A stretch of 64,000 bases of DNA from Fimbriimonadaceae bacterium (GTDB lineage Bacteria > Armatimonadota > Fimbriimonadia > Fimbriimonadales > Fimbriimonadaceae). The DNA is taken from the NCBI GenBank assembly GCA_019454125.1, contig CP075365.1, forward strand, positions 1,606,218 to 1,670,217. The letters are read 5' to 3'. The notes under the pieces were generated by a model. That model saw only the letters and a list, made by a program, of their open reading frames with translations, searched no databases and was not told the DNA's origin. Below, piece by piece: positions 1 to 64,000 of this stretch. The position numbers and the translations under genes were made by a program. The first letter of the stretch is position 1; the number at the start of each line of letters is the position of its first letter.

Positions 1-1104
1 GATCCAATCCATGTTGCTGAGCCCGTTCTCCGTAATGATAATCGGCAGGTTATACCGTTCCGCATGCAACCTCACGGTCCAGTAAAGACCCTCTGGCCGG
101 ATCGCCCAGTCGAATAAGGTTCGCGGCATACCAACTGCGTCCGAAACAATGACAGGCTTGCCGTCTTCATCCGCGGTCACGACTTCTGCACTGTAAAAGT
201 TGAGGCCGAGGAAGTCGACCTTTGGCGACATGGTCTTGAGCTCGTCTTGGGTGACGCTGATGACACGGCCGCTATAAGCCTTCTCACCGTCCTCTGGCCA
301 CTGTCCGAGCAAGACGGGGTCGCAGAAAAAGCGCTGCTGCCACGGTCCACGCATGTTGCACCAAGAACCAAACGTCGCCTCGTGCGCCGCTGCGACATCG
401 GCCTCAGAATCTTCCGACTTTGGAATCGAAATGACGCAATGCGGGGCGAAGGAGACTTTCACGGGCCTAGGTGCCGCGCTCCTAATCGCATCCACCGCCA
501 ATCCGTGCCCCAGGCAAACGTTCTTCAGGACCTGAAAGAAGTCGCTCTTTCCGAGTTTCCAGCCCGGTGCATGATGACCGTCCAGGTATCCAAGGATGAT
601 GAAGATCCCTGGCTCGTTAAGCGTTATCCAGTGCTCGACCCGGTCACCGTATCGCTTCGCCGCTTGGTACGCGTAGTCAGCGAACCACTTGGGGCTGTCC
701 GGGTGCAGCCATCCCCCGAGCTCTTGCAACGCTTGCGGATAGTCCCAATGGAAAAGTGTAACGAGCGGCGCGATCCCGGAATCTTGAAGCTTGCCGAAAA
801 GCTTGTCGTATAAGCGCGCACCACGCTCTGAGACCTCACCGACTCCCTGAGGCATGAAGCGCGCCCAACTCATGCTCAGGCGGTATGCCATAAGGTTCAA
901 GTCTCGCATGATATCGACGTCGCTCGCCCAATGAGTGTAGTGGTCCGGACCGGACTTGCCCGTATGACCCTGGAAGATCGTCCCAGGTTGTTCGGTGAAG
1001 ACATCCCAGTTACTTAGTCCTTTGTCGTCCGCGTCCCAGCCACCTTCGATCTGATAGGCCGCAGTCGCAGCTCCCCACATGAATCCGTTCGGAAAGTTGT
1101 TCAT
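1..1104 (-). CDS. GH1 family beta-glucosidase, cut by the left window edge
   Basis: This gene should hydrolyse terminal beta-linked glucose from short glucosides, probably in the cytoplasm since no signal peptide is visible. The frame is open from the ATG at 1104 to base 1 (368 codons), so only the C-terminal end, roughly 80 residues for a typical 440-450 residue GH1 enzyme, is missing. The N-terminus has the GH1 opening FPNGFMWGAATAAYQIEGG. The acid/base glutamate is in TLNEPG at about residue 164 and the nucleophile glutamate is in ITENG at about residue 359. The start overlaps the upstream permease stop by 4 nt (ATGA), so it is translationally coupled within the sugar operon. Family assignment is secure; the exact linkage specificity cannot be read from the sequence. 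Confidence 0.95.
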   Translation of the reverse strand, partial: MNNFPNGFMWGAATAAYQIEGGWDADDKGLSNWDVFTEQPGTIFQGHTGKSGPDHYTHWASDVDIMRDLNLMAYRLSMSWARFMPQGVGEVSERGARLYDKLFGKLQDSGIAPLVTLFHWDYPQALQELGGWLHPDSPKWFADYAYQAAKRYGDRVEHWITLNEPGIFIILGYLDGHHAPGWKLGKSDFFQVLKNVCLGHGLAVDAIRSAAPRPVKVSFAPHCVISIPKSEDSEADVAAAHEATFGSWCNMRGPWQQRFFCDPVLLGQWPEDGEKAYSGRVISVTQDELKTMSPKVDFLGLNFYSAEVVTADEDGKPVIVSDAVGMPRTLFDWAIRPEGLYWTVRLHAERYNLPIIITENGLSNMDWI

Positions 1105-1925
1105 TTGATACCTGTCATTGTAATGCCTTTAACGAAGAAACGTTGTCCGACAAAGAAGAGGACGATAAGCGGAATCGTGACGAGGACGCTTCCGGCCATA
1201 AGGAGGTGCCATTGAACGTTCACTAAAGAGTTGTACGTTTGGAGGCCCAGCTCCAGCGTTTGCTTGTCGACGTCGTTAAGGTAAAGCAAGGGACCAAGGA
1301 AGTCCCGCCAAGAACCGATGAACGTCAGGATCGCGACCGTTGCAAGTGCTGGCTTTGCAAGGGGCAATAGGATACGCGAGAATATGGTGAAGTGACTTGC
1401 GCCGTCGAGGATCGCGGCTTCGTCAAGTTCCTTTGGTATGCCAAGAAAGAACTGGCGAAGAAGGAAGATGTTAAACGCGCCTCCACCAAGGAAGGCGGGT
1501 ACGACCAAAGGGAGAAACGTATCGATCCAATGGAGATACTTGTAGAGCACATAAGTTGGGATCATCGTCACGACGCCCGGGAGCATCATTGTCGCCAACA
1601 TGAGGGCAAAGAGCCGGTTTCTAGCGGGGAAGGTGAGGCGCGCAAAAGGATAAGCAACGGCGGCGGCAGAAAGCGTCACTCCAAGCGTCGTGAGCGTCGA
1701 AATAATGGCGCTATTGATAAAGAACCGGAAGAAACTCACATTCGGGTTGGTTAAGACTTCGCGGAAGTTGTCGAACGTCGGGGCCACCGGAAATGCCCAT
1801 GCCGAAGTCGTTGCGATTTCGCTAGGTGTCTTCAGGGCAATGCATAGGGCCGTCCAGAAGGGTGCAGCAAAGACGATCGAGCCCAGCAGGAGAACGACGA
1901 CGGCGGGGAGCTTCCTGATGCTCAC
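1101..1925 (-). CDS. Carbohydrate ABC transporter permease, MalG type
   Basis: A 274-residue inner-membrane permease of the CUT1 (MalG/LacG) family. It has about six hydrophobic segments, starting with VVVLLLGSIVFAAPFWTALC. The EAA loop, which contacts the ATPase, is recognisable near residues 167-187 (EAAILDGASHFTIFSRILLP). It overlaps the binding-protein/MalF fusion upstream by 4 nt and the GH1 gene downstream by 4 nt, so it is in the middle of a coupled operon. No cognate ATPase gene is present in the operon. The importer therefore probably borrows a shared MsmK/UgpC-like ATPase encoded elsewhere, as happens in many CUT1 systems; that is inference. Confidence 0.93.
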   Translation of the reverse strand: MSIRKLPAVVVLLLGSIVFAAPFWTALCIALKTPSEIATTSAWAFPVAPTFDNFREVLTNPNVSFFRFFINSAIISTLTTLGVTLSAAAVAYPFARLTFPARNRLFALMLATMMLPGVVTMIPTYVLYKYLHWIDTFLPLVVPAFLGGGAFNIFLLRQFFLGIPKELDEAAILDGASHFTIFSRILLPLAKPALATVAILTFIGSWRDFLGPLLYLNDVDKQTLELGLQTYNSLVNVQWHLLMAGSVLVTIPLIVLFFVGQRFFVKGITMTGIK

Positions 1926-4366
1926 TTATCGCCTCCTTCGTAATAGACGTATTTGTTGAGCTGGAACTGAAGGATCGTGAACGCCACGATGATTGCAAAT
2001 AAGATCCAGGCAAGGGCGGACGCGTAACCCATCCGCAAGGATCCGAAAGCTTGCCTAAAGAGGTGTAGGATATAGAAGAGAGTCGCGTCGTTCGGGCCGC
2101 CAGTTGTCATCACAAAGGCTTGAGTGAAAACCTGAAAGCTTGCGATGACGCCGGTTATCAGAGTAAAGAAGAGGGCGGGTGATAGGAGGGGTACGGTTAT
2201 AGACTTCAGCTGCTGCCAAGGGCTTGCCCCGTCCAAACGAGAAGCTTCATAGTAGTAACCGGGAATACCTTGAAGGCCGGCAAGGAGAATGATCATGCCG
2301 GCACCGGCACCCCAGACGGACATTATAATGAGAGCCGGTAGCGCGAGTTTCTCGTCCCCGAGCCAGTTGGCCGGTGCGGTTGAACCTGTAACGTTCGACA
2401 GGATATTCGCCACTCCGAAGCCAGAAAACTCACCTCTCGGGCCGTAAATAATTGTGTTAAGCAGGCCACCTTCTGGCTGGAAGACTTTGCGGAAAATGAG
2501 GGCTGTCGCGACTGGGCTCGCCAAGGCGGGAAGATAGAAAATGGTGCGGAACGCCGGCATCGCCCTGATGCCTGTGTTGAGCAGCAGGGCCATTGCTAAC
2601 GAAACGATCAAGCCGAGAGGGACGGCTACGGCGGTATAGATCCCAGTAACGCGTAATGCGGTCCAAAACCGTTGATCCTGAAAGAACGCTTCTTGATAGT
2701 TTCCTAATCCCGTCCAACGAGCAGGCGTAATGATATCCCAGTCAGCAGTACTCATTAGGAGCGACAAGAGCATCGGTCCAAGCGTGAGCGCGACAAGGCC
2801 GATAATCCACGGGGTGAGAAAGAGATAGGCGACTCGGGTCTCCCGCTTCGACCGCGCCGTCTTCGAAACTTCGATAGGATCGCACGAGAGCCAGAAGACG
2901 ATGGCGCAGACGATTATGAGACCGGAGACGATCGCTATCGGCCAATTGAAAGGTTCTCGGCTCCTTTCGGCGAGGACCGATACCAGCCTCTTGGTGGCTT
3001 GGGCCTGGCCGTCGGCAAGTCCGTCTTCGGTCTTCATCTGGCCACTCAGAATCGGATCGAACTTTGTCTCGACAAAACTGTTAACTTCGCTCCAATAGTC
3101 CGCCGAGGGCTTAAAGACAACGTTCTTGACGGCTGCGTCGGTCACTATCCGGTTATGCGGACGAAGGTTGGGGTCTTTGGATCCAGCCGGTGGCAGCCAG
3201 TATTCGCTAAGGGCCAGCTCTTGGATGGCGGGCTGGGCTATGCCGGCCTGGGCCATAAGTTTCATGGCAGGAGGGCCGGAGAGCCACTGGACAAGTTTCC
3301 AAGCCGCTTCGCGGTGCTTGGTGGAGGAGACGATCGCATATCCTGAACCGCCAGTTGGCGCAGAACGATTGACCGTTCCTGTTTTCGGATCGATGTAGCC
3401 CGGTGCAAGCGTTATGTCCCAGTCGAAGTCAGTAGGCGTACCTGGCACTATGGCTTTGCGCAGAGAAGGAACTTCCCAAATGCCGCTCTGGAACATCGCG
3501 ACTTTCTGGGCAATAAAAAGTTGGGTGGAACTGGATTGTAGAACCGTGCTAATGTCTAATGGACGGGGGATCCAACCCTCTTTATTCGTTGACCGCTGGT
3601 AGAAGTTGAAGGACGCCACGACGCGCGGGTCGTCGTAGAGGAGGCGTGTCGGCTGTTCCGCATCGTCGGCATATTGCGCCCCTTGGGAATACACCATTGT
3701 ATCGATGAAGGCCGCGGGCCACCCGGGGGTAAACGCCCATTGGACGACCTTGCCGTTGGCGTCCCTCTTCGTCAGTTGCCGTAGGCACCAAGTGAAGCAT
3801 TTTTCGCGAAGCTCTTCTCTTGGTTCAAAGTCCCACGTCCAACTCCCGTCCGGATCGGGAAGGCCGGCTTGGCGAAAGAGCCGCTTGTTGTAATAGATAA
3901 GTCCGATAGGAGCGACGTCGCGGGGCAGGACGTAGAGCTTGTGCTGATAGCGGTGTGCTTCGACAATAGGCGTGTAATAGGCTTGCAGTTGAAAACCAGG
4001 AGTGTTCGCGATGAGATCGTCAAGCGGCAGTAGGGCGCCGCGGCGGGCAAAACTCTGGAAGATGGGGGGTTCCATCATCGCCACATCCGGCGCGGCGTCG
4101 GCCGCGTATTGGGCCAAGAGTTTGTGGGCGTACTCGCCGTAAACGACGTTCTCCAGCTTAACTTTTATGGCCGGATTGGCTTTCTCAAAATCGGCGATTG
4201 TTTGCCGCATCACGCGCAACGCTTGGTCCCCGTCCCAACAGGAGATGCGGATCGTCGTCTTCGCCGAGGCGAACGAAAAGGCCAGCCCGAAAACCAGGCA
4301 CAGAAAAGTTTTGGCTTTGAAGCCAGAAAAGGCGGGGTAGTTAGCGCTTGACCAACGGCCTTTCAA
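1922..4366 (-). CDS. Fusion of extracellular sugar-binding protein and MalF-type permease
   Basis: One 814-residue frame carries two components that are usually separate. Residues about 36-465 are a CUT1 solute-binding protein, from TTIRISCWDGDQALRVM through the conserved GGSGYAIVSSTKHREAAWKL region. A membrane anchor lies near residues 474-494, followed by a charged linker (SKTARSKRETR) and a MalF-like permease of about six segments, with an EAA loop at about residues 705-730 (ASRLDGASPWQQLKSITVPL). An N-terminal signal-like segment ends near FSFASA, so the binding domain would be extracytoplasmic and tethered to its own permease. The first 26 nt overlap the end of the GH144 gene, and a slightly later start is possible. 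No stop or frame change lies between the two halves. Confidence 0.9.
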   Translation of the reverse strand: MKGRWSSANYPAFSGFKAKTFLCLVFGLAFSFASAKTTIRISCWDGDQALRVMRQTIADFEKANPAIKVKLENVVYGEYAHKLLAQYAADAAPDVAMMEPPIFQSFARRGALLPLDDLIANTPGFQLQAYYTPIVEAHRYQHKLYVLPRDVAPIGLIYYNKRLFRQAGLPDPDGSWTWDFEPREELREKCFTWCLRQLTKRDANGKVVQWAFTPGWPAAFIDTMVYSQGAQYADDAEQPTRLLYDDPRVVASFNFYQRSTNKEGWIPRPLDISTVLQSSSTQLFIAQKVAMFQSGIWEVPSLRKAIVPGTPTDFDWDITLAPGYIDPKTGTVNRSAPTGGSGYAIVSSTKHREAAWKLVQWLSGPPAMKLMAQAGIAQPAIQELALSEYWLPPAGSKDPNLRPHNRIVTDAAVKNVVFKPSADYWSEVNSFVETKFDPILSGQMKTEDGLADGQAQATKRLVSVLAERSREPFNWPIAIVSGLIIVCAIVFWLSCDPIEVSKTARSKRETRVAYLFLTPWIIGLVALTLGPMLLSLLMSTADWDIITPARWTGLGNYQEAFFQDQRFWTALRVTGIYTAVAVPLGLIVSLAMALLLNTGIRAMPAFRTIFYLPALASPVATALIFRKVFQPEGGLLNTIIYGPRGEFSGFGVANILSNVTGSTAPANWLGDEKLALPALIIMSVWGAGAGMIILLAGLQGIPGYYYEASRLDGASPWQQLKSITVPLLSPALFFTLITGVIASFQVFTQAFVMTTGGPNDATLFYILHLFRQAFGSLRMGYASALAWILFAIIVAFTILQFQLNKYVYYEGGDK

Positions 4367-5636
4367 GGCGGTTTCCTTCTTCCGTGATTTTTAGTCCAAT
4401 CCTTTCGTAGCCCAAAGTCGAAACGGGGTGTGACATGACGAGGCGGTTCGGAAGCCCATCGCGCAGGTTCTCGATGGACAAGAGCATCTGGCCCAGGTCG
4501 ATGCCGATCACATCCGGGGATTTCCAAGTCTCGGTCGGGTTAAAGGAGATGGTAAAGCCATAGCGGCCGAGGGTCCAAGGGTAGCGCTTGGCAATGGTCT
4601 CGGCAGCTTCAACCGCCTCTGCCGGAGCGAACATGGCGGCTGCAACAGCGCTCGAGGGGGCAATTGTCCCGTTGTCCTCGGTCCAGCCGGGAGCCCCAAA
4701 AGCCACGTACCCGTCTCGATAGTCCGCGGCGGAAAGACCCCAAACCTTCGGCCCGTAGCCGTCGAACGCTTTGGGATTGTCTATGCAATATTGGCGGTTC
4801 GCCAGGATGGCATTTCGGCTGGCCACCCAATAGTCGATGCCTTTCGGGTCGCGACGGTCGCGAAAGTCGAAGAAGACGTGCGACATTTGGTGCAGAAAGA
4901 GGGGGCCGCCCGCATAGAACTCATAGTTCTTATACTTTACGAGAGGCTTCTCGATCGACGACCAAGAGGCGGCGGGCATGTCCGGATAGCTGCCATATGC
5001 CAGCACGTAAAGGAGCAAGAGCTCGCAGTATCCCGCCCAGCGCCATTGTAAGAAGCCTTCTTCAGGGCGCCATCCGTGCGAGATGAAGAGTTCTTTCGGT
5101 TTTGCGCCGTCGTCCGTCAAGGCCCAATGCCAATCGACTTCGGACAGGATTTTGTCGGCGAGCTTGTTGACGCCTTCATCGCGCAGGCCTTGACGGTTAA
5201 GGATCATTCCGCTCAAGAAGATGCCCGTGTCGATCGTCGAAATCTCGCTGTTCCAGGCGCGTTCGCCGGTCTCCCAGTCGAACCAGTGGTAGAACCATCC
5301 GTGCACCCTCAGATTTTCGTGCGCGATCAAGCTTTGGAGGGTCTTGGTCGTGCGCTCGACCGCTTCCTCCTTCTCGATCCAACCGCGTTCCGCGCCGATG
5401 GCGTAGGCGGCGAGGGCGAAACCCGTCGTCGCGATGCTGGCGACGCGGTTCTTGTCAGGGGTCGGCCCCCAGTTCCGGGCCCGGTCAAGCGTGAACCCCG
5501 TCTTGGGGTGGGAGCGCTCCCAGAAGAAGTCGAACGCCCGTTGGGAGAGGTCGTAAAGGAAGGCTTGCCCGGTGCGGTCTTCTGCTGGGGCCATAAGTCC
5601 GGGGGCTAGTGCGAGCGTTGCGAGCAAGGATGTCAT
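4341..5636 (-). CDS. Glycoamylase-like / GH144-type glucanase, secreted
   Basis: A 431-residue protein of the glycoamylase-like fold (Pfam PF10091), the family that contains GH144 endo-beta-1,2-glucanases. Family-typical blocks are LSQRAFDFFWERSHPKTG near the start, NSEISTIDTGIFLSGM, the W-rich WRPEEGFLQWRWAGYCELLL, and the closing ETWKSPDVIGIDLGQML. A short hydrophobic N-terminus (SLLATLALAPGLMAPA) suggests export. It is followed with a 26-nt overlap by the sugar transporter fusion, so the likely job is cutting an external beta-glucan into oligosaccharides for import. Beta-1,2 specificity is inferred from family and from the GH94 partner nearby, not from a residue-level test. Confidence 0.85.
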   Translation of the reverse strand: MTSLLATLALAPGLMAPAEDRTGQAFLYDLSQRAFDFFWERSHPKTGFTLDRARNWGPTPDKNRVASIATTGFALAAYAIGAERGWIEKEEAVERTTKTLQSLIAHENLRVHGWFYHWFDWETGERAWNSEISTIDTGIFLSGMILNRQGLRDEGVNKLADKILSEVDWHWALTDDGAKPKELFISHGWRPEEGFLQWRWAGYCELLLLYVLAYGSYPDMPAASWSSIEKPLVKYKNYEFYAGGPLFLHQMSHVFFDFRDRRDPKGIDYWVASRNAILANRQYCIDNPKAFDGYGPKVWGLSAADYRDGYVAFGAPGWTEDNGTIAPSSAVAAAMFAPAEAVEAAETIAKRYPWTLGRYGFTISFNPTETWKSPDVIGIDLGQMLLSIENLRDGLPNRLVMSHPVSTLGYERIGLKITEEGNRLERPLVKR

Positions 5637-5688
5637 GGGTCCGGAAAGCTAGTCCCGGGGACGGGTTGCCGCCCCCGGAAACGTCGGG

Positions 5689-6486
5689 TCAGAACGGAAG
5701 CGACTTGCAGAACGTGTCGATCCACGTGATGTCTGTCGGGGTGCCGTCGATCGGCCACCGGCGGTAGTCGCCGCCCCGGTCGTACATCCACATGTTCAAC
5801 TGGCCGGGCTGGCCGCATGTCTTGCCGAGCGGGACATAGGCCGCGTGCGAGTCCACGAAGACCGCGCACATCGACCTGTCGCCCTTCTTCGCGCCGCCCC
5901 AGTTGGAAACGGCCCAGCCGTTCTGGCCCTTCCAGTAGTAGCGGATCCACGGGCCGTAGTCCGGGAACACGTCTTTGTTCTCGCCGATGAGGAGTCCGTT
6001 GGACGGTTCCTCGACCTGGCTCACTTTGTAGTCGGCCGCGTCCTGCCAGTTGTTGGTCAGGTGGAACGGGCGGTAGTAGAAGTAGCCTCGGTTGAAGATG
6101 GGCTTGTCAGGGGTGGGAAGGTAAGAGGTGCTTCCTTGCTCGTCCGGGAAGGCCGCCGCTGGGTTCACCGTGTCACGAAAGATGTCGGTGTTCTTCGTGT
6201 ACCCATAGATGGCGTGCTTCCAGTTCCTTCGCGCCTTGCCGCCGACGATCAGCTCGTGGCGGATTTTGAAGAACACGTCGTCGTTGTCACCCAGGTAAAG
6301 CTGGACGCCGACCCCGATCTGCTTTGTGTGGGCAAGGGTCGTCGTGGCTTTAGCTGCTTCCTTCGCCGCCGCAAAGACGGGGAAGAGAATGGCGGCCAGA
6401 ATGGCGATGATTGCGATGACGACGAGCAGCTCGATCAGCGTGAACGCCGCCATCTTGTTGGCTGTTCGGAATCGTCGTTGATTCAT
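5689..6486 (-). CDS. Prepilin-like secreted protein with DUF1559-style C-terminus
   Basis: A 265-residue protein with a type IV prepilin / pseudopilin N-terminus: a basic leader, then [18 protein letters not shown] followed by LFPVFA. Glu5 of the mature form is present. A C-terminal part with aromatic and Cys residues ends in the H-containing block ([15 protein letters not shown]) typical of the DUF1559-like pseudopilin family abundant in Planctomycetes and Armatimonadota. It begins 12 nt after the lacI stop and ends 52 nt before the GH144 start, so it is transcribed with the sugar genes. It could form part of a surface or secretion structure used on polysaccharide; this is inference, since the family has no settled function. 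Confidence 0.85.
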
Positions 6487-6498
6487 AATTGTATCTTG

Positions 6499-7524
6499 TC
6501 AGTTTTTGGGCGGGGCGGTCGAGCCGCGAACGTCGAGGGTGGGGACAAAGAGTCGTTGGCGCCGGGCGACGGGGATGCCTTTCACGATGTGGGCCAGCAT
6601 CTCGGTCGCTTCATAGGCCATATCGTGGACGGGCTGTCGCACGCTTGTGAGGGCCGGGTGTACGCGCTCGCACGCGTCCGAGCTGTCGAAGCCGACGACC
6701 GAGACGTCGTTCGGGACGTCATAGCCGTGGTCGCGGAGGATCCTCATGACGGCAAAGGCAACGTCGTCCGACCAGACGAAGAGGGCGGTCGGGCCCTCAG
6801 GCCCCTCCAGGCAGCGGAGCAACTGGTCGCCGTCCGAGGTCGGATTTTCCATCGTGACGACGCAGGCCTGCTCGGGATCGAGGCCGGCGCCGGTGAACGC
6901 GTCGCGGAAGCCGTTGAAGCGGTCGTTCGCGCTGACGGAGTCGGCGGGGCCGCGCACGATGCCGATGCGCTTGTGGCCGAGCTCCAACAGGTGCCGCGTG
7001 CCCATGCGGCCGCCGCTATAGTTGTCGGCGTCCACGAAGGGCAGGTCGACGCCTTCTAGCCGGGAGAAGAAGAGGACGGCGGGGAAGCGGCGGCTCACAA
7101 TCTCCGCCAAGGTGGCGTCGTGCGCGTCGCGCAACACAAGGAGCCCGTCGACCCGGCCGTCTGTCAGCGTGTCCGCTTCCGCCGGGCCGGTCTCGACCCG
7201 TTTCGTGTGCAGGAGGAGGTCTAAGTCGTTGTCGACGCACGCCGCACAGACGCCCCGCATGACTTCGCCCGTGAACGTACTGGCCGAGGAGAAGTAATCG
7301 GCGTACTGAAAGGCGACCGCGATAGAGTCCGTGCGGCGGGACAGAAGCATTCTGGCAAGGGCGTTCGGACGGTAGTGGAGGTCTCGCGCCGCCTCAAGGA
7401 CGCGCTTCGTGGTTTCCTCGCTGATGCGGGCCGCGTCCTGGCGTCCGTTCAGTACGTAACTGACCGTCACCTTGCTGACGCCTGCGCGCCGTGCCACGTC
7501 CTCGATCGTCGTCCGCTTGGGCAT
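6499..7524 (-). CDS. LacI family transcriptional repressor of the sugar island
   Basis: A 341-residue LacI/GalR regulator. The N-terminus (MPKRTTIEDVARRAGVSKVT) is the classical helix-turn-helix, followed by the hinge helix region (YRPNALARML) and a periplasmic-binding-protein-like effector domain (GTRHLLELGHKRIGIVRGP, DVSVVGFDSSDACERVHPAL). The start is placed at the ATG at 7524; the open frame continues upstream but lacks family similarity. An operator-like palindrome lies 8 nt upstream of this ATG, so the gene probably represses itself and the following operon (prepilin, GH144, transporter, GH1). The same palindrome at two other promoters in the island supports a local regulon. Confidence 0.93.
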   Translation of the reverse strand: MPKRTTIEDVARRAGVSKVTVSYVLNGRQDAARISEETTKRVLEAARDLHYRPNALARMLLSRRTDSIAVAFQYADYFSSASTFTGEVMRGVCAACVDNDLDLLLHTKRVETGPAEADTLTDGRVDGLLVLRDAHDATLAEIVSRRFPAVLFFSRLEGVDLPFVDADNYSGGRMGTRHLLELGHKRIGIVRGPADSVSANDRFNGFRDAFTGAGLDPEQACVVTMENPTSDGDQLLRCLEGPEGPTALFVWSDDVAFAVMRILRDHGYDVPNDVSVVGFDSSDACERVHPALTSVRQPVHDMAYEATEMLAHIVKGIPVARRQRLFVPTLDVRGSTAPPKN

Positions 7525-7532
7525 TTGACTGC

Positions 7533-7544
7533 TGAACCCTTTCA
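7533..7544. promoter_or_regulatory. LacI-type operator O1 in front of lacI
   Basis: The palindrome TGAACCCTTTCA (inverted TGAA/TTCA arms) overlaps the ribosome-binding region just upstream of the lacI start at 7524. On the minus strand, a weak promoter reading TTGTTT, a 17-nt spacer, then CAGAAT lies just upstream of it. The same 12-mer occurs at 7638-7649 and, inverted, at 10473-10484. LacI-family operators generally have this size and symmetry; binding itself is inferred. Confidence 0.75.
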
Positions 7545-7628
7545 CTCTATTCTGGCACGAACTCTGGCCAGAAACAAGTGAGAAGATGAAATCCGTGAAA
7601 AATTCATGCGACGATTCATACCTCAAGG

Positions 7629-7649
7629 TATACTAGGTGAACCCTTTCA
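7629..7649 (+). promoter_or_regulatory. Promoter -10 box with LacI-type operator O2
   Basis: A TATACT hexamer (7629-7634) is followed at once by the second copy of TGAACCCTTTCA (7638-7649), 19 nt upstream of the small membrane-protein start at 7669. An operator just downstream of the -10 box is a standard repression position. O1 and O2 are 105 bp apart centre to centre, close to ten helical turns, which would suit looping by a tetrameric LacI protein. The -35 region is weak. Confidence 0.65.
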
Positions 7650-7668
7650 GCACGCAAGGGAGCGGAAA

Positions 7669-7956
7669 ATGAAAGAAAAGGTTCCTAATGGAGTCGTCAT
7701 CGGGACGATCGTGGCCGTGGTGCTGCTCGTCGCGTTCCTTGTCGTCAGGATGCTGTTCCCGCCGACCCCGGCGACGGTCGAGCAAGCGGGTCTCGGCGAA
7801 CCGGCCGTACCAGGGGGCAAGCCTGGTGAAGGCGCGAACGACAAGTCTTACATGCCCACCGGCGAAGGCGAGTCGACTCCGGCCCCGGTCGAAGGAAACC
7901 CTTACGGCCCGGGTGGAGGGCCGCAAGGTACCGCGAGCCCGGGTTCGGGCAACTAG
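7669..7956 (+). CDS. Small single-pass membrane protein with Pro/Gly-rich tail, unknown function
   Basis: A 95-residue protein starting at the ATG at 7669, preceded by a good ribosome-binding site (AAGGGAGCGG). A short basic N-terminus leads into one transmembrane helix (VVIGTIVAVVLLVAFLVV), then a low-complexity tail rich in Pro, Gly, Glu and Ala reaches the C-terminus with no recognisable domain. It is divergent from lacI and sits behind operator O2, so it is predicted to be co-regulated with the sugar island. Its TAG stop overlaps the TAG stop of the convergent GH94 gene by two bases (the four bases CTAG at 7953-7956). I do not recognise a family. Confidence 0.75.
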   Translation: MKEKVPNGVVIGTIVAVVLLVAFLVVRMLFPPTPATVEQAGLGEPAVPGGKPGEGANDKSYMPTGEGESTPAPVEGNPYGPGGGPQGTASPGSGN

Positions 7957-10367
7957 CGGCCCTTCACGCAGACGGTCCGCGTCAAGTTCTGGCCCGATTC
8001 ACGGATCGGGCCTCCTTCGTGGATCTTCCCGTCCACCTCGGTCTGGTACGGGGCGGTGCCCGAAACCGCGATCTCGAAGACGTCTCCCCGGAAGGGACGT
8101 CGCATTGTGAACCCGTCCCACGCGCTCGGCAGGTTCGGGTCGATGACCAGCCCGTCGAGCGTCGCGCGGACGCCGCAGAGCCATCGGATGGCCACGCGCC
8201 GCAGCCAGGCGGCGGAACCCGTGTACCACGTCCAGCCCGCACGGCCCTCGAACGGTGAGTCCGGCCCGTCCGAGTTTCCAGGCATCACGTAAGGCTCGGC
8301 CGCATAAAGGTCGGCGTCCTTGGCTGAACGGAGCGGCGGGCAAAGCCCGAGGAACAACTGCAGGGCCTCGTCGGCGTCGCCCATCATCGCCGCCGCTTGC
8401 ACCGCCCAGGTCGCCGCGTGCGAGTAGACGCCGCCGTTCTCGCGGAGGCCGGGCGCATAGCGCGTGATATAGCCGATGTAGGGGTCGACGTTCTTGTAGG
8501 CCGGGGCGAGGAGCAACGCCCCGTACTCCTTGAAAAGCCGGTCGCGGGCGCTTTGCATGGCAGTCTGGAGCCTTTCGCCTTCGGCGATGCCGCTGATGAC
8601 CGCCCATGTTTGGGGGTTGAGGAAGATCTGTCCCTCCGAGTTCTGGCTGCTGCCGAAAGGCGCGCCGGTATCGTTGGTGCCGGCGATGAACCAGGCGCCG
8701 TCCCAGCCGTGCTGCTCGACCGCTTCGCGGATGTTCTCCGCCTCTGTGCGGTAGCGGGCGGCCCGTTCCGTGTCGCCCAGACGCTTGAGGACGGGGACGA
8801 ACCGGGTGAGGTGCGAGTAGAGGAACATCGCGTCCCAGACCGACTCTCCTTTGCCGTCAAGGCCGGCGTGGCTCAAGCCGTCGTTCCAGTCGCCCGCACC
8901 GATTAGCGGGATGCCTCGCTCGCTGCGAAGCGAGAGCGCCCGTTCCAGGCCGCGCAGGCAGTGGTCGAGCAAAGTCCCGTTGGTGGAGGGCAGCTCGGTC
9001 TCGCGCGAAAGGTAGGTCAGCGTGTGGTCGAGGGCGCCGAAGTCTGCGGTCTCGTCAAGGTAGTCAAGCGTGGCTTGTGCGAGCCACATGCAGGTGTCGC
9101 TGTGGCGGCTGGCGTGGCCCGTCATAGTGCCGGGGTGCCACCAGTGGCGGACGCCTCCGTCCTCGTACATCGCTTCGGCGTTGGTCTCGATTTGTCGCAG
9201 CGTGATGTGCGGCTCGTGGTCCAGGAAACAAAGGCTGTCTTGGAGCTGGTCGCGGAAACCATAGGCGCCCCCTTGCTGATAATAAGCGGAGCGGGCCTGC
9301 ATGCGACCCACGTAGGCTTGGTGGGGAAGCCATGCGTTCACCAACGCATTGACCACCGGGTCCGGCGTGGAGACTTCGAGCGCGTTCCAGCGGTCGTGGA
9401 AAGACGCCTTGACCCGGGCAAGCTCTTCGCGGGCGGTCTGCTCGGTCCAATACTGGGCTCGGGCGGGCACGTCGTCCACCGTCGGCGCGACGCCGAGGAC
9501 CATGACGATAGTCTGCCTCTCGCCCGGGGCCAGTGCCACCCGAAAGCGGGCTGCGGCCACGGGATCGTCCCATCGCTCGGTGGTCTGAGGAGCCTTGTCG
9601 TACCAGAGGCCGGCCGGCATGCGCACATCGCCCGGGGCGCCGACCCAGTTCGCCTTGTCGGTGAACCAGTCGATCCCGGTGGCACCGGGGATCGCCAAGA
9701 ACGCGGCGGGTGACGCCACGGATTCTTCGCGCGTGTTCTCGATGAGGGAGGCGCGCTTCCAGGCGCAGGTGTAGGCGTCGCCCGTCTTCACGCTCACGAA
9801 GAGCCGGTGGAACTCACGGTGCGATTCGCCTGGGGAGCCGACTTGCCACTCAAGGTACGGGCCGACGACCAGCTCTCGGTCACGGTCCTCCTTGTTCTCC
9901 AGCTCAAGGATCCAGATCTCCTCGTCGCGCTCGTGGGCGACAAAGACGGTCTGCCGGGACTCGATCCCATGGACTTGGCGGCAAAAAACGGAATAGCCCA
10001 GACCATGGGTGATCTCGTCGACCTCCGCCACGTCCTGAGTGGGGTGGAGCGTCGTCGCCCAGACGTCGTCGCCCTCGCGGAGATAGATCCAGCGGCCGTA
10101 ATCGTCGCGGACCATGTCCTGCTCCCAGCGGGTCAGCCGGAAGATCTGGCTGTTCCCGAGCCAAGAGAAGCCGCCCCCGGCCTGGCTCACGACAAGGGAA
10201 TAGGAGCCGTTGGACATCACGTTCACCCAGGGCCGCGGCGTCACGGCCGTGCACAGGACGAACTCTCGACCGTCCTCTGAGAATCTGCCGTATCGGTTGG
10301 AAGGGAGGGTGGAATATGCGGAGACTAAGGCGGAGCCGGTTGTCGAGGGAGGTGGGACGATGCTCAT
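7953..10367 (-). CDS. GH94 family glycoside phosphorylase
   Basis: An 804-residue GH94 enzyme, the size of cellobiose/chitobiose-type phosphorylases. These use phosphate to split a beta-glucoside, giving a sugar-1-phosphate. Visible family blocks are NRYGRFSEDGREFVL and TPRPWVNVM near the N-terminus, YQQGGAYGFRDQLQDSL, the catalytic GDWNDG motif at about residues 492-497, and GGVYSHAATWAVQAA. The start is the ATG at 10367, where homology begins; the frame upstream to 10457 looks untranslated. Operator O3 lies 106 bp upstream of this start. With GH144 and GH1 enzymes in the same regulon, a phosphorylase for short beta-glucan oligomers (sophoro-oligosaccharides are one candidate) is reasonable; substrate is inferred. 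Confidence 0.92.
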   Translation of the reverse strand: MSIVPPPSTTGSALVSAYSTLPSNRYGRFSEDGREFVLCTAVTPRPWVNVMSNGSYSLVVSQAGGGFSWLGNSQIFRLTRWEQDMVRDDYGRWIYLREGDDVWATTLHPTQDVAEVDEITHGLGYSVFCRQVHGIESRQTVFVAHERDEEIWILELENKEDRDRELVVGPYLEWQVGSPGESHREFHRLFVSVKTGDAYTCAWKRASLIENTREESVASPAAFLAIPGATGIDWFTDKANWVGAPGDVRMPAGLWYDKAPQTTERWDDPVAAARFRVALAPGERQTIVMVLGVAPTVDDVPARAQYWTEQTAREELARVKASFHDRWNALEVSTPDPVVNALVNAWLPHQAYVGRMQARSAYYQQGGAYGFRDQLQDSLCFLDHEPHITLRQIETNAEAMYEDGGVRHWWHPGTMTGHASRHSDTCMWLAQATLDYLDETADFGALDHTLTYLSRETELPSTNGTLLDHCLRGLERALSLRSERGIPLIGAGDWNDGLSHAGLDGKGESVWDAMFLYSHLTRFVPVLKRLGDTERAARYRTEAENIREAVEQHGWDGAWFIAGTNDTGAPFGSSQNSEGQIFLNPQTWAVISGIAEGERLQTAMQSARDRLFKEYGALLLAPAYKNVDPYIGYITRYAPGLRENGGVYSHAATWAVQAAAMMGDADEALQLFLGLCPPLRSAKDADLYAAEPYVMPGNSDGPDSPFEGRAGWTWYTGSAAWLRRVAIRWLCGVRATLDGLVIDPNLPSAWDGFTMRRPFRGDVFEIAVSGTAPYQTEVDGKIHEGGPIRESGQNLTRTVCVKGR

Positions 10368-10472
10368 TTCATGCCCTGGGAACCAATTCTTCGGGGATGC
10401 CACGGCCCGCTCTGGAAGCTCCCTTGAAGACGGGCGGCGCGATAGCGAGGATAGCATACCGATGTCGCTTGC

Positions 10473-10484
10473 TGAAAGGGTTCA
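10473..10484. promoter_or_regulatory. LacI-type operator O3 upstream of the GH94 gene
   Basis: TGAAAGGGTTCA, the reverse complement of O1 and O2, with matching flanks (GCTGAAAGGGTTCAGC is a 16-bp near-perfect palindrome). On the minus strand it lies about 20 nt upstream of TATGCT/TATCCT -10-like hexamers, in or next to the -35 region. That position suits repression of the GH94 gene. Confidence 0.72.
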
Positions 10485-10594
10485 GCCCAATTGCGACGAA
10501 AGTCCGCGTGCAATTCGGAACTATCACCAGGTAGCCCGGCTGCCCGGGCCCGCCTCCGCAATCTCCCACAGGGTGCCATAATCGAAAGTCGTCA

Positions 10595-10669
10595 GCCGAT
10601 GTAGCTCAGTGGTAGAGCAGCTGTTTCGTAAACAGCAGGTCACCGGTTCGAATCCGGTCATCGGCTCCA
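10595..10669 (+). tRNA. tRNA-Thr (anticodon CGT)
   Basis: A complete cloverleaf: acceptor arms GCCGATG and CATCGGC pair perfectly. The anticodon stem GCTGT/ACAGC encloses the loop TTCGTAA with anticodon CGT, the T-arm carries GGTTCGAATCC, and CCA is encoded at 10667-10669. It decodes ACG. Confidence 0.96.
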
Positions 10670-10753
10670 GTAATCCTCTGGGTTCGTTTGATGGGGCATA
10701 GGTCGGAGTCTGATTCATCATTGGACGATTAATCCAAATAGAGTGAACGACTT

Positions 10754-12661
10754 ATGATCCGGTGGAGGCAGCAGCCCTGGCTGGACAGTTGGGGTCCCTA
10801 CCTTGTCGCCGTGCTCGGCGTTGCCCTCGTGACGGCGATACGCCTCCCACTTAGGGAGTACACCGGCCTCCAGGGTGGCTTGTCCCTTTATGGGGTGCCG
10901 GTCGCTGTGGCCGCGCTGGTCGGTGGAATCCGGCCAGGAATATTCGCAGTCATCCTTGGCCTCTTCATCGGAACCTATCTCTTTGTGCCCCCGGGGGGAT
11001 TCGAGCCGAGGGCGCCCAACGAGATCTTCTCGATATCCGGCGCAACTTTGACGTGGATCCTTATCGCAATGATCTGCGACTTCGCCGTTTCTCGGGCGCG
11101 CGCGGAGCGGCAAGCGCTGCACCGCCAGAGGGACGTGGAGAATCAGCTCGGCGAGCTCTTGGATCGCATCACGGACGCATTTTTTACGGTCGGGCCTGAT
11201 TACAAAATCATCATGGCGAACCGTGCCGTCGTCGATCTCTTCGGAGTCCCCGCCGAGGAAACGACCGGCCAGGAACTTTGGACGGTCTGGAAGAGGGGAG
11301 GCGACGCCGCCGTTCGGCTCCGCATGGAGCAGGCCATGCAGACTGGCTCGCCCGTCACCGTCGAGTTCGACGACTTCAGCAACCACCGCGCGTTCGAGCT
11401 GCGCCTCTTCCCGGCGCCCGACCAGTCCACCCTGGCCGTCTTCGCCCAAAACATAACAGCGAAGAAGCGTTTAGAAGAAGCGCGCGAGCGCCTCTTGGCC
11501 GACGAGAGGGCGGCCCGCAGCGACGCCGAACAGGAGAGCCGCTCCAAGGACGAGTTCGTCGCGACTCTCTCGCACGAGCTCCGGACCCCCATGACCGCCA
11601 TCGTGGGCTGGAGCGAGATCCTGCGCCCGAAGGCCGCGGACGACCGTGAACTTGCCGAAGGGCTCGCCGCCATTGAAAGCTCCGCGCGGCTCCAATCCCA
11701 ACTTATCGACGACTTGCTCGATATAAGCCGCATCGTCACTGGCCAACTGCGCCTCCACTGGCAGATCGTCGACCTGCGCGAGATCGTGGACGACGTGATC
11801 CGCGATCGGACTCCGTTCGCCGCCGAAAGGCGCCGGACGCTCTCGTGCCGCCCTTGTGACAACGACCTCTATATGCGTGGCGACGAATTGCGCTTGACCC
11901 AAATCGTCACAAACCTGGTCGCCAACGCGCTCAAATTCACGGACGACGGCGGAAACATTGTCGTCGAGCTCTATCGTGAAGGATCCTCGGCCGTTCTCTC
12001 GGTGACCGATGACGGCCAGGGAATCGACAGCGACGCCCTGCCCTTCATCTTCGACCGATTCCGCCAGGCAAACGTCGGCATAAACCGGAAGCACGGTGGC
12101 CTCGGACTTGGGCTTGCGATCGTGAAGCAACTGGTCGAGGCGCACGAAGGATCGGTCTCCGCGGAGAGTTCGGGCCCGGGAATGGGCTCCAAGTTCACGG
12201 TGCGGTTGCCCCTTTTGGCGTCTGGCCTCCCGACCACGCACGCCGTCGAAGAGGAGCCAAAACCGACTGACCTAACCGGAATCAAAGTCTTGCTCGTGGA
12301 GGACGACCCGGCGACCCGGCGAGTGATCCAGAAGATGCTGACGATGGCCGGGGCGAGCGTCGAAGCTTGCGCTTCTGGCCGCGAAGGGCTCAATTCCCTT
12401 TCCCGCCAGGTGCCAGACGTTCTGGTCAGCGACATCGGGATGCCGGAGATGGACGGCTATCGCTTCATCGCCAACGTGCGCGCCTTCGCAAAGGAGGATG
12501 TCGCGCGACTCCCCAGCCTGGCCTTGACCGCTTTCGCGCGCGCCGAGGACCGCAACCGTGCGATCGAGGCCGGGTTCGACGTCCACCTCTCGAAGCCGGT
12601 CCAAGCCGACAGCCTCGTTGCCACGGTCAGCCGCCTTGCGAGGACGGCCCGGGCAAAATAA
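10754..12661 (+). CDS. Membrane hybrid histidine kinase (DUF4118-like TM, PAS, HisKA, HATPase, REC)
   Basis: A 635-residue sensor. About four hydrophobic segments in residues 12-115 resemble the DUF4118/KdpD-like membrane module. A PAS domain follows (about 130-235, FFTVGPDYKIIMANRAVVDLFG), then a HisKA domain with the phospho-accepting His at about residue 274 in LSHELRTPM. The ATPase domain has the N box (NLVANALKF), G1 (DDGQGID) and G2 (GGLGLGLAIV). A C-terminal receiver has its phospho-acceptor Asp at about 560 (SDIGMPEMDG) and Lys in LSKPVQ. No cognate output regulator is adjacent on this strand; the stress cluster on the opposite strand begins 48 nt downstream. Confidence 0.93.
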   Translation: MIRWRQQPWLDSWGPYLVAVLGVALVTAIRLPLREYTGLQGGLSLYGVPVAVAALVGGIRPGIFAVILGLFIGTYLFVPPGGFEPRAPNEIFSISGATLTWILIAMICDFAVSRARAERQALHRQRDVENQLGELLDRITDAFFTVGPDYKIIMANRAVVDLFGVPAEETTGQELWTVWKRGGDAAVRLRMEQAMQTGSPVTVEFDDFSNHRAFELRLFPAPDQSTLAVFAQNITAKKRLEEARERLLADERAARSDAEQESRSKDEFVATLSHELRTPMTAIVGWSEILRPKAADDRELAEGLAAIESSARLQSQLIDDLLDISRIVTGQLRLHWQIVDLREIVDDVIRDRTPFAAERRRTLSCRPCDNDLYMRGDELRLTQIVTNLVANALKFTDDGGNIVVELYREGSSAVLSVTDDGQGIDSDALPFIFDRFRQANVGINRKHGGLGLGLAIVKQLVEAHEGSVSAESSGPGMGSKFTVRLPLLASGLPTTHAVEEEPKPTDLTGIKVLLVEDDPATRRVIQKMLTMAGASVEACASGREGLNSLSRQVPDVLVSDIGMPEMDGYRFIANVRAFAKEDVARLPSLALTAFARAEDRNRAIEAGFDVHLSKPVQADSLVATVSRLARTARAK

Positions 12662-12663
12662 AT

Positions 12664-12683
12664 CCGGCCCCGAGTGGGGCCGG
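12664..12683 (-). terminator. Intergenic hairpin, likely terminator of the minus-strand stress genes
   Basis: Perfect arms CCGGCCCC and GGGGCCGG around a 4-nt loop. Read on the minus strand, the hairpin is followed by the T-rich ATTTATTTT, so it should end the transcript of the gene ending at 12709. On the plus strand there is no T run. Confidence 0.6.
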
Positions 12684-12708
12684 TCGTGGGGAAGGGGAGA
12701 AACGTTTC

Positions 12709-13137
12709 TTAGGCCTTGCGACGGATCTCGCGAATGTTTTGACCATAGGCCTGGGTGAGCTCTTGCATGCCCTTGGCGAAGTGGTCGCGGTTCTCGCCCC
12801 AAGCGTCGGGCGCGGTGTGCCGCATCTCGTCCAGCTCCCTGCGGAGGTCTTCGAGCCTTCGCTCCACTTCGACCTTGCCGGGATCCCACCAACTTGCGGG
12901 CTTGTCGTTGTGCAGCTCGCGGAACGACCGGAAGTCGTCTTCGTAAAGGCTCAAGCCACTGGCCGCCGCGTCGTAGGATTCTGCGTCGAAGCGGTAGTCG
13001 TGCTCGTCGGACATGTCGTGCGTATGGGGGCTGTGGCTACCCGGGTTCATCGTAGGGTTTGTGGTTTCGCCGAGAGTGCCGGCCGGAGAGATCAGTCGAT
13101 CCGGCAGGGGGCCTGTTTGTTCGAGTTCTTTTTCCAT
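12709..13137 (-). CDS. Hypothetical acidic, charged small protein in the stress cluster
   Basis: A 142-residue hypothetical protein from the ATG at 13137. The N-terminal half is Pro/Gly/His-rich and probably disordered. The C-terminal half (about residues 90-142) is strongly charged and predicted helical, with the repeated pattern VERRLEDLRRELDEMRH. It lacks a signal peptide and Cys residues. It follows the DUF1328 gene by 62 nt on the same strand and ends at a likely terminator, making it the last gene of the stress-type cluster. A later start at the Met of MSDEHDYRFD (13014) is possible. I do not recognise a family, and its assignment to stress is by neighbourhood only. Confidence 0.7.
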   Translation of the reverse strand: MEKELEQTGPLPDRLISPAGTLGETTNPTMNPGSHSPHTHDMSDEHDYRFDAESYDAAASGLSLYEDDFRSFRELHNDKPASWWDPGKVEVERRLEDLRRELDEMRHTAPDAWGENRDHFAKGMQELTQAYGQNIREIRRKA

Positions 13138-13199
13138 GGGAATGCCTATGGGAAAGGCCGGAGCAACACTGTGCCCCGGCCGGAGAGAGCCCTGATTGG

Positions 13200-13367
13200 C
13201 TAGAGTGCCCGTTTCGCCCCTCGGAAGAGGAACGACAGGACGAAAAGCACCAGGAAGACGAAGAAGAGGATCTGCGCGAGGCCTGCAGAGGCGCCGGCGA
13301 TGCCGCCGAAACCGAGGATGCCGGCCACGATCGCGATCACAAGGAAGACAGCTGCCCAATAAAGCAT
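13200..13367 (-). CDS. DUF1328-type small membrane protein
   Basis: A 55-residue protein with two hydrophobic segments: [20 protein letters not shown], then a Gly/Ala turn, then a second helix ([16 protein letters not shown]) and a basic RGAKRAL end. This is the DUF1328/YtjA pattern, widespread next to stress and envelope genes. Its ribosome-binding site (GGAGG) lies inside the last codons of the DUF892 gene upstream, whose stop is only 3 nt before this ATG, so the two are very likely translated from one mRNA. Confidence 0.88.
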
Positions 13368-13370
13368 GGC

Positions 13371-13892
13371 TTACCTCCGATCCCCCGCCGAGGCAAATTC
13401 GCCATCGGCCTTGGCATTGAGACCGCCTTCAGCAATCTCCGTCATCAGCATGTCTGCATTAGTCTCTTCCTCGAAGATCGAGTTAAGGGCCTTTACGTCG
13501 TCCTTAAAGCCTAGTTGCTTCGCGAAGACGCGCATTGAGCCATAAGCAGAGATCTCATAGTGCTCGACCTTTTGACACGCCGTGATAAGGGCGGCGTCCC
13601 GGGTCGGGCCCGCTTCAAACTCGCTGGCGATGTCCATGCCTTCCTTAAGAAGGCCCTCCATGCCTTTGCAATGCTCGCCTTCCGGCTTTTCATCGTGGGC
13701 GGCAATGATGTCCGCTACGGTTTCAGCCTGTTGCTTGGTCTCCTGAAGGTGCCGGTTTAGGGCGTCCTTCAATTCTTTGCTCGTTACTGCATCGATCACC
13801 TTGGGCAATGCCTTGATGATTTGAGTCTCCGCACTGTAAATGTCGCGAAGCCCGTGCAGGTAGATGTCCTTAAGATCCTGCTTTTGTCTCAT
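13371..13892 (-). CDS. Ferritin-like DUF892 protein (YciF/YciE type)
   Basis: A 173-residue member of the DUF892 family (PF05974), four-helix ferritin-like proteins found with general-stress genes. Recognisable blocks are LHGLRDIYSAETQIIKALPK, then LNRHLQETKQQAETV, then CQKVEHYEISAYGSMRVFAKQLG and the EEETNADMLMTEIAE end. The Glu and His residues expected for a di-metal site (E22, E52, E110, H111 region) appear present by inspection. It is cotranscribed with the DUF1328 gene 3 nt downstream. In other bacteria these proteins respond to osmotic or oxidative stress; the exact reaction is unsettled. Confidence 0.92.
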   Translation of the reverse strand: MRQKQDLKDIYLHGLRDIYSAETQIIKALPKVIDAVTSKELKDALNRHLQETKQQAETVADIIAAHDEKPEGEHCKGMEGLLKEGMDIASEFEAGPTRDAALITACQKVEHYEISAYGSMRVFAKQLGFKDDVKALNSIFEEETNADMLMTEIAEGGLNAKADGEFASAGDRR

Positions 13893-13937
13893 GTCGTTGT
13901 CTTGCTCCTTCCTTTCGGAAAACCGTCGGAACGTGAT

Positions 13938-14198
13938 TCAAACTACGTTCTTGCTTTCAAGAGGAACGTTAAGGGGATTTTCCTTGCCGTAAGAATCGCG
14001 CAAGAGTGTCTTGGCGATCGGCTTTACAGTCGCGTAGGCTTGGCTCGCCGCGGCGGTGCCGCCAAGCAAGGACTTCCAAAGCTTCTTGCCTTGGCCCTTG
14101 CGCATGAATACGACCATTCCGAGCCCCGCCAAGAGAGAAGCCCCCACCGCGATCGCGGTGGAAGGCTTCACGGAGAAATTCTTTTGGCGCGTCGTCAC
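13938..14198 (-). CDS. Small membrane protein coupled to an ECF sigma factor
   Basis: An 86-residue protein with one transmembrane segment near residues 15-31 (AIAVGASLLAGLGMVVFM), a basic cytoplasmic-looking stretch (RKGQGKKLWKSL) and a polar tail. The start overlaps the sigma-factor stop by 4 nt, a position usually held by the anti-sigma factor. It lacks the zinc-binding HxxxCxxC motif of ZAS anti-sigmas and is much shorter than most. It could be a minimal membrane regulator or simply a stress-regulon membrane protein; I do not recognise a family. Confidence 0.75.
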   Translation of the reverse strand: MTTRQKNFSVKPSTAIAVGASLLAGLGMVVFMRKGQGKKLWKSLLGGTAAASQAYATVKPIAKTLLRDSYGKENPLNVPLESKNVV

Positions 14199-14779
14199 GC
14201 GGCAGCCCCCTGTTGCTTTTGCGCCTGGGCCTGCACGAGCGTCATGAGGCGGGCCGAGCGGGCGGCCTGCGTCAGATATCGCTTGGCACGGGCCAGTCGC
14301 TGCCGGACGCTCCGCTCGCCGCAGTCGAGCTGGCGGGCGATGTCGCTCTCGTCGAGGTCTTCGCGAAGGCTCAAGCGGACCGCCTTGGCATCGTTCTCCG
14401 GCAACGTGCTGAGTAGGGCTTCAAACTCGGGGTTGGGGCACTCGGCCATGAGCTTCTGCTCCGGATTGAGGCGAGGGTCGGTCGGGATCTGGTGCGGGTT
14501 GTCCTCTAGAGTCTCTTCCAACGAGAGGGCGTTGATCCGGCGCTGGCGGGCACGCACTCGGTCGATTTGCGTTCGGCGAATGATTTGTTGCAGCCATGCG
14601 CGGCCCTCAGGGAGCTCGCCGTTCTTTTCGTAGGAGCGGAAAGCCTTTACCATGGCCTCTTGAACGAGGTCGAAGGCTTCGTCGCGATCCCGTGTAATAA
14701 AGGTTGCAAACCGTAAAGCGTCTTGATAGCCGCGCTTACAGTAGTCGTCGAAGTGGACCCGTCGTTGTGTGCTCGTCAT
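14195..14779 (-). CDS. ECF-type RNA polymerase sigma factor
   Basis: A 194-residue sigma-70 family protein with region 2 (RDRDEAFDLVQEAMVKAFRSY) and region 4 (LREDLDESDIARQLDCGERSVRQRLARAKRYL), joined by a linker longer than usual (about residues 75-115). It should direct RNA polymerase to stress promoters, likely those of the neighbouring DUF892/DUF1328/CsbD genes. No conventional anti-sigma follows; the partner is the overlapping 86-residue membrane protein. A conserved ECF promoter motif was not evident by eye in front of the neighbours. Confidence 0.9.
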   Translation of the reverse strand: MTSTQRRVHFDDYCKRGYQDALRFATFITRDRDEAFDLVQEAMVKAFRSYEKNGELPEGRAWLQQIIRRTQIDRVRARQRRINALSLEETLEDNPHQIPTDPRLNPEQKLMAECPNPEFEALLSTLPENDAKAVRLSLREDLDESDIARQLDCGERSVRQRLARAKRYLTQAARSARLMTLVQAQAQKQQGAAA

Positions 14780-14891
14780 TTCCGTTCTCCGTGCTCCACG
14801 AGGAGCGCTTACGGAATGACTCTACGCGATGAACCCTAAAGGCCCTGTTAAATCCGGTTGTGCGGGTGTAAAAGATCGGTAGGAAAACGGT

Positions 14892-15635
14892 TTATGCACG
14901 GATCCGGTAACCGACTCGGGGCTCTGTGAGGATGAGATTCGGGTTCGAAGGATCGTCTTCGAGCTTCTTACGGAGGTAACCGACATACACCCGCAGATAC
15001 TGCGACTCCTCTGAATATTCGTCGCCCCAAACTTCGGCCAAGATTTGGCGCTGGGTGACGACCCGGCCGGCATGTTTCGCCAGCAACACGAGCAGCTTGT
15101 ACTCGATGGGCGTCAAGTGGATCTGGTCGCCCCCCTTCATGACCCGGCGGGCGGCGATGTCTATCTGGACGTCGCCCATCTCGATCACGGGGAGGGAGGT
15201 GTCCTGTCCCCCGGACTGGTACCGACGCCAGGCCGCGCGCATGCGCGCCAAGAGCTCGGAAACGCCGAAGGGCTTCGTCACATAATCGTCCGCGCCAGCC
15301 TCCAGCGCCGCGACCTTCTTGTCCTCGTCGTCCTGGGCGGAGACGATGATAATCGGCGCCTGCGACCAACCGCGGAACTGCTCGACGAACTCGACGCCGT
15401 TCAAGTCTGGCAAGCCGAGATCGAGGAGGACGAGTTCCGGCCGAAGCTTTGAGGCAGTCGTAAGCCCCTGGACGGCGCTCCCGCACTCCGTCATTTTGAA
15501 CTCAGTCTCAAGGAGGGCGGCGTTAAGCAAGCGCCTGATCGCCTCATCGTCCTCCACGACTAAGACGGGCACCTTGAGCCCGTCACCCGTTTTGACCGCG
15601 AACTCCGAGCCAGTCATAGTTTGCTGCATGAGCAA
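14892..15635 (-). CDS. OmpR/KdpE-type response regulator
   Basis: A 247-residue two-domain regulator. The N-terminal receiver (about 22-135) has acidic DDE in VEDDEAIR, the phospho-acceptor Asp in LVLLDLGLPDLNG and Lys in YVTKPFG. The C-terminal winged helix (about 150-245) has HLTPIEYKLLVLLAKHAGRV and the closing RVYVGYLRKKLEDDPSNP to GVGYRIRA-like end. Sequence style is closest to KdpE, but no kdpFABC or kdpD genes are present here. It lies between the ECF sigma gene and CsbD, and could take phosphate from one of the two hybrid kinases in this region; pairing is inference. Confidence 0.93.
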   Translation of the reverse strand: MLMQQTMTGSEFAVKTGDGLKVPVLVVEDDEAIRRLLNAALLETEFKMTECGSAVQGLTTASKLRPELVLLDLGLPDLNGVEFVEQFRGWSQAPIIIVSAQDDEDKKVAALEAGADDYVTKPFGVSELLARMRAAWRRYQSGGQDTSLPVIEMGDVQIDIAARRVMKGGDQIHLTPIEYKLLVLLAKHAGRVVTQRQILAEVWGDEYSEESQYLRVYVGYLRKKLEDDPSNPNLILTEPRVGYRIRA

Positions 15636-15648
15636 GTTACCCTAACGC

Positions 15649-15669
15649 AAAAAACGTCCCTCCGGGACG
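15649..15669 (-). terminator. Rho-independent terminator after the CsbD gene
   Basis: On the minus strand, arms CGTCCC/GGGACG with a 3-nt loop run straight into TTTTTT. It is 70 nt downstream of the CsbD stop and just upstream of the response-regulator start, so that regulator should have its own promoter. Confidence 0.75.
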
Positions 15670-15740
15670 GACAGGCACGAAGAGGCGGGCGCCCGGCTGC
15701 TCACGTCCAGTCGCCCGCACTGCAAGTTAAGGATAAACGC

Positions 15741-15944
15741 CTATCGTTCGAGCCGGTCGCCCCAATCAGAGACCCGGCGCTCGGCTTCGTCACGAGCCCA
15801 GCCGTACCGTTCTTGAAGCTTTCCAACCAGCTGCTCTTTACGCCCTTCGATCTCCATAAGATCGTCGTCCGTAAGGTCGCCCCACTCTTCTTTCACCTTG
15901 CCCGTCAACTGTTTCCAGTTCCCTTTAACCGTATCCCAATTCAT
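15741..15944 (-). CDS. CsbD-like general stress protein
   Basis: A 67-residue CsbD family protein (PF05532), spanning MNWDTVKGNWKQLTGKVKEE, then WGDLTDDDLMEIEGRKEQLVG and KLQERYGWARDEAERRV. The whole family length is present. CsbD-like proteins are small, soluble and induced under general stress in many bacteria; the molecular function is not known. It is monocistronic here, with a terminator behind it and the hybrid kinase gene 85 nt upstream on the same strand (that kinase ends at 16030). Confidence 0.95.
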   Translation of the reverse strand: MNWDTVKGNWKQLTGKVKEEWGDLTDDDLMEIEGRKEQLVGKLQERYGWARDEAERRVSDWGDRLER

Positions 15945-16029
15945 TTTGTTTTTTGCTCCGGGGGATTAGTTGGCCCTTCCCCACATCACGATCCTCGCCA
16001 TAAGAAGGAGGTAAACAGAGCGGCCTGGA

Positions 16030-18756
16030 CTATAGGAAATCCGACGGTTCCGCGTGCTGTTTAAGAATGCGGGCCACAGTATTGACGAGGTCCGCAGATG
16101 TCACCGGCTTGGCGATGTGAAAGGAGAAGCCCTCCCGAAGGGCCTGCTCCGCGTCGCTCGCGCTGGCATAGGCGGTCAGCGCGACGCTGGGAATATCGGG
16201 CGCGAGGCGTTTGGCCGACTTAATGAGGTCGAAGCCGTCCTTGCCGGGCATCCCGATGTCGGAGATCAAGATGTCGAAGCGCCTTTCTTCGAGCGACCTT
16301 AGGGCGTCGTCCACCGTGCCCGCCCTCGTAATAACGGCGCCTGCCCTTTCGAGCGTCCTCCCGATGATGTCGCCGGTCGCGGCATCGTCTTCCACAAGCA
16401 GGATCTCGCGGCCGCTGAGATCGACGTCCACGTTCTCGGCGACATCGACCATCGGATCGTCACAAGCCCTCTTACCAGCCAGAGGAAGGCGCACCGTGAA
16501 GGTGGCCCCTTTGCCCTCGCCTTCGCTTGCGACTTCGACGGTCCCGCCGTGCAACTCTGTCAGGCTCTTGACGAGCGAGAGGCCGATGCCGAGACCGCCG
16601 TGCGAGCGGTTTGCAGACGCCGTCTCTTGTCGGAACCGGTCGAAGACATAAGGGATGAATTCAGGCCGGATGCCGATGCCGCAGTCGGCGACGATGATCT
16701 CAGCCCAGTTCCCGTTCCTGCGGACTTCCAGCACGACCTCACTCCCGGGCGGGGAAAACTTGATCGAATTGGTAAGCAGGTTCCAGAGGACCTGGCGCAG
16801 CCGGTCAAAGTCGCCGGTCACGGGCGGGAGGCTCTCGCTACGGAACGTGAGGCGGATGTTTTGTTGCGACGCGGCGACGCGAACCATATCCATGGCGGCG
16901 ACAGCGAGTTTCTCAAGATCAACGGGCCGGTTCTGCAGGACGATCTTCTCCGAGACCACGCGGCTCATGTCCAAGAGGTCCTCTATCAACTGCATCTGGG
17001 CGCGAGCCGCCTTGAGGATCGCGGAAAGGCCCTCGGAGAGGGTCTCGGAGTCCACCGCTCCAATGCTCTGGCTGAGGATGTCGCTCCAACCCAGGATCGG
17101 GCTCATGGGGGTGCGGAGTTCGTGGCTCAGGGTCGCCAAGAACTCGTCCTTTAGCCTGCTTGCGCGCTCCGCTTCGGTGCGAGCGCACCGCTCGCTCTCG
17201 TAGAGGCGCTCCAACTCCCCTTCGGCGGTCTTCCTCTCATGAATGTCGATGATCGAACCGATGAAGCCAAGGAACTCGCCGGCTGGCCCGAAACGCGGCC
17301 GCCCGGAGAAAGCCGCCCACCGCTCAGCCCCGTCGTAGCGAATTACACGAAAGTCTTGGTCAAAGGGAAGGTTGCTTTTGCCGAAGTCTTCCACAGTTTT
17401 GACGAAGAGTTCTCGGTCGTCGGATTGGATCGCCTCCTTCCAAAGCCGGTCCAGCTCGCCGTTATCGACCTGGCCGGTGAACTGGAACCAGCCACGGCTC
17501 AGAAATGTACAATGGTTTGCCGCGTCCGTGATCCAGAGCATGGCCGGTGCGGTGTCCGCCATGGTCTTGAACTTTTGCTCGCTCTCCTGGAGCGCGCTCT
17601 GCAGTTCCAGGTGCTGCGTTATGTCCGTGTGCGTGCCGAACCATTGGATGACGCTCCCGTCGTTGCCCCGGATAGGAAGCGCTCGGGAAAGGAACCACCG
17701 ATAGTCTCCGTCTTTACCCTTAATCGGGAATGTGTCTTCCCAGGGTTCACCCGACTTCCAATGTTCGCTAATCTTCGCGACGACCCGCTCGACGTGGTCG
17801 GGATGCTGGACCGCGCGCCAACCCCAACCTTGCACGTCCTTGAGCGTGGTGCCGGTATATTCGTACCAGCGTTTGTTGTACCAAAAGATCCATCCATTGG
17901 CGTCTGCAATCCAAGCGAACTGCGATATATTGTCCGCCATGAGGTGGAAGCGTTGGTCGCTAAGCGCCCTTGCCGCCTCTGCCTGTTTTCGGTCGGTGAT
18001 ATCCTGGGTGATCCCGAGAACATAATCCGAAGTCCCGTCACCTTTACAGACCAAGGAACCGGTTAGTGAAACCCAAATAAGACGCCCGTCTTTTCGGTAG
18101 TAGCGCTTCTCGATCGAATACGTCGAAATTGAGCCGTCGAGAAGCTTTCGCGTCTGTTCCAGATCCGAGTCAAGATCATCGGGATGTGTGATGTCCGCGA
18201 AGGACATCTGCAAAAGCTCTTCACGTGAATAACCAAGGATCTCGCAAAGCCTGTCGTTGACGAGCTGCCACCGACCGTCCAGCGAGACGTGGGCCATGCC
18301 GACCGCAGCGTTATAAAACTTTGCTCGAAACTTCTGCTCGCTGTCGCGCAGCCGGATCTCTAGAAGCTTACGATCGTGGATGTCTGTGGCGGTGCCGAAC
18401 CATACGCTTTCGCCATCTGGACTTTGGTGACGCTCAGCCCGGCTGATGTGCCAGCGGAAAGTGCCGTCCGCCATGAGCATGCGGTGCTCGCACTCATAGG
18501 GAACGTCCTGCTCGACGCTTCGCTGCCAAGCCTCCCCCGTGTAGTCCACGTCGTCGGGATGTACGACGGCCTCCCACCGCCTCGAACCGGCTTCGTTCTC
18601 AACGGTGCCGCCGTACCCGCGTACCCTTTGGTTGTAGTACAGGACGGCTCCGTCTGCTCGCGCGAGCCACACGAGGTGCGGCAACGCGTCGGCCAACTGG
18701 CGATAACTCCATTCCAGCTGACTGGATGTGGGGGAGGAGCCCCCGTCCGAATCCAT
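16030..18756 (-). CDS. Four-PAS hybrid sensor histidine kinase
   Basis: A 908-residue kinase without transmembrane segments, so probably cytoplasmic. Four PAS/PAC modules fill about residues 15-515; each ends in a PAC signature such as [35 protein letters not shown] and [12 protein letters not shown]. Then come HisKA with His at about 545 (LSHELRTPM), an HATPase domain ([26 protein letters not shown]) and a C-terminal receiver with Asp at about 833 ([10 protein letters not shown]). Architecture and REC wording closely resemble the 635-residue kinase at 10754, suggesting related phosphorelays. The tandem PAS array likely senses redox, light or small ligands; no cofactor ligand can be assigned. 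Confidence 0.93.
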
Positions 18757-18826
18757 TTGTTCTATTCTAACTACGTTCTGCGGAAAGGGGCAAGCGACTT
18801 ATTGCCCCCCGAAGATATCACGTTTA

Positions 18827-19327
18827 TCATCCAGGCACCGGAGGGAACAAGATTGGGTTGCCCGCTCCCTCGAGCGCGAGCAGGCGCGATTTGATCTCCA
18901 ATCCACCGGCATAACCCACCAGCTTGCCGTTCTTGCCGATCACGCGGTGGCACGGGACGACGATCGCGATCGGGTTTTGCGAGTTCGCCAGCCCGACCGC
19001 GCGCGACGCGCTCGGCCGACCGATCCGGCCCGCGAGTTCGGAGTAAGAAACGGTCTGCCCGTATGGGATGCGACACAGTTCCGCCCAGACGAGCCGCTGG
19101 AACTCCGACCCGCGCAGGTCCAACTCAAGGTCGAACGCCTTCCGTGCGCCCTGGAAATACTCCTCCAACTGCTTGGATGCGCGATCAAGGTGCTGCTTGG
19201 CAAGCGCGCAGCCCTGCGAGGGCTCGGTAGGAGTGGGCCGGGTCGTCACGGCGGACAGTCCCCTTTCCGTGGCTTCGAGAAGGATGGAGCCGATCGGGGT
19301 CGATAGGATCAGGGTGCCCGTGTTCAT
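18827..19327 (-). CDS. ogt: Methylated-DNA--protein-cysteine methyltransferase
   Basis: A 166-residue suicide alkyltransferase that removes O6-alkyl groups from guanine. The active-site PCHR motif has its acceptor Cys at about residue 126 (IVVPCHRVIGKNGKLVGYAGG), and the helix-turn-helix RAVGLANSQNPI precedes it. The start is the ATG at 19327, which overlaps the Ada-AlkA stop by 4 nt (ATGA); the upstream in-frame Met would give a non-homologous extension. It is cotranscribed with the Ada-AlkA fusion, so the two form an alkylation-damage operon. Confidence 0.95.
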   Translation of the reverse strand: MNTGTLILSTPIGSILLEATERGLSAVTTRPTPTEPSQGCALAKQHLDRASKQLEEYFQGARKAFDLELDLRGSEFQRLVWAELCRIPYGQTVSYSELAGRIGRPSASRAVGLANSQNPIAIVVPCHRVIGKNGKLVGYAGGLEIKSRLLALEGAGNPILFPPVPG

Positions 19328-20784
19328 TTCATGTTCCAGAGGTGCATGAGCGCGTAAGATCGCCAGGGGCGCCAACTTTCTGCCAGGCGCTCACACTCGG
19401 CGGCGCTTTTGAGCCCGAGCGCGCGGAGCACGCCGAGGTCGGACGCTGGGAAGGCATCGGGCCAACCCAGGCAACGCATCGCGATAAGCTGGACGGTCCA
19501 AGGCCCGATCCCCGGGAGCGCGGAGAGAGCGGCAAGGCTCGCTTCCGGGTCACGGTGGGGGCGCAAGTCTAAGTCGCCGGATTCGACCGCCGCGGCGAGC
19601 GCCTGGATGGTCTTCGCCCGTGCGTGCGGCATGCCCAAGGTCTGGATCTCGGCTGGATCAAGTTCGGCGATCGTGGCCGGCGAGGGGAAGAGCTGGTCGA
19701 GCCCAGGCTCGCCCGTCTCGACCGGCTCGCCATAGCGCGCGGCCATCCGGTTCGCGATGGTCCGGGCCCCCGCGACAGAGACTTGCTGCCCGACCACGAT
19801 CCGCACCGCGGTCTCGAAGGGGTCGAAGGAACCTGGCACCCGCAATCCGGGAAAGTCCGCGGCGAGCCCGCCCAGGGCCTTCGAAATGGTCTCGACGTCC
19901 GCCTCAAGATCGAATAGGTAACGGATCCGGCCCAGAACGCGCTGCAGGACGGACGCGAGCGTGGCAGAGACCGCCACCTGCACCTCGCCCGGCTCGGTCC
20001 GCTCGAGCCGCACCCATCCCGTCGCCCCCGCGATCGAGACTGTACGCGAATAGGCTTGGCCGACCACTTCGATCCCGGACAGGGCTCGGGCAGAGAAGAA
20101 GGCGAGCATCCGCTCCCACTCGAAGGGTTCGCGGCACCGCAGGCGACAGGTGAGCGTCTCGGCCCGGGGGCGCTTCCCACGGCGGATCTCGGTGGGCTTC
20201 AGCCGGTACCGGGTGGCAAAGAGGTCGTTGAACCGGCGCAGGCTCTTGAAGCCGCTCGCGAGGGCGACTTCACCGACCGGAAGGTCGGTGTCCGTCAGCA
20301 GCCTCTTGGCGGTGAGGAGGCGCCGGGTTTGGGCGAGGTCAATGGGTCGCACCCCGTATTCCCGCCTGACCGCTCGCAAGAGGTGACGGGGAGTGACTCC
20401 GAGGGCGTCTGCCAGGTCCGCGAGCGAGCCTTCGTCCAAGAAGCCGTTTTCGATAAGGAGCCGGGCGGAGGCGGCCAGGCGCCCGACCGCCTCCACGTCC
20501 GATCGACCCGGGGCAAGCTCAGGGCGGCACCGGAGACAGGGCCGGAAGCCGTGGGCCTCCGCCTCTGCCGCAGTGCGATAGAACGTGCAGTTTTCCGGCT
20601 TGGGTGGGCGGACGGGACAGACCGGGCGACAGTAGATGCCGGTGGTGACCACCCCCGTGAAGAACACGCCGTCGAAACGGCGGTCGTGCGCGAGAATCGC
20701 GGCATAGCAGGCCCCCGGATCGAGCACAAACGAAGGATAGCGCCGCAGGACGAACTCGTTCTCGCCGTTTTCGGACATCGTCAC
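19324..20784 (-). CDS. alkA: Ada regulatory domain fused to AlkA-type 3-methyladenine DNA glycosylase
   Basis: A 486-residue protein in three parts. Residues about 25-95 are the Ada zinc domain that takes methyl groups from phosphotriesters; its four Cys are visible in GIYCRPVCPVRPP and FRPCLRCRPEL, with ENC between. Residues about 100-200 are an AraC-type DNA-binding domain (LADALGVTPRHLLRAV, ASGFKSLRRFNDLFATRY). Residues about 210-486 are an AlkA glycosylase with its N-terminal domain and the HhH-GPD motif LPGIGPWTVQLIAMRCLG, and the catalytic Asp in FPASDLG. The guanine methyltransferase is encoded by the coupled downstream gene instead of the usual Ada C-terminus. Methylated Ada domain should activate this operon itself. 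Confidence 0.95.
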   Translation of the reverse strand: MTMSENGENEFVLRRYPSFVLDPGACYAAILAHDRRFDGVFFTGVVTTGIYCRPVCPVRPPKPENCTFYRTAAEAEAHGFRPCLRCRPELAPGRSDVEAVGRLAASARLLIENGFLDEGSLADLADALGVTPRHLLRAVRREYGVRPIDLAQTRRLLTAKRLLTDTDLPVGEVALASGFKSLRRFNDLFATRYRLKPTEIRRGKRPRAETLTCRLRCREPFEWERMLAFFSARALSGIEVVGQAYSRTVSIAGATGWVRLERTEPGEVQVAVSATLASVLQRVLGRIRYLFDLEADVETISKALGGLAADFPGLRVPGSFDPFETAVRIVVGQQVSVAGARTIANRMAARYGEPVETGEPGLDQLFPSPATIAELDPAEIQTLGMPHARAKTIQALAAAVESGDLDLRPHRDPEASLAALSALPGIGPWTVQLIAMRCLGWPDAFPASDLGVLRALGLKSAAECERLAESWRPWRSYALMHLWNMK

Positions 20785-20841
20785 GGCAGACTTCGCCGTA
20801 ACCGCTCGGAAGCCACAGCGTCCAACGTGAGTGAGACGCGC

Positions 20842-21912
20842 ATGAGGCCCTTACCCCTAACCGTTCTACTTTCATCGATCTTGGCGGTGGGAATGAAGTG
20901 CTCGCCAGAGGCGGCGGCGACCGCGCAGGTCTCCACCGTGCAGGAGGACGCTGCAATAGCGGGAGAGCGCGGACTTCCAATTTCCGCCCATGCTCCCTCG
21001 TTCATGCCCGCCCACCTCACCGGACCGCAGGCGGGCAAAGAAGCGTGTCCGCTCTGCGTTTATGGACTCGTCCCCCAACTCCAGGTCTGGGTGCAGGAAG
21101 CCAGCCTTGACCAGGGACTGGAGATTGCCGACTTGGCGGATAAAGCTGCGGTTTCGAACGACACCCTTAAGCTCACCCCCTACCTAGTTATTGTTCCTAG
21201 CTCTGGGACGGAACTTGCCGCGAAGACGAAGGGCAAAATCTTGGCCAAGAAGTTCGACAAGGTGTTTGTCACCTCGGTGCCCAGCTGGACAGATGCGGAG
21301 ACGTCCGGTCTCTATGGGCACGCCGACGCCGACCGCCCCGGAATCCGCGTGTACTCGGTCGTCAACCGGCGGGTCTTCAAGAGGTGGGACGACCCTGCCA
21401 TCGGTAAATGGCCAGAGATCGAAGCCGCCTGGAAGGAGTCGCAGAAGTTCGTTTCGAACCACGAGGAGACCGATTCCCAAATCGCGCCTGCCTGGGAGCC
21501 TGGCCAACGGATGGAAGTCCGGTTCCGGGTGGAAGACGGCCGGGGACGTCCGAGGACCCGCTTCAAGGTGGGTGCCATGCAGACCGACAAGGACGGCCAT
21601 TACAACCCGCCCGGTTGGAACCGGCGTGACCCGCGCTTGAAGGCGACCGCCTGGACGGATGAAGACGGGTGGATCACCTTCCGCACGATCATGCCGGGCC
21701 CGTATCCGAATGGCGCAGAGCCCAGTCACATCCACTTCAGCGCGGAACTTGGGGGTAGGCCCCGGTTTCGAACCCTGTGGTTCGAGGGCGACCCCCTGCT
21801 CACCGCCGAGCGCCGGGCTTGGGAGGCAAACGATGAGGAGACCCTGGTCGTCCCGCTCGACAAAAGCGGGAAGGTATGGCGGGCTGAACACGCCTTCGTC
21901 GTCAAGGACTGA
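20842..21912 (+). CDS. Secreted protein with CPxC-containing domain and intradiol-dioxygenase-like domain
   Basis: A 356-residue protein from the ATG at 20842. An N-terminal hydrophobic segment with a Cys (LLSSILAVGMKC) suggests export, though it is not a clean lipobox. Residues about 65-190 begin with KEACPLCVYGLVPQLQVWV and continue like a redoxin-type alpha/beta domain. Residues about 215-356 resemble the protocatechuate/catechol intradiol dioxygenase fold, with GHYNPPGW and the MPGPYPNGAEPSHIHFSAEL block that carries His ligands. Catalysis is uncertain because not all iron ligands can be confirmed by eye. It is divergent from the Ada-AlkA operon (57 nt between starts). Confidence 0.75.
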   Translation: MRPLPLTVLLSSILAVGMKCSPEAAATAQVSTVQEDAAIAGERGLPISAHAPSFMPAHLTGPQAGKEACPLCVYGLVPQLQVWVQEASLDQGLEIADLADKAAVSNDTLKLTPYLVIVPSSGTELAAKTKGKILAKKFDKVFVTSVPSWTDAETSGLYGHADADRPGIRVYSVVNRRVFKRWDDPAIGKWPEIEAAWKESQKFVSNHEETDSQIAPAWEPGQRMEVRFRVEDGRGRPRTRFKVGAMQTDKDGHYNPPGWNRRDPRLKATAWTDEDGWITFRTIMPGPYPNGAEPSHIHFSAELGGRPRFRTLWFEGDPLLTAERRAWEANDEETLVVPLDKSGKVWRAEHAFVVKD

Positions 21913-22159
21913 TTCCCGAGATCTGTCACGGCCCGGTGATAACGCCTGAATTGTGCAATAAGGGTGCCGAAGCATAAGTCGCCGTCGAAGGCCAGAATCG
22001 GAGTGTCGCTTTCGGGAGCAGGTTCAGCCTCGCCGCATTTCGGGCTTGGGACGGGATGCCCCGCCAGCCTAACTGGTGCAAATCTATCAGGTATCTGATC
22101 GAACTCCCAGTGGGTTAAACTGAGGTTGCCGAGTGCTATAGGCGCCCGGCGGTGAACCC

Positions 22160-25100
22160 ATGACTTTAATCACTTGCGCGCTTGCCGGAGTCCTCTCCGC
22201 GCCTGGGGGCGTTGGGTCCGATTTCCGGCGGACCGACTCGCTCCTCATAGGCGGAGCAAAGTACACAAGGGTGGAAACGCGGCTCAACGAAGCCACCGTC
22301 AGCACCCAGAACGAACCCACTTTGACCCTGATGGGCGACGGGAGCTTCGTCGCCGCTTGGGCGAGCCGGAGGCAGAACGTTGGCGCCTCGGCCGTCATGA
22401 CGCGCTCGTTCGACCGGCTCGGGCGACCGCTGGGCCCCGAGGCCTTCTCATCCGAAGTCCGCAACCGGGCGCACATCGAGCCGAGCCTGGCGAAGATCGC
22501 CGGGAAGGCCGTACCGCTTTATGTGTCGCTCTTCCGCGAGGGCGAGCAGACATCCATCTTTGCCGGCGATTCCCGCGTCAACTCTGTCGCGAAAGGCGCG
22601 AAGAGCGACGCCGTTTCCGCGACATCTGCAGACGGTCGGACGGTCGTGGCCTGGCTGCAGGAAGTCGGCCATGCCAAGCCGCGTGTCATGGTGCGGGTGT
22701 TCGACGCGCTTGGCACGCCCGTCGGCGATGCCGTGCCGCTCGCCTCACCAGAAGCGGGAAGCGATTCGAACCCCACCGTCGCGGTCGACGCGCGCGGCCC
22801 GGTCGTGGTCTTTAACCGCACCGAAGGCAACGAGGCGAAAGGCGTCTTCGCCCAGCGTCTGAATTGGGCGGGCGCCCCGGTCGGCGCCGCCGTCCAGATC
22901 GCGGACAGCCGGGCTCTGGAAGCCTCGGTGGTCGCGACGCGCGACGGCCTGGTCGCGGTCTGGTCGCGGTCGAAGAACGACGGCGAGTTCGACGTCCTCT
23001 TCCAGCGCTTCGATTCGGACTTCGCCCCGGTGGGCGAGCCGAAGACGGTCGAGGCCCAAAGCGGTTCGCAGAACGCCGCTTCTGTCGCCGCCCTTGAAAG
23101 CGGCCGTTTCGCCGTCGCTTGGAACTTGCGGTCCGGCGCCGAGCGCGACGTTTATGCGCGCTTATTCGCCCAGGACGGCACGCCCGAAAGCAAGACCTTC
23201 CGCGTGAACGGCAGGGCCGAGGGCGACCAAGCGATGACGGAAGTCCGCTCGGTCCAGCGCATCGCCTATACGGAGGACGGCCTCACCGTCGTCTGGGCCG
23301 GCGACGGCGGGCTCGGGGACGGTTCCGGTGTCCATGCCACGCGGGTCATCCGAGCCGACGCCCTCAGCGACGTCGAGATCGCGAAGATCGAAGGCGCCCA
23401 AAACTCGACCCTTCTTGCGATGCGCAAGGACGAAGGCGGCCACGAGCAGAACCAACTGAAGTTCGTGCGCGTCGTCCAGGAAGACACCACGGGGCCCCAC
23501 GAGCCGCCGATCGACCGGCCTGACCTGGCCGTGAACGAGTGGGGAAGCGTGAACGTCTCGGCGACCGGTGGCTTCACCGCCATCGGCCAAACCTCCTTCA
23601 CCCCGCCCGACCCCGACGTCGCCATCGGCCCGGACCACATCGTGGCCGTGGTGAACGACGGCATCGCGTTCTTCAACAAGGACGGCACGAAGACGTACGA
23701 GGCGAACATGCGCTTCACGAACGGCTTCTGGGGCCAGCTCTCCGCGATCGATAACTTCATCTATGACCCCGAGGCGTTCTACGACTACAGCACGGGCCGC
23801 TTCTGGGTGATGGCGACGCAGGGAACGGGCAGCCGGGCTTGGGTGCTGGTCGCGGTGAGCGACGACAGTGACCCGAACGGAACTTGGTACAAGTACCAGT
23901 TCGAGACCAGTAGCCAGTCGGGCGGGTTCTACGACTCCCCCAACTTCGGCGTGGACGAGAACGTGCTTTACATCTCGGGCTATGGCGTGAACCGGGGGAA
24001 CTTCCCGGTCTACACGTTCGACAAGGCGCCGTTCCTCGCCGGGCAAAACCCGACCGTGCAGCGCTCAGTCCTGATGCCGACCAACGACCTTTCGGCCGGC
24101 CAGCCCAAGGTCATCGACGGCAACGAGCCGGCCTACTACTTCGTGGACGCCTTCTCGAACGGGAGCACGATCACGGTCCGGGCCTTGCGCGACCCGCTTG
24201 GCACCCCGAACTTCACGTCGTTCAACGTAACCGTCCCGAACTACACGTCGCCCGAGAGCCCGCCCCAGCAGGGAACGACCTCACGGCCGAACACGTTCAA
24301 CGCCCGCCTCTGGAACACGAAGTATCGGAACGGAAGCATCTGGACGAGCCACCACCAAGGCAGCAGCCGAGTCCTGGCGCGCTGGTACCAGATCCGGCTG
24401 AACGGCTGGCCGACCAGCGGCCAGAACCCGAACCTCGTCCAATCCGGAAACATCGACCTCGGCTCGACGATCCGGACGTTCTTCTGCAGCATCGGCATCG
24501 ACCCGGCCGGCAACGCCGCCATGGCGTATGCCAGGTCTTCGCCGACCGAGTTCATCAGCTCCGCGTTCTCCACGCGGAAGCCCGGCGACCCGCTCGGCAC
24601 CATGCCGACGAGCGACATTGCGAAGACCTCGACCGGTCCCTACAACGGCGGTCGATGGGGCGACTACAGCGGACTGGAATCGGACCCGGCCTATCCGGGG
24701 CTGTTCTGGTCGCACGCCGAATACGCGGAGGGTGCGAACTGGTTCACCTGGCTCCAGCCGTTCCGCGCCACGACCGTTGTTGTTCCGACCGGCTTCCGCC
24801 TCTTCCGTGGGTCGCTGACCAGCGGCAACCTGGCCGGCCTCTACACGAACGATGGCAACGCGCTGGCCGTTCGCAACGGGCCGCGCTTGAACAACAGCGA
24901 GCCCGCGATCAGCGTGGTCTTCAGCTCGCGGTCTTGGGTCGCGAGCCCCAGCTCGTTCACCCTTAACCTGCGCACGAAGGTTTCGACGGCTGGGCTCACC
25001 CAGGTCGTCGAGCTCTTCGACTGGCAGGCGAACGCGTGGGTCGAGGTCGACCGCCGCGCCGCAAGCGTCGCCTATGGCGACTTGAGCGTCAACCCGGCGA

Positions 25101-25228
25101 ACCCGTCTCGCTTCGTCAAGCCCGGCAAGGGAGAGGTCGAAGCACGCGTGAGCTACCTGACGCTTGGCCCCGTGGCCACTTCAAACTACACGGCGGACTT
25201 CGACGTCGCCGCCTGGGACATCAACTAA
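22160..25228 (+). CDS. Large secreted beta-propeller-like protein, unknown function
   Basis: A 1022-residue protein with a weak signal-like N-terminus (MTLITCALAGVLSAPGG). Residues about 40-400 hold several imperfect repeats of about 50 residues with the recurring pattern hhhAW..NG..DV.hRhFD..G.PhG, as in bacterial surface propellers. Residues about 445-880 are a second region (DVAIGPDHIVAVVNDGIAFF, DPEAFYDYSTGRFWVMAT) like secreted BNR/propeller domains. Residues about 885-1022 are a beta-sandwich-like tail ending without an anchor or PEP-CTERM motif. It stands alone with a strong hairpin behind it. No enzymatic motif is recognisable; adhesion or polymer binding is only a guess. Confidence 0.85.
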   Translation: MTLITCALAGVLSAPGGVGSDFRRTDSLLIGGAKYTRVETRLNEATVSTQNEPTLTLMGDGSFVAAWASRRQNVGASAVMTRSFDRLGRPLGPEAFSSEVRNRAHIEPSLAKIAGKAVPLYVSLFREGEQTSIFAGDSRVNSVAKGAKSDAVSATSADGRTVVAWLQEVGHAKPRVMVRVFDALGTPVGDAVPLASPEAGSDSNPTVAVDARGPVVVFNRTEGNEAKGVFAQRLNWAGAPVGAAVQIADSRALEASVVATRDGLVAVWSRSKNDGEFDVLFQRFDSDFAPVGEPKTVEAQSGSQNAASVAALESGRFAVAWNLRSGAERDVYARLFAQDGTPESKTFRVNGRAEGDQAMTEVRSVQRIAYTEDGLTVVWAGDGGLGDGSGVHATRVIRADALSDVEIAKIEGAQNSTLLAMRKDEGGHEQNQLKFVRVVQEDTTGPHEPPIDRPDLAVNEWGSVNVSATGGFTAIGQTSFTPPDPDVAIGPDHIVAVVNDGIAFFNKDGTKTYEANMRFTNGFWGQLSAIDNFIYDPEAFYDYSTGRFWVMATQGTGSRAWVLVAVSDDSDPNGTWYKYQFETSSQSGGFYDSPNFGVDENVLYISGYGVNRGNFPVYTFDKAPFLAGQNPTVQRSVLMPTNDLSAGQPKVIDGNEPAYYFVDAFSNGSTITVRALRDPLGTPNFTSFNVTVPNYTSPESPPQQGTTSRPNTFNARLWNTKYRNGSIWTSHHQGSSRVLARWYQIRLNGWPTSGQNPNLVQSGNIDLGSTIRTFFCSIGIDPAGNAAMAYARSSPTEFISSAFSTRKPGDPLGTMPTSDIAKTSTGPYNGGRWGDYSGLESDPAYPGLFWSHAEYAEGANWFTWLQPFRATTVVVPTGFRLFRGSLTSGNLAGLYTNDGNALAVRNGPRLNNSEPAISVVFSSRSWVASPSSFTLNLRTKVSTAGLTQVVELFDWQANAWVEVDRRAASVAYGDLSVNPANPSRFVKPGKGEVEARVSYLTLGPVATSNYTADFDVAAWDIN

Positions 25229-25238
25229 GTCCCGCCCC

Positions 25239-25267
25239 GCCCCCTCCCGGCAAGTTCGGGAGGGGGC
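25239..25267 (+). terminator. Terminator-like hairpin after the 1022-residue gene
   Basis: Arms GCCCCCTCCCG (25239-25249) and CGGGAGGGGGC (25257-25267) pair perfectly over 11 bp with a 7-nt loop. The tail is TCCCCTTT rather than a long T run, so it may be an imperfect intrinsic terminator or need Rho. Confidence 0.6.
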
Positions 25268-25349
25268 TCCCCTTTGGGGCCGAAGGCCGCCCCGATCCCA
25301 GGCTCCTTCAGCCCCCCGCGAACGACGGGGATATAATGAAGGGTCACAG

Positions 25350-25426
25350 GCTCCGGTCGTCTAGCGGTTCAGGACGTCGCCCTCTCACGGCGAAGGTCGC
25401 GGGTTCGAATCCCGTCCGGAGTACCA
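25350..25426 (+). tRNA. tRNA-Glu (anticodon CTC)
   Basis: Acceptor arms GCTCCGG and CCGGAGT pair with one G-U. The anticodon stem TCGCC/GGCGA carries the loop CTCTCAC with anticodon CTC, the T-loop GTTCGAAT is normal, and CCA is encoded at 25424-25426. It decodes GAG. Confidence 0.96.
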
Positions 25427-25528
25427 ACCACCCTTTCAACCTGGAACAGGGTTGCACCCATGGCTCTCAAGCCTCCTTAGCGCCAGTCGTTTCATTCTGG
25501 GGGCGCCCTTGAGGGCGTCAAGCGCAGC

Positions 25529-26470
25529 TCAGAGCGACCGGCGAAACGCCCCTGGAGAGACACCCATCTCCCGCTTGAACGCCCGGCTAAACGCCGCCCC
25601 TGACTCATAGCCCACGCGCCAAGCTATCTCGTCCAGGCCCTTTTTGGTCTCGCGAAGCAGCTCGCACGCCTTTTGCACCCGCCATTGGGTCAGGTGCTCG
25701 AGCGGCCCCACCCCCGCCTTGGCCTTGAACCGGATCGCAAAGGCCGTGCGCGACATTCCGACTCGCTCGGCCAGCTCCGCCACCGTCCAGGGGTGCTCCG
25801 GCTTCTTGTGCATCAGCGTCAGCGCCTTCGAGAGGTCCGGGTCCATGAGCGCCTGGAGCAGCCCCCCGCGGCTCTCAAGGGAACGGCCCTCTTGCTCCTC
25901 GTGGGCGACGAACGTCCGCAGGAGTTCCACGAAGAGGACGTCGGCGAGCCTGTCCATCAAGATGTCCTTGCCAGGAAGGCTCGAACGGGCCTCCGCCGAC
26001 AAGAGGCGAAGCGTTGCCGCGAGGCCGGGGACGGGATGGGCGATGTCGTCCCGCATCCGGATGAGCCGCGGCAGGGACGAGAGGAGGGGGATCGCCGTGT
26101 GGTTCAGAAAGCGAAACCGCCCGACGATCATGGACGTCTTCTCGCCGCCGCCGCCCTGGCGAAAGACGCCCTGGTCGTCGTAGGTCCCCAGCGTCAACAC
26201 CCTCTCCACCGGGGTCGTCGGCGTAAAGGGCCGGTCTCTCATGGTGTGGGCCGATCCGCCGGGGAGCATGACCACGTCTCCGGCGGCCAAAGGCGTCGGT
26301 CCGCCCTCGCCTTCAACCTCGATGTAACAGCTTCCGCGCGAGAGCACGTAAAAGAGGGCTCGGTCCGGCTGGTCGGGAAAGGAGGTTCCCCAAGGAGCGC
26401 TCATCTCGACCGAGAGGTAGATCTCGCTCGCGAGGTGCACCGAAGATAAGAAGCTTGATAGTACGTCCAT
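25529..26470 (-). CDS. AraC family regulator with cupin-type sensor domain
   Basis: A 313-residue regulator. Residues about 15-200 are a cupin-like sensor of the AraC/cupin_6 type (GDVVMLPGGSAHTMRD). Residues about 215-313 are two AraC helix-turn-helices (WTVAELAERVGMSRTAFAIR and LDEIAWRVGYESGAAFSRAF) ending in VSPGAFRR. The start is supported by a strong ribosome-binding site (GGGGGAG). It is divergent from the DoxX-like gene with 107 nt between the starts, the usual arrangement for a regulator of the neighbour. The effector is unknown. Confidence 0.92.
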   Translation of the reverse strand: MDVLSSFLSSVHLASEIYLSVEMSAPWGTSFPDQPDRALFYVLSRGSCYIEVEGEGGPTPLAAGDVVMLPGGSAHTMRDRPFTPTTPVERVLTLGTYDDQGVFRQGGGGEKTSMIVGRFRFLNHTAIPLLSSLPRLIRMRDDIAHPVPGLAATLRLLSAEARSSLPGKDILMDRLADVLFVELLRTFVAHEEQEGRSLESRGGLLQALMDPDLSKALTLMHKKPEHPWTVAELAERVGMSRTAFAIRFKAKAGVGPLEHLTQWRVQKACELLRETKKGLDEIAWRVGYESGAAFSRAFKREMGVSPGAFRRSL

Positions 26471-26577
26471 AACGGCTCCCCCATTATGAACGATCTAACA
26501 AGGAAAATGAACTTTTGGAGTCCATTCGTTCCACATGAGTGTGGTTTCATAGTGAGGACAGCAACGGAGAGATAAAA

Positions 26578-27024
26578 ATGGTAGCGGACTCCACAACAGT
26601 TAGATTGGCGAGCACGAAGGACGAAGCGGTTAACGCGGCAGTCGTCTTGGCCGGTCGATTCCTCTTCTCAGCGATCTTCGTCGCTTCGGCGCCGATGCAC
26701 TTCTCGCAGAGGATGATCGACATGGCGGCCTCCCACGGCGTGCCTCTGGCAGCGATCGCGGTTCCCGCATCCGGTCTGCTCTCGCTGGCCGGGGGGCTGA
26801 GCATCCTGCTCGGCTACCGCGCAAGGCTCGGCGCATGGGCCCTCGTGCTCTTCCTGTTGCCGGTGACCCTGATGATGCACCAGTTCTGGGCAGTCGCGGA
26901 CACCGAGGCGGCCACGCTACAGCTGACGATGTTCATGAAGAACCTAGCCCTCATCGGCGGTGCCTTGCTGATTACTCAGTTCGGCAGCGGCCCGATGAGC
27001 CTCGACCAATGCCGACAGGCATGA
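26578..27024 (+). CDS. DoxX family membrane protein
   Basis: A 148-residue inner-membrane protein with about four hydrophobic helices: VVLAGRFLFSAIFVASAPMHF, LAAIAVPASGLLSLAGGLSI, LGAWALVLFLLPVTLMMHQF, and LALIGGALLITQFGSG. The order and the GGLSILLGY turn are typical of DoxX/DUF417 proteins, which are linked to redox and quinone/thiol homeostasis. The ATG at 26578 is preceded by GGAGAG. It is probably controlled by the divergent AraC regulator. An upstream in-frame Met (26539) would add 13 polar residues and is less likely. Confidence 0.88.
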   Translation: MVADSTTVRLASTKDEAVNAAVVLAGRFLFSAIFVASAPMHFSQRMIDMAASHGVPLAAIAVPASGLLSLAGGLSILLGYRARLGAWALVLFLLPVTLMMHQFWAVADTEAATLQLTMFMKNLALIGGALLITQFGSGPMSLDQCRQA

Positions 27025-27090
27025 CCGGGTCCACGGAACGTGGCCCAAAGCAAAGCACGGCGGCCTAGCGCCGCCAACAAGGAGAAGAAT

Positions 27091-27891
27091 ATGAACAAGA
27101 CACTCGTAGCTATTTTCGACAACGAAGACGCGGCGTTCAACGGACTCAACGCGCTGAAGCAGCTGCACCTCAACGGCGACATCACCCTTTACGACTCGGC
27201 GGTCGTCACGAAGAACTCCTTCGGAGAGACCAGCCTGGTGAAGGCTCCCGACGACGCCCCCACCGGAACCTTCCTCGGGATGTTCGTGGGCGCCTTGGTC
27301 GGCGTCCTGGGTGGACCGATCGGTCTTGCGGTCGGCGCCAGCGCCGGCATCTTGGTCGGGGCGACGTCCGATGCCTTCCGTGACAGTGTGGACTATGGCT
27401 TTGTCGACCAAGTTCGCGAAGTCATGATTCCCGGAAAGGTGGCCGTCATTGCCGACGTCGAGGAGACCTGGGTCACGCCGGTCGACCTGACCATCTCGGA
27501 GCGGGGCGGCATCGTGTTCCGTCGGCTTCGCCACGAAGTCGTGGAAGACCAGCTGGCCCGGGAGCACGCCGAGTTCGAAGAAGAACTGAAGGAGCTTAAA
27601 AAGGAGTGGGCGACGGCCACCGGCGAGACCAAAGCCAAGATCCAGGCGCGGATCACATCGGTCGAGCGGTCGCTCGACGCGGCTCGCGCTCAAGCGGACG
27701 CTCGGGCGAAGAAGCTCGCCGCGGAATGGGCCGCCAAACGCGAGGCGATGGAGAGCCAGCTCAAGGATGCGAACATCCGGGAGCGCGCTCGGATCAAGGA
27801 TCAGATGGACAAGGCGAAGAGAGAGTACGAGGCGCGCGCCGCCAAGCTCCGCCAAGCCCAGCAACTGGTCGCCGAGGCCCTTCGGCCATAA
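27091..27891 (+). CDS. DUF1269-like membrane protein with long coiled-coil tail
   Basis: A 266-residue protein from the ATG at 27091 with AAGGAGAA as ribosome-binding site. Residues about 1-70 start like DUF1269 proteins (KTLVAIFDNEDAAFNGLNAL), and a Gly-rich hydrophobic hairpin follows (LGMFVGALVGVLGGPIGLAV). The second half, about residues 155-266, is a continuous charged heptad stretch (EFEEELKELKKEWATA, then AKREAMESQLKDANIRERAR), so a long coiled coil. It follows the DoxX gene by 66 nt and precedes an HdeD-type gene behind a strong hairpin. Function unknown; envelope stress is suggested by context. Confidence 0.82.
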   Translation: MNKTLVAIFDNEDAAFNGLNALKQLHLNGDITLYDSAVVTKNSFGETSLVKAPDDAPTGTFLGMFVGALVGVLGGPIGLAVGASAGILVGATSDAFRDSVDYGFVDQVREVMIPGKVAVIADVEETWVTPVDLTISERGGIVFRRLRHEVVEDQLAREHAEFEEELKELKKEWATATGETKAKIQARITSVERSLDAARAQADARAKKLAAEWAAKREAMESQLKDANIRERARIKDQMDKAKREYEARAAKLRQAQQLVAEALRP

Positions 27892-27910
27892 GGCTCCCTT
27901 GACTGCACGG

Positions 27911-27936
27911 TGGGGGCGGGCCACGGCCCGCCCCCA
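27911..27936 (+). terminator. GC-rich intergenic hairpin between the DUF1269-like and HdeD genes
   Basis: TGGGGGCGGGCC and GGCCCGCCCCCA pair over up to 12 bp with a tiny loop. No T run follows, so it may act as a 3' stabiliser or attenuator of readthrough into the HdeD gene rather than as a full intrinsic terminator. Confidence 0.5.
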
Positions 27937-27960
27937 GGATTCAGAACCAATTGGAGGAAG

Positions 27961-28524
27961 ATGGTGTTTCAACTACTCATAGACAAATGGTGGCTCTTCG
28001 TCCTACGCGGCGTGGTCGCCATTCTGTTTGGAATCCTAGCGATCGTGAGGCCCGACGTCGCGCTCAGCGCCGTCGTCGCGCTTTACGGCTTCTTCGCCCT
28101 GACGGACGGGCTAGTCAGCCTCGCGGGGTGCTTCGTCTTCTCAAAGACCAAGCTCGTGTGGTGGCTGCTCCTCGAAGGTCTCTTCGGGATCGCCGCCGGA
28201 GTCGTCACCCTCGTCATGCCTGGGTTGACGACGCTCGTCTTGCTTGGGTTCTTAGGCGCGTGGCTGATTGCCAGCGGGGCCGTTCGGATCGCCCTTGCGA
28301 TTCAGATGCGCAAGGTCATCGAAGGAGAGTGGCTCGCGGTGCTGGCTGGCGTCTGTTCCATCGTCGCAGGAGTCCTGACCTTCGTCAGCCCGCTTCAAAC
28401 GGCCGTCGCTTGGATGTGGGTCATGGCTGCGTACGCCTTCGTGGTAGGCGCCGTCATGCTGAGCCTGGGGTTCAGCCTTCGAAGGCTCGGCGGCACGAGG
28501 CCGCAGGGCACGAAGGCCGCTTAG
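27961..28524 (+). CDS. HdeD family membrane protein (DUF308)
   Basis: A 187-residue protein with six hydrophobic helices in the HdeD/DUF308 arrangement, starting LIDKWWLFVLRGVVAILFGI and including paired repeats of the form GxLxLhhP (IVRPDVALSAVVALYG, VMPGLTTLVLLGFLGA, FVSPLQTAVAWMWVM). HdeD proteins are inner-membrane proteins tied to acid resistance in enterics; here the role is not established. GGAGGAAG precedes the ATG at 27961. Confidence 0.92.
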   Translation: MVFQLLIDKWWLFVLRGVVAILFGILAIVRPDVALSAVVALYGFFALTDGLVSLAGCFVFSKTKLVWWLLLEGLFGIAAGVVTLVMPGLTTLVLLGFLGAWLIASGAVRIALAIQMRKVIEGEWLAVLAGVCSIVAGVLTFVSPLQTAVAWMWVMAAYAFVVGAVMLSLGFSLRRLGGTRPQGTKAA

Positions 28525-28539
28525 ACGCGCTGGATTCAT

Positions 28540-28602
28540 CGGTCGCAGCGGGTCTGGATTGAGAGGGGCTTGCCCCCCTTCGAGAAAGACCTTCTGCGAC
28601 CG
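28540..28602. repeat. 63-bp interrupted palindrome after the HdeD gene
   Basis: CGGTCGCAG (28540-28548) pairs with CTGCGACCG (28594-28602), GGTCT with AGACC just inside, and AGGGGC with GCCCCCCT at the tip. The RNA could form a long imperfect hairpin. It starts 16 nt after the HdeD stop and could be a 3' end structure or the remains of a small repeat element. Confidence 0.6.
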
Positions 28603-28832
28603 ATCGGCACAGGCGCCAGGGGAACTGCCGGCCAAAAAGCCTCGACCCAAACGGGATTGAGGCGCCCAAGCTGGCTCATTGAATCGGGCCAGGCAAGGGC
28701 GCTACCCCCGGGCTCCGGCGCGCTCAGAGCCCCTCGCGGGGACGGCGGGCTGGGCAAGCCAGCGGAGCAGGTATCGTGGCCCGCAGTCCCACCGGCCCAA
28801 CCCCAACTCTGGCAGGGCCTGGCCCGTGCCGT

Positions 28833-28865
28833 AGCCGTGCCACAGCCGTGCCACAGCCGTGCCAA
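28833..28865 (+). repeat. Three tandem copies of an 11-bp repeat
   Basis: AGCCGTGCCAC occurs twice in a row, followed by AGCCGTGCCAA. A related GGCCCGTGCC lies just upstream. The array is too short for a functional claim and is probably slippage-derived. Confidence 0.7.
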
Positions 28866-29286
28866 CGCGGTGGTTGTCCAGTCACTTTGCCCCCACTGTC
28901 CGCCAAGGCGGGGGCGGGTAGCATGGTCTGGCCCGAAGGGCAGGCCGGAGGCAGGTCGCTTGACCACCAGGCGTGCGGCCGAGAGCCTGCGTATCCTGGC
29001 CCGTCGTCGGAGCGACCAGACCAGGCCGCCCCTACCATGGCGACGCCTTACGGTGGCTTCCGCCCTCGAATCGACGGGTCACTGAGGGCCGACCAGCGCG
29101 GGCCAAAGGAGGGGCGGCCCGGGACACGCTTCAGGACGTGCCTTCCGTGCCGCGCGAATGCTCAAGGTTGCCCCAGACTTGAAGCCTCGATGGTTCGAAG
29201 GTTCGCCGGCCCGATTGGGCGAGCATCGCGTCAGCCACCAGAACGGGGTGTTTAATCGAAAAGCGGCGCCCGGGCACTCTTTTGAT

Positions 29287-29315
29287 TTGGAGTTTTAGCG
29301 AATGTCACATATAAT
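29287..29315 (+). promoter_or_regulatory. Sigma-70-like promoter for a PEP-CTERM gene
   Basis: TTGGAG (29287-29292), a 17-nt spacer, then a perfect TATAAT (29310-29315). The predicted transcript start near 29322 lies upstream of the ATG at 29338 and rules out the earlier in-frame ATG at 29302. Confidence 0.75.
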
Positions 29316-29337
29316 GGGGTTGCCTTTAAGGATCATT

Positions 29338-29997
29338 ATGAAATTGCGCAGTCTCCTCGTCGTTCTCGCCGTCGCCCCGCCCGCATTCGGCGTCACCCAG
29401 ACGTTGAGCATCTTCGACGCTGCATACCGCCTGGAGGCCGACGCCCGTTCCGGGGCGTCAACCGACAGCAAGGTCGCGTTCTCAAACAGCCTGGGGCCCC
29501 TGCAGAACTTCTTCGACCGGGTGGACGCCTTCGCGAGCCAGCCGCCGAGCACCGTGCACTCCTGGGCGACCGTCGGATGGACCTGCACGCCGACCGTCCT
29601 GGACGTGGAGCTCACCGCGTGCTGGGACTCCCTGGAGCTCGGGGCGGGCAATGCCGGGCACATGCTCAGCCGCCTGTTCCTCGGCATCAATCTCGACACT
29701 CCGAACTTTGTCGGGATCAGTGCGTTCTACGACCTGCCGAACTCATGGGCCGAAGTAGACGTCTGGAACGGCGCCAACTGGGTTCTCTTCCTGAACCGGA
29801 CCCAAGTGCCGGGGTATTTCGGAGTCTGGAACCCGGGCGACTACCGCCTGCGGGCCGAGCGCCTCTACAACCCGGTCGGCAACTCGACGGGTTGTGTGCC
29901 GTGGCAGTTTCAGCTCACCGCCCAGGCGGTGCCGGAGCCGGCAAGCCTGGTCGCGCTTGGCGCAGGTCTAGCGCTCTTCCGTCGGCCAAGGCGCTGA
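29338..29997 (+). CDS. PEP-CTERM secreted protein
   Basis: A 219-residue protein: a signal peptide (MKLRSLLVVLAVAPPAFG), a body with four spaced Cys residues and no recognised domain, and a C-terminal sorting signal VPEPASLVALGAGLALF followed by RRPRR. The PEP motif, hydrophobic helix and basic tail are the mark of exosortase-processed surface proteins. The start is set by the promoter at 29287-29315. No exosortase gene is in the window. Confidence 0.85.
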   Translation: MKLRSLLVVLAVAPPAFGVTQTLSIFDAAYRLEADARSGASTDSKVAFSNSLGPLQNFFDRVDAFASQPPSTVHSWATVGWTCTPTVLDVELTACWDSLELGAGNAGHMLSRLFLGINLDTPNFVGISAFYDLPNSWAEVDVWNGANWVLFLNRTQVPGYFGVWNPGDYRLRAERLYNPVGNSTGCVPWQFQLTAQAVPEPASLVALGAGLALFRRPRR

Positions 29998-30070
29998 GGC
30001 CCGGATCGGGATGAGCGGACAGGCGCAAGAGACTGACAGTCCAGGACTTTGACGGGGCGAAAAAGAACCC

Positions 30071-30120
30071 TTGCTATCGCGGGAAACCTGTGCTATACTG
30101 AACCTAATGGTACAGTATAG
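30071..30120 (+). promoter_or_regulatory. Promoter and ArsR-type operator overlapping the start codon
   Basis: TTGCTA (30071-30076), 17-nt spacer, TATACT (30094-30099). An 8-bp perfect inverted repeat, CTATACTG (30093-30100) and CAGTATAG (30113-30120), spans the -10 box and the ATG at 30107. A dimer bound here would block both RNA polymerase and ribosome loading, so autorepression by the ArsR protein is strongly suggested. Confidence 0.8.
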
Positions 30121-30460
30121 CCAAGCCCGTTTCGACGCCTCGTTCGGCGCGCTCTCGGACGCCACCCGGCGCGGCGTCCTGGAGCAACTCGGACGCAAGG
30201 ACGCTTCAATCACCGAGCTTGCCGAGGAGTTCCGCATGACCCTGACGGGAATGAAGAAGCACATCGGCGTCCTTGAGAAAGCGGGGCTCGTCAGCACCGA
30301 AAAGGTCGGGCGGGTGCGGACGTGCACGCTCGGGACGCTCGGCCTTGAGGCAGAGGCGGCATGGATCGAGGGGCACCGGCAACTCTGGGCCGCACGCTTT
30401 GCCGACTTGGACAGGGTCCTCGAGGGACTGAAGCGGAAGGAAGGAGCCAATGGACGTTAA
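30107..30460 (+). CDS. ArsR/SmtB-type transcriptional repressor paired with an SRPBCC gene
   Basis: A 117-residue winged-helix protein (FGALSDATRRGVLEQLGRKD, ITELAEEFRMTLTGMKKHIGVLEKAGLV) of the ArsR subgroup that accompanies AHSA1/SRPBCC genes. No Cys-based metal site is visible, so it is probably not a metal sensor. The first gene of a four-gene operon: the SRPBCC gene starts 11 nt before its stop. An inverted repeat spans its promoter and start codon, supporting autoregulation. Confidence 0.9.
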   Translation: MVQYSQARFDASFGALSDATRRGVLEQLGRKDASITELAEEFRMTLTGMKKHIGVLEKAGLVSTEKVGRVRTCTLGTLGLEAEAAWIEGHRQLWAARFADLDRVLEGLKRKEGANGR

Positions 30461-30941
30461 CACAAGCACCGAGACCAAGGTCGAACGAAAGTCCGAGGTC
30501 GAACTCGCCGTCACGCGCACCCTCAATGCGCCCGCCCACCTCGTCTGGGAGGCGTTGACCGATGCAGAGCTCTTCAGGCGGTGGTGGGTGCCGAAGTCCT
30601 TTGGGCTGAACCTGGTCTCGTGCGAGATGGACGTTCGCGTCGGGGGGACTTATCGCTTGACGTTCCTCCACGAAGGGGCGACCATGGAGTTCTTCGGCAC
30701 TTACCTCGAAGTGTCGCCGCCCTCCCGGCTCGTCTGGACGAACGACGAAGGCGACGCGGGCCAGACCGTCACGACGGTGACACTTGAGGAGACGGGGGGT
30801 AAGACCCAAATGTCCTTGCACAACCACTACCCCTCAAAGGAAGCGCTTGAATCCGACGGATCGACCGGGGCGATGCCGGAAGCGTTCGACCAACTCGACA
30901 CCCTCCTCGCCGGCATGGAACCGACGCGGGAGGCGCGATGA
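30450..30941 (+). CDS. SRPBCC / AHSA1 family protein
   Basis: A 163-residue START-like ligand-binding protein of the AHSA1 group. Typical blocks are VTRTLNAPAHLVWEALTDAE, FRRWWVPKSF, the VGGTYRLTF strand, and PPSRLVWTND, with the long C-terminal helix (PEAFDQLDTLLAGM). Members bind hydrophobic small molecules or act as co-chaperone-like factors. Its coupling to an ArsR repressor is common, and the pair may sense an organic ligand. Overlaps the regulator upstream by 11 nt and the DUF1801 gene downstream by 4 nt. Confidence 0.92.
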   Translation: MDVNTSTETKVERKSEVELAVTRTLNAPAHLVWEALTDAELFRRWWVPKSFGLNLVSCEMDVRVGGTYRLTFLHEGATMEFFGTYLEVSPPSRLVWTNDEGDAGQTVTTVTLEETGGKTQMSLHNHYPSKEALESDGSTGAMPEAFDQLDTLLAGMEPTREAR

Positions 30942-31435
30942 AGCTTCAAGCAGACCAGCCGAACAACGATGGGTCTGCCGGCGTTAGGGGGAGGGTAGCC
31001 GGGCTCGACGGCCAAGAGAGCCTTCCCGTATCGATGTCCGGCAAGGCAAGCTCAGCGAAGGCCGCGACCGGCGACGGGCCCGTCTTCAAACACATCGCCG
31101 GCATGCCGCAGCCCCATCGAGGCATCGCTGAGCGGATCGACGCCCTCGCGGCCAAGAGTCTGCCCGGTCTCAAGCGGGCGGTGAAGTGGGGTATGGCGTA
31201 CTATGGGGTCGACGATGGCTGGTGCTTCTCTTCGGGCGCCTTCGTCGGCCATGTGAAGCTCATGTTCATACGGGGCACGTCCCTGGTTCCGGAGCCGCCC
31301 GTGACGCCGACCGGGATGGGTCGAGCCACGCGGGGGGTCGAGCTCGCCACACTCGAAGACATTGACGAGGGCCAATTGGAGCTCTGGATGAGACAAGCGG
31401 CCACGATGCCCTTCGCAGGGGGGAGGAAGTCGTGA
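30938..31435 (+). CDS. DUF1801 domain protein
   Basis: A 165-residue protein; residues about 50-160 match DUF1801 (YdhG-like) proteins: [28 protein letters not shown], then [19 protein letters not shown] and the L..L.DI...QL..W end. The first 45 residues are polar and probably disordered. Linked by 4-nt overlaps to the SRPBCC gene and the hydrolase gene, so it is one operon. DUF1801 proteins often accompany SRPBCC/ArsR genes; the function is not known. Confidence 0.85.
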
Positions 31436-32283
31436 CGCGGAAAGCGGTATTACTCTTGGTGTCTCTCATGGTCACCGCCGCATCCGCGCAAGAACAGCCC
31501 TTGACGGGCTACGCACCTGTCAACGGTCTCAACATGTACTATGAGGTCCACGGGGACGGGGAGCCTCTCGTGTTGCTCCACGGTGCGTTCATGGCCATCA
31601 CGAACAACTGGGAGGGATGGATCAGCGAGCTTTCCAAGACCCGGAAAGTCATCGCGGTCGAGATGCAGGGTCACGGACGCACGGCGGATATCGCGCGGGA
31701 CATGACCCCCGAGAACTTCGCCGACGACGTCGCGGCCCTTCTCGACCACCTCGAGATTCCCAAGGCGGACCTCATGGGCTACAGCATGGGTGGCAGTGTG
31801 GCGATGCACTGTGCGGTTCGTCATCCAGACCGGGTGAGGAGGGTCGTCGTCTTGTCGGCCCCGTTCCGTCGCGACGGAGTGGTGGAGGAAGGGGCGGACG
31901 CGTTGAAGAACCTCACGCCAGAACTCTTTATGGGTTCGCCGCTCGAAGAGGACTATCGGAAGCTCAGCCCGACGCCGGACGACTTTGCAAAGTTTGTCGA
32001 GCACATGGTGGCGGCGATGTCACAGGGGCGGGACCTGGACGCGTCTCAACTGGAGGGCACGGCCTCGCCGATGTTGTTCATCTTCGGCGACGCTGACGGC
32101 ATCCGCCTCGACCACGTCGCGGAGATGTTTCGGCTTAAGGGTGGCGAGACTCACGGTGACCTTCGACCGCGGACTCCCTCGCGACTGGCCGTCTTGCCGG
32201 ACACCACGCATGTGAGCTTGATGCAGCGGATGCCCGTGATCGTCCCCCTGGTGAACGACTTTCTCGACGCCAGGCAGGAATGA
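31432..32283 (+). CDS. Secreted alpha/beta hydrolase
   Basis: A 283-residue hydrolase with a GTG start overlapping the DUF1801 stop, and a signal peptide ([16 protein letters not shown]). The fold is clear: the oxyanion HG motif in LVLLHGAFM, the nucleophile Ser118 in [11 protein letters not shown], the acid Asp in [10 protein letters not shown], and the His in PDTTHVSLM. The substrate is not inferable; proteins like this act on esters, epoxides or amides. It is the last gene of the ArsR-SRPBCC-DUF1801-hydrolase operon. Confidence 0.9.
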
Positions 32284-32379
32284 CTCCTGATTAGCCAGAG
32301 AAGGACGGGTTTCGAACCGGTTGGTCTGGATGCACCGTAGCTTGCCCTTGGACTAGGCCTTTCCCTGGAACGTTTCTAG

Positions 32380-32391
32380 ATATCTCGATAT
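32380..32391. promoter_or_regulatory. Palindrome at the start of the arsenic-type arsR
   Basis: ATATC-TC-GATAT lies directly at the 5' end of arsR, overlapping the first possible ATG (32390). ArsR operators are short AT-rich inverted repeats in this position. A GTG at 32411, just before residues DSPLLMFKALGD, is an alternative start that would place the palindrome fully upstream of the coding sequence. Confidence 0.5.
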
Positions 32392-32791
32392 GTCATGGTA
32401 TAACCCAGCCGTGGACTCGCCCCTCCTCATGTTCAAAGCGCTCGGTGACCCGACCCGGGCCCGCATCTTCGAGTTCCTTTGCTCGAAGTGCAGTCCGGTC
32501 GCCCTCGACGAGAGCGACGACGTCAGGCCAGTCCAGGGCGTCACGGTCGGTGAAGTGTGCTGTCACATCACAGGCAGCGAGCAGTTCAGTTCTACGGTCT
32601 CCTTTCACATCAAGGAGCTGCGCCTGGCGGGGCTCATCAACGCCGAAAAGAACGGCAAGTTCATGGTGTGCTCCCTGCGAAGGGAGGCGATCGACGTGAT
32701 GCGAGACTATCTCGACCGCCAGTTAGAGACATTAAGGAGAGCCTGCACCAAGGCGAGTCCACAAGCATCCACCAAAGGCGAAGACCAATGA
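32390..32791 (+). CDS. arsR: Arsenic/metal-type ArsR repressor
   Basis: A 133-residue winged-helix repressor: MFKALGDPTRARIFEFLCSK and FSSTVSFHIKELRLAGLINAEKNGKFMVCSL. It carries Cys pairs in the sensing region (CSKC, CCH) suited to As(III) binding. It is followed by an arsD and an arsA remnant with a 4-nt overlap, the layout of arsRDA operons, but both partners are broken, so this regulator now controls little. Start is ATG 32390 or GTG 32411. Confidence 0.9.
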   Translation: MSWYNPAVDSPLLMFKALGDPTRARIFEFLCSKCSPVALDESDDVRPVQGVTVGEVCCHITGSEQFSSTVSFHIKELRLAGLINAEKNGKFMVCSLRREAIDVMRDYLDRQLETLRRACTKASPQASTKGEDQ

Positions 32792-33174
32792 AAACACTCA
32801 AGATCTATGACCCTGCCATGTGCTGCTCAACGGGAGTATGCGGTCCCAGCGTCGACCAGAAGCTGGTCAAGCTGGGCGCCGACGTCGCGTTCTTGAATAG
32901 CAAGGGCGTCGCGGTGGAACGGTACAACCTCGGCCATTAGCAAGACGCCTTCACCGCAAACCAGACCGTCCTCGCAGAAATGGGTACGGAAGCGGAGAAC
33001 CTTCCGCTTTTCATCGTCGACGGCGAGGTTAAGGCTAAGGCGAGCTATCCAAGCCGCTCCGAGCTCGCATCCTGGTTAGGAGTCGGGTTGGAAGGCGACT
33101 CGGCCCAAGCAAGGGTCGAACTGCCGATGGCATCCGCGAAGTGCTGCGAGTCCGAAGGTGAAGGGTGCTGCTGA
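32788..33174 (+). pseudogene. arsD: arsD interrupted by an in-frame amber codon
   Basis: ArsD is the chaperone that passes As(III) to the ArsA ATPase. The reading frame begins at ATG 32788 with the metal-binding Cys12, Cys13 and Cys18 (DPAMCCSTGVCGPS) and continues through NLGH to TAG at 32938-32940. The same frame then resumes QDAFTANQTVLAEMG, FIVDGEVKAKASYPSRSELASWLG and a Cys-rich end (CCESEGEGCC). Homologues have Gln in this region (an NLAQQPxAF pattern), so a single CAG-to-TAG change is the simplest explanation. Without the stop the protein would have about 128 residues, the normal ArsD length. Readthrough cannot be excluded but the neighbouring arsA is also broken. Confidence 0.85.
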
Positions 33175-33175
33175 G

Positions 33176-33869
33176 GTGTGGGCCGACGGTCTAACGTCTC
33201 GTAACCTCTTCTTCACGGGCAAGGGAGGGGTCGGCAAGACCTCGTCGGCAAGACCTCGCTGGCCTGTGCGACGGCCCTGCGCCTGGCCCAGTCCGGAAAG
33301 AAGACCCTCATCGTCAGTACCGATCCGGCGAGCAACCTCGACGAGGTCTTTGGCGTCCAGCTGGGCTCGACGCCAACCGCTATTCCTGGGATTGAAGGTC
33401 TTTTCGGGGCCAACTTGGATCCAGAAGCCGCAGCCGCCGCATACCGTGAGAAGGTGGTCGGCCCCTATCGCGGCAAGTTGCCCGATGCGGTCATACGGAA
33501 CATGGAAGAGCAGTTCTCTGGCGCTTGCACGACAGAGATCGCAGCCTTCGACGAGTTCGTTCGGCTCATGGCGGACCCCATCGCCACGCAGGCCTTTGAC
33601 CACCTCGTGTCACACGCTCCGGCTCCTCAGTCTGCCAAGCGCTTGGAGCGTCGGGGCCCTCAAAGCCCTGCTTACGCTTGCGAACCCCGGCACTAACGCC
33701 GTTTGGCTGGATCGTCAATCGTTCGCTGCTCTTCGCAGGAGTGTCAGGACCCTTGCTCGCAGGAAAGGCGGCCCAAGAGGTCGGGCCGATCCAAGAAGTT
33801 TTGGACTCCTCTGCCCGCGTGACCCTCGTTCCCTGGACGCCGTCCTCGGTACCGGCCCTTAGCCCATGA
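33176..33869 (+). pseudogene. arsA: arsA ATPase remnant: frameshifted and internally deleted
   Basis: ArsA powers arsenite export with ArsB. The frame begins at GTG 33176 just after arsD and reaches the Walker A motif [14 protein letters not shown] perfect 14-bp tandem duplication (33230-33243 and 33244-33257) then shifts the frame; removing one copy restores [20 protein letters not shown] and [14 protein letters not shown] second break lies near 33610, where a short deletion joins FDHLV to [14 protein letters not shown]-terminal piece in another frame (FGWIVNRSLLFAGVSGPLLA, VTLVPWTPSS) completes the remnant. It is about 700 nt against about 1750 for a full ArsA, so a large part is missing. 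No arsB or arsC is nearby. Confidence 0.85.
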
Positions 33870-33936
33870 ACGCAAGCCTGCCGCATGCTCGCGGGCTCGG
33901 GTTTTCGTTCCGCGGAAGTGGCTTCATAATTGGGCG

Positions 33937-34836
33937 GTGCCGGAGCTCCCGGATGTCACGCTCTATGTCGAAAAGCTGAAGGGTTTGCTCACCGGCCAGG
34001 TCGTGCGCGACCTGAAGATCGTGGCGATCAACGTGCTGAAGTCGGTCGAGCCCCCCGTGTCCGCGGTCTTGGGGTGCAAGGTGCTCGACGTCGAGCGGTT
34101 GGGCAAGCAGGTGGTCGTCCGCACCGAGGGGCCGATCGTCTTGATCCACTTGATGATCGCCGGACGGCTCCGGTGGCTGGAGCCCGGCACAAAGCTCCCA
34201 GCCAAGATCACCAGCGCGGCGCTGGATTTTGACATTGGCCGCCTGGCACTTACCGAGGCGTCGTCGCGAAAGCGCGCTTCGCTTAGGTTGCTGGGTGCAG
34301 AGGCGGATCTCGCGCCCTACCGACCGCAGGGGGTCGAGCCGCTCGAAGCGTCGTACGACGAGTTTGCCGCGGCCATTTCGCTCGAGAACCGCACGGTCAA
34401 GCGGGCGATGACTTCACCTGGGACGGTTTCCGGAGTCGGGAACGCGTATTCGGACGAGATCTTGTTCGCGGCGCAAATCTCGCCGCTCCGGCTCACATCG
34501 AGCCTCACGGACGACGAGATGGCGCGGCTCTATAGGGCCACCCAAAGCACGCTCCAGGCTTGGATCGAGCGCCTGCGGCTGGAGTTCAAGGACAAGTTTC
34601 CCGGGGCGGGAGACGTGACCGCCTTTCGACCGGATTTCAACGTCCACGGCCGCTACCGCGAACCTTGCCGAGTTTGCGGCAAGCCGATCCAGCGCATCCG
34701 TTATGCCGACAAGGAGACGAACTACTGCGCGCAGTGCCAGAACGAAGGCCGGCTCCTGGCGGACCGGTCGCTCTCGCTCTTGCTGAAAAAAGACTGGCCG
34801 AAGACGCTGGAACAGCTCGAAGGAGAGCGTCCTTAA
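33937..34836 (+). CDS. mutM: Formamidopyrimidine-DNA glycosylase, zinc-finger form
   Basis: A 299-residue Fpg/Nei family enzyme that removes oxidised purines, with an N-terminal Pro2 nucleophile and Glu3 (start GTG at 33937, MPELPDVTLYVEKL). The middle block GVGNAYSDEILFAAQISPL is the helix-two-turn-helix. The C-terminal zinc finger is complete: CRVCGKPIQRIRY and YCAQCQ. It differs from the second Fpg at 52783, which lacks this zinc finger. It is monocistronic, behind the arsA remnant. MPELPD rather than MPELPE and VTLYV are unusual in detail but keep Pro2 and Glu3. Confidence 0.93.
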   Translation: MPELPDVTLYVEKLKGLLTGQVVRDLKIVAINVLKSVEPPVSAVLGCKVLDVERLGKQVVVRTEGPIVLIHLMIAGRLRWLEPGTKLPAKITSAALDFDIGRLALTEASSRKRASLRLLGAEADLAPYRPQGVEPLEASYDEFAAAISLENRTVKRAMTSPGTVSGVGNAYSDEILFAAQISPLRLTSSLTDDEMARLYRATQSTLQAWIERLRLEFKDKFPGAGDVTAFRPDFNVHGRYREPCRVCGKPIQRIRYADKETNYCAQCQNEGRLLADRSLSLLLKKDWPKTLEQLEGERP

Positions 34837-34870
34837 CACAAATCTGCACGTCGCCAGGTAGGGTAACGCA

Positions 34871-35572
34871 GTGACCCGACGCAAAGCGTTCACGCTCATT
34901 GAACTGTTGGTGGTGATCGCGATCATCGCCATACTTGCGGCGATCCTGTTCCCCGTCTTCGCCCAGGCCAAAGTCGCCGCGAAGCGGACGTCATGCCTTT
35001 CGAACTTGAAACAGATCGGAATCGCCAACGAGCTTTACGTGATGGACTCCGACGACCTCATGCCCTGGGTTCCGGACGAGTGGCTCGACCTGACTCCGCC
35101 TGTCAATTCCGGAGGTAAGCGCTATGCCACGCTCGGGGCCTTCCTACCCCTCTGGGCGCCTTACATGCGCAACGGCGACGTCTACCAATCGCCAGCCATC
35201 GGTTCCGGCGAGCTGACCGGATGGAAGTCGCACTTCAAGGGGATTTGGCGACAAGACGGGGTTCAGGACGCGAAGAAAGGCCAGAGCGCGTACATCAGCG
35301 ACCTGCTTGGCGAGACCAACCCCTCCTCGACCCGCTTCACGCGCGGTCGCACCGCAGTCGCCGTTTGCGACGCTAAGGGCGTCTCCGTGTCGGAGCAAGA
35401 GTGGCTGATGTCGCCCTTCTTTGAGGCCGGTTGGTGGGACTATGCCCACACGCTCTGGGCCAAGGACGGGAGCGAGCCACCGGTCAAGGGCTGGAGCGCC
35501 CACGTCGGGGGCCGCAACCAACTGCTCTTCGACAACCACGTGAAGTGGGTCAGGAAGGACATCAAGCTTTGA
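34871..35572 (+). CDS. Prepilin-like secreted protein with DUF1559-style end
   Basis: A 233-residue protein from GTG 34871. It has a short basic leader (MTRRKA), then [18 protein letters not shown] and [14 protein letters not shown], the pseudopilin helix with Glu5. The tail carries the [20 protein letters not shown] block typical of the H-X9-DG/DUF1559 proteins abundant in Armatimonadota. It stands alone between mutM and the DUF3298-like gene, apparently without partners. The role in surface structures or secretion is not established. Confidence 0.88.
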
Positions 35573-35643
35573 AAAGGCTTGTGCCCTCGACCCCCTGCCC
35601 TCGGCTTCCATTCTTGGGTGCCAGAAGGCATATACTTGCGGGG

Positions 35644-36360
35644 ATGAAACGTGCGCTTCTCGTCTCCGCCTTTTCCGGTTTGCTGTCCCTGGTCGCACTC
35701 GCGCAGCCCTATCACACTGAGAAGCTGTCGTCCGTAAGGGAAGGCGCCTGGAGCGTAAAAGGGGAGTATCCGCAATTCTTGGTGCGGACGGTCGTGGCAG
35801 GATATGCGAACGCCGGGCTTAAGAAAGCGGCGGTCGCCTCGTTCGACGCGTTCTTGGCCCAAGCGAAGAAGGACGTCCCGGAACTTCGCAAGGATGGCAT
35901 CACCGCTGCTTACGATTACGAGCAGGGTTTCACCGTCCATACCGTCAATGCGGCGCTGGTCAGCGTCTCGTTCTCGACTTACCGCTACACGGGCGGCGCG
36001 CACGGAATGGGGCAGACGACGACTTACAACTACGCGGTCGGGCTTAAGCCCGAAGGCAGACGCTTACGCGCGAGCGACTTGGTCCCCAAGGGAGTGGACC
36101 CGATGAAGACCCTTGGCCCTGAAATCATCGGGAAACTGCTCCAAAGTGGGAAGGCAGAGTGGCTCGAGGACGGAATGCTCACAGAGCTTACGACCGAACA
36201 GCTCAACCGCTTTGCGATCGATAAGAAAGGCATCACTTGGTTCTTTGACCCGTACGAGATGGCGAGCTACGCGGCTGGGCCACAGGAGGCCTTCCTGACC
36301 TGGGAAGAACTTCAGCCTTATCTAAATCCGAACGGCGTCGTCCGGCCGCCCAGCCACTAG
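35644..36360 (+). CDS. Secreted DUF3298/DUF4163-like protein
   Basis: A 238-residue protein with a clear signal peptide (ALLVSAFSGLLSLVALAQ). The body matches the RsiV/DUF3298 style: FLVRTVVAGYANAGLKKAAVASF, then VSVSFSTYRYTGGAHGMGQTTTYNY and WFFDPYEMASYAAGP. The GGAHG motif is the hallmark. In RsiV this domain binds lysozyme, but here no sigma factor or transmembrane anchor is attached, so only the fold is transferable. Its TAG stop overlaps the convergent metH-C stop by 3 nt. Confidence 0.87.
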   Translation: MKRALLVSAFSGLLSLVALAQPYHTEKLSSVREGAWSVKGEYPQFLVRTVVAGYANAGLKKAAVASFDAFLAQAKKDVPELRKDGITAAYDYEQGFTVHTVNAALVSVSFSTYRYTGGAHGMGQTTTYNYAVGLKPEGRRLRASDLVPKGVDPMKTLGPEIIGKLLQSGKAEWLEDGMLTELTTEQLNRFAIDKKGITWFFDPYEMASYAAGPQEAFLTWEELQPYLNPNGVVRPPSH

Positions 36361-38030
36361 CGGACGTTAAAGTACTTAGCATCCGGGTGGTGGACGACGA
36401 TTGCGCTTGTGGACTGCTCTGGCACGAGCATAAACTCTTCGCTAAGCTCAATGCCGATGTCTTGGGGTCGGAGCAGTTCCATGAGCTTTGCCTGGTCTTC
36501 CAGGTTCGGGCACGCCGGGTAACCGAAAGAGTAGCGCGCACCGTGGTACTTTGCGCTGAAGAGTAGGCGCATCTCGTCCGGTTCTTGATCGGCGATCCCG
36601 AGTTCGAAGCGCATCTGTCGGTGCCAGTATTCGGCTAAAGCCTCCGCACTTTCGACACCCATGCCGTGGGTGTAGAGGTATTCGCGATAGTCGCCTGACT
36701 CAAAGAGCGATCTTTCGAGCTCTGAGACCTCCGCGCCGACTGTGACGATCGAGAAGCCGACCACGTCCACGCGGCCAGAATCTTTCGCGGCGAAGAAGTC
36801 CGCGATGCATTGCCGTCTCCCATCGCGTTGCCGGGGGAACGTAAAACGGCATCGTTCGCTCGCTCCGTCCTCATTCAGGATTATGAGGTCGTTGCCCTCG
36901 CTCTGGCACCAAAAGTAGCCCCATTTCACCATAGGTTTCAAAACCCGGGCAAGCTCCTTTTGCTTGCGCTCGAAGACCGGGTCGACCTCGATCTCAAGCT
37001 GTGCGGCGAAGTCCGGGTTGCTCATTCCGTCCGGCTTTTTGAACTGCCACTGACCGCGGAAAAGCGCGATCTTGTTGATGTACTTATAGACCTCGAAGAT
37101 GTCAAACTTCGTCGCTTTGCGAGCCCCGTAGAAGGGAAGGTCCGGTAAGCGCTCGACGTGAGCGACGTCGCTCTTGGTTCCGTCGAAGTGGTAAAGGCTT
37201 TGATCGATGACGCCGACTCGATGGCTGGCGACGCGCTCATATCCGGTTTCCTCGTCCCGCTCTAAAGCGACCGGCGCGGATACTCCCGTGCCGATCTCCT
37301 CCATAAGACGTAGGCCCTCAAACGCGTCTTGTGCGTAATAGACGGAACCCCTGTACAGCGACCGAAGGTCTTCTTCAACGTAACCCCTTGTCAAAGCAGC
37401 GCCGCCTAAGATGACAGGAAAGCTTTCAAGTCCGCGCTCGTTCATTTCGAGCAGGTTGTCCCGCATGATGAGGGTGCTCTTGACGAGCAGACCACTCAAC
37501 CCGATCACCTGGACTTGGTGCTCGCGCGCCTTATCGAGAATGTTGTTTATCGGCTGCTTGATTCCAATGTTGACGACGCGGTAGCCGTTGTTCGAAAGGA
37601 TGATGTCCACAAGGTTCTTACCGATATCGTGGACGTCGCCGGCGACGGTCGCAAGGAGAATAGACCCCTTTTCGCTGCCCTCGACTTTTTCCATCTTCGG
37701 CTCCAGGTATCGGACAGCCGCCTTCATCACTTCGGCGCTTTGCAGGACGAAGGGGAGCTGCATCTTGCCTGCGCCAAAGAGTTCGCCGACCGTCTTCATT
37801 CCAGAAAGGAGAATCTCATTTATCACTTGCAGAGGTTCGTATTTCTCGAGCGCTGCCTCCAGGTGCGAGTCCAGGTTCTTCTTGATTCCCTCGACGATAT
37901 GTTTCTGTAGCGTCTCCTCAACGGAAAGGCCCGCAAAAGGATCAGTGCCTGTATCGACCGCCCGCACGTTTTCGAACCGTGCCATAAGCTCGATCAGCGG
38001 ATCGTAGGAACAAACCTTTTCCTCGGCCAT
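36357..38030 (-). CDS. metH: Methionine synthase, C-terminal half (cap, B12 and AdoMet-reactivation domains)
   Basis: A 557-residue protein that covers only the cobalamin half of MetH. Residues about 25-115 are the helical cap, about 120-255 the B12 domain with GDVHDIGKNLV holding the lower-ligand His (HxDxxG), and about 320-557 the AdoMet-binding reactivation domain (FWCQSEGND, RYSFGYPACPN, SEEFMLVPEQSTSAI). The homocysteine and folate domains are missing here and are encoded separately at 39047-40978 on the other strand. It follows metF by 45 nt on the same strand, so metF and this half are likely cotranscribed. Length with the other half (about 1200) equals a full MetH. Confidence 0.92.
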   Translation of the reverse strand: MAEEKVCSYDPLIELMARFENVRAVDTGTDPFAGLSVEETLQKHIVEGIKKNLDSHLEAALEKYEPLQVINEILLSGMKTVGELFGAGKMQLPFVLQSAEVMKAAVRYLEPKMEKVEGSEKGSILLATVAGDVHDIGKNLVDIILSNNGYRVVNIGIKQPINNILDKAREHQVQVIGLSGLLVKSTLIMRDNLLEMNERGLESFPVILGGAALTRGYVEEDLRSLYRGSVYYAQDAFEGLRLMEEIGTGVSAPVALERDEETGYERVASHRVGVIDQSLYHFDGTKSDVAHVERLPDLPFYGARKATKFDIFEVYKYINKIALFRGQWQFKKPDGMSNPDFAAQLEIEVDPVFERKQKELARVLKPMVKWGYFWCQSEGNDLIILNEDGASERCRFTFPRQRDGRRQCIADFFAAKDSGRVDVVGFSIVTVGAEVSELERSLFESGDYREYLYTHGMGVESAEALAEYWHRQMRFELGIADQEPDEMRLLFSAKYHGARYSFGYPACPNLEDQAKLMELLRPQDIGIELSEEFMLVPEQSTSAIVVHHPDAKYFNVR

Positions 38031-38075
38031 TTTTATCAGGCTACCTCCCTAAGCATCTCCCGGTTCAGACCGGAC

Positions 38076-38933
38076 TTAGCCCATAAGGCTCATGCAAACC
38101 ACACGGGTCGCTAGCGACCGGTTGAGCGTGTAGAAGTGGATTCCCGGTGCGCCTCCCGCGAGCAGCTCCCGCGACTGGCGGAGCGCCCACTCGATGCCGA
38201 TCGCCATGGTCGCCTGCTCGTCGTCGCGATAGCCCTCCAGCCGGTCGGAAAGGGCGGCGGGGATCGACGCGCCGCACATCTTGGTGAACCGCTCGATCTG
38301 CGCGACGTGCGTCATCGGCATCAGGCCGGGCACGATCGGCACCGAGATCCCGGACGCGCGCGCCCGTGCGACAAAGTCGAAATAGACCGCATTGTCGAAG
38401 AAGACCTGGGTTATCAAGAAATCGGCCCCAGCCTCGACTTTCTCGGCCGTCCAGGCCAGGTCGTCCTCCCGCGATGGGCTCTCGATATGGCCCTCCGGAT
38501 AGCAGGCGGCCCCGATGCAGAAGCCGCCGCGCCGGGCGATGAAGCTGATGAGGTCGCTCGCATAGCGGAAGTCCCCCTTTGTTGGGCCGACCTCGCCAAT
38601 CGGGGCATCGCCCCGCAGGGCAAGCACGTTCTGCACCCCGCTGGCGGCCAGTTCGTCCAGGATCGCCGCCACCTCCGCCGCGTCTTGGCCACGGCATGTG
38701 AGGTGGGCCATCGTGTCGATCCCGATCGCGTTCTGGATGTGCCGCGCGGTCTCGACCGTCTTCCCCCGGGTCGATCCTCCCGCCCCATAAGTCACGCTCA
38801 CGAAGGCCGGGTTAAGCTCGCCGAGGTGCGCGATCCGCGAATAGAGCCGCTCTAAGCCGGCTTCAGTCTTCGGAGGGAAGAATTCGAAGGAGAACGCTGG
38901 GACGGGCCGACGGTAGACCTCGCACACGCGCAT
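38076..38933 (-). CDS. metF: Methylenetetrahydrofolate reductase
   Basis: A 285-residue flavoprotein that makes 5-methyl-THF for methionine synthase. Visible blocks: FSFEFFPPKTEAGLERLY at the N-terminus, SVTYGAGGSTRGKTVETA, the FAD-linked LTCRGQDAAEVAAIL and VLALRGDAP, and YFDFVARARASGISVPIVPG. The start is the ATG at 38933; homology does not extend further upstream. It lies between the two halves of methionine synthase, next to the C-terminal half. Confidence 0.95.
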   Translation of the reverse strand: MRVCEVYRRPVPAFSFEFFPPKTEAGLERLYSRIAHLGELNPAFVSVTYGAGGSTRGKTVETARHIQNAIGIDTMAHLTCRGQDAAEVAAILDELAASGVQNVLALRGDAPIGEVGPTKGDFRYASDLISFIARRGGFCIGAACYPEGHIESPSREDDLAWTAEKVEAGADFLITQVFFDNAVYFDFVARARASGISVPIVPGLMPMTHVAQIERFTKMCGASIPAALSDRLEGYRDDEQATMAIGIEWALRQSRELLAGGAPGIHFYTLNRSLATRVVCMSLMG

Positions 38934-39046
38934 GGGCCCGAATCGTACCGCAACCTGGGCGCGACCTCCTAAATTTGCGGGCACCCCAATGGCCAAGCCC
39001 TAGGCAAGGCGAGGGGCTCGCCGCTGGTCCTGGCATAAATCTCCCT

Positions 39047-40978
39047 GTGGCGTCCCCGTTCTTAGAAGCCTTGGCCGAGCGCCCCCTGATTTTCGACGGG
39101 GCGATTGGAACCCAAATCCAAGCTCGCGAGCTTGAGGACGCGGCCTTCATCTTGGGGCCGAATTCGGCCGCTTCGCCTGAGGCCCGGGCCGCGGCCGACC
39201 GCCTTGAGGGCAGGCTCCTCGACGGCTGTAACGAGATCCTGAACCTGACGCGGCCCGACGTCCTAGAGGAAATCCACTCGGCGTATTTCGAGGCGGGCAG
39301 CGACATCGTCGAGACGAACACGTTCGGCGCCACCAGCATCGTCCTGGCCGAGTACGAGATCCCGGAACTGGTCTACGACGTCGCCCGGGCCGGGGCGGAG
39401 ATCGCGCGACGCGCGGCAGACCGCTATAGCGGCAAGTTCGTCGCAGGCGGGGTGGGCCCTGGCACAAAGCTCGTCAGCCTCGGCCAGACCACCTGGGAAG
39501 AGCTTGAAGAGACCTATACCACCGCCTGCACCGCGCTGCTCGATGGCGGAGTGGACGTGCTGCTTCTCGAGACCCTGCAAGACTTGCTCATGGTGAAGGC
39601 GGGGGTGGTCGCGGCGGAAAACGCCATGGCCGCAGCCGGTCGGCGGGTGCCGCTCATCGTCCAGGTGACGATGGAGCAGACGGGGACCATGCTCCTCGGC
39701 AGCGACATGGGCGCGGCCGTGACGATGCTCGAGTGCTTCCCAAGCGTCACGGCCATCGGCATGAACTGCGCGACGGGCCCCGTCGAGATGATGCCGCACG
39801 TCCGCTTCCTCTCACAAAACTCGACCCGCCCGATCAGCGTCCAGCCGAACGCGGGGCTCCCCGTTATGGAAGGCGGGCGCGCGGTCTATAAGCTCACGCC
39901 GGAGCAATTGGCCGAGTACCACGTCCAGTTTGTGGAGGAGTTCGGTGTCGCCCTGGCGGGAGGATGCTGCGGGACGACCCCGAAACACATCGAGGCGGTC
40001 GCGGGCGCGCTGAAGGGGAAGCGGCACACGGCCGATGCCCACTGGCGGAAGGCGTCTGCCGTCTTTCCCGGCTTCGACTTCACCATGCGCGGGGTGGGCC
40101 AGGACGCGGCCGTCAAGCTGGTGGGTTGCGCGAGCCTCTACCAGTTCCAGCCGTACGAGCAAGACCAGAGCTTCCTCATCGTGGGAGAGCGCACGAACGC
40201 GAACGGCTCCAAGGCTTTTCGCGACATGCTTGCCGCGGAGAACTGGGACGGCCTCACGGAACTCGCTCGCGAGCTCGAAGGCGAGGGGTCGCACGTCTTG
40301 GACGTCTGCACCGCCTACGTCGGCCGGAACGAGGAAGGCGACATGCGCCGGTTGCTGAAAGCGTATAACCAGCACATCACGGTGCCGATCATGGTGGACT
40401 CGACCGAGGCGAACGTGGTCGAAGCGGCGCTCCAGACGCTCGCGGGCAAGCCGATCGTCAACTCGATCAACTTCGAGGACGGGGAGAAACGCACCGAGCA
40501 GGTTCTGGAGCTTTGCCGCCGGTATGGGGCGGCGGTGGTCGGCCTCACCATCGACGAGGACGGGATGGCGAAGACGGCGGAGAAGAAGCTCGAGATCGCC
40601 GAGCGGATCCTTGAAAGGACGCGCAGCCACGGCCTGCCGGACCACGACGTCTTTATCGATGCCCTCACGTTCACGCTGGGCTCCGGAGACGAGGAGTTCC
40701 GCAAGTCTGCGGTCGCCACGATTGAGGCGATCCGGCGGATCCGCGAGGCCCACCCGCGCGTGAACACGATTCTCGGGGTGAGCAACGTCTCATTCGGGCT
40801 GAAACCCGCGGCGCGGCTTGTCCTGAACTCCGCCTTCCTCCACTTTGCGCGCGAGGCGGGGCTGACCAGCGCGATCGTCCACGCGAGCAAGATCTTGCCC
40901 GAGAACCGCATCGAGGGCGACATTTGGAAGGTCGCGGCGGACCTCGTGTTCGACCGCCGTGAGTTCGCGGTGGCGTAG
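39047..40978 (+). CDS. metH: Methionine synthase, N-terminal half (homocysteine and folate domains)
   Basis: A 643-residue protein holding the homocysteine S-methyltransferase domain (about 1-310; IFDGAIGTQIQ, ETNTFGATSI, the zinc GGCCGT near residue 307) and the pterin-binding domain (about 335-640; GERTNANGSKAFRD, VLDVCTAYVGRNEEGDM, PIVNSINFEDGE, GVSNVSFGL). The B12 and reactivation domains are absent and are encoded by the gene at 36357-38030. GTG 39047 is chosen because the family begins there; an ATG at 38975 would add 24 unrelated residues. It is divergent from metF with 113 nt between the starts. Confidence 0.9.
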   Translation: MASPFLEALAERPLIFDGAIGTQIQARELEDAAFILGPNSAASPEARAAADRLEGRLLDGCNEILNLTRPDVLEEIHSAYFEAGSDIVETNTFGATSIVLAEYEIPELVYDVARAGAEIARRAADRYSGKFVAGGVGPGTKLVSLGQTTWEELEETYTTACTALLDGGVDVLLLETLQDLLMVKAGVVAAENAMAAAGRRVPLIVQVTMEQTGTMLLGSDMGAAVTMLECFPSVTAIGMNCATGPVEMMPHVRFLSQNSTRPISVQPNAGLPVMEGGRAVYKLTPEQLAEYHVQFVEEFGVALAGGCCGTTPKHIEAVAGALKGKRHTADAHWRKASAVFPGFDFTMRGVGQDAAVKLVGCASLYQFQPYEQDQSFLIVGERTNANGSKAFRDMLAAENWDGLTELARELEGEGSHVLDVCTAYVGRNEEGDMRRLLKAYNQHITVPIMVDSTEANVVEAALQTLAGKPIVNSINFEDGEKRTEQVLELCRRYGAAVVGLTIDEDGMAKTAEKKLEIAERILERTRSHGLPDHDVFIDALTFTLGSGDEEFRKSAVATIEAIRRIREAHPRVNTILGVSNVSFGLKPAARLVLNSAFLHFAREAGLTSAIVHASKILPENRIEGDIWKVAADLVFDRREFAVA

Positions 40979-40993
40979 GGCCACCGCGATTTG

Positions 40994-43609
40994 TCAGGCC
41001 TGGGCTGGGGCCGGCGCCCCGCCCACGAAGACGAACTGCCCGCCACGGTAGTCCACGGTCAGCCGTTCGCCGTCCGCGATCTTGCCGCTCAGCAGCTCGT
41101 TTGCGAGCGGGTTCATGATCTGCCGCTGGATCTCGCGCTTCAAGGGGCGGGCGCCATAGACCGGGTCGAAGCCGGCCGTGGCCAGCTGCATGAGCGCTTC
41201 GTCTGTCACCGAGAGCTCGATGCGCCGGTCAGCCAGCCGCTCGGCGAGCCGAGCGATCTGGATGTTCACGATCTTGCGGATCTCCGTCGCCGAAAGCGGG
41301 CGGAACACCACAATGTCGTCCAAGCGGTTGATGAACTCGGGACGGAAGAAGTTCCGCAGCTCGCCCACGACCCGCTGCTTCACGGTCTCGAAGTCGACGC
41401 CCTCTAGGATGCCCTCGCCATAGTGGTGGGAGCCAATGTTGCTCGTCATTATGAGGATCGTGTTGCGGAAGTCCACGGTCCGCCCTTGAGAATCGGTCAG
41501 GCGACCGTCGTCCAGCACCTGCAGCAGTACGTTGAACACCTCGGGGTGCGCCTTCTCGACCTCGTCGAGCAAAACGACCGAGTAGGGGCGCCGCCGCACG
41601 GCTTCTGTGAGTTGCCCGCCCTCGTCATAGCCGACGTAGCCAGGGGGAGCGCCGATCAAACGGGCGACCGAGTGCCGCTCGCCGTACTCGCTCATGTCGA
41701 TACGGATCATCGCGCGTTCGTCGTCGAAGAGGAACTCGGCGAGCGCCTTGGCCGTCTCCGTCTTGCCGACGCCCGTCGGCCCAAGGAAGAGGAATGACCC
41801 CACGGGCCGGTTCGGGTCGGCTAGGCCGGAACGGGAGCGGCGGATAGCGTCCGCAAGAAGCCGCAACGGCTCGTCCTGGCCGACAACGCGCTCGCGCAGG
41901 TGGTCTTCCAGGTTGAGGAGCTTCTGCATTTCGCCGCTCACCAGCTTGCTGACCGGGATGCCGGTCCAGCGGCTGACCACCTCGGCGATATCCTCGTCCT
42001 CCACCTCTTCGCGAAGCAGTTTCGACCCTTTCTGGGTCTCCTCGACCTTTGCCGTCTCTTCGGCGAGCTGCTTTTCGAGCGCGGGGATGCGCCCGTGCTG
42101 GATCTCGGCGGCTCGGCCGTAATCGAAGTCGCGCTCGGCTTGCTGCAACTGGGTGCGCAAATCCTCGATCTCTTGCTTGATTGACCGGATCCGTTCGATC
42201 TCAGCCTTCTCGTTCTGCCACTTGGCACGGAGACCGGCTGCTTCCTCGCTCGCTTCCGCGATTTTCTTCTCGGTCTGGGCGAGGCGCTCTTGGCTCGCGC
42301 GGTCGTCCTCCTTCATCAGGGCCGCGCGGTCGATCTCGAGCTGGCGAACTTGGCGCTCGACCGAGTCGAGTTCGCTGGGCATGGAATCGATCTCCATCTT
42401 GAGGCGGCTGGCCGCCTCGTCCACCAAGTCGATCGCCTTGTCGGGGAGGAAGCGGTCGCTGATATAGCGGTCGCTGAGGGTGGCGGCGGCCACGATCGCG
42501 CCGTCCGTGATGCGGACGCCGTGGTGGATCTCGTAGCGCTCCTTCAGGCCGCGGAGGATCGAGATCGTCTCCGCGACGCTCGGTTCGCCCACGTAGACGG
42601 TCTGGAAGCGCCGCTCAAGGGCCTTGTCCTTCTCAACGTGCTGGCGGTACTCGTTCAGGGTGGTGGCGCCGATGCACCGCAGCTCCCCGCGGGCAAGCAT
42701 GGGTTTCAGCATGTTCGCCGCGTCTAGCGAGCCTTCTGCTTTCCCGGCCCCGACCAAAGTGTGCAACTCGTCGATGAACAGGATGGTCTGGCCGTTCGAC
42801 TTTTTGATCTCTTCGAGGACGGCTTTCAGGCGCTCCTCAAACTCTCCGCGGTACTTGGCTCCCGCGACCATGGCCCCGAGGTCCAGGGCGACCACCGCCT
42901 TGTTACGCAGGCTCTCGGGAACGTCTCCCGCGACGATCCGCTGGGCCAAGCCCTCGACGACCGCCGTCTTGCCGACCCCTGGTTCGCCGATCAGCACGGG
43001 GTTGTTCTTCGTGCGCCGGCTGAGCACCTGGATGCAACGCCGCACCTCTTCGTCGCGCCCGATGACGGGGTCGAGCTTGCCCTTACGGGCCCGCTCGGTG
43101 AGGTCGTTGCCGTACTTCTCCAGAGCCTGGTAAGTGTTCTCCGCGTTCGGGTCCGTGACCTTCCGGCCGCCGCGCACGTCCCCGATGGCCGCTTCGAGCG
43201 CCTTCTCAGTGACCCCGTTCGACTTGAGGATGCGCCCCGCCGGGCCGGAGTCGTCCACGATCGCGAGTAAGAGGTGCTCCGTCGAGACGTATTCGTCGCC
43301 CAAACGGTCCGCCTCACGAAAGGCGTTGTTCATCACCGTCTGCAAGCGGGAGCCGACGCTAGCCCCGTGGGTCGCGCCCGCACCACTGACCTTCGGCTGC
43401 TTGGCGACTTCCTCGTGCGCCTGCCCCAAAACGGCGGCTGGCGCGACCCCGGCCTTCCCGAGCAGCGCCGCTGGCACCCCTTCAGGGTCTGCAAGCAGTG
43501 CCGCTAACAAGTGTTCAGGCTCGATCGCCTGAACTTCGGCGTCGGCGGCGACACGCTGGGCGTCCTGGAAGGCTTCCTGCGCCTTGATCGTGAGCTTATC
43601 AAACCTCAT
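40994..43609 (-). CDS. clpB: ClpB disaggregase chaperone
   Basis: An 871-residue AAA+ protein that with DnaK rescues aggregated proteins. It has the N-terminal ClpN repeats, NBD1 ([28 protein letters not shown]), the coiled-coil middle domain (about 400-520) and NBD2 ([36 protein letters not shown]), ending in the small C-terminal domain. The start is ATG 43609, where [14 protein letters not shown] begins; the open frame runs 10 codons further up. It is convergent with the metH N-terminal half, with 15 nt between stops. Confidence 0.96.
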
Positions 43610-43755
43610 CTTGACTCTACTATTATCAAATAACTCCACCGAGGCTCGCTCAAGTTTCCTTGGCCTAGGCCCGCGGCCGGTACGGCACTGTGCCGGTGCT
43701 TTTGCCTGTTATCAAAGAGTCTCGCAAAAATGTAGCGCAGTGCGATATGACAGGA

Positions 43756-43761
43756 TATAAT
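43756..43761 (+). promoter_or_regulatory. Perfect TATAAT -10 box before a PEP-CTERM gene
   Basis: A TATAAT hexamer lies 51 nt upstream of the ATG at 43813, in the divergent region shared with clpB. The matching -35 at the right distance (TAGCGC) is weak, so an activator or extended contacts may be needed. No HAIR or CIRCE heat-shock inverted repeat is clear upstream of clpB in this 203-nt stretch. Confidence 0.5.
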
Positions 43762-43812
43762 AGCGTGGTGAACTGCCCGTGTAGGGTTGTTTCTTAGTAG
43801 AGGTTAAACAAA

Positions 43813-44445
43813 ATGGCAAAATTCGGGCGAACCGCCCTCTTCTCGCTTCTCGCGGGCTTGACCACTGCCGCTAGCGCCCAAATCGTCAACGGGGACTTTG
43901 AGACCGGAAGTCTGGGCCCGTGGGTCGTCGGCTTTACGAGCAACGGTGCCACCCAGGTCCAGGACGTCGTCCGGTACGACATCGACGGGCCGGGGCCGAA
44001 GGGCACGAACTTCGCATCTCGGTTCCAGGTCGGCAACGCCAACACACCAAACCAACAGAACCAGGGCGTCATCGTGACCCAGAACATCACCCTTATCGGT
44101 GGCACGAACTACACCCTGTCCTTCGACTACTCCTCGTTTAACTTTGGAGCTTCGAACAATGCGGACGGAGGCTACTACGCGGTCTTCGTGAACGGGTCGC
44201 AGCTTGGCGGCGTCGAGACGGGCGCCATCAATGTGGGCGCTTCTAGCTACGGGAGCGTCAACGCAAACTTCCTTGCGAACACCACTGGGGTTTATCAGGT
44301 CGGCTTCGTCATCGGACGCGACTTTTTGTCGACCGCCTCGATCTACCAGTACGTGGACAACTTCGAGGTCGTGCCGGAGCCCGCGACGATGCTCGTCCTC
44401 GGCTCGGGACTCGCGGCTCTCGCCGCCCGCCGCAGGAAAGTCTGA
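43813..44445 (+). CDS. PEP-CTERM secreted protein, CBM-like body
   Basis: A 210-residue protein with signal peptide (LFSLLAGLTTAASAQ), then a jelly-roll-like body starting IVNGDFETGSLGPWV, the usual opening of secreted carbohydrate-binding-type domains, and a sorting tail (VPEPATMLVLGSGLAALAARRR). Expected to be cut and anchored by an exosortase encoded elsewhere. A hairpin separates it from the convergent mnmE. Ligand unknown. Confidence 0.88.
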   Translation: MAKFGRTALFSLLAGLTTAASAQIVNGDFETGSLGPWVVGFTSNGATQVQDVVRYDIDGPGPKGTNFASRFQVGNANTPNQQNQGVIVTQNITLIGGTNYTLSFDYSSFNFGASNNADGGYYAVFVNGSQLGGVETGAINVGASSYGSVNANFLANTTGVYQVGFVIGRDFLSTASIYQYVDNFEVVPEPATMLVLGSGLAALAARRRKV

Positions 44446-44467
44446 ACCTAGGCTCACAAAGGCGTCA

Positions 44468-44496
44468 GATCCCCGTTCGGTCGCCGAGCGGGGATC
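44468..44496. terminator. Bidirectional hairpin between convergent PEP-CTERM and mnmE genes
   Basis: GATCCCCG with TTCGG pairs with CCGAG then CGGGGATC around a TCG loop, a 13-bp stem with one G-U. It lies between two converging stops (44445 and 44499), so it can end transcription from both sides, although neither flank has a long T run. Confidence 0.65.
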
Positions 44497-44498
44497 GA

Positions 44499-45776
44499 CT
44501 ATTTGCCGATACAAAAGTCCGCGAAGACGCGCTCCAGGATGTCCGGCGTCGCCGTCTCCCCCGTGACCTCGCCCAGGTGGCGGAGGGCGGCGCGGAGGTC
44601 CACTGAAGCAGGGTCGGTGGGCAAGCCGGACGCAAAAGTCTCCTGCGCCCGCGCCAGCGCTTCACGGGCTTGCTGGAGCGGGGCCGCGTGCCGAGCGGCG
44701 ATCGGCGCCAGGCCGCCCGCCCCGAGTCCCTTCGGAACGTGGGTGAGGAGAGCGTCCACCCCTTCGCCCGTGAGAGCGGAAACGTTCTCCCCGAAGTCCG
44801 ACCGGGCGAGGTCGCACTTGTTGGCCACATAGAGGTCGGCCCGGGGAAGCTGCTCCTCGCCGGGCCAGGGAAGGGTCGCGTCCCAAACGTACCAAACCTG
44901 GTCGGCCTCCTCCATCGCCTGGATCGAGCGGCGCACCCCTTCCGTTTCCACCTCGTCCGCGGTTTCGCGCAGACCGGCTGTGTCCACGAAGCGGCATAAG
45001 AGCCCGTCGATCTCGACGAGTTCCTCAAGCGTGTCGCGGGTGGTGCCCGCATGGGGGGAGACGATCGCCCGCGACCGCCGCAAGACCGCGTTGAAGAGGG
45101 AAGACTTGCCCGCGTTCGGGGGGCCGACCAAGGCAATCGTGAAGCCCTCGCGGACGTGCCGCCCCCTCTTCTGGGTCTCCAGCATGGCCCGGATCTGCTC
45201 CTCCGCGTCTCCGCAAAGGGCGGCGGCCAGTCCCCGGTCCACCTCGCCGACCTCCTCGCTGAAGTCGGTGCTCGCCTCAACCATCGCCAGGACTCGGACG
45301 ATGGGCGACCTTGCCGCTTCGACCTGCTCGAGCAGCCCGCCCTCCCGCTGACGGTTCGCCAACTTCAGCTGCGCTTCTGTGAGCGCTGCCACCGTGTCGC
45401 GCACGGCCTCCGCCTGGGTGAGGTCGATGCGGCCGTTCATAAAGGCGCGGTACGTAAACTCGCCCGGCTCCGCCGTCCTTGCCCCCGCCTGAAGGCAGGC
45501 TTCGAGAAGGGCCCGGACTGAGGCCGGCGAGCCGTGGGTGCTGAGCTCGACCGACTGCTCGCCCGTATAGGACGCGCCTTCGGCGAAGGGAAGGGCAAGC
45601 CCGTCGTCCCCGTGGCGGAAACGACCAAAGAGGGCTGATCTCGCGACGACCGTTTCGGGCCAGGGAGCGAAGACCTGGCTTGCGACGGACCACGAGCGCG
45701 GCCCGCTCAGTCGAACGGCCGCGACCGCGCCGCCGGGAGCCGTGATCGGAGCGACGATGGTGTCGGTGAGGTCCAC
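44499..45776 (-). CDS. mnmE: tRNA modification GTPase MnmE
   Basis: A 425-residue MnmE, which with MnmG adds a carboxymethylaminomethyl group to wobble U34. It has the N-terminal folate-binding domain (TIVAPITAPGGAVAAVRLSG, GEFTYRAFMNGRIDLTQAEA) and the inserted G domain with G1 (VGPPNAGKSSLF), G3 (DTAGLRET) and G4 (NKCD). The last residues FCIGK form the conserved end with the catalytic Cys. The start is GTG 45776; the open frame runs on to 46655 but that stretch is antisense to talC. It is slightly shorter than the E. coli protein (454). Confidence 0.94.
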   Translation of the reverse strand: MDLTDTIVAPITAPGGAVAAVRLSGPRSWSVASQVFAPWPETVVARSALFGRFRHGDDGLALPFAEGASYTGEQSVELSTHGSPASVRALLEACLQAGARTAEPGEFTYRAFMNGRIDLTQAEAVRDTVAALTEAQLKLANRQREGGLLEQVEAARSPIVRVLAMVEASTDFSEEVGEVDRGLAAALCGDAEEQIRAMLETQKRGRHVREGFTIALVGPPNAGKSSLFNAVLRRSRAIVSPHAGTTRDTLEELVEIDGLLCRFVDTAGLRETADEVETEGVRRSIQAMEEADQVWYVWDATLPWPGEEQLPRADLYVANKCDLARSDFGENVSALTGEGVDALLTHVPKGLGAGGLAPIAARHAAPLQQAREALARAQETFASGLPTDPASVDLRAALRHLGEVTGETATPDILERVFADFCIGK

Positions 45777-45872
45777 TCCGCCATTGTGCCGCGGGCCCGC
45801 CCGCCCCTTGTGCGAGCGGGCTGCGTGCATTTCGCCAGATCGCATGGCTTCCAAGTGCCACAATGCTCGGCA

Positions 45873-46550
45873 ATGAGACTTTTCCTCGACACCGGCATGG
45901 TCGACGAGGTTCGCCGGGCCGCTGAGTGGGGCGTCCTCGACGGCGTCACCACAAACCCGACCCTCATCGCCAAGGCCGGCCGGGGCTTTCGCGAGACCGT
46001 GCTCGAGATCTGCGACGCCTGCCCCGGCGGCGCGATCAGCGCCGAAGTCGTCGCCACCGACTATGAGACCATGCTCAAGGAAGCCGAGGAAATCGCCTCC
46101 TGGCACCCGCAGATCGTCGTCAAGGTGCCGATGATCGAGAGCGGGGTCCGCCTCGTCTCGGAACTCTCCGAGCGCGGGATTAGGACGAACGTGACCCTGG
46201 TCTTCAGCGTGAGCCAGGCCCTCCTTGCCGCGAAAGCGGGCGCGACCTTCATCAGCAACTTCGTAGGGCGCGTGGACGACGTTTCTGGCGACGGCATGGA
46301 GGCGGTCGAGGCGACTGTCGAAATGGTCGAGGACTACGGCTTTGAGAGCGAGGTGCTGGTCGCGAGCGTCCGGCACCCCATGCATGTGGCGCAGGCCCTG
46401 GCGTGCCGCGCCCACATCGCCACAATGCCCTTTAACGTTATGGCCCAGCTCTTTAAGCACCCCCTGACCGACAACGGCCTCACCCGGTTCCTGGACGATT
46501 GGCGCGAAGCGGGACTCAGCATCTTCGACCGCGCGGCGGTGTCGAATTGA
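45873..46550 (+). CDS. Transaldolase-like fructose-6-phosphate aldolase (TalC/FSA type)
   Basis: A 225-residue TIM-barrel enzyme of the small transaldolase family, which moves dihydroxyacetone units between sugar phosphates or cleaves fructose 6-phosphate. The Schiff-base Lys is in IVVKVPMIESG, and the opening MRLFLDTGMVDEVRRAAEWG with GVTTNPTLIAKAG is family-typical. ATG 45873. Whether it is a transaldolase or an aldolase cannot be decided by eye. It is followed with overlapping codons by a lipoprotein gene. Confidence 0.93.
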   Translation: MRLFLDTGMVDEVRRAAEWGVLDGVTTNPTLIAKAGRGFRETVLEICDACPGGAISAEVVATDYETMLKEAEEIASWHPQIVVKVPMIESGVRLVSELSERGIRTNVTLVFSVSQALLAAKAGATFISNFVGRVDDVSGDGMEAVEATVEMVEDYGFESEVLVASVRHPMHVAQALACRAHIATMPFNVMAQLFKHPLTDNGLTRFLDDWREAGLSIFDRAAVSN

Positions 46551-47161
46551 CGCGCACGCTTTGGCTGACGCTCCTGGCGGCGGCGATATTGCTGCTGGCC
46601 GGATGCCAGCAGCCGCCCGCGAGCGAAGACCCGGCCACCCCCGGTAGCCCGGCACCCGCCACCACGACAGGCACCGTCTCCGAAGTCCAGGCGGAGAAGC
46701 CCGCTGGGGAACCGGTCACGCCCGTCGAGAAGAAGGCAGAGAAGCCCAAGGGCGACGTCTCCAAAGCCGACCCTAAGCTCTTCGGCACCTACAAACTGAT
46801 GCTCACGGCGGCGCAGATGAAGCAGATCGACGACGAGCTTGCCAAGGTGAAAGCCGCGGCGGCCGCGGGCGAAAAGGACGCGGCTGCGGCCCTGCCGATG
46901 ATCGAGCAGGCGGCCCAGGCGGCCAAGAACATGACCCTCACCTTCACGAAGGACGCGCGGTACAAGGCCAACTTGCCGGGACAGGCGGCGATCGGCGCCA
47001 TTCGGGTCAACGGCAAGTCCGTCACGCTCGTGCCGGACGATCCGCCCGAAGCGGGCAGCGGCCTCCCTCCGGAGACCGTGGTCACTTTCGACGCGGCCAA
47101 AGGCACACTTACCATGACATCGCCTGGCGACGACGAGGTCATGACCTTTAAGAAACAGTAA
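46547..47161 (+). CDS. Lipoprotein, unknown function
   Basis: A 204-residue lipoprotein from the TTG at 46547, overlapping the talC stop. The signal peptide ends in a good lipobox (LLLAGC, Cys20), and a Pro/Thr/Lys-rich linker leads to a small globular region of about 110 residues (FGTYKLMLTAAQMKQIDDEL, ALPMIEQAAQAAKNMTLTF). Similar short lipoproteins are common in this lineage; no known domain. A 9-bp hairpin at 47178-47199 follows. Confidence 0.82.
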   Translation: MTRTLWLTLLAAAILLLAGCQQPPASEDPATPGSPAPATTTGTVSEVQAEKPAGEPVTPVEKKAEKPKGDVSKADPKLFGTYKLMLTAAQMKQIDDELAKVKAAAAAGEKDAAAALPMIEQAAQAAKNMTLTFTKDARYKANLPGQAAIGAIRVNGKSVTLVPDDPPEAGSGLPPETVVTFDAAKGTLTMTSPGDDEVMTFKKQ

Positions 47162-47361
47162 CGTCGGGCAAGTCCATCCCTGGCGAGCCGTCGCCGGGGA
47201 TCCACCCCTACTTTAGGCGTTTTGGCACGGTTGCAAGCCCAGAAGTGCCCTCCGATGTGGGCCAGTCCTGAGCGAACGGGCATCGACCGGTGCACAATCG
47301 TCGGGTAACGGTTGCCTCAGGGGGCCGCCGTCGCCCCCAAATCCCCCAGGACGAGACTCAT

Positions 47362-49491
<2,130 letters not shown>

Positions 49492-49498
49492 GGGCCAA

Positions 49499-49528
49499 GG
49501 GCCAGGAACACCGTTCCTGGCCCTTTTT
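49499..49528 (+). terminator. Strong rho-independent terminator after fusA
   Basis: GGGCCAGGAAC (49499-49509), loop ACC, GTTCCTGGCCC (49513-49523), then TTTTT. The stem is a perfect 11 bp. Confidence 0.92.
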
Positions 49529-49649
49529 GCTTGCCTTTGCCCTTTCCGCGTGGTTGGCCCTGGCTCGCACGGCCCGAACGCGGCAACAAGTCAGCCTTAG
49601 GTAAGGACGGCTTGTATTTTGATCAGCCTAAAGGTATGTTGTCAGTGTG

Positions 49650-50348
49650 ATGAGAAAGCTTCTCTCGTTGGGAGCGTTCATGCTCCTGTGCACTCTAGCG
49701 GCCTTCGCCACGGCCGTTGAATCCTATTCCGGATCCTGGGAAATCTCCCGCGGGGCCCGTGGCACGATCAGGATGACCGTGTCGAACGACCGCGTGACCG
49801 GCAGCATGACCGACGAAGGCTGGTACGACATGACCGGCGAGAGGCGCACAGGCCGTATCGACGGCACATTGACCGGGCGAAACGCCAGGTTCACGGTTTA
49901 CTGGAGCACGGGCGCCACCATGGAGTTCAACGGCCGCTTCAGCCGCGCCAACCATGAGTTCGAATTCAACGGGACGCGGAAGGTCAACGGAAAGAACGAC
50001 CGCGACACGAGCCTCAAGATTCATAGCTACCACCAGGGTTACAACCCCAACGACCCGACCGGCATTTGGGAAGGCAGCTTCAACTATTCCGGCACGGGCG
50101 GACGCGCCAAGATCCGCGTCGACCATAACGACGAGTTCACCGGCACCATGTACGGCGACGACGGCCGCAAATGGAAGGTAAGCGGCCGGTTCAACTCAGA
50201 TAGGAACGCCGTGCGCATCAAGATCGATTCCGGAGCCAGCAAGCGCGAGTACACCGGCAAGTACGAGAAGATCGGAGATGGACGCATCCGTCTCAGTCTC
50301 AATGACGACGGCATCAAGCTGAGCGTGACTTTACGCAAGAACTCCTAG
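49650..50348 (+). CDS. Secreted beta-rich protein with repeated sheet pattern, unknown function
   Basis: A 232-residue protein with a signal peptide (LLSLGAFMLLCTLAAFATA). The body is two related halves of about 95 residues, each starting with a W-containing strand (YSGSWEISRGARGTIRMTV; GIWEGSFNYSGTGGRAKIRV), with G/T-rich strands between (TGSMTDEGWYDM, TGTMYGDDGRKW). A lipocalin-like or streptavidin-like barrel duplication is one reading. A GTG at 49647 directly before the ATG could also serve as start. Confidence 0.82.
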   Translation: MRKLLSLGAFMLLCTLAAFATAVESYSGSWEISRGARGTIRMTVSNDRVTGSMTDEGWYDMTGERRTGRIDGTLTGRNARFTVYWSTGATMEFNGRFSRANHEFEFNGTRKVNGKNDRDTSLKIHSYHQGYNPNDPTGIWEGSFNYSGTGGRAKIRVDHNDEFTGTMYGDDGRKWKVSGRFNSDRNAVRIKIDSGASKREYTGKYEKIGDGRIRLSLNDDGIKLSVTLRKNS

Positions 50349-50406
50349 AGATTCGTGCCGCCCTTTCCGCTTGACGGAAGGGGCGGCATGCTAGAATTAG
50401 TCGGAG

Positions 50407-51348
50407 ATGTTCGCCTTCACGCTCGCAATAGCCGGCCTGCTGGCGGGCCCGCCGACCCTATCGGAGCCGGTTCGGCTCCAGGCCGCGGGCAAGGACATCG
50501 TCGCCGGGAACGGCCACGCCGCCCCTTGGCTCCACGATTGGGACGGCGATGGGAAGCTCGACCTCCTGGTCGGGCAGTACGCCCACGGTCGCCTCATGGT
50601 CTATCGCAACATCGGCACGAACAAAGAGCCGCAGTACGCGAAGGGCAAGGCGTTCAAGCCGGAGGGCACGGGCGCAGAGATCAACTATGGGTGATGCGTC
50701 GGCTTTACTCCACAGGTTGTGGACGTAGACGGGGACGGAAAGCTTGACCTCGCCACTGGCGAGTTTGCCCCCGGCAACATAGTCTGGTTCAAGGGCCTCG
50801 GCAAAGCAAAGTTCGCCGATTGGAAGACCGTCCCGGAGACCCCCGATGAAAAGCAGGACTGGGCGGCCAGCACCGTTTTCTTCACGGACTGGGACGGCGA
50901 CGGAGACCTTGATATGGTCATCGGGGGCTATGGCGGCGACATCTATTACAACGAGAACGTCGGTTCACGACCGGAGCCGAAGTATGGCAAGCGCACCTGG
51001 CTCATGTCGGAAGGCAAGCCGATCCTGGTCGGCATGAAGAGCCAACCGGTCGTGGTCGACTGGGACGGAGACGGCCTGGCCGACCTCTTGACGGGGGACA
51101 ACGACGGCCTCGTTTTCTTCTTCCCGCGCCTTGCCGACGGCTCGCTGGGGCCGCGACAGCCGGTCCGGGTGGGAGGGGCCCCGCTCAAGATCGACCACCG
51201 AGTCAAGATCCACGTGGCGGATTGGAACGGCGACGGCGTCATGGACCTGCTCGTAGGGACCTGCGTCGAGAAGGAGCCCGTCATGAAGGGCGACTCCTAC
51301 GAGAACTACGACGGCTACGTCTACGTCTTGGTCGGCAAGCGGGGGTAG
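50407..51348 (+). CDS. VCBS/FG-GAP repeat protein with in-frame UGA: candidate selenoprotein
   Basis: A secreted protein of 313 residues if UGA at codon 96 (50692-50694) is read through. Before the UGA: a hydrophobic N-terminus (FAFTLAIAGLLAGPPTLSEP) and a first Asp-box repeat (HDWDGDGKLDLLVG). After it the frame continues with Cys (TGC), then VGFTPQVVDVDGDGKLDLAT, DWDGDGDLDMVIGG, DWDGDGLADLLTG and DWNGDGVMDLLVG. Without readthrough, the 95-residue product would hold one repeat, and the downstream four repeats would have no start with a ribosome-binding site. A hairpin with GGU loop sits 20 nt after the UGA. The alternative is a nonsense mutation. Function unknown; a Sec-Cys pair suggests redox. 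Confidence 0.72.
50702..50730 (+). promoter_or_regulatory. SECIS-like hairpin downstream of the in-frame UGA
   Basis: In the RNA, 50709-50714 (UCCACA) pairs with 50718-50723 (UGUGGA) under a 3-nt GGU loop. The stem extends with 50704-50708 to 50725-50729 across a bulged C at 50724, and 50702 to 50730 across a bulged C at 50703, giving 12 pairs (one G-U). The loop is 20 nt from the UGA, close to the well-known E. coli fdhF element, whose loop also carries GGU. Stem codons use ACT, CCA, GTT and GTA, uncommon in this GC-rich genome. Confidence 0.65.
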
Positions 51349-51355
51349 CGCAGCG

Positions 51356-51829
51356 TCAGCTGGCGAAGTCCCAGGGGTCGCGCTGCTTCCCGGCCAGCTC
51401 GTCCACCACCGCGTCGGTCTGCCGCAACCGGGCGCTCAGCACCCTGGAGAGGTTGGCAAGCATGTGGAAGCCAACGTCCTTGTGGGTCACCATGTAGTTC
51501 CGCAGCTCCCTGGCGGGCAACCGCGCATAATGCACGGCGCTCTTGCAGACGGCGTTCGCGCTCCGCGGCTGGTCGTCCACCAGGGCGACCTCGCCGATCA
51601 CCGACCCCGGCCCGATCTCGGCCAGCTTTTCGCCGTTCAGGCTGGTGATGGTGACCGTGCCGTCCAAGACGACGAAGAGGTCGCAACCCTTCTCCCCGCG
51701 CCTGCAGATGTCTTCGTTGGCCAGCTTCGTCTCGAAAGAGGCCAGCTCGATGAGCTCGTCGATCTTGTCGTCCGGAAGCCCATAGACGAGGTAGTTCTGG
51801 CGGAAGACATCGTGGCGGCCTGATTCCAT
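51356..51829 (-). CDS. Cyclic-nucleotide-binding domain protein
   Basis: A 157-residue protein with a Crp-like cNMP-binding fold: the GCDLFVVLDGTVTITSLNGEKLAEIGPGSVIGEVALVDDQPRS stretch is the beta roll and the phosphate-binding cassette (here GEVALVDDQPRS). There is no C-terminal winged helix, so it does not look like a Crp/FNR transcription factor. It is probably a stand-alone ligand-binding subunit or sensor. It is on the strand opposite to the candidate selenoprotein, whose stop is 7 nt before its own. Confidence 0.88.
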   Translation of the reverse strand: MESGRHDVFRQNYLVYGLPDDKIDELIELASFETKLANEDICRRGEKGCDLFVVLDGTVTITSLNGEKLAEIGPGSVIGEVALVDDQPRSANAVCKSAVHYARLPARELRNYMVTHKDVGFHMLANLSRVLSARLRQTDAVVDELAGKQRDPWDFAS

Positions 51830-51934
51830 GGTCGCCTTGCATCTTACCGGCCAGGCTATTCCGGAAGTACCGATACGAGCGCGGCCCCGGAGGAATCTTC
51901 CCCCAGGGCCGTGCAGCGAAGGATGGCTGGTGCC

Positions 51935-52624
51935 TCAGCGAGAGCGGCGGCGGCGGATGAGCGCCACGACGCCAAGACCGAGCGCGGTCATCGTGGCGGG
52001 CTCCGGAACGACCTTCAGCGCAAGGTCGTCGTAGTAGACCGAGGTCTGACCGTTCGCGAAGAGGTCGATCGCGCCGACATTCAGGGCGCCACCGTTCTGA
52101 GTCCAGGTGCCCGTCGAAACGGTCTGGTTCATCAGCGAGACGGTGCGGAAGTCGTTGGTAAGGTCGATGGCGACCTTGAAGTCCATCCAGGTGTCGCGCA
52201 AGAAAGCGACCGGGGTGGCGGTGCCGTTGTCGTCCGTCACCGTGCCCAGCGCACCCTGGAACTTCATCTGCACGCTCCAGTGGGCGTTGATCGTGCCCGG
52301 GTACGTGTTCATCATGATGAAGTAGGAGTCGCCGCGCATCGCGGTCGGGACGTAGACCTTGCCCGTGAACTCCCAAAGGCCGCTGTTCGCGCCCGTGAAC
52401 TTCTGGACGAGGTCGCTCGCGCCGCGGATGTCGACCGAGTTCGGGTTGCTGGCGGACTGGGCGTTGGTGACGAGAGCGCCCGCGCCCGCATTGCCCTCCC
52501 AGCCTTCCCAACCGTTCACGTTGTGGAGTTGCTGGCCGTTTTGGTAGCTGTCGAAGTTGTCGCTCCATTGGGCGTTGGCCAGTACGGCGCCAGTGATAGC
52601 AGCGAGCATCGCAAATTTCTTCAT
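51935..52624 (-). CDS. PEP-CTERM secreted protein
   Basis: A 229-residue protein starting at ATG 52624 with signal peptide (FAMLAAITGAVLANAQ), a body opening WSDNFDSYQNGQQLHNVNGW as in secreted jelly-roll or cadherin-like domains, and the C-terminal signal VPEPATMTALGLGVVALI with RRRRSR. The exosortase needed is not in the window. A TATAAT box on the minus strand at 52669-52674 lies about 45 nt upstream of the start. Confidence 0.88.
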   Translation of the reverse strand: MKKFAMLAAITGAVLANAQWSDNFDSYQNGQQLHNVNGWEGWEGNAGAGALVTNAQSASNPNSVDIRGASDLVQKFTGANSGLWEFTGKVYVPTAMRGDSYFIMMNTYPGTINAHWSVQMKFQGALGTVTDDNGTATPVAFLRDTWMDFKVAIDLTNDFRTVSLMNQTVSTGTWTQNGGALNVGAIDLFANGQTSVYYDDLALKVVPEPATMTALGLGVVALIRRRRSR

Positions 52625-52782
52625 GTAATCCTCTGAGACTAGAGCCACCTAGAAAGGTGCTACCACCGATTATAGTAGAACGAACATTCCAATTACCATA
52701 AGAAAAGTATAAGCAGGTAAATGTCTCAGCAGACACTTTTTATTCAGCGCCGAGCGGCCCTCGCCCGCGTAGAATCCCGCGA

Positions 52783-53628
52783 ATGCCCGAGTTGCCCGAA
52801 GTCGAGGCGGTGCGGAGGCTGCTGGAGCGCGTTGTCGCTGGGCGGCGGATCGTCCAAGCAAACGCCGCAGACGACCCGATCGTCTTCAAAGGGTCCTCCG
52901 AACCCGTGGTGGCCGCGCTCCTCGGTGCGCGCGTTAAGGCGGTCGGGCGGAAAGGGAAGGTTTTCTGGCTGGAGTTGGAAGACGGGCCCGCCGTCATGGG
53001 GCACCTCGGCATGAGCGGATGGATCCGCGAGGTGAGCGGGACGGGGCCCGAAAAGCGCCTCGTCAGCCACGGGAACGCGCCCCTCGACGACCCCGAGGGC
53101 CAGCCGCGGTTCCTCAAACTTCGGCTCGCCACGGACGAGCAGCGGACGGTCGCGTTCACCGACGCGAGGCGGCTGGGTCGGGTCTGGCTCGCCTCCAGCG
53201 CGGCAGAAGACCCGATGCTCAGAGCGCTCGGCCCAGACGCTTGGCTCGAACCCTACAACCCGCCGCGCCTCGCGAAGGCCCTCGCCGGACGCACCGCGCC
53301 CATCAAGTCGCTGCTGCTGGATCAGCGCCTCTTCGCGGGGGTCGGCAACTGGGTCGCGGACGAGGTGCTCTACCAGGCCCGCATCGCGCCGGCCCGCCCG
53401 GCGGGCACCCTCAACGCCAAGGAGAGGGGCGCCTTGGTGCGGGCGCTCAAGACCGTGCTCGACCTCGCCGTGGAGGTGGAGGCCGATGCCGACCGCTACC
53501 CAGAGGGCTGGCTCTTCCACCACCGCTGGGGAGGGCGCAGGGGCAAGGACGAGATCGAGGGACGGCCGATCCGCCGCGAGACGATCGGCGGCCGCACGGC
53601 GGCATGGGTGCCCAGCCTCCAGCGCTGA
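52783..53628 (+). CDS. mutM: Formamidopyrimidine-DNA glycosylase, zincless-finger form
   Basis: A 281-residue Fpg/Nei enzyme with catalytic Pro2 and Glu3 (MPELPEVEAVRRLL), the MGHLGMSG loop, the helix-two-turn-helix GVGNWVADEVLYQARIAPA, and a C-terminus that lacks the four zinc-binding Cys. Instead it has GKDEIEGRPIRRETIGGRTA followed by AWVPSLQR, the zincless-finger type known from plant Fpg and NEIL1-like proteins. It is monocistronic, facing the DUF2243 gene. Together with the zinc-finger Fpg at 33937 the genome has two clearly different paralogues. Confidence 0.93.
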   Translation: MPELPEVEAVRRLLERVVAGRRIVQANAADDPIVFKGSSEPVVAALLGARVKAVGRKGKVFWLELEDGPAVMGHLGMSGWIREVSGTGPEKRLVSHGNAPLDDPEGQPRFLKLRLATDEQRTVAFTDARRLGRVWLASSAAEDPMLRALGPDAWLEPYNPPRLAKALAGRTAPIKSLLLDQRLFAGVGNWVADEVLYQARIAPARPAGTLNAKERGALVRALKTVLDLAVEVEADADRYPEGWLFHHRWGGRRGKDEIEGRPIRRETIGGRTAAWVPSLQR

Positions 53629-53763
53629 AGAAGCCGCCGCGATTTGGCCCTGTGATCGCATTTGCAGGTCTTCGTTCGTCCATCCATCGGGAACGAAACA
53701 CGGCGGTGGGGAAAAGGTGGTGATAGCCTCGCAAGTAGCCGTGAAGGATTTCGTGACTGCGAC

Positions 53764-54299
53764 CTAAAGAGGGGTGCCCGCCCCGGCAGGTGCGTCGGCC
53801 ACGGCGAGCCAACCCGTCTTCCCGCTCCTTTGGAGGCTCCACCCGACGAGCAGGAGAACCCCGCCAGCGGTAAGGAACGCGAGGTCCGCGAAGGTCTGCG
53901 CGTCGCGGTCCGCATATTCCAGGACGTGGTGCAAGCGAAGGATGTGGTGGTCGACGATGCCTTCCACCAGGTTGAAGAGGCCCCAGCCGGACACCCACCG
54001 CCGGCGACGACGCGGCCAGACCACGGGACGTCGCGCCGGAGACCCGCTCGGTAAAGGGCCACGAGCCCGATCATGGTCACGAGCCAGACGCCCCCGTGGA
54101 ACAAGCCGTCCCAAACCATGTTCGTCTTGGCGCTGGCGAGGTCCGTGACCGGGACCACGGCCGAGAGCATGTTGTGGACTTGGAAGACCTGGTGGAAGAC
54201 GATGCCGTCCACGAAGCCGCCCATGCCGATGCCGAGCAGGGTGCCGGCCGTGACAAGGGGGCCGAAGTGGTAGGCCCGGGAGCCAGTGCCTCCGTTCAC
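53764..54299 (-). pseudogene. DUF2243 membrane protein gene with a 1-nt frameshift
   Basis: The first part, from GTG 54299, reads GTLLGIGMGGFVDGIVFHQV to NMVWDGLFHGGVWLVTMIGL and RRDVPWSGRVVAGG, exactly the DUF2243 pattern. The rest of the family sequence is in another frame: WGLFNLVEGIVDHHILRLHH, then LEYADRDAQTFADLAFLTAGG to a stop at 53764. The switch lies at about 53993-54003, where one base is missing in a CCACCGCCGG run. It could be a sequencing error in a GC run or a true loss. It is coupled (GTGA overlap) to the small Cys-rich membrane gene upstream. Confidence 0.8.
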
Positions 54300-54496
54300 T
54301 TGGCGATCGGCCTTTCAAAGCGCCCGAGCGCAACGGCGGCCATCCCCATCAGGGCGAGGGGGAGGAGCAGGATGGTTAACGTTTGCCCGAGGGCGGGGGT
54401 GAACACCTCCGCCATCGCCTGCAATCGGCACTCGGAACACGACTTGGCAACCGGGCAGCAGAGGACGGCGGCGCCCGCAAGGCAGAGAAGTCTCAT
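54296..54496 (-). CDS. Small Cys-rich membrane protein coupled to DUF2243
   Basis: A 66-residue protein with two hydrophobic segments (LLCLAGAAVLCCPV and LTILLLPLALMGMAAVALG), a CC pair and a CSEC motif between them. It starts at ATG 54496 and its stop overlaps the DUF2243 start by 4 nt, so the two belong together. DUF2243 genes sit near copper and cytochrome oxidase genes elsewhere, so the Cys motif might bind copper; this is only a guess. Confidence 0.7.
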   Translation of the reverse strand: MRLLCLAGAAVLCCPVAKSCSECRLQAMAEVFTPALGQTLTILLLPLALMGMAAVALGRFERPIAK

Positions 54497-54552
54497 GGTC
54501 GTTCGCGGCAAGCTCCAAGCTTTAACCGATAAACGACAGAACGGGCGGGAAG

Positions 54553-55104
54553 CTAGAACTTTACGCTGACCGGCTCGCGGTGGGCCGAGTCTTCGATCTC
54601 GAAAAGCTCGCGCGGCTTGAACCCAGCCGTGGACGCGAAAATGCTCGAAGGGAAGCTCTCGATCTTCGTGTTGTAGGCCGTGACCACGTCGTTGTAATAT
54701 TGGCGAGAGAAGGAGATCTTGTTCTCGGTGCCGCGCAGCTCCTCTTGGAGCTGCATCATGACGCTGTCCGACTTGAGTTGCGGATACCCTTCGACAAGCC
54801 CGAAGAAGCCTTGCAGGGCGGCCGCCACCTTCGCCTCGGCCTCGGCCTTCTCGTGGACGGTGTTCGCGGCGAGGGCCTGGTTGCGGGCTTGGATGACGCG
54901 CTCGAGCGTGTCCTTCTCGTGCTGCATGTAGCCCTTGACGGTCTCCACCAAGTTCGGGATGAGGTCGTAGCGCCGCTTGAGCTGCACGTCGATCTGGCCC
55001 CAGGCGTTCATCGTCTGCCGCCGGAGCGAGACGAGCCCGTTATAGGTCGCTATCGAATAGACGAGAACGATCGCTAGAACCCCGAGGACGACCCAAACGT
55101 ACAC
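54553..55104 (-). CDS. lemA: LemA family protein
   Basis: A 183-residue LemA protein. An N-terminal transmembrane helix (VVLGVLAIVLVYSIATY) and the family signature NAWGQIDVQLKRRYDLIPNLVETVKGY are clear, then helices to YPQLKSDSVMMQLQEEL and ENKISFSRQYYNDVV. The start is GTG 55104. It is preceded by a lipoprotein gene 25 nt upstream on the same strand. The usual partner TPM/YgcG-type protein is not visible here. Confidence 0.95.
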   Translation of the reverse strand: MYVWVVLGVLAIVLVYSIATYNGLVSLRRQTMNAWGQIDVQLKRRYDLIPNLVETVKGYMQHEKDTLERVIQARNQALAANTVHEKAEAEAKVAAALQGFFGLVEGYPQLKSDSVMMQLQEELRGTENKISFSRQYYNDVVTAYNTKIESFPSSIFASTAGFKPRELFEIEDSAHREPVSVKF

Positions 55105-55129
55105 GACTTACGGTACGGGCGAGGAGGCC

Positions 55130-55540
55130 TCAACGTTGCGCCTCTCTGCGCAATTCTACGGGTTCCACCCCTTTCCGCCAGAACTTTAGAGTTCCGTCCT
55201 CGTTCATTTCGAGTTTGCGTTCGCCCCCCATGCCCGCCGCCTCCGAGCCCATGCGCTCGGGAACCCGGCCCATGACGCGCTCGACGACCAAGGTCGCGGA
55301 CTTCCCGGAAGAGAGCACGCGCCCGGTCTTGTCAAATCCCGCCTCGATCAACGTGAAGGAGCCGTCCGGCTTGATCGTCAGGGTCACTTTGGCCAGGCTC
55401 GCCTCAACGGGGTCGTTCTCGTGGCCCTTGGGCAACTCATAGCGGCCGACCCATTCTCCGGACCAGTTCTGACGGTCGGCGCAGCCGTATTGGCCCAGCG
55501 CGACCAACGCTATACTTACCTGCAGTGCCCACGATCTCAC
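55130..55540 (-). CDS. Putative small lipoprotein or secreted protein
   Basis: A 136-residue protein from GTG 55540 with a hydrophobic signal ([15 protein letters not shown]) followed by Asp and Gln; the Cys may be lipidated though the lipobox is imperfect. The rest resembles short secreted beta-strand proteins ([38 protein letters not shown]). It begins divergently within 16 nt of the purL start, whose GTG lies at 55525, so a later purL start at 55558 may be used. It lies upstream of lemA. Confidence 0.7.
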
Positions 55541-57792
55541 CAGATACCTACCGATCTATGGGTTTGACGACGGAAGAGTACGAGACGATCCTTCGGCTCT
55601 TGGGCCGCGAGCCGACGCAGACGGAACTGGGCATGTTCAGCGTGCAGTGGAGCGAGCACTGCTCCTATAAAAGCTCCCGCTCCGTCCTGAGCCGGTTCAA
55701 GCGCTACCGCGAGGCGATCGAGGGCGACGGACTGGAGAACGCGGGCGTCATCGACGTCGGCGACGGGCTCGGCATTGTCATGAAGGTCGAGTCGCACAAC
55801 CACCCCTCGGCGGTGGAACCTTACCAGGGGGCGGCGACCGGGGTCGGCGGCATCATCCGCGACATCCTGACGATGGGTGCGCGGCCCATCGCCTCGCTGA
55901 ACTCGCTCCGCTTCGGGCCGATCCGTGAGGGCATGACGGATGACCCGACCGTCGCCCGCAACCGCTACCTCTTCGAGCGCGTCGTGGCCGGAATCGGGGG
56001 CTATGGCAACTGTGTGGGCGTGCCCACGGTCGGGGGCGAGGTGGACTTCCACCCCGGATATTCCGGCAACCCGCTTGTGAACGCGATGAGCGTGGGCGTG
56101 GTGCGGCTGGACGCGGTGACGACGGCGGCGGCGGGCGGGGTCGGGAACCCCGTGCTCTACCTGGGCTCGGCGACCGGGCGCGACGGTATCCACGGGGCGA
56201 GCTTTGCCAGCGAGAACCTCGGCGAGGACAGCGAGGCGAAACGGCCGAACGTCCAGATCGGGGACCCCTTTGCGGAGAAGCTCTTGATCGAAGCCACGCT
56301 TGAGGCGCTGGCCACGGGGGCGGTGCAGTCCATCCAGGACATGGGCGCGGCTGGGCTCACTTGCTCGACCACCGAGATGTCGTCCAAGGGCCAGGTCGGC
56401 ATGGAGATCGACTTGGACCTCGTGCCGATGCGGGAGCCGGACATGACCGCCTACGAACTCATGCTGAGCGAGAGCCAGGAGCGCATGCTTTGCGTCGCTT
56501 ATAAGGGGCGGGAGCACGATGTGGTCGAGGTCTTCCAGAAGTGGGGGCTGAACGCGGTCGTGATCGGCACCGTCACCGAGGGCGACGCCGTCCGGGTCTA
56601 CCGGAACGGCCGGCTGGAGGCTTCCGCGCCTGCGGCCGCCTTCACGGACGGGTGCCCGGCGCGGAGCCTCTCGGGGAGCGCGCCAGAGTGGTTCGAGCAA
56701 GCGAAGGCCTTCGACGCCGGCGCGCTGCCGGACGTCGACCTGACCGTTTCACTCAAGCGCCTGCTCTCCTCGCAGACCGTCGCGAGCAAGCGCTGGGTTT
56801 TCCAGCAGTACGACCAAGAGGTCCAGACGCAGACGAAGACCGGTCCCGGCAGGGGTGATGCGGCTGTCCTCGCCTTGCGGGGCACCAAGCGCGGGATCGC
56901 GGTGACAATCGACGGCAATAGCCGCTGGGTGGCCCTAGACCCCTATGTCGGCGGCCTCCTCGCGGTCTGTGAAGCGGCGCGCAACGTCGCCTGTGTCGGG
57001 GCGAGGCCGGTCGGTGTTACCGACGGCTTGAACTACGGCGACCCCGGAGACCCCGAAGTGTTCTGGCAGCTTGACGAATCGGTGCGAGGGATCGCGGAGG
57101 CGTGCGAGGCTTTCGCCACACCGGTCGTGAGCGGCAACGTCAGCCTCTACAACAAGAGCGACCTCGGCGCGATCCCGCCCACGCCGATGATCGGCATGCT
57201 CGGGCTCCTGGAGGACGTGGACCACTCGGTCAGGATGGGCATCCGTCCGGGGTCCCGAGTCGGGTTGCTCTGGTACCCGGTGCCGCTCGGGCCCGGCCAA
57301 GGGCTGGGGGCGAGCCTCTTCCTCAGCGTGTGCCACGGATTGGCGATGGGGGTGCCGGTCCCCCCAGACATCGCGATGGAGAGGCAGCTCTGCGACGTCT
57401 GCGCCCGGCTAGCTGAGGAGAAGGCGGTCAGTTCGCTGCACGACGTCTCCGACGGCGGGCTGCTGGTGGCCTTAGTGGAATCAGCCCTGGCGGGCGGTTC
57501 CGGGCTAGACTTGCAGATACCGAGCGCTTTCCTAGAAAGTCGAAGGTTGGAGTCCACGTTTTTCGGCGAAGTCCCGGGCCTGATCGTCCTATCCGCCGGC
57601 CCCGAAAACGTGGAAAAGATCGAAGCGGCGGTGCCGCAAGGACTCAACCTCGCCTGGATTGGAAACGCGGTCGAGCCAGAAGCCGGGTTGGCGTTTAACC
57701 TTGAGAACGGCTTACGAGTGGAACTTTCCTATGGTGAAGCCCGTGGCCTTTATGAGGACAGCCTGTCACGGATCATGGACGATCAAGGATAG
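55525..57792 (+). CDS. purL: Phosphoribosylformylglycinamidine synthase, large subunit type
   Basis: A 755-residue PurL, the ATP- and glutamine-dependent step four of purine synthesis, of the small-PurL type that works with PurQ and PurS. Family blocks: [55 protein letters not shown], and the central [17 protein letters not shown]. Start GTG 55525 or ATG 55558 ([11 protein letters not shown]); the second avoids overlap with the divergent gene. No purQ or purS is adjacent. Confidence 0.95.
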
Positions 57793-57870
57793 TCTAACAT
57801 TGGTAGGTTCCTTACACCAGGCCGCTGTGATGTTCGTAGGAACCTGCCAATAAACATACGAGGAGCCCGT

Positions 57871-59814
57871 TTGGCTTCAGAGTTATCGATGAGAAGTGCG
57901 TTTATCGTCGCCAGTTGTCTGGCAGCCCTGCTTGCGCCCACATCTGGAATGGGACAATCGTCCCCGCAGAAGCAAGAGGTCAAGCCGCCCCGGGCATACC
58001 TAAAGAAGCTCCACGACGCGGTCACCCTCTTCACCGAGAAGGAAGACGCCGAAGGCTCTATCCAGGCCCTGAAGCCGCTCGCCCAGCAGCAGCCGGACTT
58101 CTTCGAAGTCCACGCCTGGCTCGGCTATGTCCAGCTCCGGAGCGGACGGACGGCGGAAAGCGTACCGTCGCTCGAACGGGCCAGGGCTATCCGGCCTGGG
58201 AACGAGGACACCCTCGTGAACCTCGCGGTCGCGTACACCGCCCTCAACCGCAGCGACAACGTCATCAGCATCTACCGTGACCTCGTCGAACTTCAGCCCG
58301 CGAACCCGAACTACCAGGCGAACCTGGGCGCCGCCCTGCTCGCCGACAACCGCCCGCAAGAGGCGCTTGTCCACCTGGAGCGCGCCCACGAAGCCGTCCC
58401 GGACGACCCCACGATCTTGGCGAACCTGGCCAGGGCCAGCGTCCAAGCCGGCAACGGCGATAAGGCGGAGGCCTATTTCAGGCGCGTCCTGTCCCTGGAG
58501 ACCGATCGGGAGACCCGGGCCACAGCCCTGGCTTGGCTCGGCTATTACTCCCTCCAGGACGAGAACTACGCGGAAGCGGTGACCTCTCTGGAAGAGGCGG
58601 CGTCGCTGCGCGAGAACGACCTTGAGATCCTGAACAACCTCGCCCACGCTTACGCCCGGTCGAATCCCCCGCGTCGCGCCGAGGCCGCCCGCCTCTATAA
58701 GAGGATGTCCGAGCTGGATTCGGACCAGTTCACGCCTTGGTACAACCTCTCCGTCCTTTCCATCGAATCCGGTGACGCCGACGAGGCCGTTCGCGCAGGC
58801 GAAGAGGCCCTCAGGCGAAAGCCGGGCGACGCCCACACCCTCAACAATCTGGCGAAGGCCTACTCGATGAAGGGCGACGATCGCAAGGCGGCCGATGCCT
58901 ACGGCAAGGCTGCCGACGCCGAGCCTTCGAACGCCGTGTTCCAGCGCAATGCCGGTGCGGCCTACGCCGCGATCGGGGACGTTGACCGAGCCTCCAAGTA
59001 CATCGAGCGGTCGATGTCGATGGGCGAGAGCGACCCGACCCAACGCCAGGCCCTCGCCAGCGTGCGCTTGCGCCAAGGGCGATATGACGAGGCCATCCGC
59101 CTTCTTGAAGGCATGGAGGGCCAAGTCGGGAACGATCCGAAGGACCAGTCCACCTATTGGTACAACCTGGGCTACGCCCGCCAGCAGACCAACGACCTGC
59201 CCGGCGCACGCACCGCCTATGAAAAGGCGCTCGCCCTGACGCCGGACGACCAGGCCGTCCTGCGCAACCTCTCCAGCGTCTATATGGCGCAGAACGACTA
59301 CGACGCCACCCTGCCGGTCTTCCTGAAGCTGAGCCAGATCGACCAGAACGACATGGAGGCGAAGCTCAACCTCGCCGCCGTCATGTACCGTTCGGGCCGC
59401 ACCGCCGAGGCGGTGGAGTTCTGGAAGCAGTTCATCCGCGCCAACCCCGGCCGGAGCGACGTCCGCCTGAACCTGGCGAACGCCCTTTGGGACCTGCAGG
59501 ACTTCGACGGCGCACGGTTCCACTGGCGCACGGTGCTGAAGCAGGACCCGAACAACGCCGAGGCGAACAACGGGGTCGGGCTCTACCAGCTCCGAGCTTC
59601 CGAGAATAAAGCTGCGGAACAGTCCTTCCGGACGGCGATTTCGGCACGACCGGACTTCATGCCACCGTATAATAACCTGGCAGTGACTTTGGAGCGTCAG
59701 AACCGCCGGAAGGAAGCGATCCAGGCCTTGGAAAAGGCCCTCTCCATCAATCCCGGCTTTGACGCGGCTCGACGCAACCTCGACCGCATGAAAAAAGCCG
59801 AGAGCGGCGGGTGA
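57871..59814 (+). CDS. Secreted TPR-repeat protein
   Basis: A 647-residue protein with a signal peptide (FIVASCLAALLAPTSG) and TPR repeats through most of the length (a dozen or more 34-residue units such as ATALAWLGYYSLQDENYAEA and NNLAHAYARSNPPRRAEAAR). The TTG at 57871 has a good ribosome-binding site (GAGGAG); ATG 57889 is the alternative start and gives a shorter signal peptide. TPR proteins of this sort assemble envelope complexes. Its stop overlaps the nadK start by 4 nt. Confidence 0.9.
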   Translation: MASELSMRSAFIVASCLAALLAPTSGMGQSSPQKQEVKPPRAYLKKLHDAVTLFTEKEDAEGSIQALKPLAQQQPDFFEVHAWLGYVQLRSGRTAESVPSLERARAIRPGNEDTLVNLAVAYTALNRSDNVISIYRDLVELQPANPNYQANLGAALLADNRPQEALVHLERAHEAVPDDPTILANLARASVQAGNGDKAEAYFRRVLSLETDRETRATALAWLGYYSLQDENYAEAVTSLEEAASLRENDLEILNNLAHAYARSNPPRRAEAARLYKRMSELDSDQFTPWYNLSVLSIESGDADEAVRAGEEALRRKPGDAHTLNNLAKAYSMKGDDRKAADAYGKAADAEPSNAVFQRNAGAAYAAIGDVDRASKYIERSMSMGESDPTQRQALASVRLRQGRYDEAIRLLEGMEGQVGNDPKDQSTYWYNLGYARQQTNDLPGARTAYEKALALTPDDQAVLRNLSSVYMAQNDYDATLPVFLKLSQIDQNDMEAKLNLAAVMYRSGRTAEAVEFWKQFIRANPGRSDVRLNLANALWDLQDFDGARFHWRTVLKQDPNNAEANNGVGLYQLRASENKAAEQSFRTAISARPDFMPPYNNLAVTLERQNRRKEAIQALEKALSINPGFDAARRNLDRMKKAESGG

Positions 59815-60668
59815 CGTTCCACCTCCTGGTCAACCTCTTCCGCCCGGACGCCAGCCGGGCGGCGAGGACGACGGTGAGGTGGCTCAAAGAACGGGGCCAC
59901 ACCGTGGCCACAGACCGTGAAGCGGCGGCAGTCCTGGAAGTCGAAGGGCTGCCGCCGGAACGTCTGGCCGAAGCAGACCTCGTCATCAGCTTCGGCGGAG
60001 ACGGGACCCTCATCCGGGCCGCGCACGTCTGCGCCGCCCGGGGGACGCCGATCCTGGGCGTTTATTACGGACGCTTCGGCTTCGTGACCCAGGTCAAGCC
60101 TGACGAGGTCGGGGCGGCGCTCAGCCAATTTATCGACGGCGTCTGCCGAATCCAGGAGCGCATGATGCTCCAGACCGATTTGCTACGGGGCGATAAGGTC
60201 GTCGCCTCGCTCCACTGCCTGAACGAATCCGTGCTGCAAAGGGCCGCGACCGCACGGATGCTGACCTTTGAGGTGAAAGTGGACGGTCGCCGCCTGAGCC
60301 GCTATCCGGCGGACGGCATCATGGTCTCGACTCCGACCGGCTCCACCGCGTATGCGCTCTCGGCGGGCGGGCCTGTCGTTGACCCCTCCCTTTACGCCAT
60401 GCTGATCACGGCGATCATGCCGCACACCCTTTCGGCCCGGCCGCTCGTGCTCCATCCCGATTGCCAGGTCGAAATCGGTGCGGAAACGCGCGGCGACAGC
60501 GTCCTTTCTTGTGACGGGCAGAGTCGGTTGCACCTCTTGAGCGGCGACCGGGTGCGGATCACGCGCTCGCCGCGGGCCACCCGCCTCATCACCTTCGACG
60601 AGCATGACTTCCTTGAGAAACTCTCCGAACGCCTCCACTGGAGCCATGGCGACCTGTCGCGCGAATAG
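59811..60668 (+). CDS. nadK: NAD kinase
   Basis: A 285-residue kinase making NADP from NAD. The glycine motif GGDGT is at about residues 62-66, followed by the typical GYYGRFGFVTQV turn and the NAD-binding PADGIMVSTPTGSTAYALSAGGP stretch. GTG 59811 overlaps the TPR stop. Sequence is complete and the ABC ATPase ATG follows directly after its stop. Confidence 0.95.
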   Translation: MTFHLLVNLFRPDASRAARTTVRWLKERGHTVATDREAAAVLEVEGLPPERLAEADLVISFGGDGTLIRAAHVCAARGTPILGVYYGRFGFVTQVKPDEVGAALSQFIDGVCRIQERMMLQTDLLRGDKVVASLHCLNESVLQRAATARMLTFEVKVDGRRLSRYPADGIMVSTPTGSTAYALSAGGPVVDPSLYAMLITAIMPHTLSARPLVLHPDCQVEIGAETRGDSVLSCDGQSRLHLLSGDRVRITRSPRATRLITFDEHDFLEKLSERLHWSHGDLSRE

Positions 60669-61619
60669 ATGAGCGTCCTCGAAGTCAAAGACGCCTGTGT
60701 GGAGTTCCACACCGCGGGCAGGGTCGTGCTTGCGGTGGACCGGGTTTCGCTCTCCGTCGATGCGGGCGAGACGCTTGCCGTCGTCGGAGAATCCGGCTGT
60801 GGCAAGACGACGCTCGCCCGGGCCGTCCTCGGCCTGCAACCCCTTGTGCGAGGCGAGATCCGCGTCCAAGGCGAGCCCGTCCGCGGCGTCACCCGTCGCC
60901 AGGCCGAGCGGGTCGGCATGGTCTGGCAAGACCCCTTTGCAAGCCTTGACCCGAGGTGGCGCATCCAGGCCGCGATCGCCGAGCCTTTCCGACTTTCCGG
61001 CCGGCCCCCAAAGGTGGAGGAAGTGATGGAAGAGGTGGGGCTGGACACCGCGCTTGTATCTCGATTTCCCCACGAGCTCAGCGGAGGCCAGCGCCAGCGC
61101 GTCGCCATCGCCCGGGCCCTCGCCCTCAAGCCGCCCCTTGTCATCTGCGACGAACCGACCGCCGCTTTAGACCTCAGCATGCAGGCGCAGATTTTGAACC
61201 TGCTGCGCGACCTGCAACGCACGCTCAATTGCGCGTTCCTCTATATCTCGCACGACCTTTCCACCGTGCGCTTCCTGGCGGACCGCGTCGCTGTCATGTA
61301 CATGGGCCAGATCGTCGAGAGCGGGCCGATCGAAGACGTCTTCGACCGCCCCGCCCACCCTTACACGGCCGCGCTGCTCGCCTCATCACCGACGCTTGAG
61401 ACGCTTGGCAAGCTGCCCGCGGAAGTCGCTGGAGAGGTCCCGGATCCGCGCCAACTTGGTGCCGGGTGCCGGTTCGCCGGTCGGTGTCCGCGGGTCCTAG
61501 ACTCGTGCCGCAGCGCTGGGCCTGAACGGCAACAGTGGACTACTCGTCTCGTCCTTTGTAACAACCCTATCCCGCAAAGCCAAACGACCAGTAGCGTTGC
61601 CGGGCCGGGGGTAAGTTAG
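60669..61619 (+). CDS. Oligopeptide/dipeptide-type ABC transporter ATPase (DppF/OppF-like)
   Basis: A 316-residue ATPase: Walker A (GESGCGKTT), Q-loop (WQDPFASLDPRWR), signature LSGGQRQRVAIARALALKPP, Walker B (LVICDEPTAALDLS) and the H-loop. The C-terminal tail GCRFAGRCPRVLDSC is the Cys-rich oligopeptide-transporter extension. It begins directly after nadK. No permease or binding protein gene is adjacent, so its partner components are elsewhere. Confidence 0.94.
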   Translation: MSVLEVKDACVEFHTAGRVVLAVDRVSLSVDAGETLAVVGESGCGKTTLARAVLGLQPLVRGEIRVQGEPVRGVTRRQAERVGMVWQDPFASLDPRWRIQAAIAEPFRLSGRPPKVEEVMEEVGLDTALVSRFPHELSGGQRQRVAIARALALKPPLVICDEPTAALDLSMQAQILNLLRDLQRTLNCAFLYISHDLSTVRFLADRVAVMYMGQIVESGPIEDVFDRPAHPYTAALLASSPTLETLGKLPAEVAGEVPDPRQLGAGCRFAGRCPRVLDSCRSAGPERQQWTTRLVLCNNPIPQSQTTSSVAGPGVS

Positions 61620-61633
61620 GAGCTACCGAAGCT

Positions 61634-62329
61634 TTGCGAACTGCAATGCCCCCTGATCCGGTCGAATCATCACAACTTTACTCGCGCGAAATGCGTGAGT
61701 TGGAGCAAGACGTCTTGCAAATGGCCAGCCGCGCTGAAGCCATGGTCACCAAGGCGATCGCTTCCTTACAGTCCCTCGAAACCAGCGCCGCCTATGAGGT
61801 GATGGACGACGATGACGAACTGGACGTCCAGGAACTCTACGTCGAGCAGCGCTGCCTGAAGCTTCTTTCGGACCATCAATCCGACGAGAGCGAGCTCCGC
61901 GAGATCGGCACCGTGATCCGGCTTATCACCGACCTCGAGCGGATCGGGGACCTGGCCGTCGACGTCGCGAAGATTACTTTGAAAGTGGAGAAGGAACTTG
62001 GAGCGACGGACTATGTCGACATCCCCATGATGGCCAACGTCGCATGCAAAATGCTCCGTATGGCGATCCAGATGTTCGTCAAGAAGTCCGACGCGGACCT
62101 CGAAGAAGTCAGCTGCCTGGAGGAGCAGGTCGATTCGCTCTATCGCGATATTCGTGGCCAGATCTTCGCCTACATGATCCAGAACCCGGACAAAGTCGTG
62201 CCGGCGGGCTGGATGCTTTATGCGATCCATCACGTCGAGCGCATCGCGGACCACTCGCTCAACATCGCGGAGCGCGTCTCGTTCATGGTGACGGGCAAGC
62301 CCGCCGCCCACCCACGGGGGATCCGGTAG
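61634..62329 (+). CDS. phoU: Phosphate transport regulator PhoU
   Basis: A 231-residue PhoU with the two three-helix repeats: LYSREMRELEQDVLQMASRA and VTKAIASLQSL in the first, and CKMLRMAIQMFVKKSDADLEEVSCLE in the second, with the RIGDLAVDVAKITLK and HHVERIADHSLNIAERVSFM metal-binding helices. Start TTG 61634 or ATG 61646. PhoU mutes PhoR/PstSCAB signalling, but no pst genes are in the window. It is the third of a run of co-directional genes. Confidence 0.93.
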   Translation: MRTAMPPDPVESSQLYSREMRELEQDVLQMASRAEAMVTKAIASLQSLETSAAYEVMDDDDELDVQELYVEQRCLKLLSDHQSDESELREIGTVIRLITDLERIGDLAVDVAKITLKVEKELGATDYVDIPMMANVACKMLRMAIQMFVKKSDADLEEVSCLEEQVDSLYRDIRGQIFAYMIQNPDKVVPAGWMLYAIHHVERIADHSLNIAERVSFMVTGKPAAHPRGIR

Positions 62330-62330
62330 C

Positions 62331-62705
62331 GTGCCCCTCGTCTTGGTCGCGTTGCTCAGCATCCTCTCTCAGGAGGCGCCGCCCCAAGTCGTGAAGGTCA
62401 CCGTGCGGGACGAGGTCGTCGGAACGGGGGAGGTCGCGGAACGGGGCACGGTGGCCACATGTGAGCTCGCCGTGTGGGTGGACGACCGCCTGAAGGTGGA
62501 CACCGCCACAAGGCGCATGCCGTACCGGTTCAAAGTCTCGACCGAAGAGCGCGGGAATTGGCGCGGCCGGGTCGCCGGGCTGCGGGTGGGAGGTGTGCGC
62601 ACCATCACCGTGCCAAAGGAACTTTTCGGCGAGGAAAAAATCAGCGTTTTTCAGGAGCCGGGCGCCGTCCGCATCCGGGTCGAACTGTTGGCTGTGACAA
62701 AATAG
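62331..62705 (+). CDS. FKBP-like domain protein, degenerate
   Basis: A 124-residue protein with GTG start at 62331, 1 nt after the phoU stop. A short hydrophobic N-terminus (LVLVALLSILSQ) suggests export. The body follows the FKBP fold: VKVTVRDEVVGTGEVAERG, then GLRVGGVRTITVPKELFGEE and AVRIRVELLAV. The typical catalytic aromatic residues of FKBP are not fully present, so it may not be an active isomerase. The C-terminal half is the best preserved. Confidence 0.72.
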   Translation: MPLVLVALLSILSQEAPPQVVKVTVRDEVVGTGEVAERGTVATCELAVWVDDRLKVDTATRRMPYRFKVSTEERGNWRGRVAGLRVGGVRTITVPKELFGEEKISVFQEPGAVRIRVELLAVTK

Positions 62706-62714
62706 GCCCGCACC

Positions 62715-63584
62715 GTGAAGGCAGAGCTGGTCGAACTTTACAGGTTTCGGGAATTGCTCGCCGCTATGGTCGAGCGCGAACTGAAAATCCGCTACAAGAA
62801 CAGCTTCTTAGGGTTCTTCTGGTCGCTCGTCAATCCTCTCGTGACCGTCATGGTCATGTGGTTGGTCTTCAAACTTTTCTTGCGCAATGGGACCGAGAAC
62901 TATAGCGCCTACGTCCTGAGCGCTTACATCCCGTTCATGTTCGTCAACCTGGCGATCCTTGACTCGGCACAATCAATTATCGCGGCGCTTCCCGTCGTGA
63001 AAAAGGTCTATTTTCCGCGAGAGATCCTTCCACTTGCCAGCGTGATCGCAAACTTCATACACTTCATTCTCGCGATGACCGTCTTCTTCGGCTTTTTGCT
63101 CGCGGTTTGGGCGAGCACGGGTTTCACAACGACCCCCTTCACCTGGCGCATCACGTTCTTGCCGGTCTTGATGCTCGTGAGCCTGAGCCTGGCCACAGGC
63201 GTCGCGTTGATCGTCTCCGCACTTAACGTCTATTACGAAGACGTAAAGTATGTGATGAGCGTCTTCCTTTATCTGGCGTTCTTTTTGACGCCCATCATGT
63301 ACTTCAGCGAGAACGTTTGGTACGCGCTCAGAGACAAGGGCTCGTTCGGACAATTCGCCTTCGTGCTCTTCCACTTGAACCCGGTGGCGATGCTAGCAAC
63401 GGCTTACAAGAAGACGCTCGTGCCGCCCGGCCCGATCGACGTCGGCGGGGCGGAGGGCACCGTCGCCGCCCTTCAGTTCGATTGGGCCCTCTTCTCGGTG
63501 ACTTGCGTGGTCTCCGTGGTCTGCCTTGTCGGTGGGTATGCCTTGTTCAACCGCCTGAAATGGGGGTTTGTGGAACGCCCATGA
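62715..63584 (+). CDS. wzm: ABC-2 type polysaccharide export permease (Wzm-like)
   Basis: A 289-residue permease starting at GTG 62715, with six hydrophobic helices of the Wzm/KpsM type. The first cytoplasmic block LLAAMVERELKIRYKNSFLGFFWSLVNPL is the family signature. It overlaps the ATPase gene by 4 nt. Together they export O-antigen or other lipid-linked polysaccharide. Function in this organism cannot be narrowed without neighbouring glycosyltransferase genes. Confidence 0.93.
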   Translation: MKAELVELYRFRELLAAMVERELKIRYKNSFLGFFWSLVNPLVTVMVMWLVFKLFLRNGTENYSAYVLSAYIPFMFVNLAILDSAQSIIAALPVVKKVYFPREILPLASVIANFIHFILAMTVFFGFLLAVWASTGFTTTPFTWRITFLPVLMLVSLSLATGVALIVSALNVYYEDVKYVMSVFLYLAFFLTPIMYFSENVWYALRDKGSFGQFAFVLFHLNPVAMLATAYKKTLVPPGPIDVGGAEGTVAALQFDWALFSVTCVVSVVCLVGGYALFNRLKWGFVERP

Positions 63585-64000
63585 CCCCAAGCGCCATCGA
63601 GATCGAGGGGCTGAAGAAAAGCTTCGTCTTATCCCATAGCGGAATCGGATCCCTAAAGACGGCTGCGCTCTGGTGGAAGAAACGGAAGGTGGAAAGGCTC
63701 GAGGTTCTGAAAGGCCTTACGTTCACCGTTCCTAAAGGACAATGTGTTGCAGTTGTCGGCAAGAACGGTGCGGGGAAGAGCACGCTCCTATCGCTCTTGG
63801 CGAACGTTTACCGCCCCGACCAAGGGACGATAAAGGTCCACGGCAGGATCGCTCCCCTGCTCGAGCTTGGCGCAGGGTTTCATCCAGATCTTACCGGCTT
63901 AGAAAACGTCCTGTTCAACGGCATGATCCTTGGCCTAAAGCGCAAGGAAGTGGTCGCACGTTTCGACGATATCGTAGAGTTTTCCGAGCTGAGCAGCCAT
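63581..64000 (+). CDS. wzt: Polysaccharide ABC export ATPase (Wzt-like), cut by the right window edge
   Basis: The first 140 codons of an ATPase from ATG 63581, which overlaps the Wzm stop (ATGA). The opening SAIEIEGLKKSFVLSHSG with the long loop before VLKGLTFTVPKG, Walker A (GKNGAGKSTLLSLLANV) and GRIAPLLELGAGFHPDLTG are typical of Wzt/TagH-type exporters. The rest lies beyond base 64000. Confidence 0.93.
   Translation, partial: MTPSAIEIEGLKKSFVLSHSGIGSLKTAALWWKKRKVERLEVLKGLTFTVPKGQCVAVVGKNGAGKSTLLSLLANVYRPDQGTIKVHGRIAPLLELGAGFHPDLTGLENVLFNGMILGLKRKEVVARFDDIVEFSELSSH

Follow-up and report, generated by a model that had tools for sequence, protein, structure and literature searches.

The window analysed here, a 64,000-nucleotide stretch of a Fimbriimonadaceae genome, contains a reading frame interrupted by a single UGA, and the question raised by this locus is whether that codon ends the protein or is translated. 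The frame runs from an ATG at 50407 to a TAG ending at 51348 on the forward strand and encodes 313 amino acids with one internal TGA, at 50692-50694 (codon 96). The following codon is TGC and no other stop precedes the TAG, exactly as described in the original prediction, which had proposed a selenoprotein. Standard gene calling instead yields two ORFs (50407-50694 and 50719-51348). Judged by comparison with its relatives, the gene 50407-51348 almost certainly encodes a selenoprotein with selenocysteine (Sec) at codon 96. The gene and its upstream region comprise the following features:

50407 to 51348, forward strand: predicted selenoprotein gene for an FG-GAP/VCBS five-bladed propeller with Sec96-Cys97 (frame, Pfam, alignment, model and dN/dS)
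50692 to 50694, forward strand: UGA codon 96, predicted to be read as selenocysteine (UGA or Cys in the same column in relatives)
50695 to 50697, forward strand: Cys97 codon, the invariant partner of Sec96 (alignments A2 and A4)
50371 to 50397, forward strand: possible, weak sigma-70-like promoter TTGACG-15-TAGAAT (read from the sequence)

The protein obtained by reading through the UGA scores above the Pfam gathering thresholds for PF13517 (FG-GAP_3; 91.3 bits against a gathering score of 26.9, E 6e-26) and PF01839 (FG-GAP; 42.5 bits against 22.1), which places it by profile among the FG-GAP/VCBS propeller proteins. Four repeats do follow the UGA, as had been proposed, but they are DxDxDG calcium-loop repeats of the FG-GAP/VCBS type (PF13517) rather than Asp-boxes. 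The hydrophobic N-terminus of the 313-residue protein is probably a signal peptide. The promoter-like element and an inverted repeat both lie within 50355-50407, after the upstream gene and ahead of the start codon; with just 9 nt from the -10-like box to the ATG, the mRNA might have almost no leader. A search for conserved neighbour genes of the family found none.

Homologues were collected from 113 genomes of the order Fimbriimonadales (Armatimonadota) and from a search across 84,980 species genomes. Of 20 family members within the order, 18 carry a single TGA, located at the aligned column, and in the remaining two this position is TGT or TGC; in a 13-member alignment, Gly95-Sec/Cys96-Cys97 is invariant. 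UGA-Cys at the same column was found in 27 loci outside the order, belonging to Planctomycetota, Verrucomicrobiota, Fermentibacterota and Caldifarciminota (WOR-3), and a UGA copy is also present in an Armatimonadota family outside the order (G164). The class of one planctomycete member gave 14 matches, all with exactly one TGA, in 9 of 17 genomes with up to three each. A Cys-Cys form occurs in Rikenellaceae and Puia (Bacteroidota) and in two planctomycetes, one member each from Phycisphaerales and Pirellulales. In these relatives the codon-96 column is UGA or Cys rather than an unrelated residue, and by these alignments the gene belongs to a Sec-Cys family found in at least five phyla, wider than originally envisaged. 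In one Verrucomicrobia relative (L053:2976) the UGA is followed by Gly rather than Cys, and selA is undetectable in that genome; assembly error, contamination, an incomplete genome or decay are possible causes. A maximum-likelihood tree requires at least three changes of the Sec/Cys label, with the Cys copy L030 placed within a Sec clade and the Sec copy L058 sister to the Cys copy L064. No relatives were found in the viral collection.

Family members also differ in architecture. Longer members (e.g. L024, L025 and L028) have an insert of approximately 100 residues, probably helical, before the closing strand GFVWVYLRK; this insert is absent from the window protein. One Rikenellaceae contig (L059) has three tandem stretches coding for Cys-form members, one of which belongs to an ORF that carries DUF4369 at its N-terminus.

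The genome, a single contig of 2.65 Mb, encodes the full set of genes for selenocysteine decoding. Profile searches recovered selA (455.7 bits), selB (360.4 bits), tRNA-Sec (78 bits) and selD (333 bits, its two pieces together), each exceeding its curated cut-off; ARAGORN likewise identifies the tRNA as SeC, with a UCA anticodon. A lack of selA, selB and selC, which the original prediction had named as evidence against itself, is thus not what the genome holds. Its SelD is of the Sec type and is itself a selenoprotein, with an in-frame UGA in a GUASK motif (L009/L010, C1:887229-888206) that matches the UxxK motif described for Sec-type SelD (PMC13188914).

We then considered the RNA directly downstream of the UGA, where two further features lie:

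50704 to 50729, forward strand: bacterial SECIS-like hairpin of 11 pairs with a bulged C at 50724 and a core of 50709-50714 paired with 50718-50723 (RNAfold, relatives)
50715 to 50717, forward strand: GGU apical loop, 20 nt after the UGA (RNAfold; rule from PMC13188914)

The hairpin had been described as 12 pairs spanning 50702-50730; RNAfold gives the slightly smaller structure, while the bulged C, the GGU loop and the distance of 20 nt stand. Published rules for bacterial SECIS elements (PMC13188914) specify a loop of 3-9 nt, a stem of 4-16 bp, a G in the first two loop positions, a distance of 16-37 nt from the UGA and an MFE of at most -7.5 kcal/mol. The window hairpin has a 3-nt GGU loop, 11 pairs, a distance of 20 nt and an energy of -13.2 kcal/mol, within every one of these limits. 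An Rfam search with the hairpin gave no credible match. Its RNAfold energy does not differ from that of shuffled sequences beyond chance (z -0.6 to -1.7), and its significance derives from conservation with compensatory changes in relatives rather than from its own folding energy. Pairing in the six-pair core is 88.3% over 40 UGA copies, against 81.2% after column shuffling (uncorrected for relatedness) and no more than 53% when the register is slid (corrected for relatedness); the core covariation score is 0.225 against 0.091 in the shuffles, with 0 of 500 shuffles as high. Double-sided changes occur in three of the six core pairs, and the compensatory changes are synonymous. The silent base of a Pro codon tracks the codon with which it pairs (CCA with GTG in 24 of the 40 copies, CCG with GCG in 11, and CCC with GGG or GGA in 2), and this tracking is lost in the Cys copies. 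The four core pairs are complete in 38/40 UGA copies but in only 2/8 Cys copies, having decayed in the other six, and core stability is lower in most Cys copies than in UGA copies. The innermost core pair is broken in 19 of the 40. In several loci (L050, L054, L055 and the WOR-3 locus L086) the hairpin persists although its sequence differs, at the same position in L086. The original prediction had also pointed to unusual ACT, CCA, GTT and GTA codons; these do fall in the stem or loop, and all except GTT are identical in the nearest relative. Identity to this relative at third codon positions reaches 93% in the stretch of 14 codons from the UGA onward, compared with 53-54% elsewhere. Loss of the hairpin in relatives that keep the UGA did not occur: UGA copies retain it and most Cys copies lose it.

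The locus combines selABCD in the genome, an in-frame UGA with Sec/Cys exchange and a hairpin that follows the bacterial SECIS rules, features by which bacterial selenoproteins are recognized. None of the three outcomes set against the selenoprotein interpretation at the outset was observed, and the interpretation is supported. We predict that SelB with Sec-tRNA(UCA) binds the hairpin directly after the UGA and that this delivery places selenocysteine at codon 96, which would give a 313-residue exported five-bladed FG-GAP/VCBS propeller with Sec and Cys side by side in the loop that enters blade 2. An AlphaFold2 model of the window protein (pLDDT 91.7, pTM 0.90) is a five-bladed propeller, and predicted secondary structure puts Sec96-Cys97 on a long loop that precedes the inner strand of blade 2. 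No close solved structure was found by sequence. The best VIA-align matches are five-bladed GH62/GH43 propellers (Z 19.1, rmsd 3.5, 269 residues, 9% identity), and Foldseek TM values are at most 0.54 among the matches listed.

What the Sec-Cys pair does is suggested by domain fusions in relatives. A C-terminal DsbD_N domain scores above its Pfam gathering threshold in the Sec member L058 and the Cys member L063; the latter, a Bacteroidota Cys form (L063:4353-6755), is a three-part fusion of an N-terminal thioredoxin/redoxin domain, the propeller and DsbD-alpha. Such fusions are few, and by Pfam the window protein itself has neither a DsbD_N nor a thioredoxin domain. Because of the fusions to DsbD-alpha and thioredoxin we infer thiol/selenol redox activity in the cell envelope, and the redox site originally proposed for the Sec-Cys pair, still deduced indirectly, gains this backing. 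We speculate that the pair acts on a putative substrate as a reversible selenenylsulfide or selenol nucleophile and is recharged by a DsbD/TlpA-type thiol relay, a role that we consider about equally likely to be right or wrong. Its main rival is that the protein is a selenoprotein whose Sec-Cys pair binds a metal, metalloid or ligand rather than turning over thiols, for example in mercury or copper capture or as a sugar-binding propeller. Adjacent Cys-Sec motifs in the metal-related selenoproteins MbdU and MerB-like SaoL (PMC13188914) and the similarity of the fold to sugar-active five-bladed GH43/GH62 propellers speak for such binding, whereas the DsbD-alpha and thioredoxin fusions point to thiol exchange and the window protein has no GH43 or GH62 Pfam match; we regard binding as a serious possibility, though the less probable of the two roles.

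Two further readings concern decoding itself, and both are very improbable. If the UGA were a true stop, the locus would be a pseudogene or two genes, 50407-50694 and 50719-51348, as the output of standard gene calling would have it. However, several phyla share the UGA at a single column, where Cys is the sole common alternative, and the hairpin is conserved. A comparison with the nearest relative, at 60% identity, gives dN/dS values of 0.36 for the part ahead of the UGA and 0.34 for the part after it, which indicates purifying selection of similar strength on either side. UGA copies also co-occur with selA, which is above cut-off in 15/15 genomes of the order that carry them compared with 45/98 others (hypergeometric, approximately 3e-5, uncorrected for relatedness). 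Outside the order, selA is found in 28/28 genomes with UGA-Cys (27 above cut-off and one fragment) compared with 3/19 others, among genomes reached through loci. Conservation proves readthrough as such, which suppression or recoding could also achieve by inserting Trp or a different standard amino acid, but relatives substitute Cys rather than Trp, the members' genomes have Sec machinery, and the hairpin fits the rules for bacterial SECIS elements and is degraded in most Cys copies. Because of this conservation, the pseudogene, split-gene and Trp-readthrough readings were rejected. Readthrough, Sec/Cys exchange, conservation of the hairpin and the decoding machinery are shown by comparison.

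Within the sources searched, the propeller selenoprotein family is absent from selenoprotein catalogues. A 2026 review tabulates 119 prokaryotic selenoprotein families or subfamilies (PMC13188914, Table 1), and neither this table nor a 2022 table (PMC9312934) nor the new families reported with deep-Sep (PMC12013277) include one of FG-GAP, VCBS or propeller type. The window protein matches no NCBIfam selenoprotein model, and the literature search yielded no relevant paper on selenoproteins of FG-GAP or VCBS type or from Armatimonads. The supplement of PMC4807772 holds planctomycete selenoprotein candidates, which may include an unnamed earlier sighting of the family. The family places selenocysteine on a fold absent from the searched catalogue, in at least five phyla and with up to three copies per genome, in genes that standard gene calling splits at the UGA. 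It suggests that environmental bacteria carry out selenium-dependent redox reactions beyond the cytoplasm, and it is a concrete target for asking what Sec does on a propeller. The full proposal, to which we give roughly even weight, is of a large family of exported selenoproteins, missing from earlier catalogues, that display an adjacent Sec-Cys pair on a five-bladed propeller with calcium loops instead of on a thioredoxin fold; the pair would be a redox catalyst fed by DsbD/TlpA relays, and the family would help to maintain Sec decoding in Armatimonadota and planctomycetes.

Compared with catalogued bacterial selenoproteins (PMC13188914), the new family shares the UGA with a downstream SECIS hairpin, Sec/Cys exchange and selABCD genomes; most of those proteins, however, have a thioredoxin-like fold, and the propeller family is not in their table. 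The DsbD/TlpA envelope thiol-redox proteins are linked to it by the domains fused to L058 and L063, which the window protein lacks. GH43/GH62 glycosidases are the closest solved fold, also five-bladed propellers, but the resemblance is by fold only, with 9-11% identity to the window protein and no Pfam match to either family. With FG-GAP/VCBS proteins (PF13517 and PF01839; integrin alpha, PVL lectin and CRTAC1) the window protein shares the DxDxDG calcium-loop repeats and the propeller fold. The integrin alpha propeller has seven blades, whereas the window protein is modelled with five, and the new family is set apart by a Sec-Cys or Cys-Cys motif that is invariant between repeats 1 and 2.
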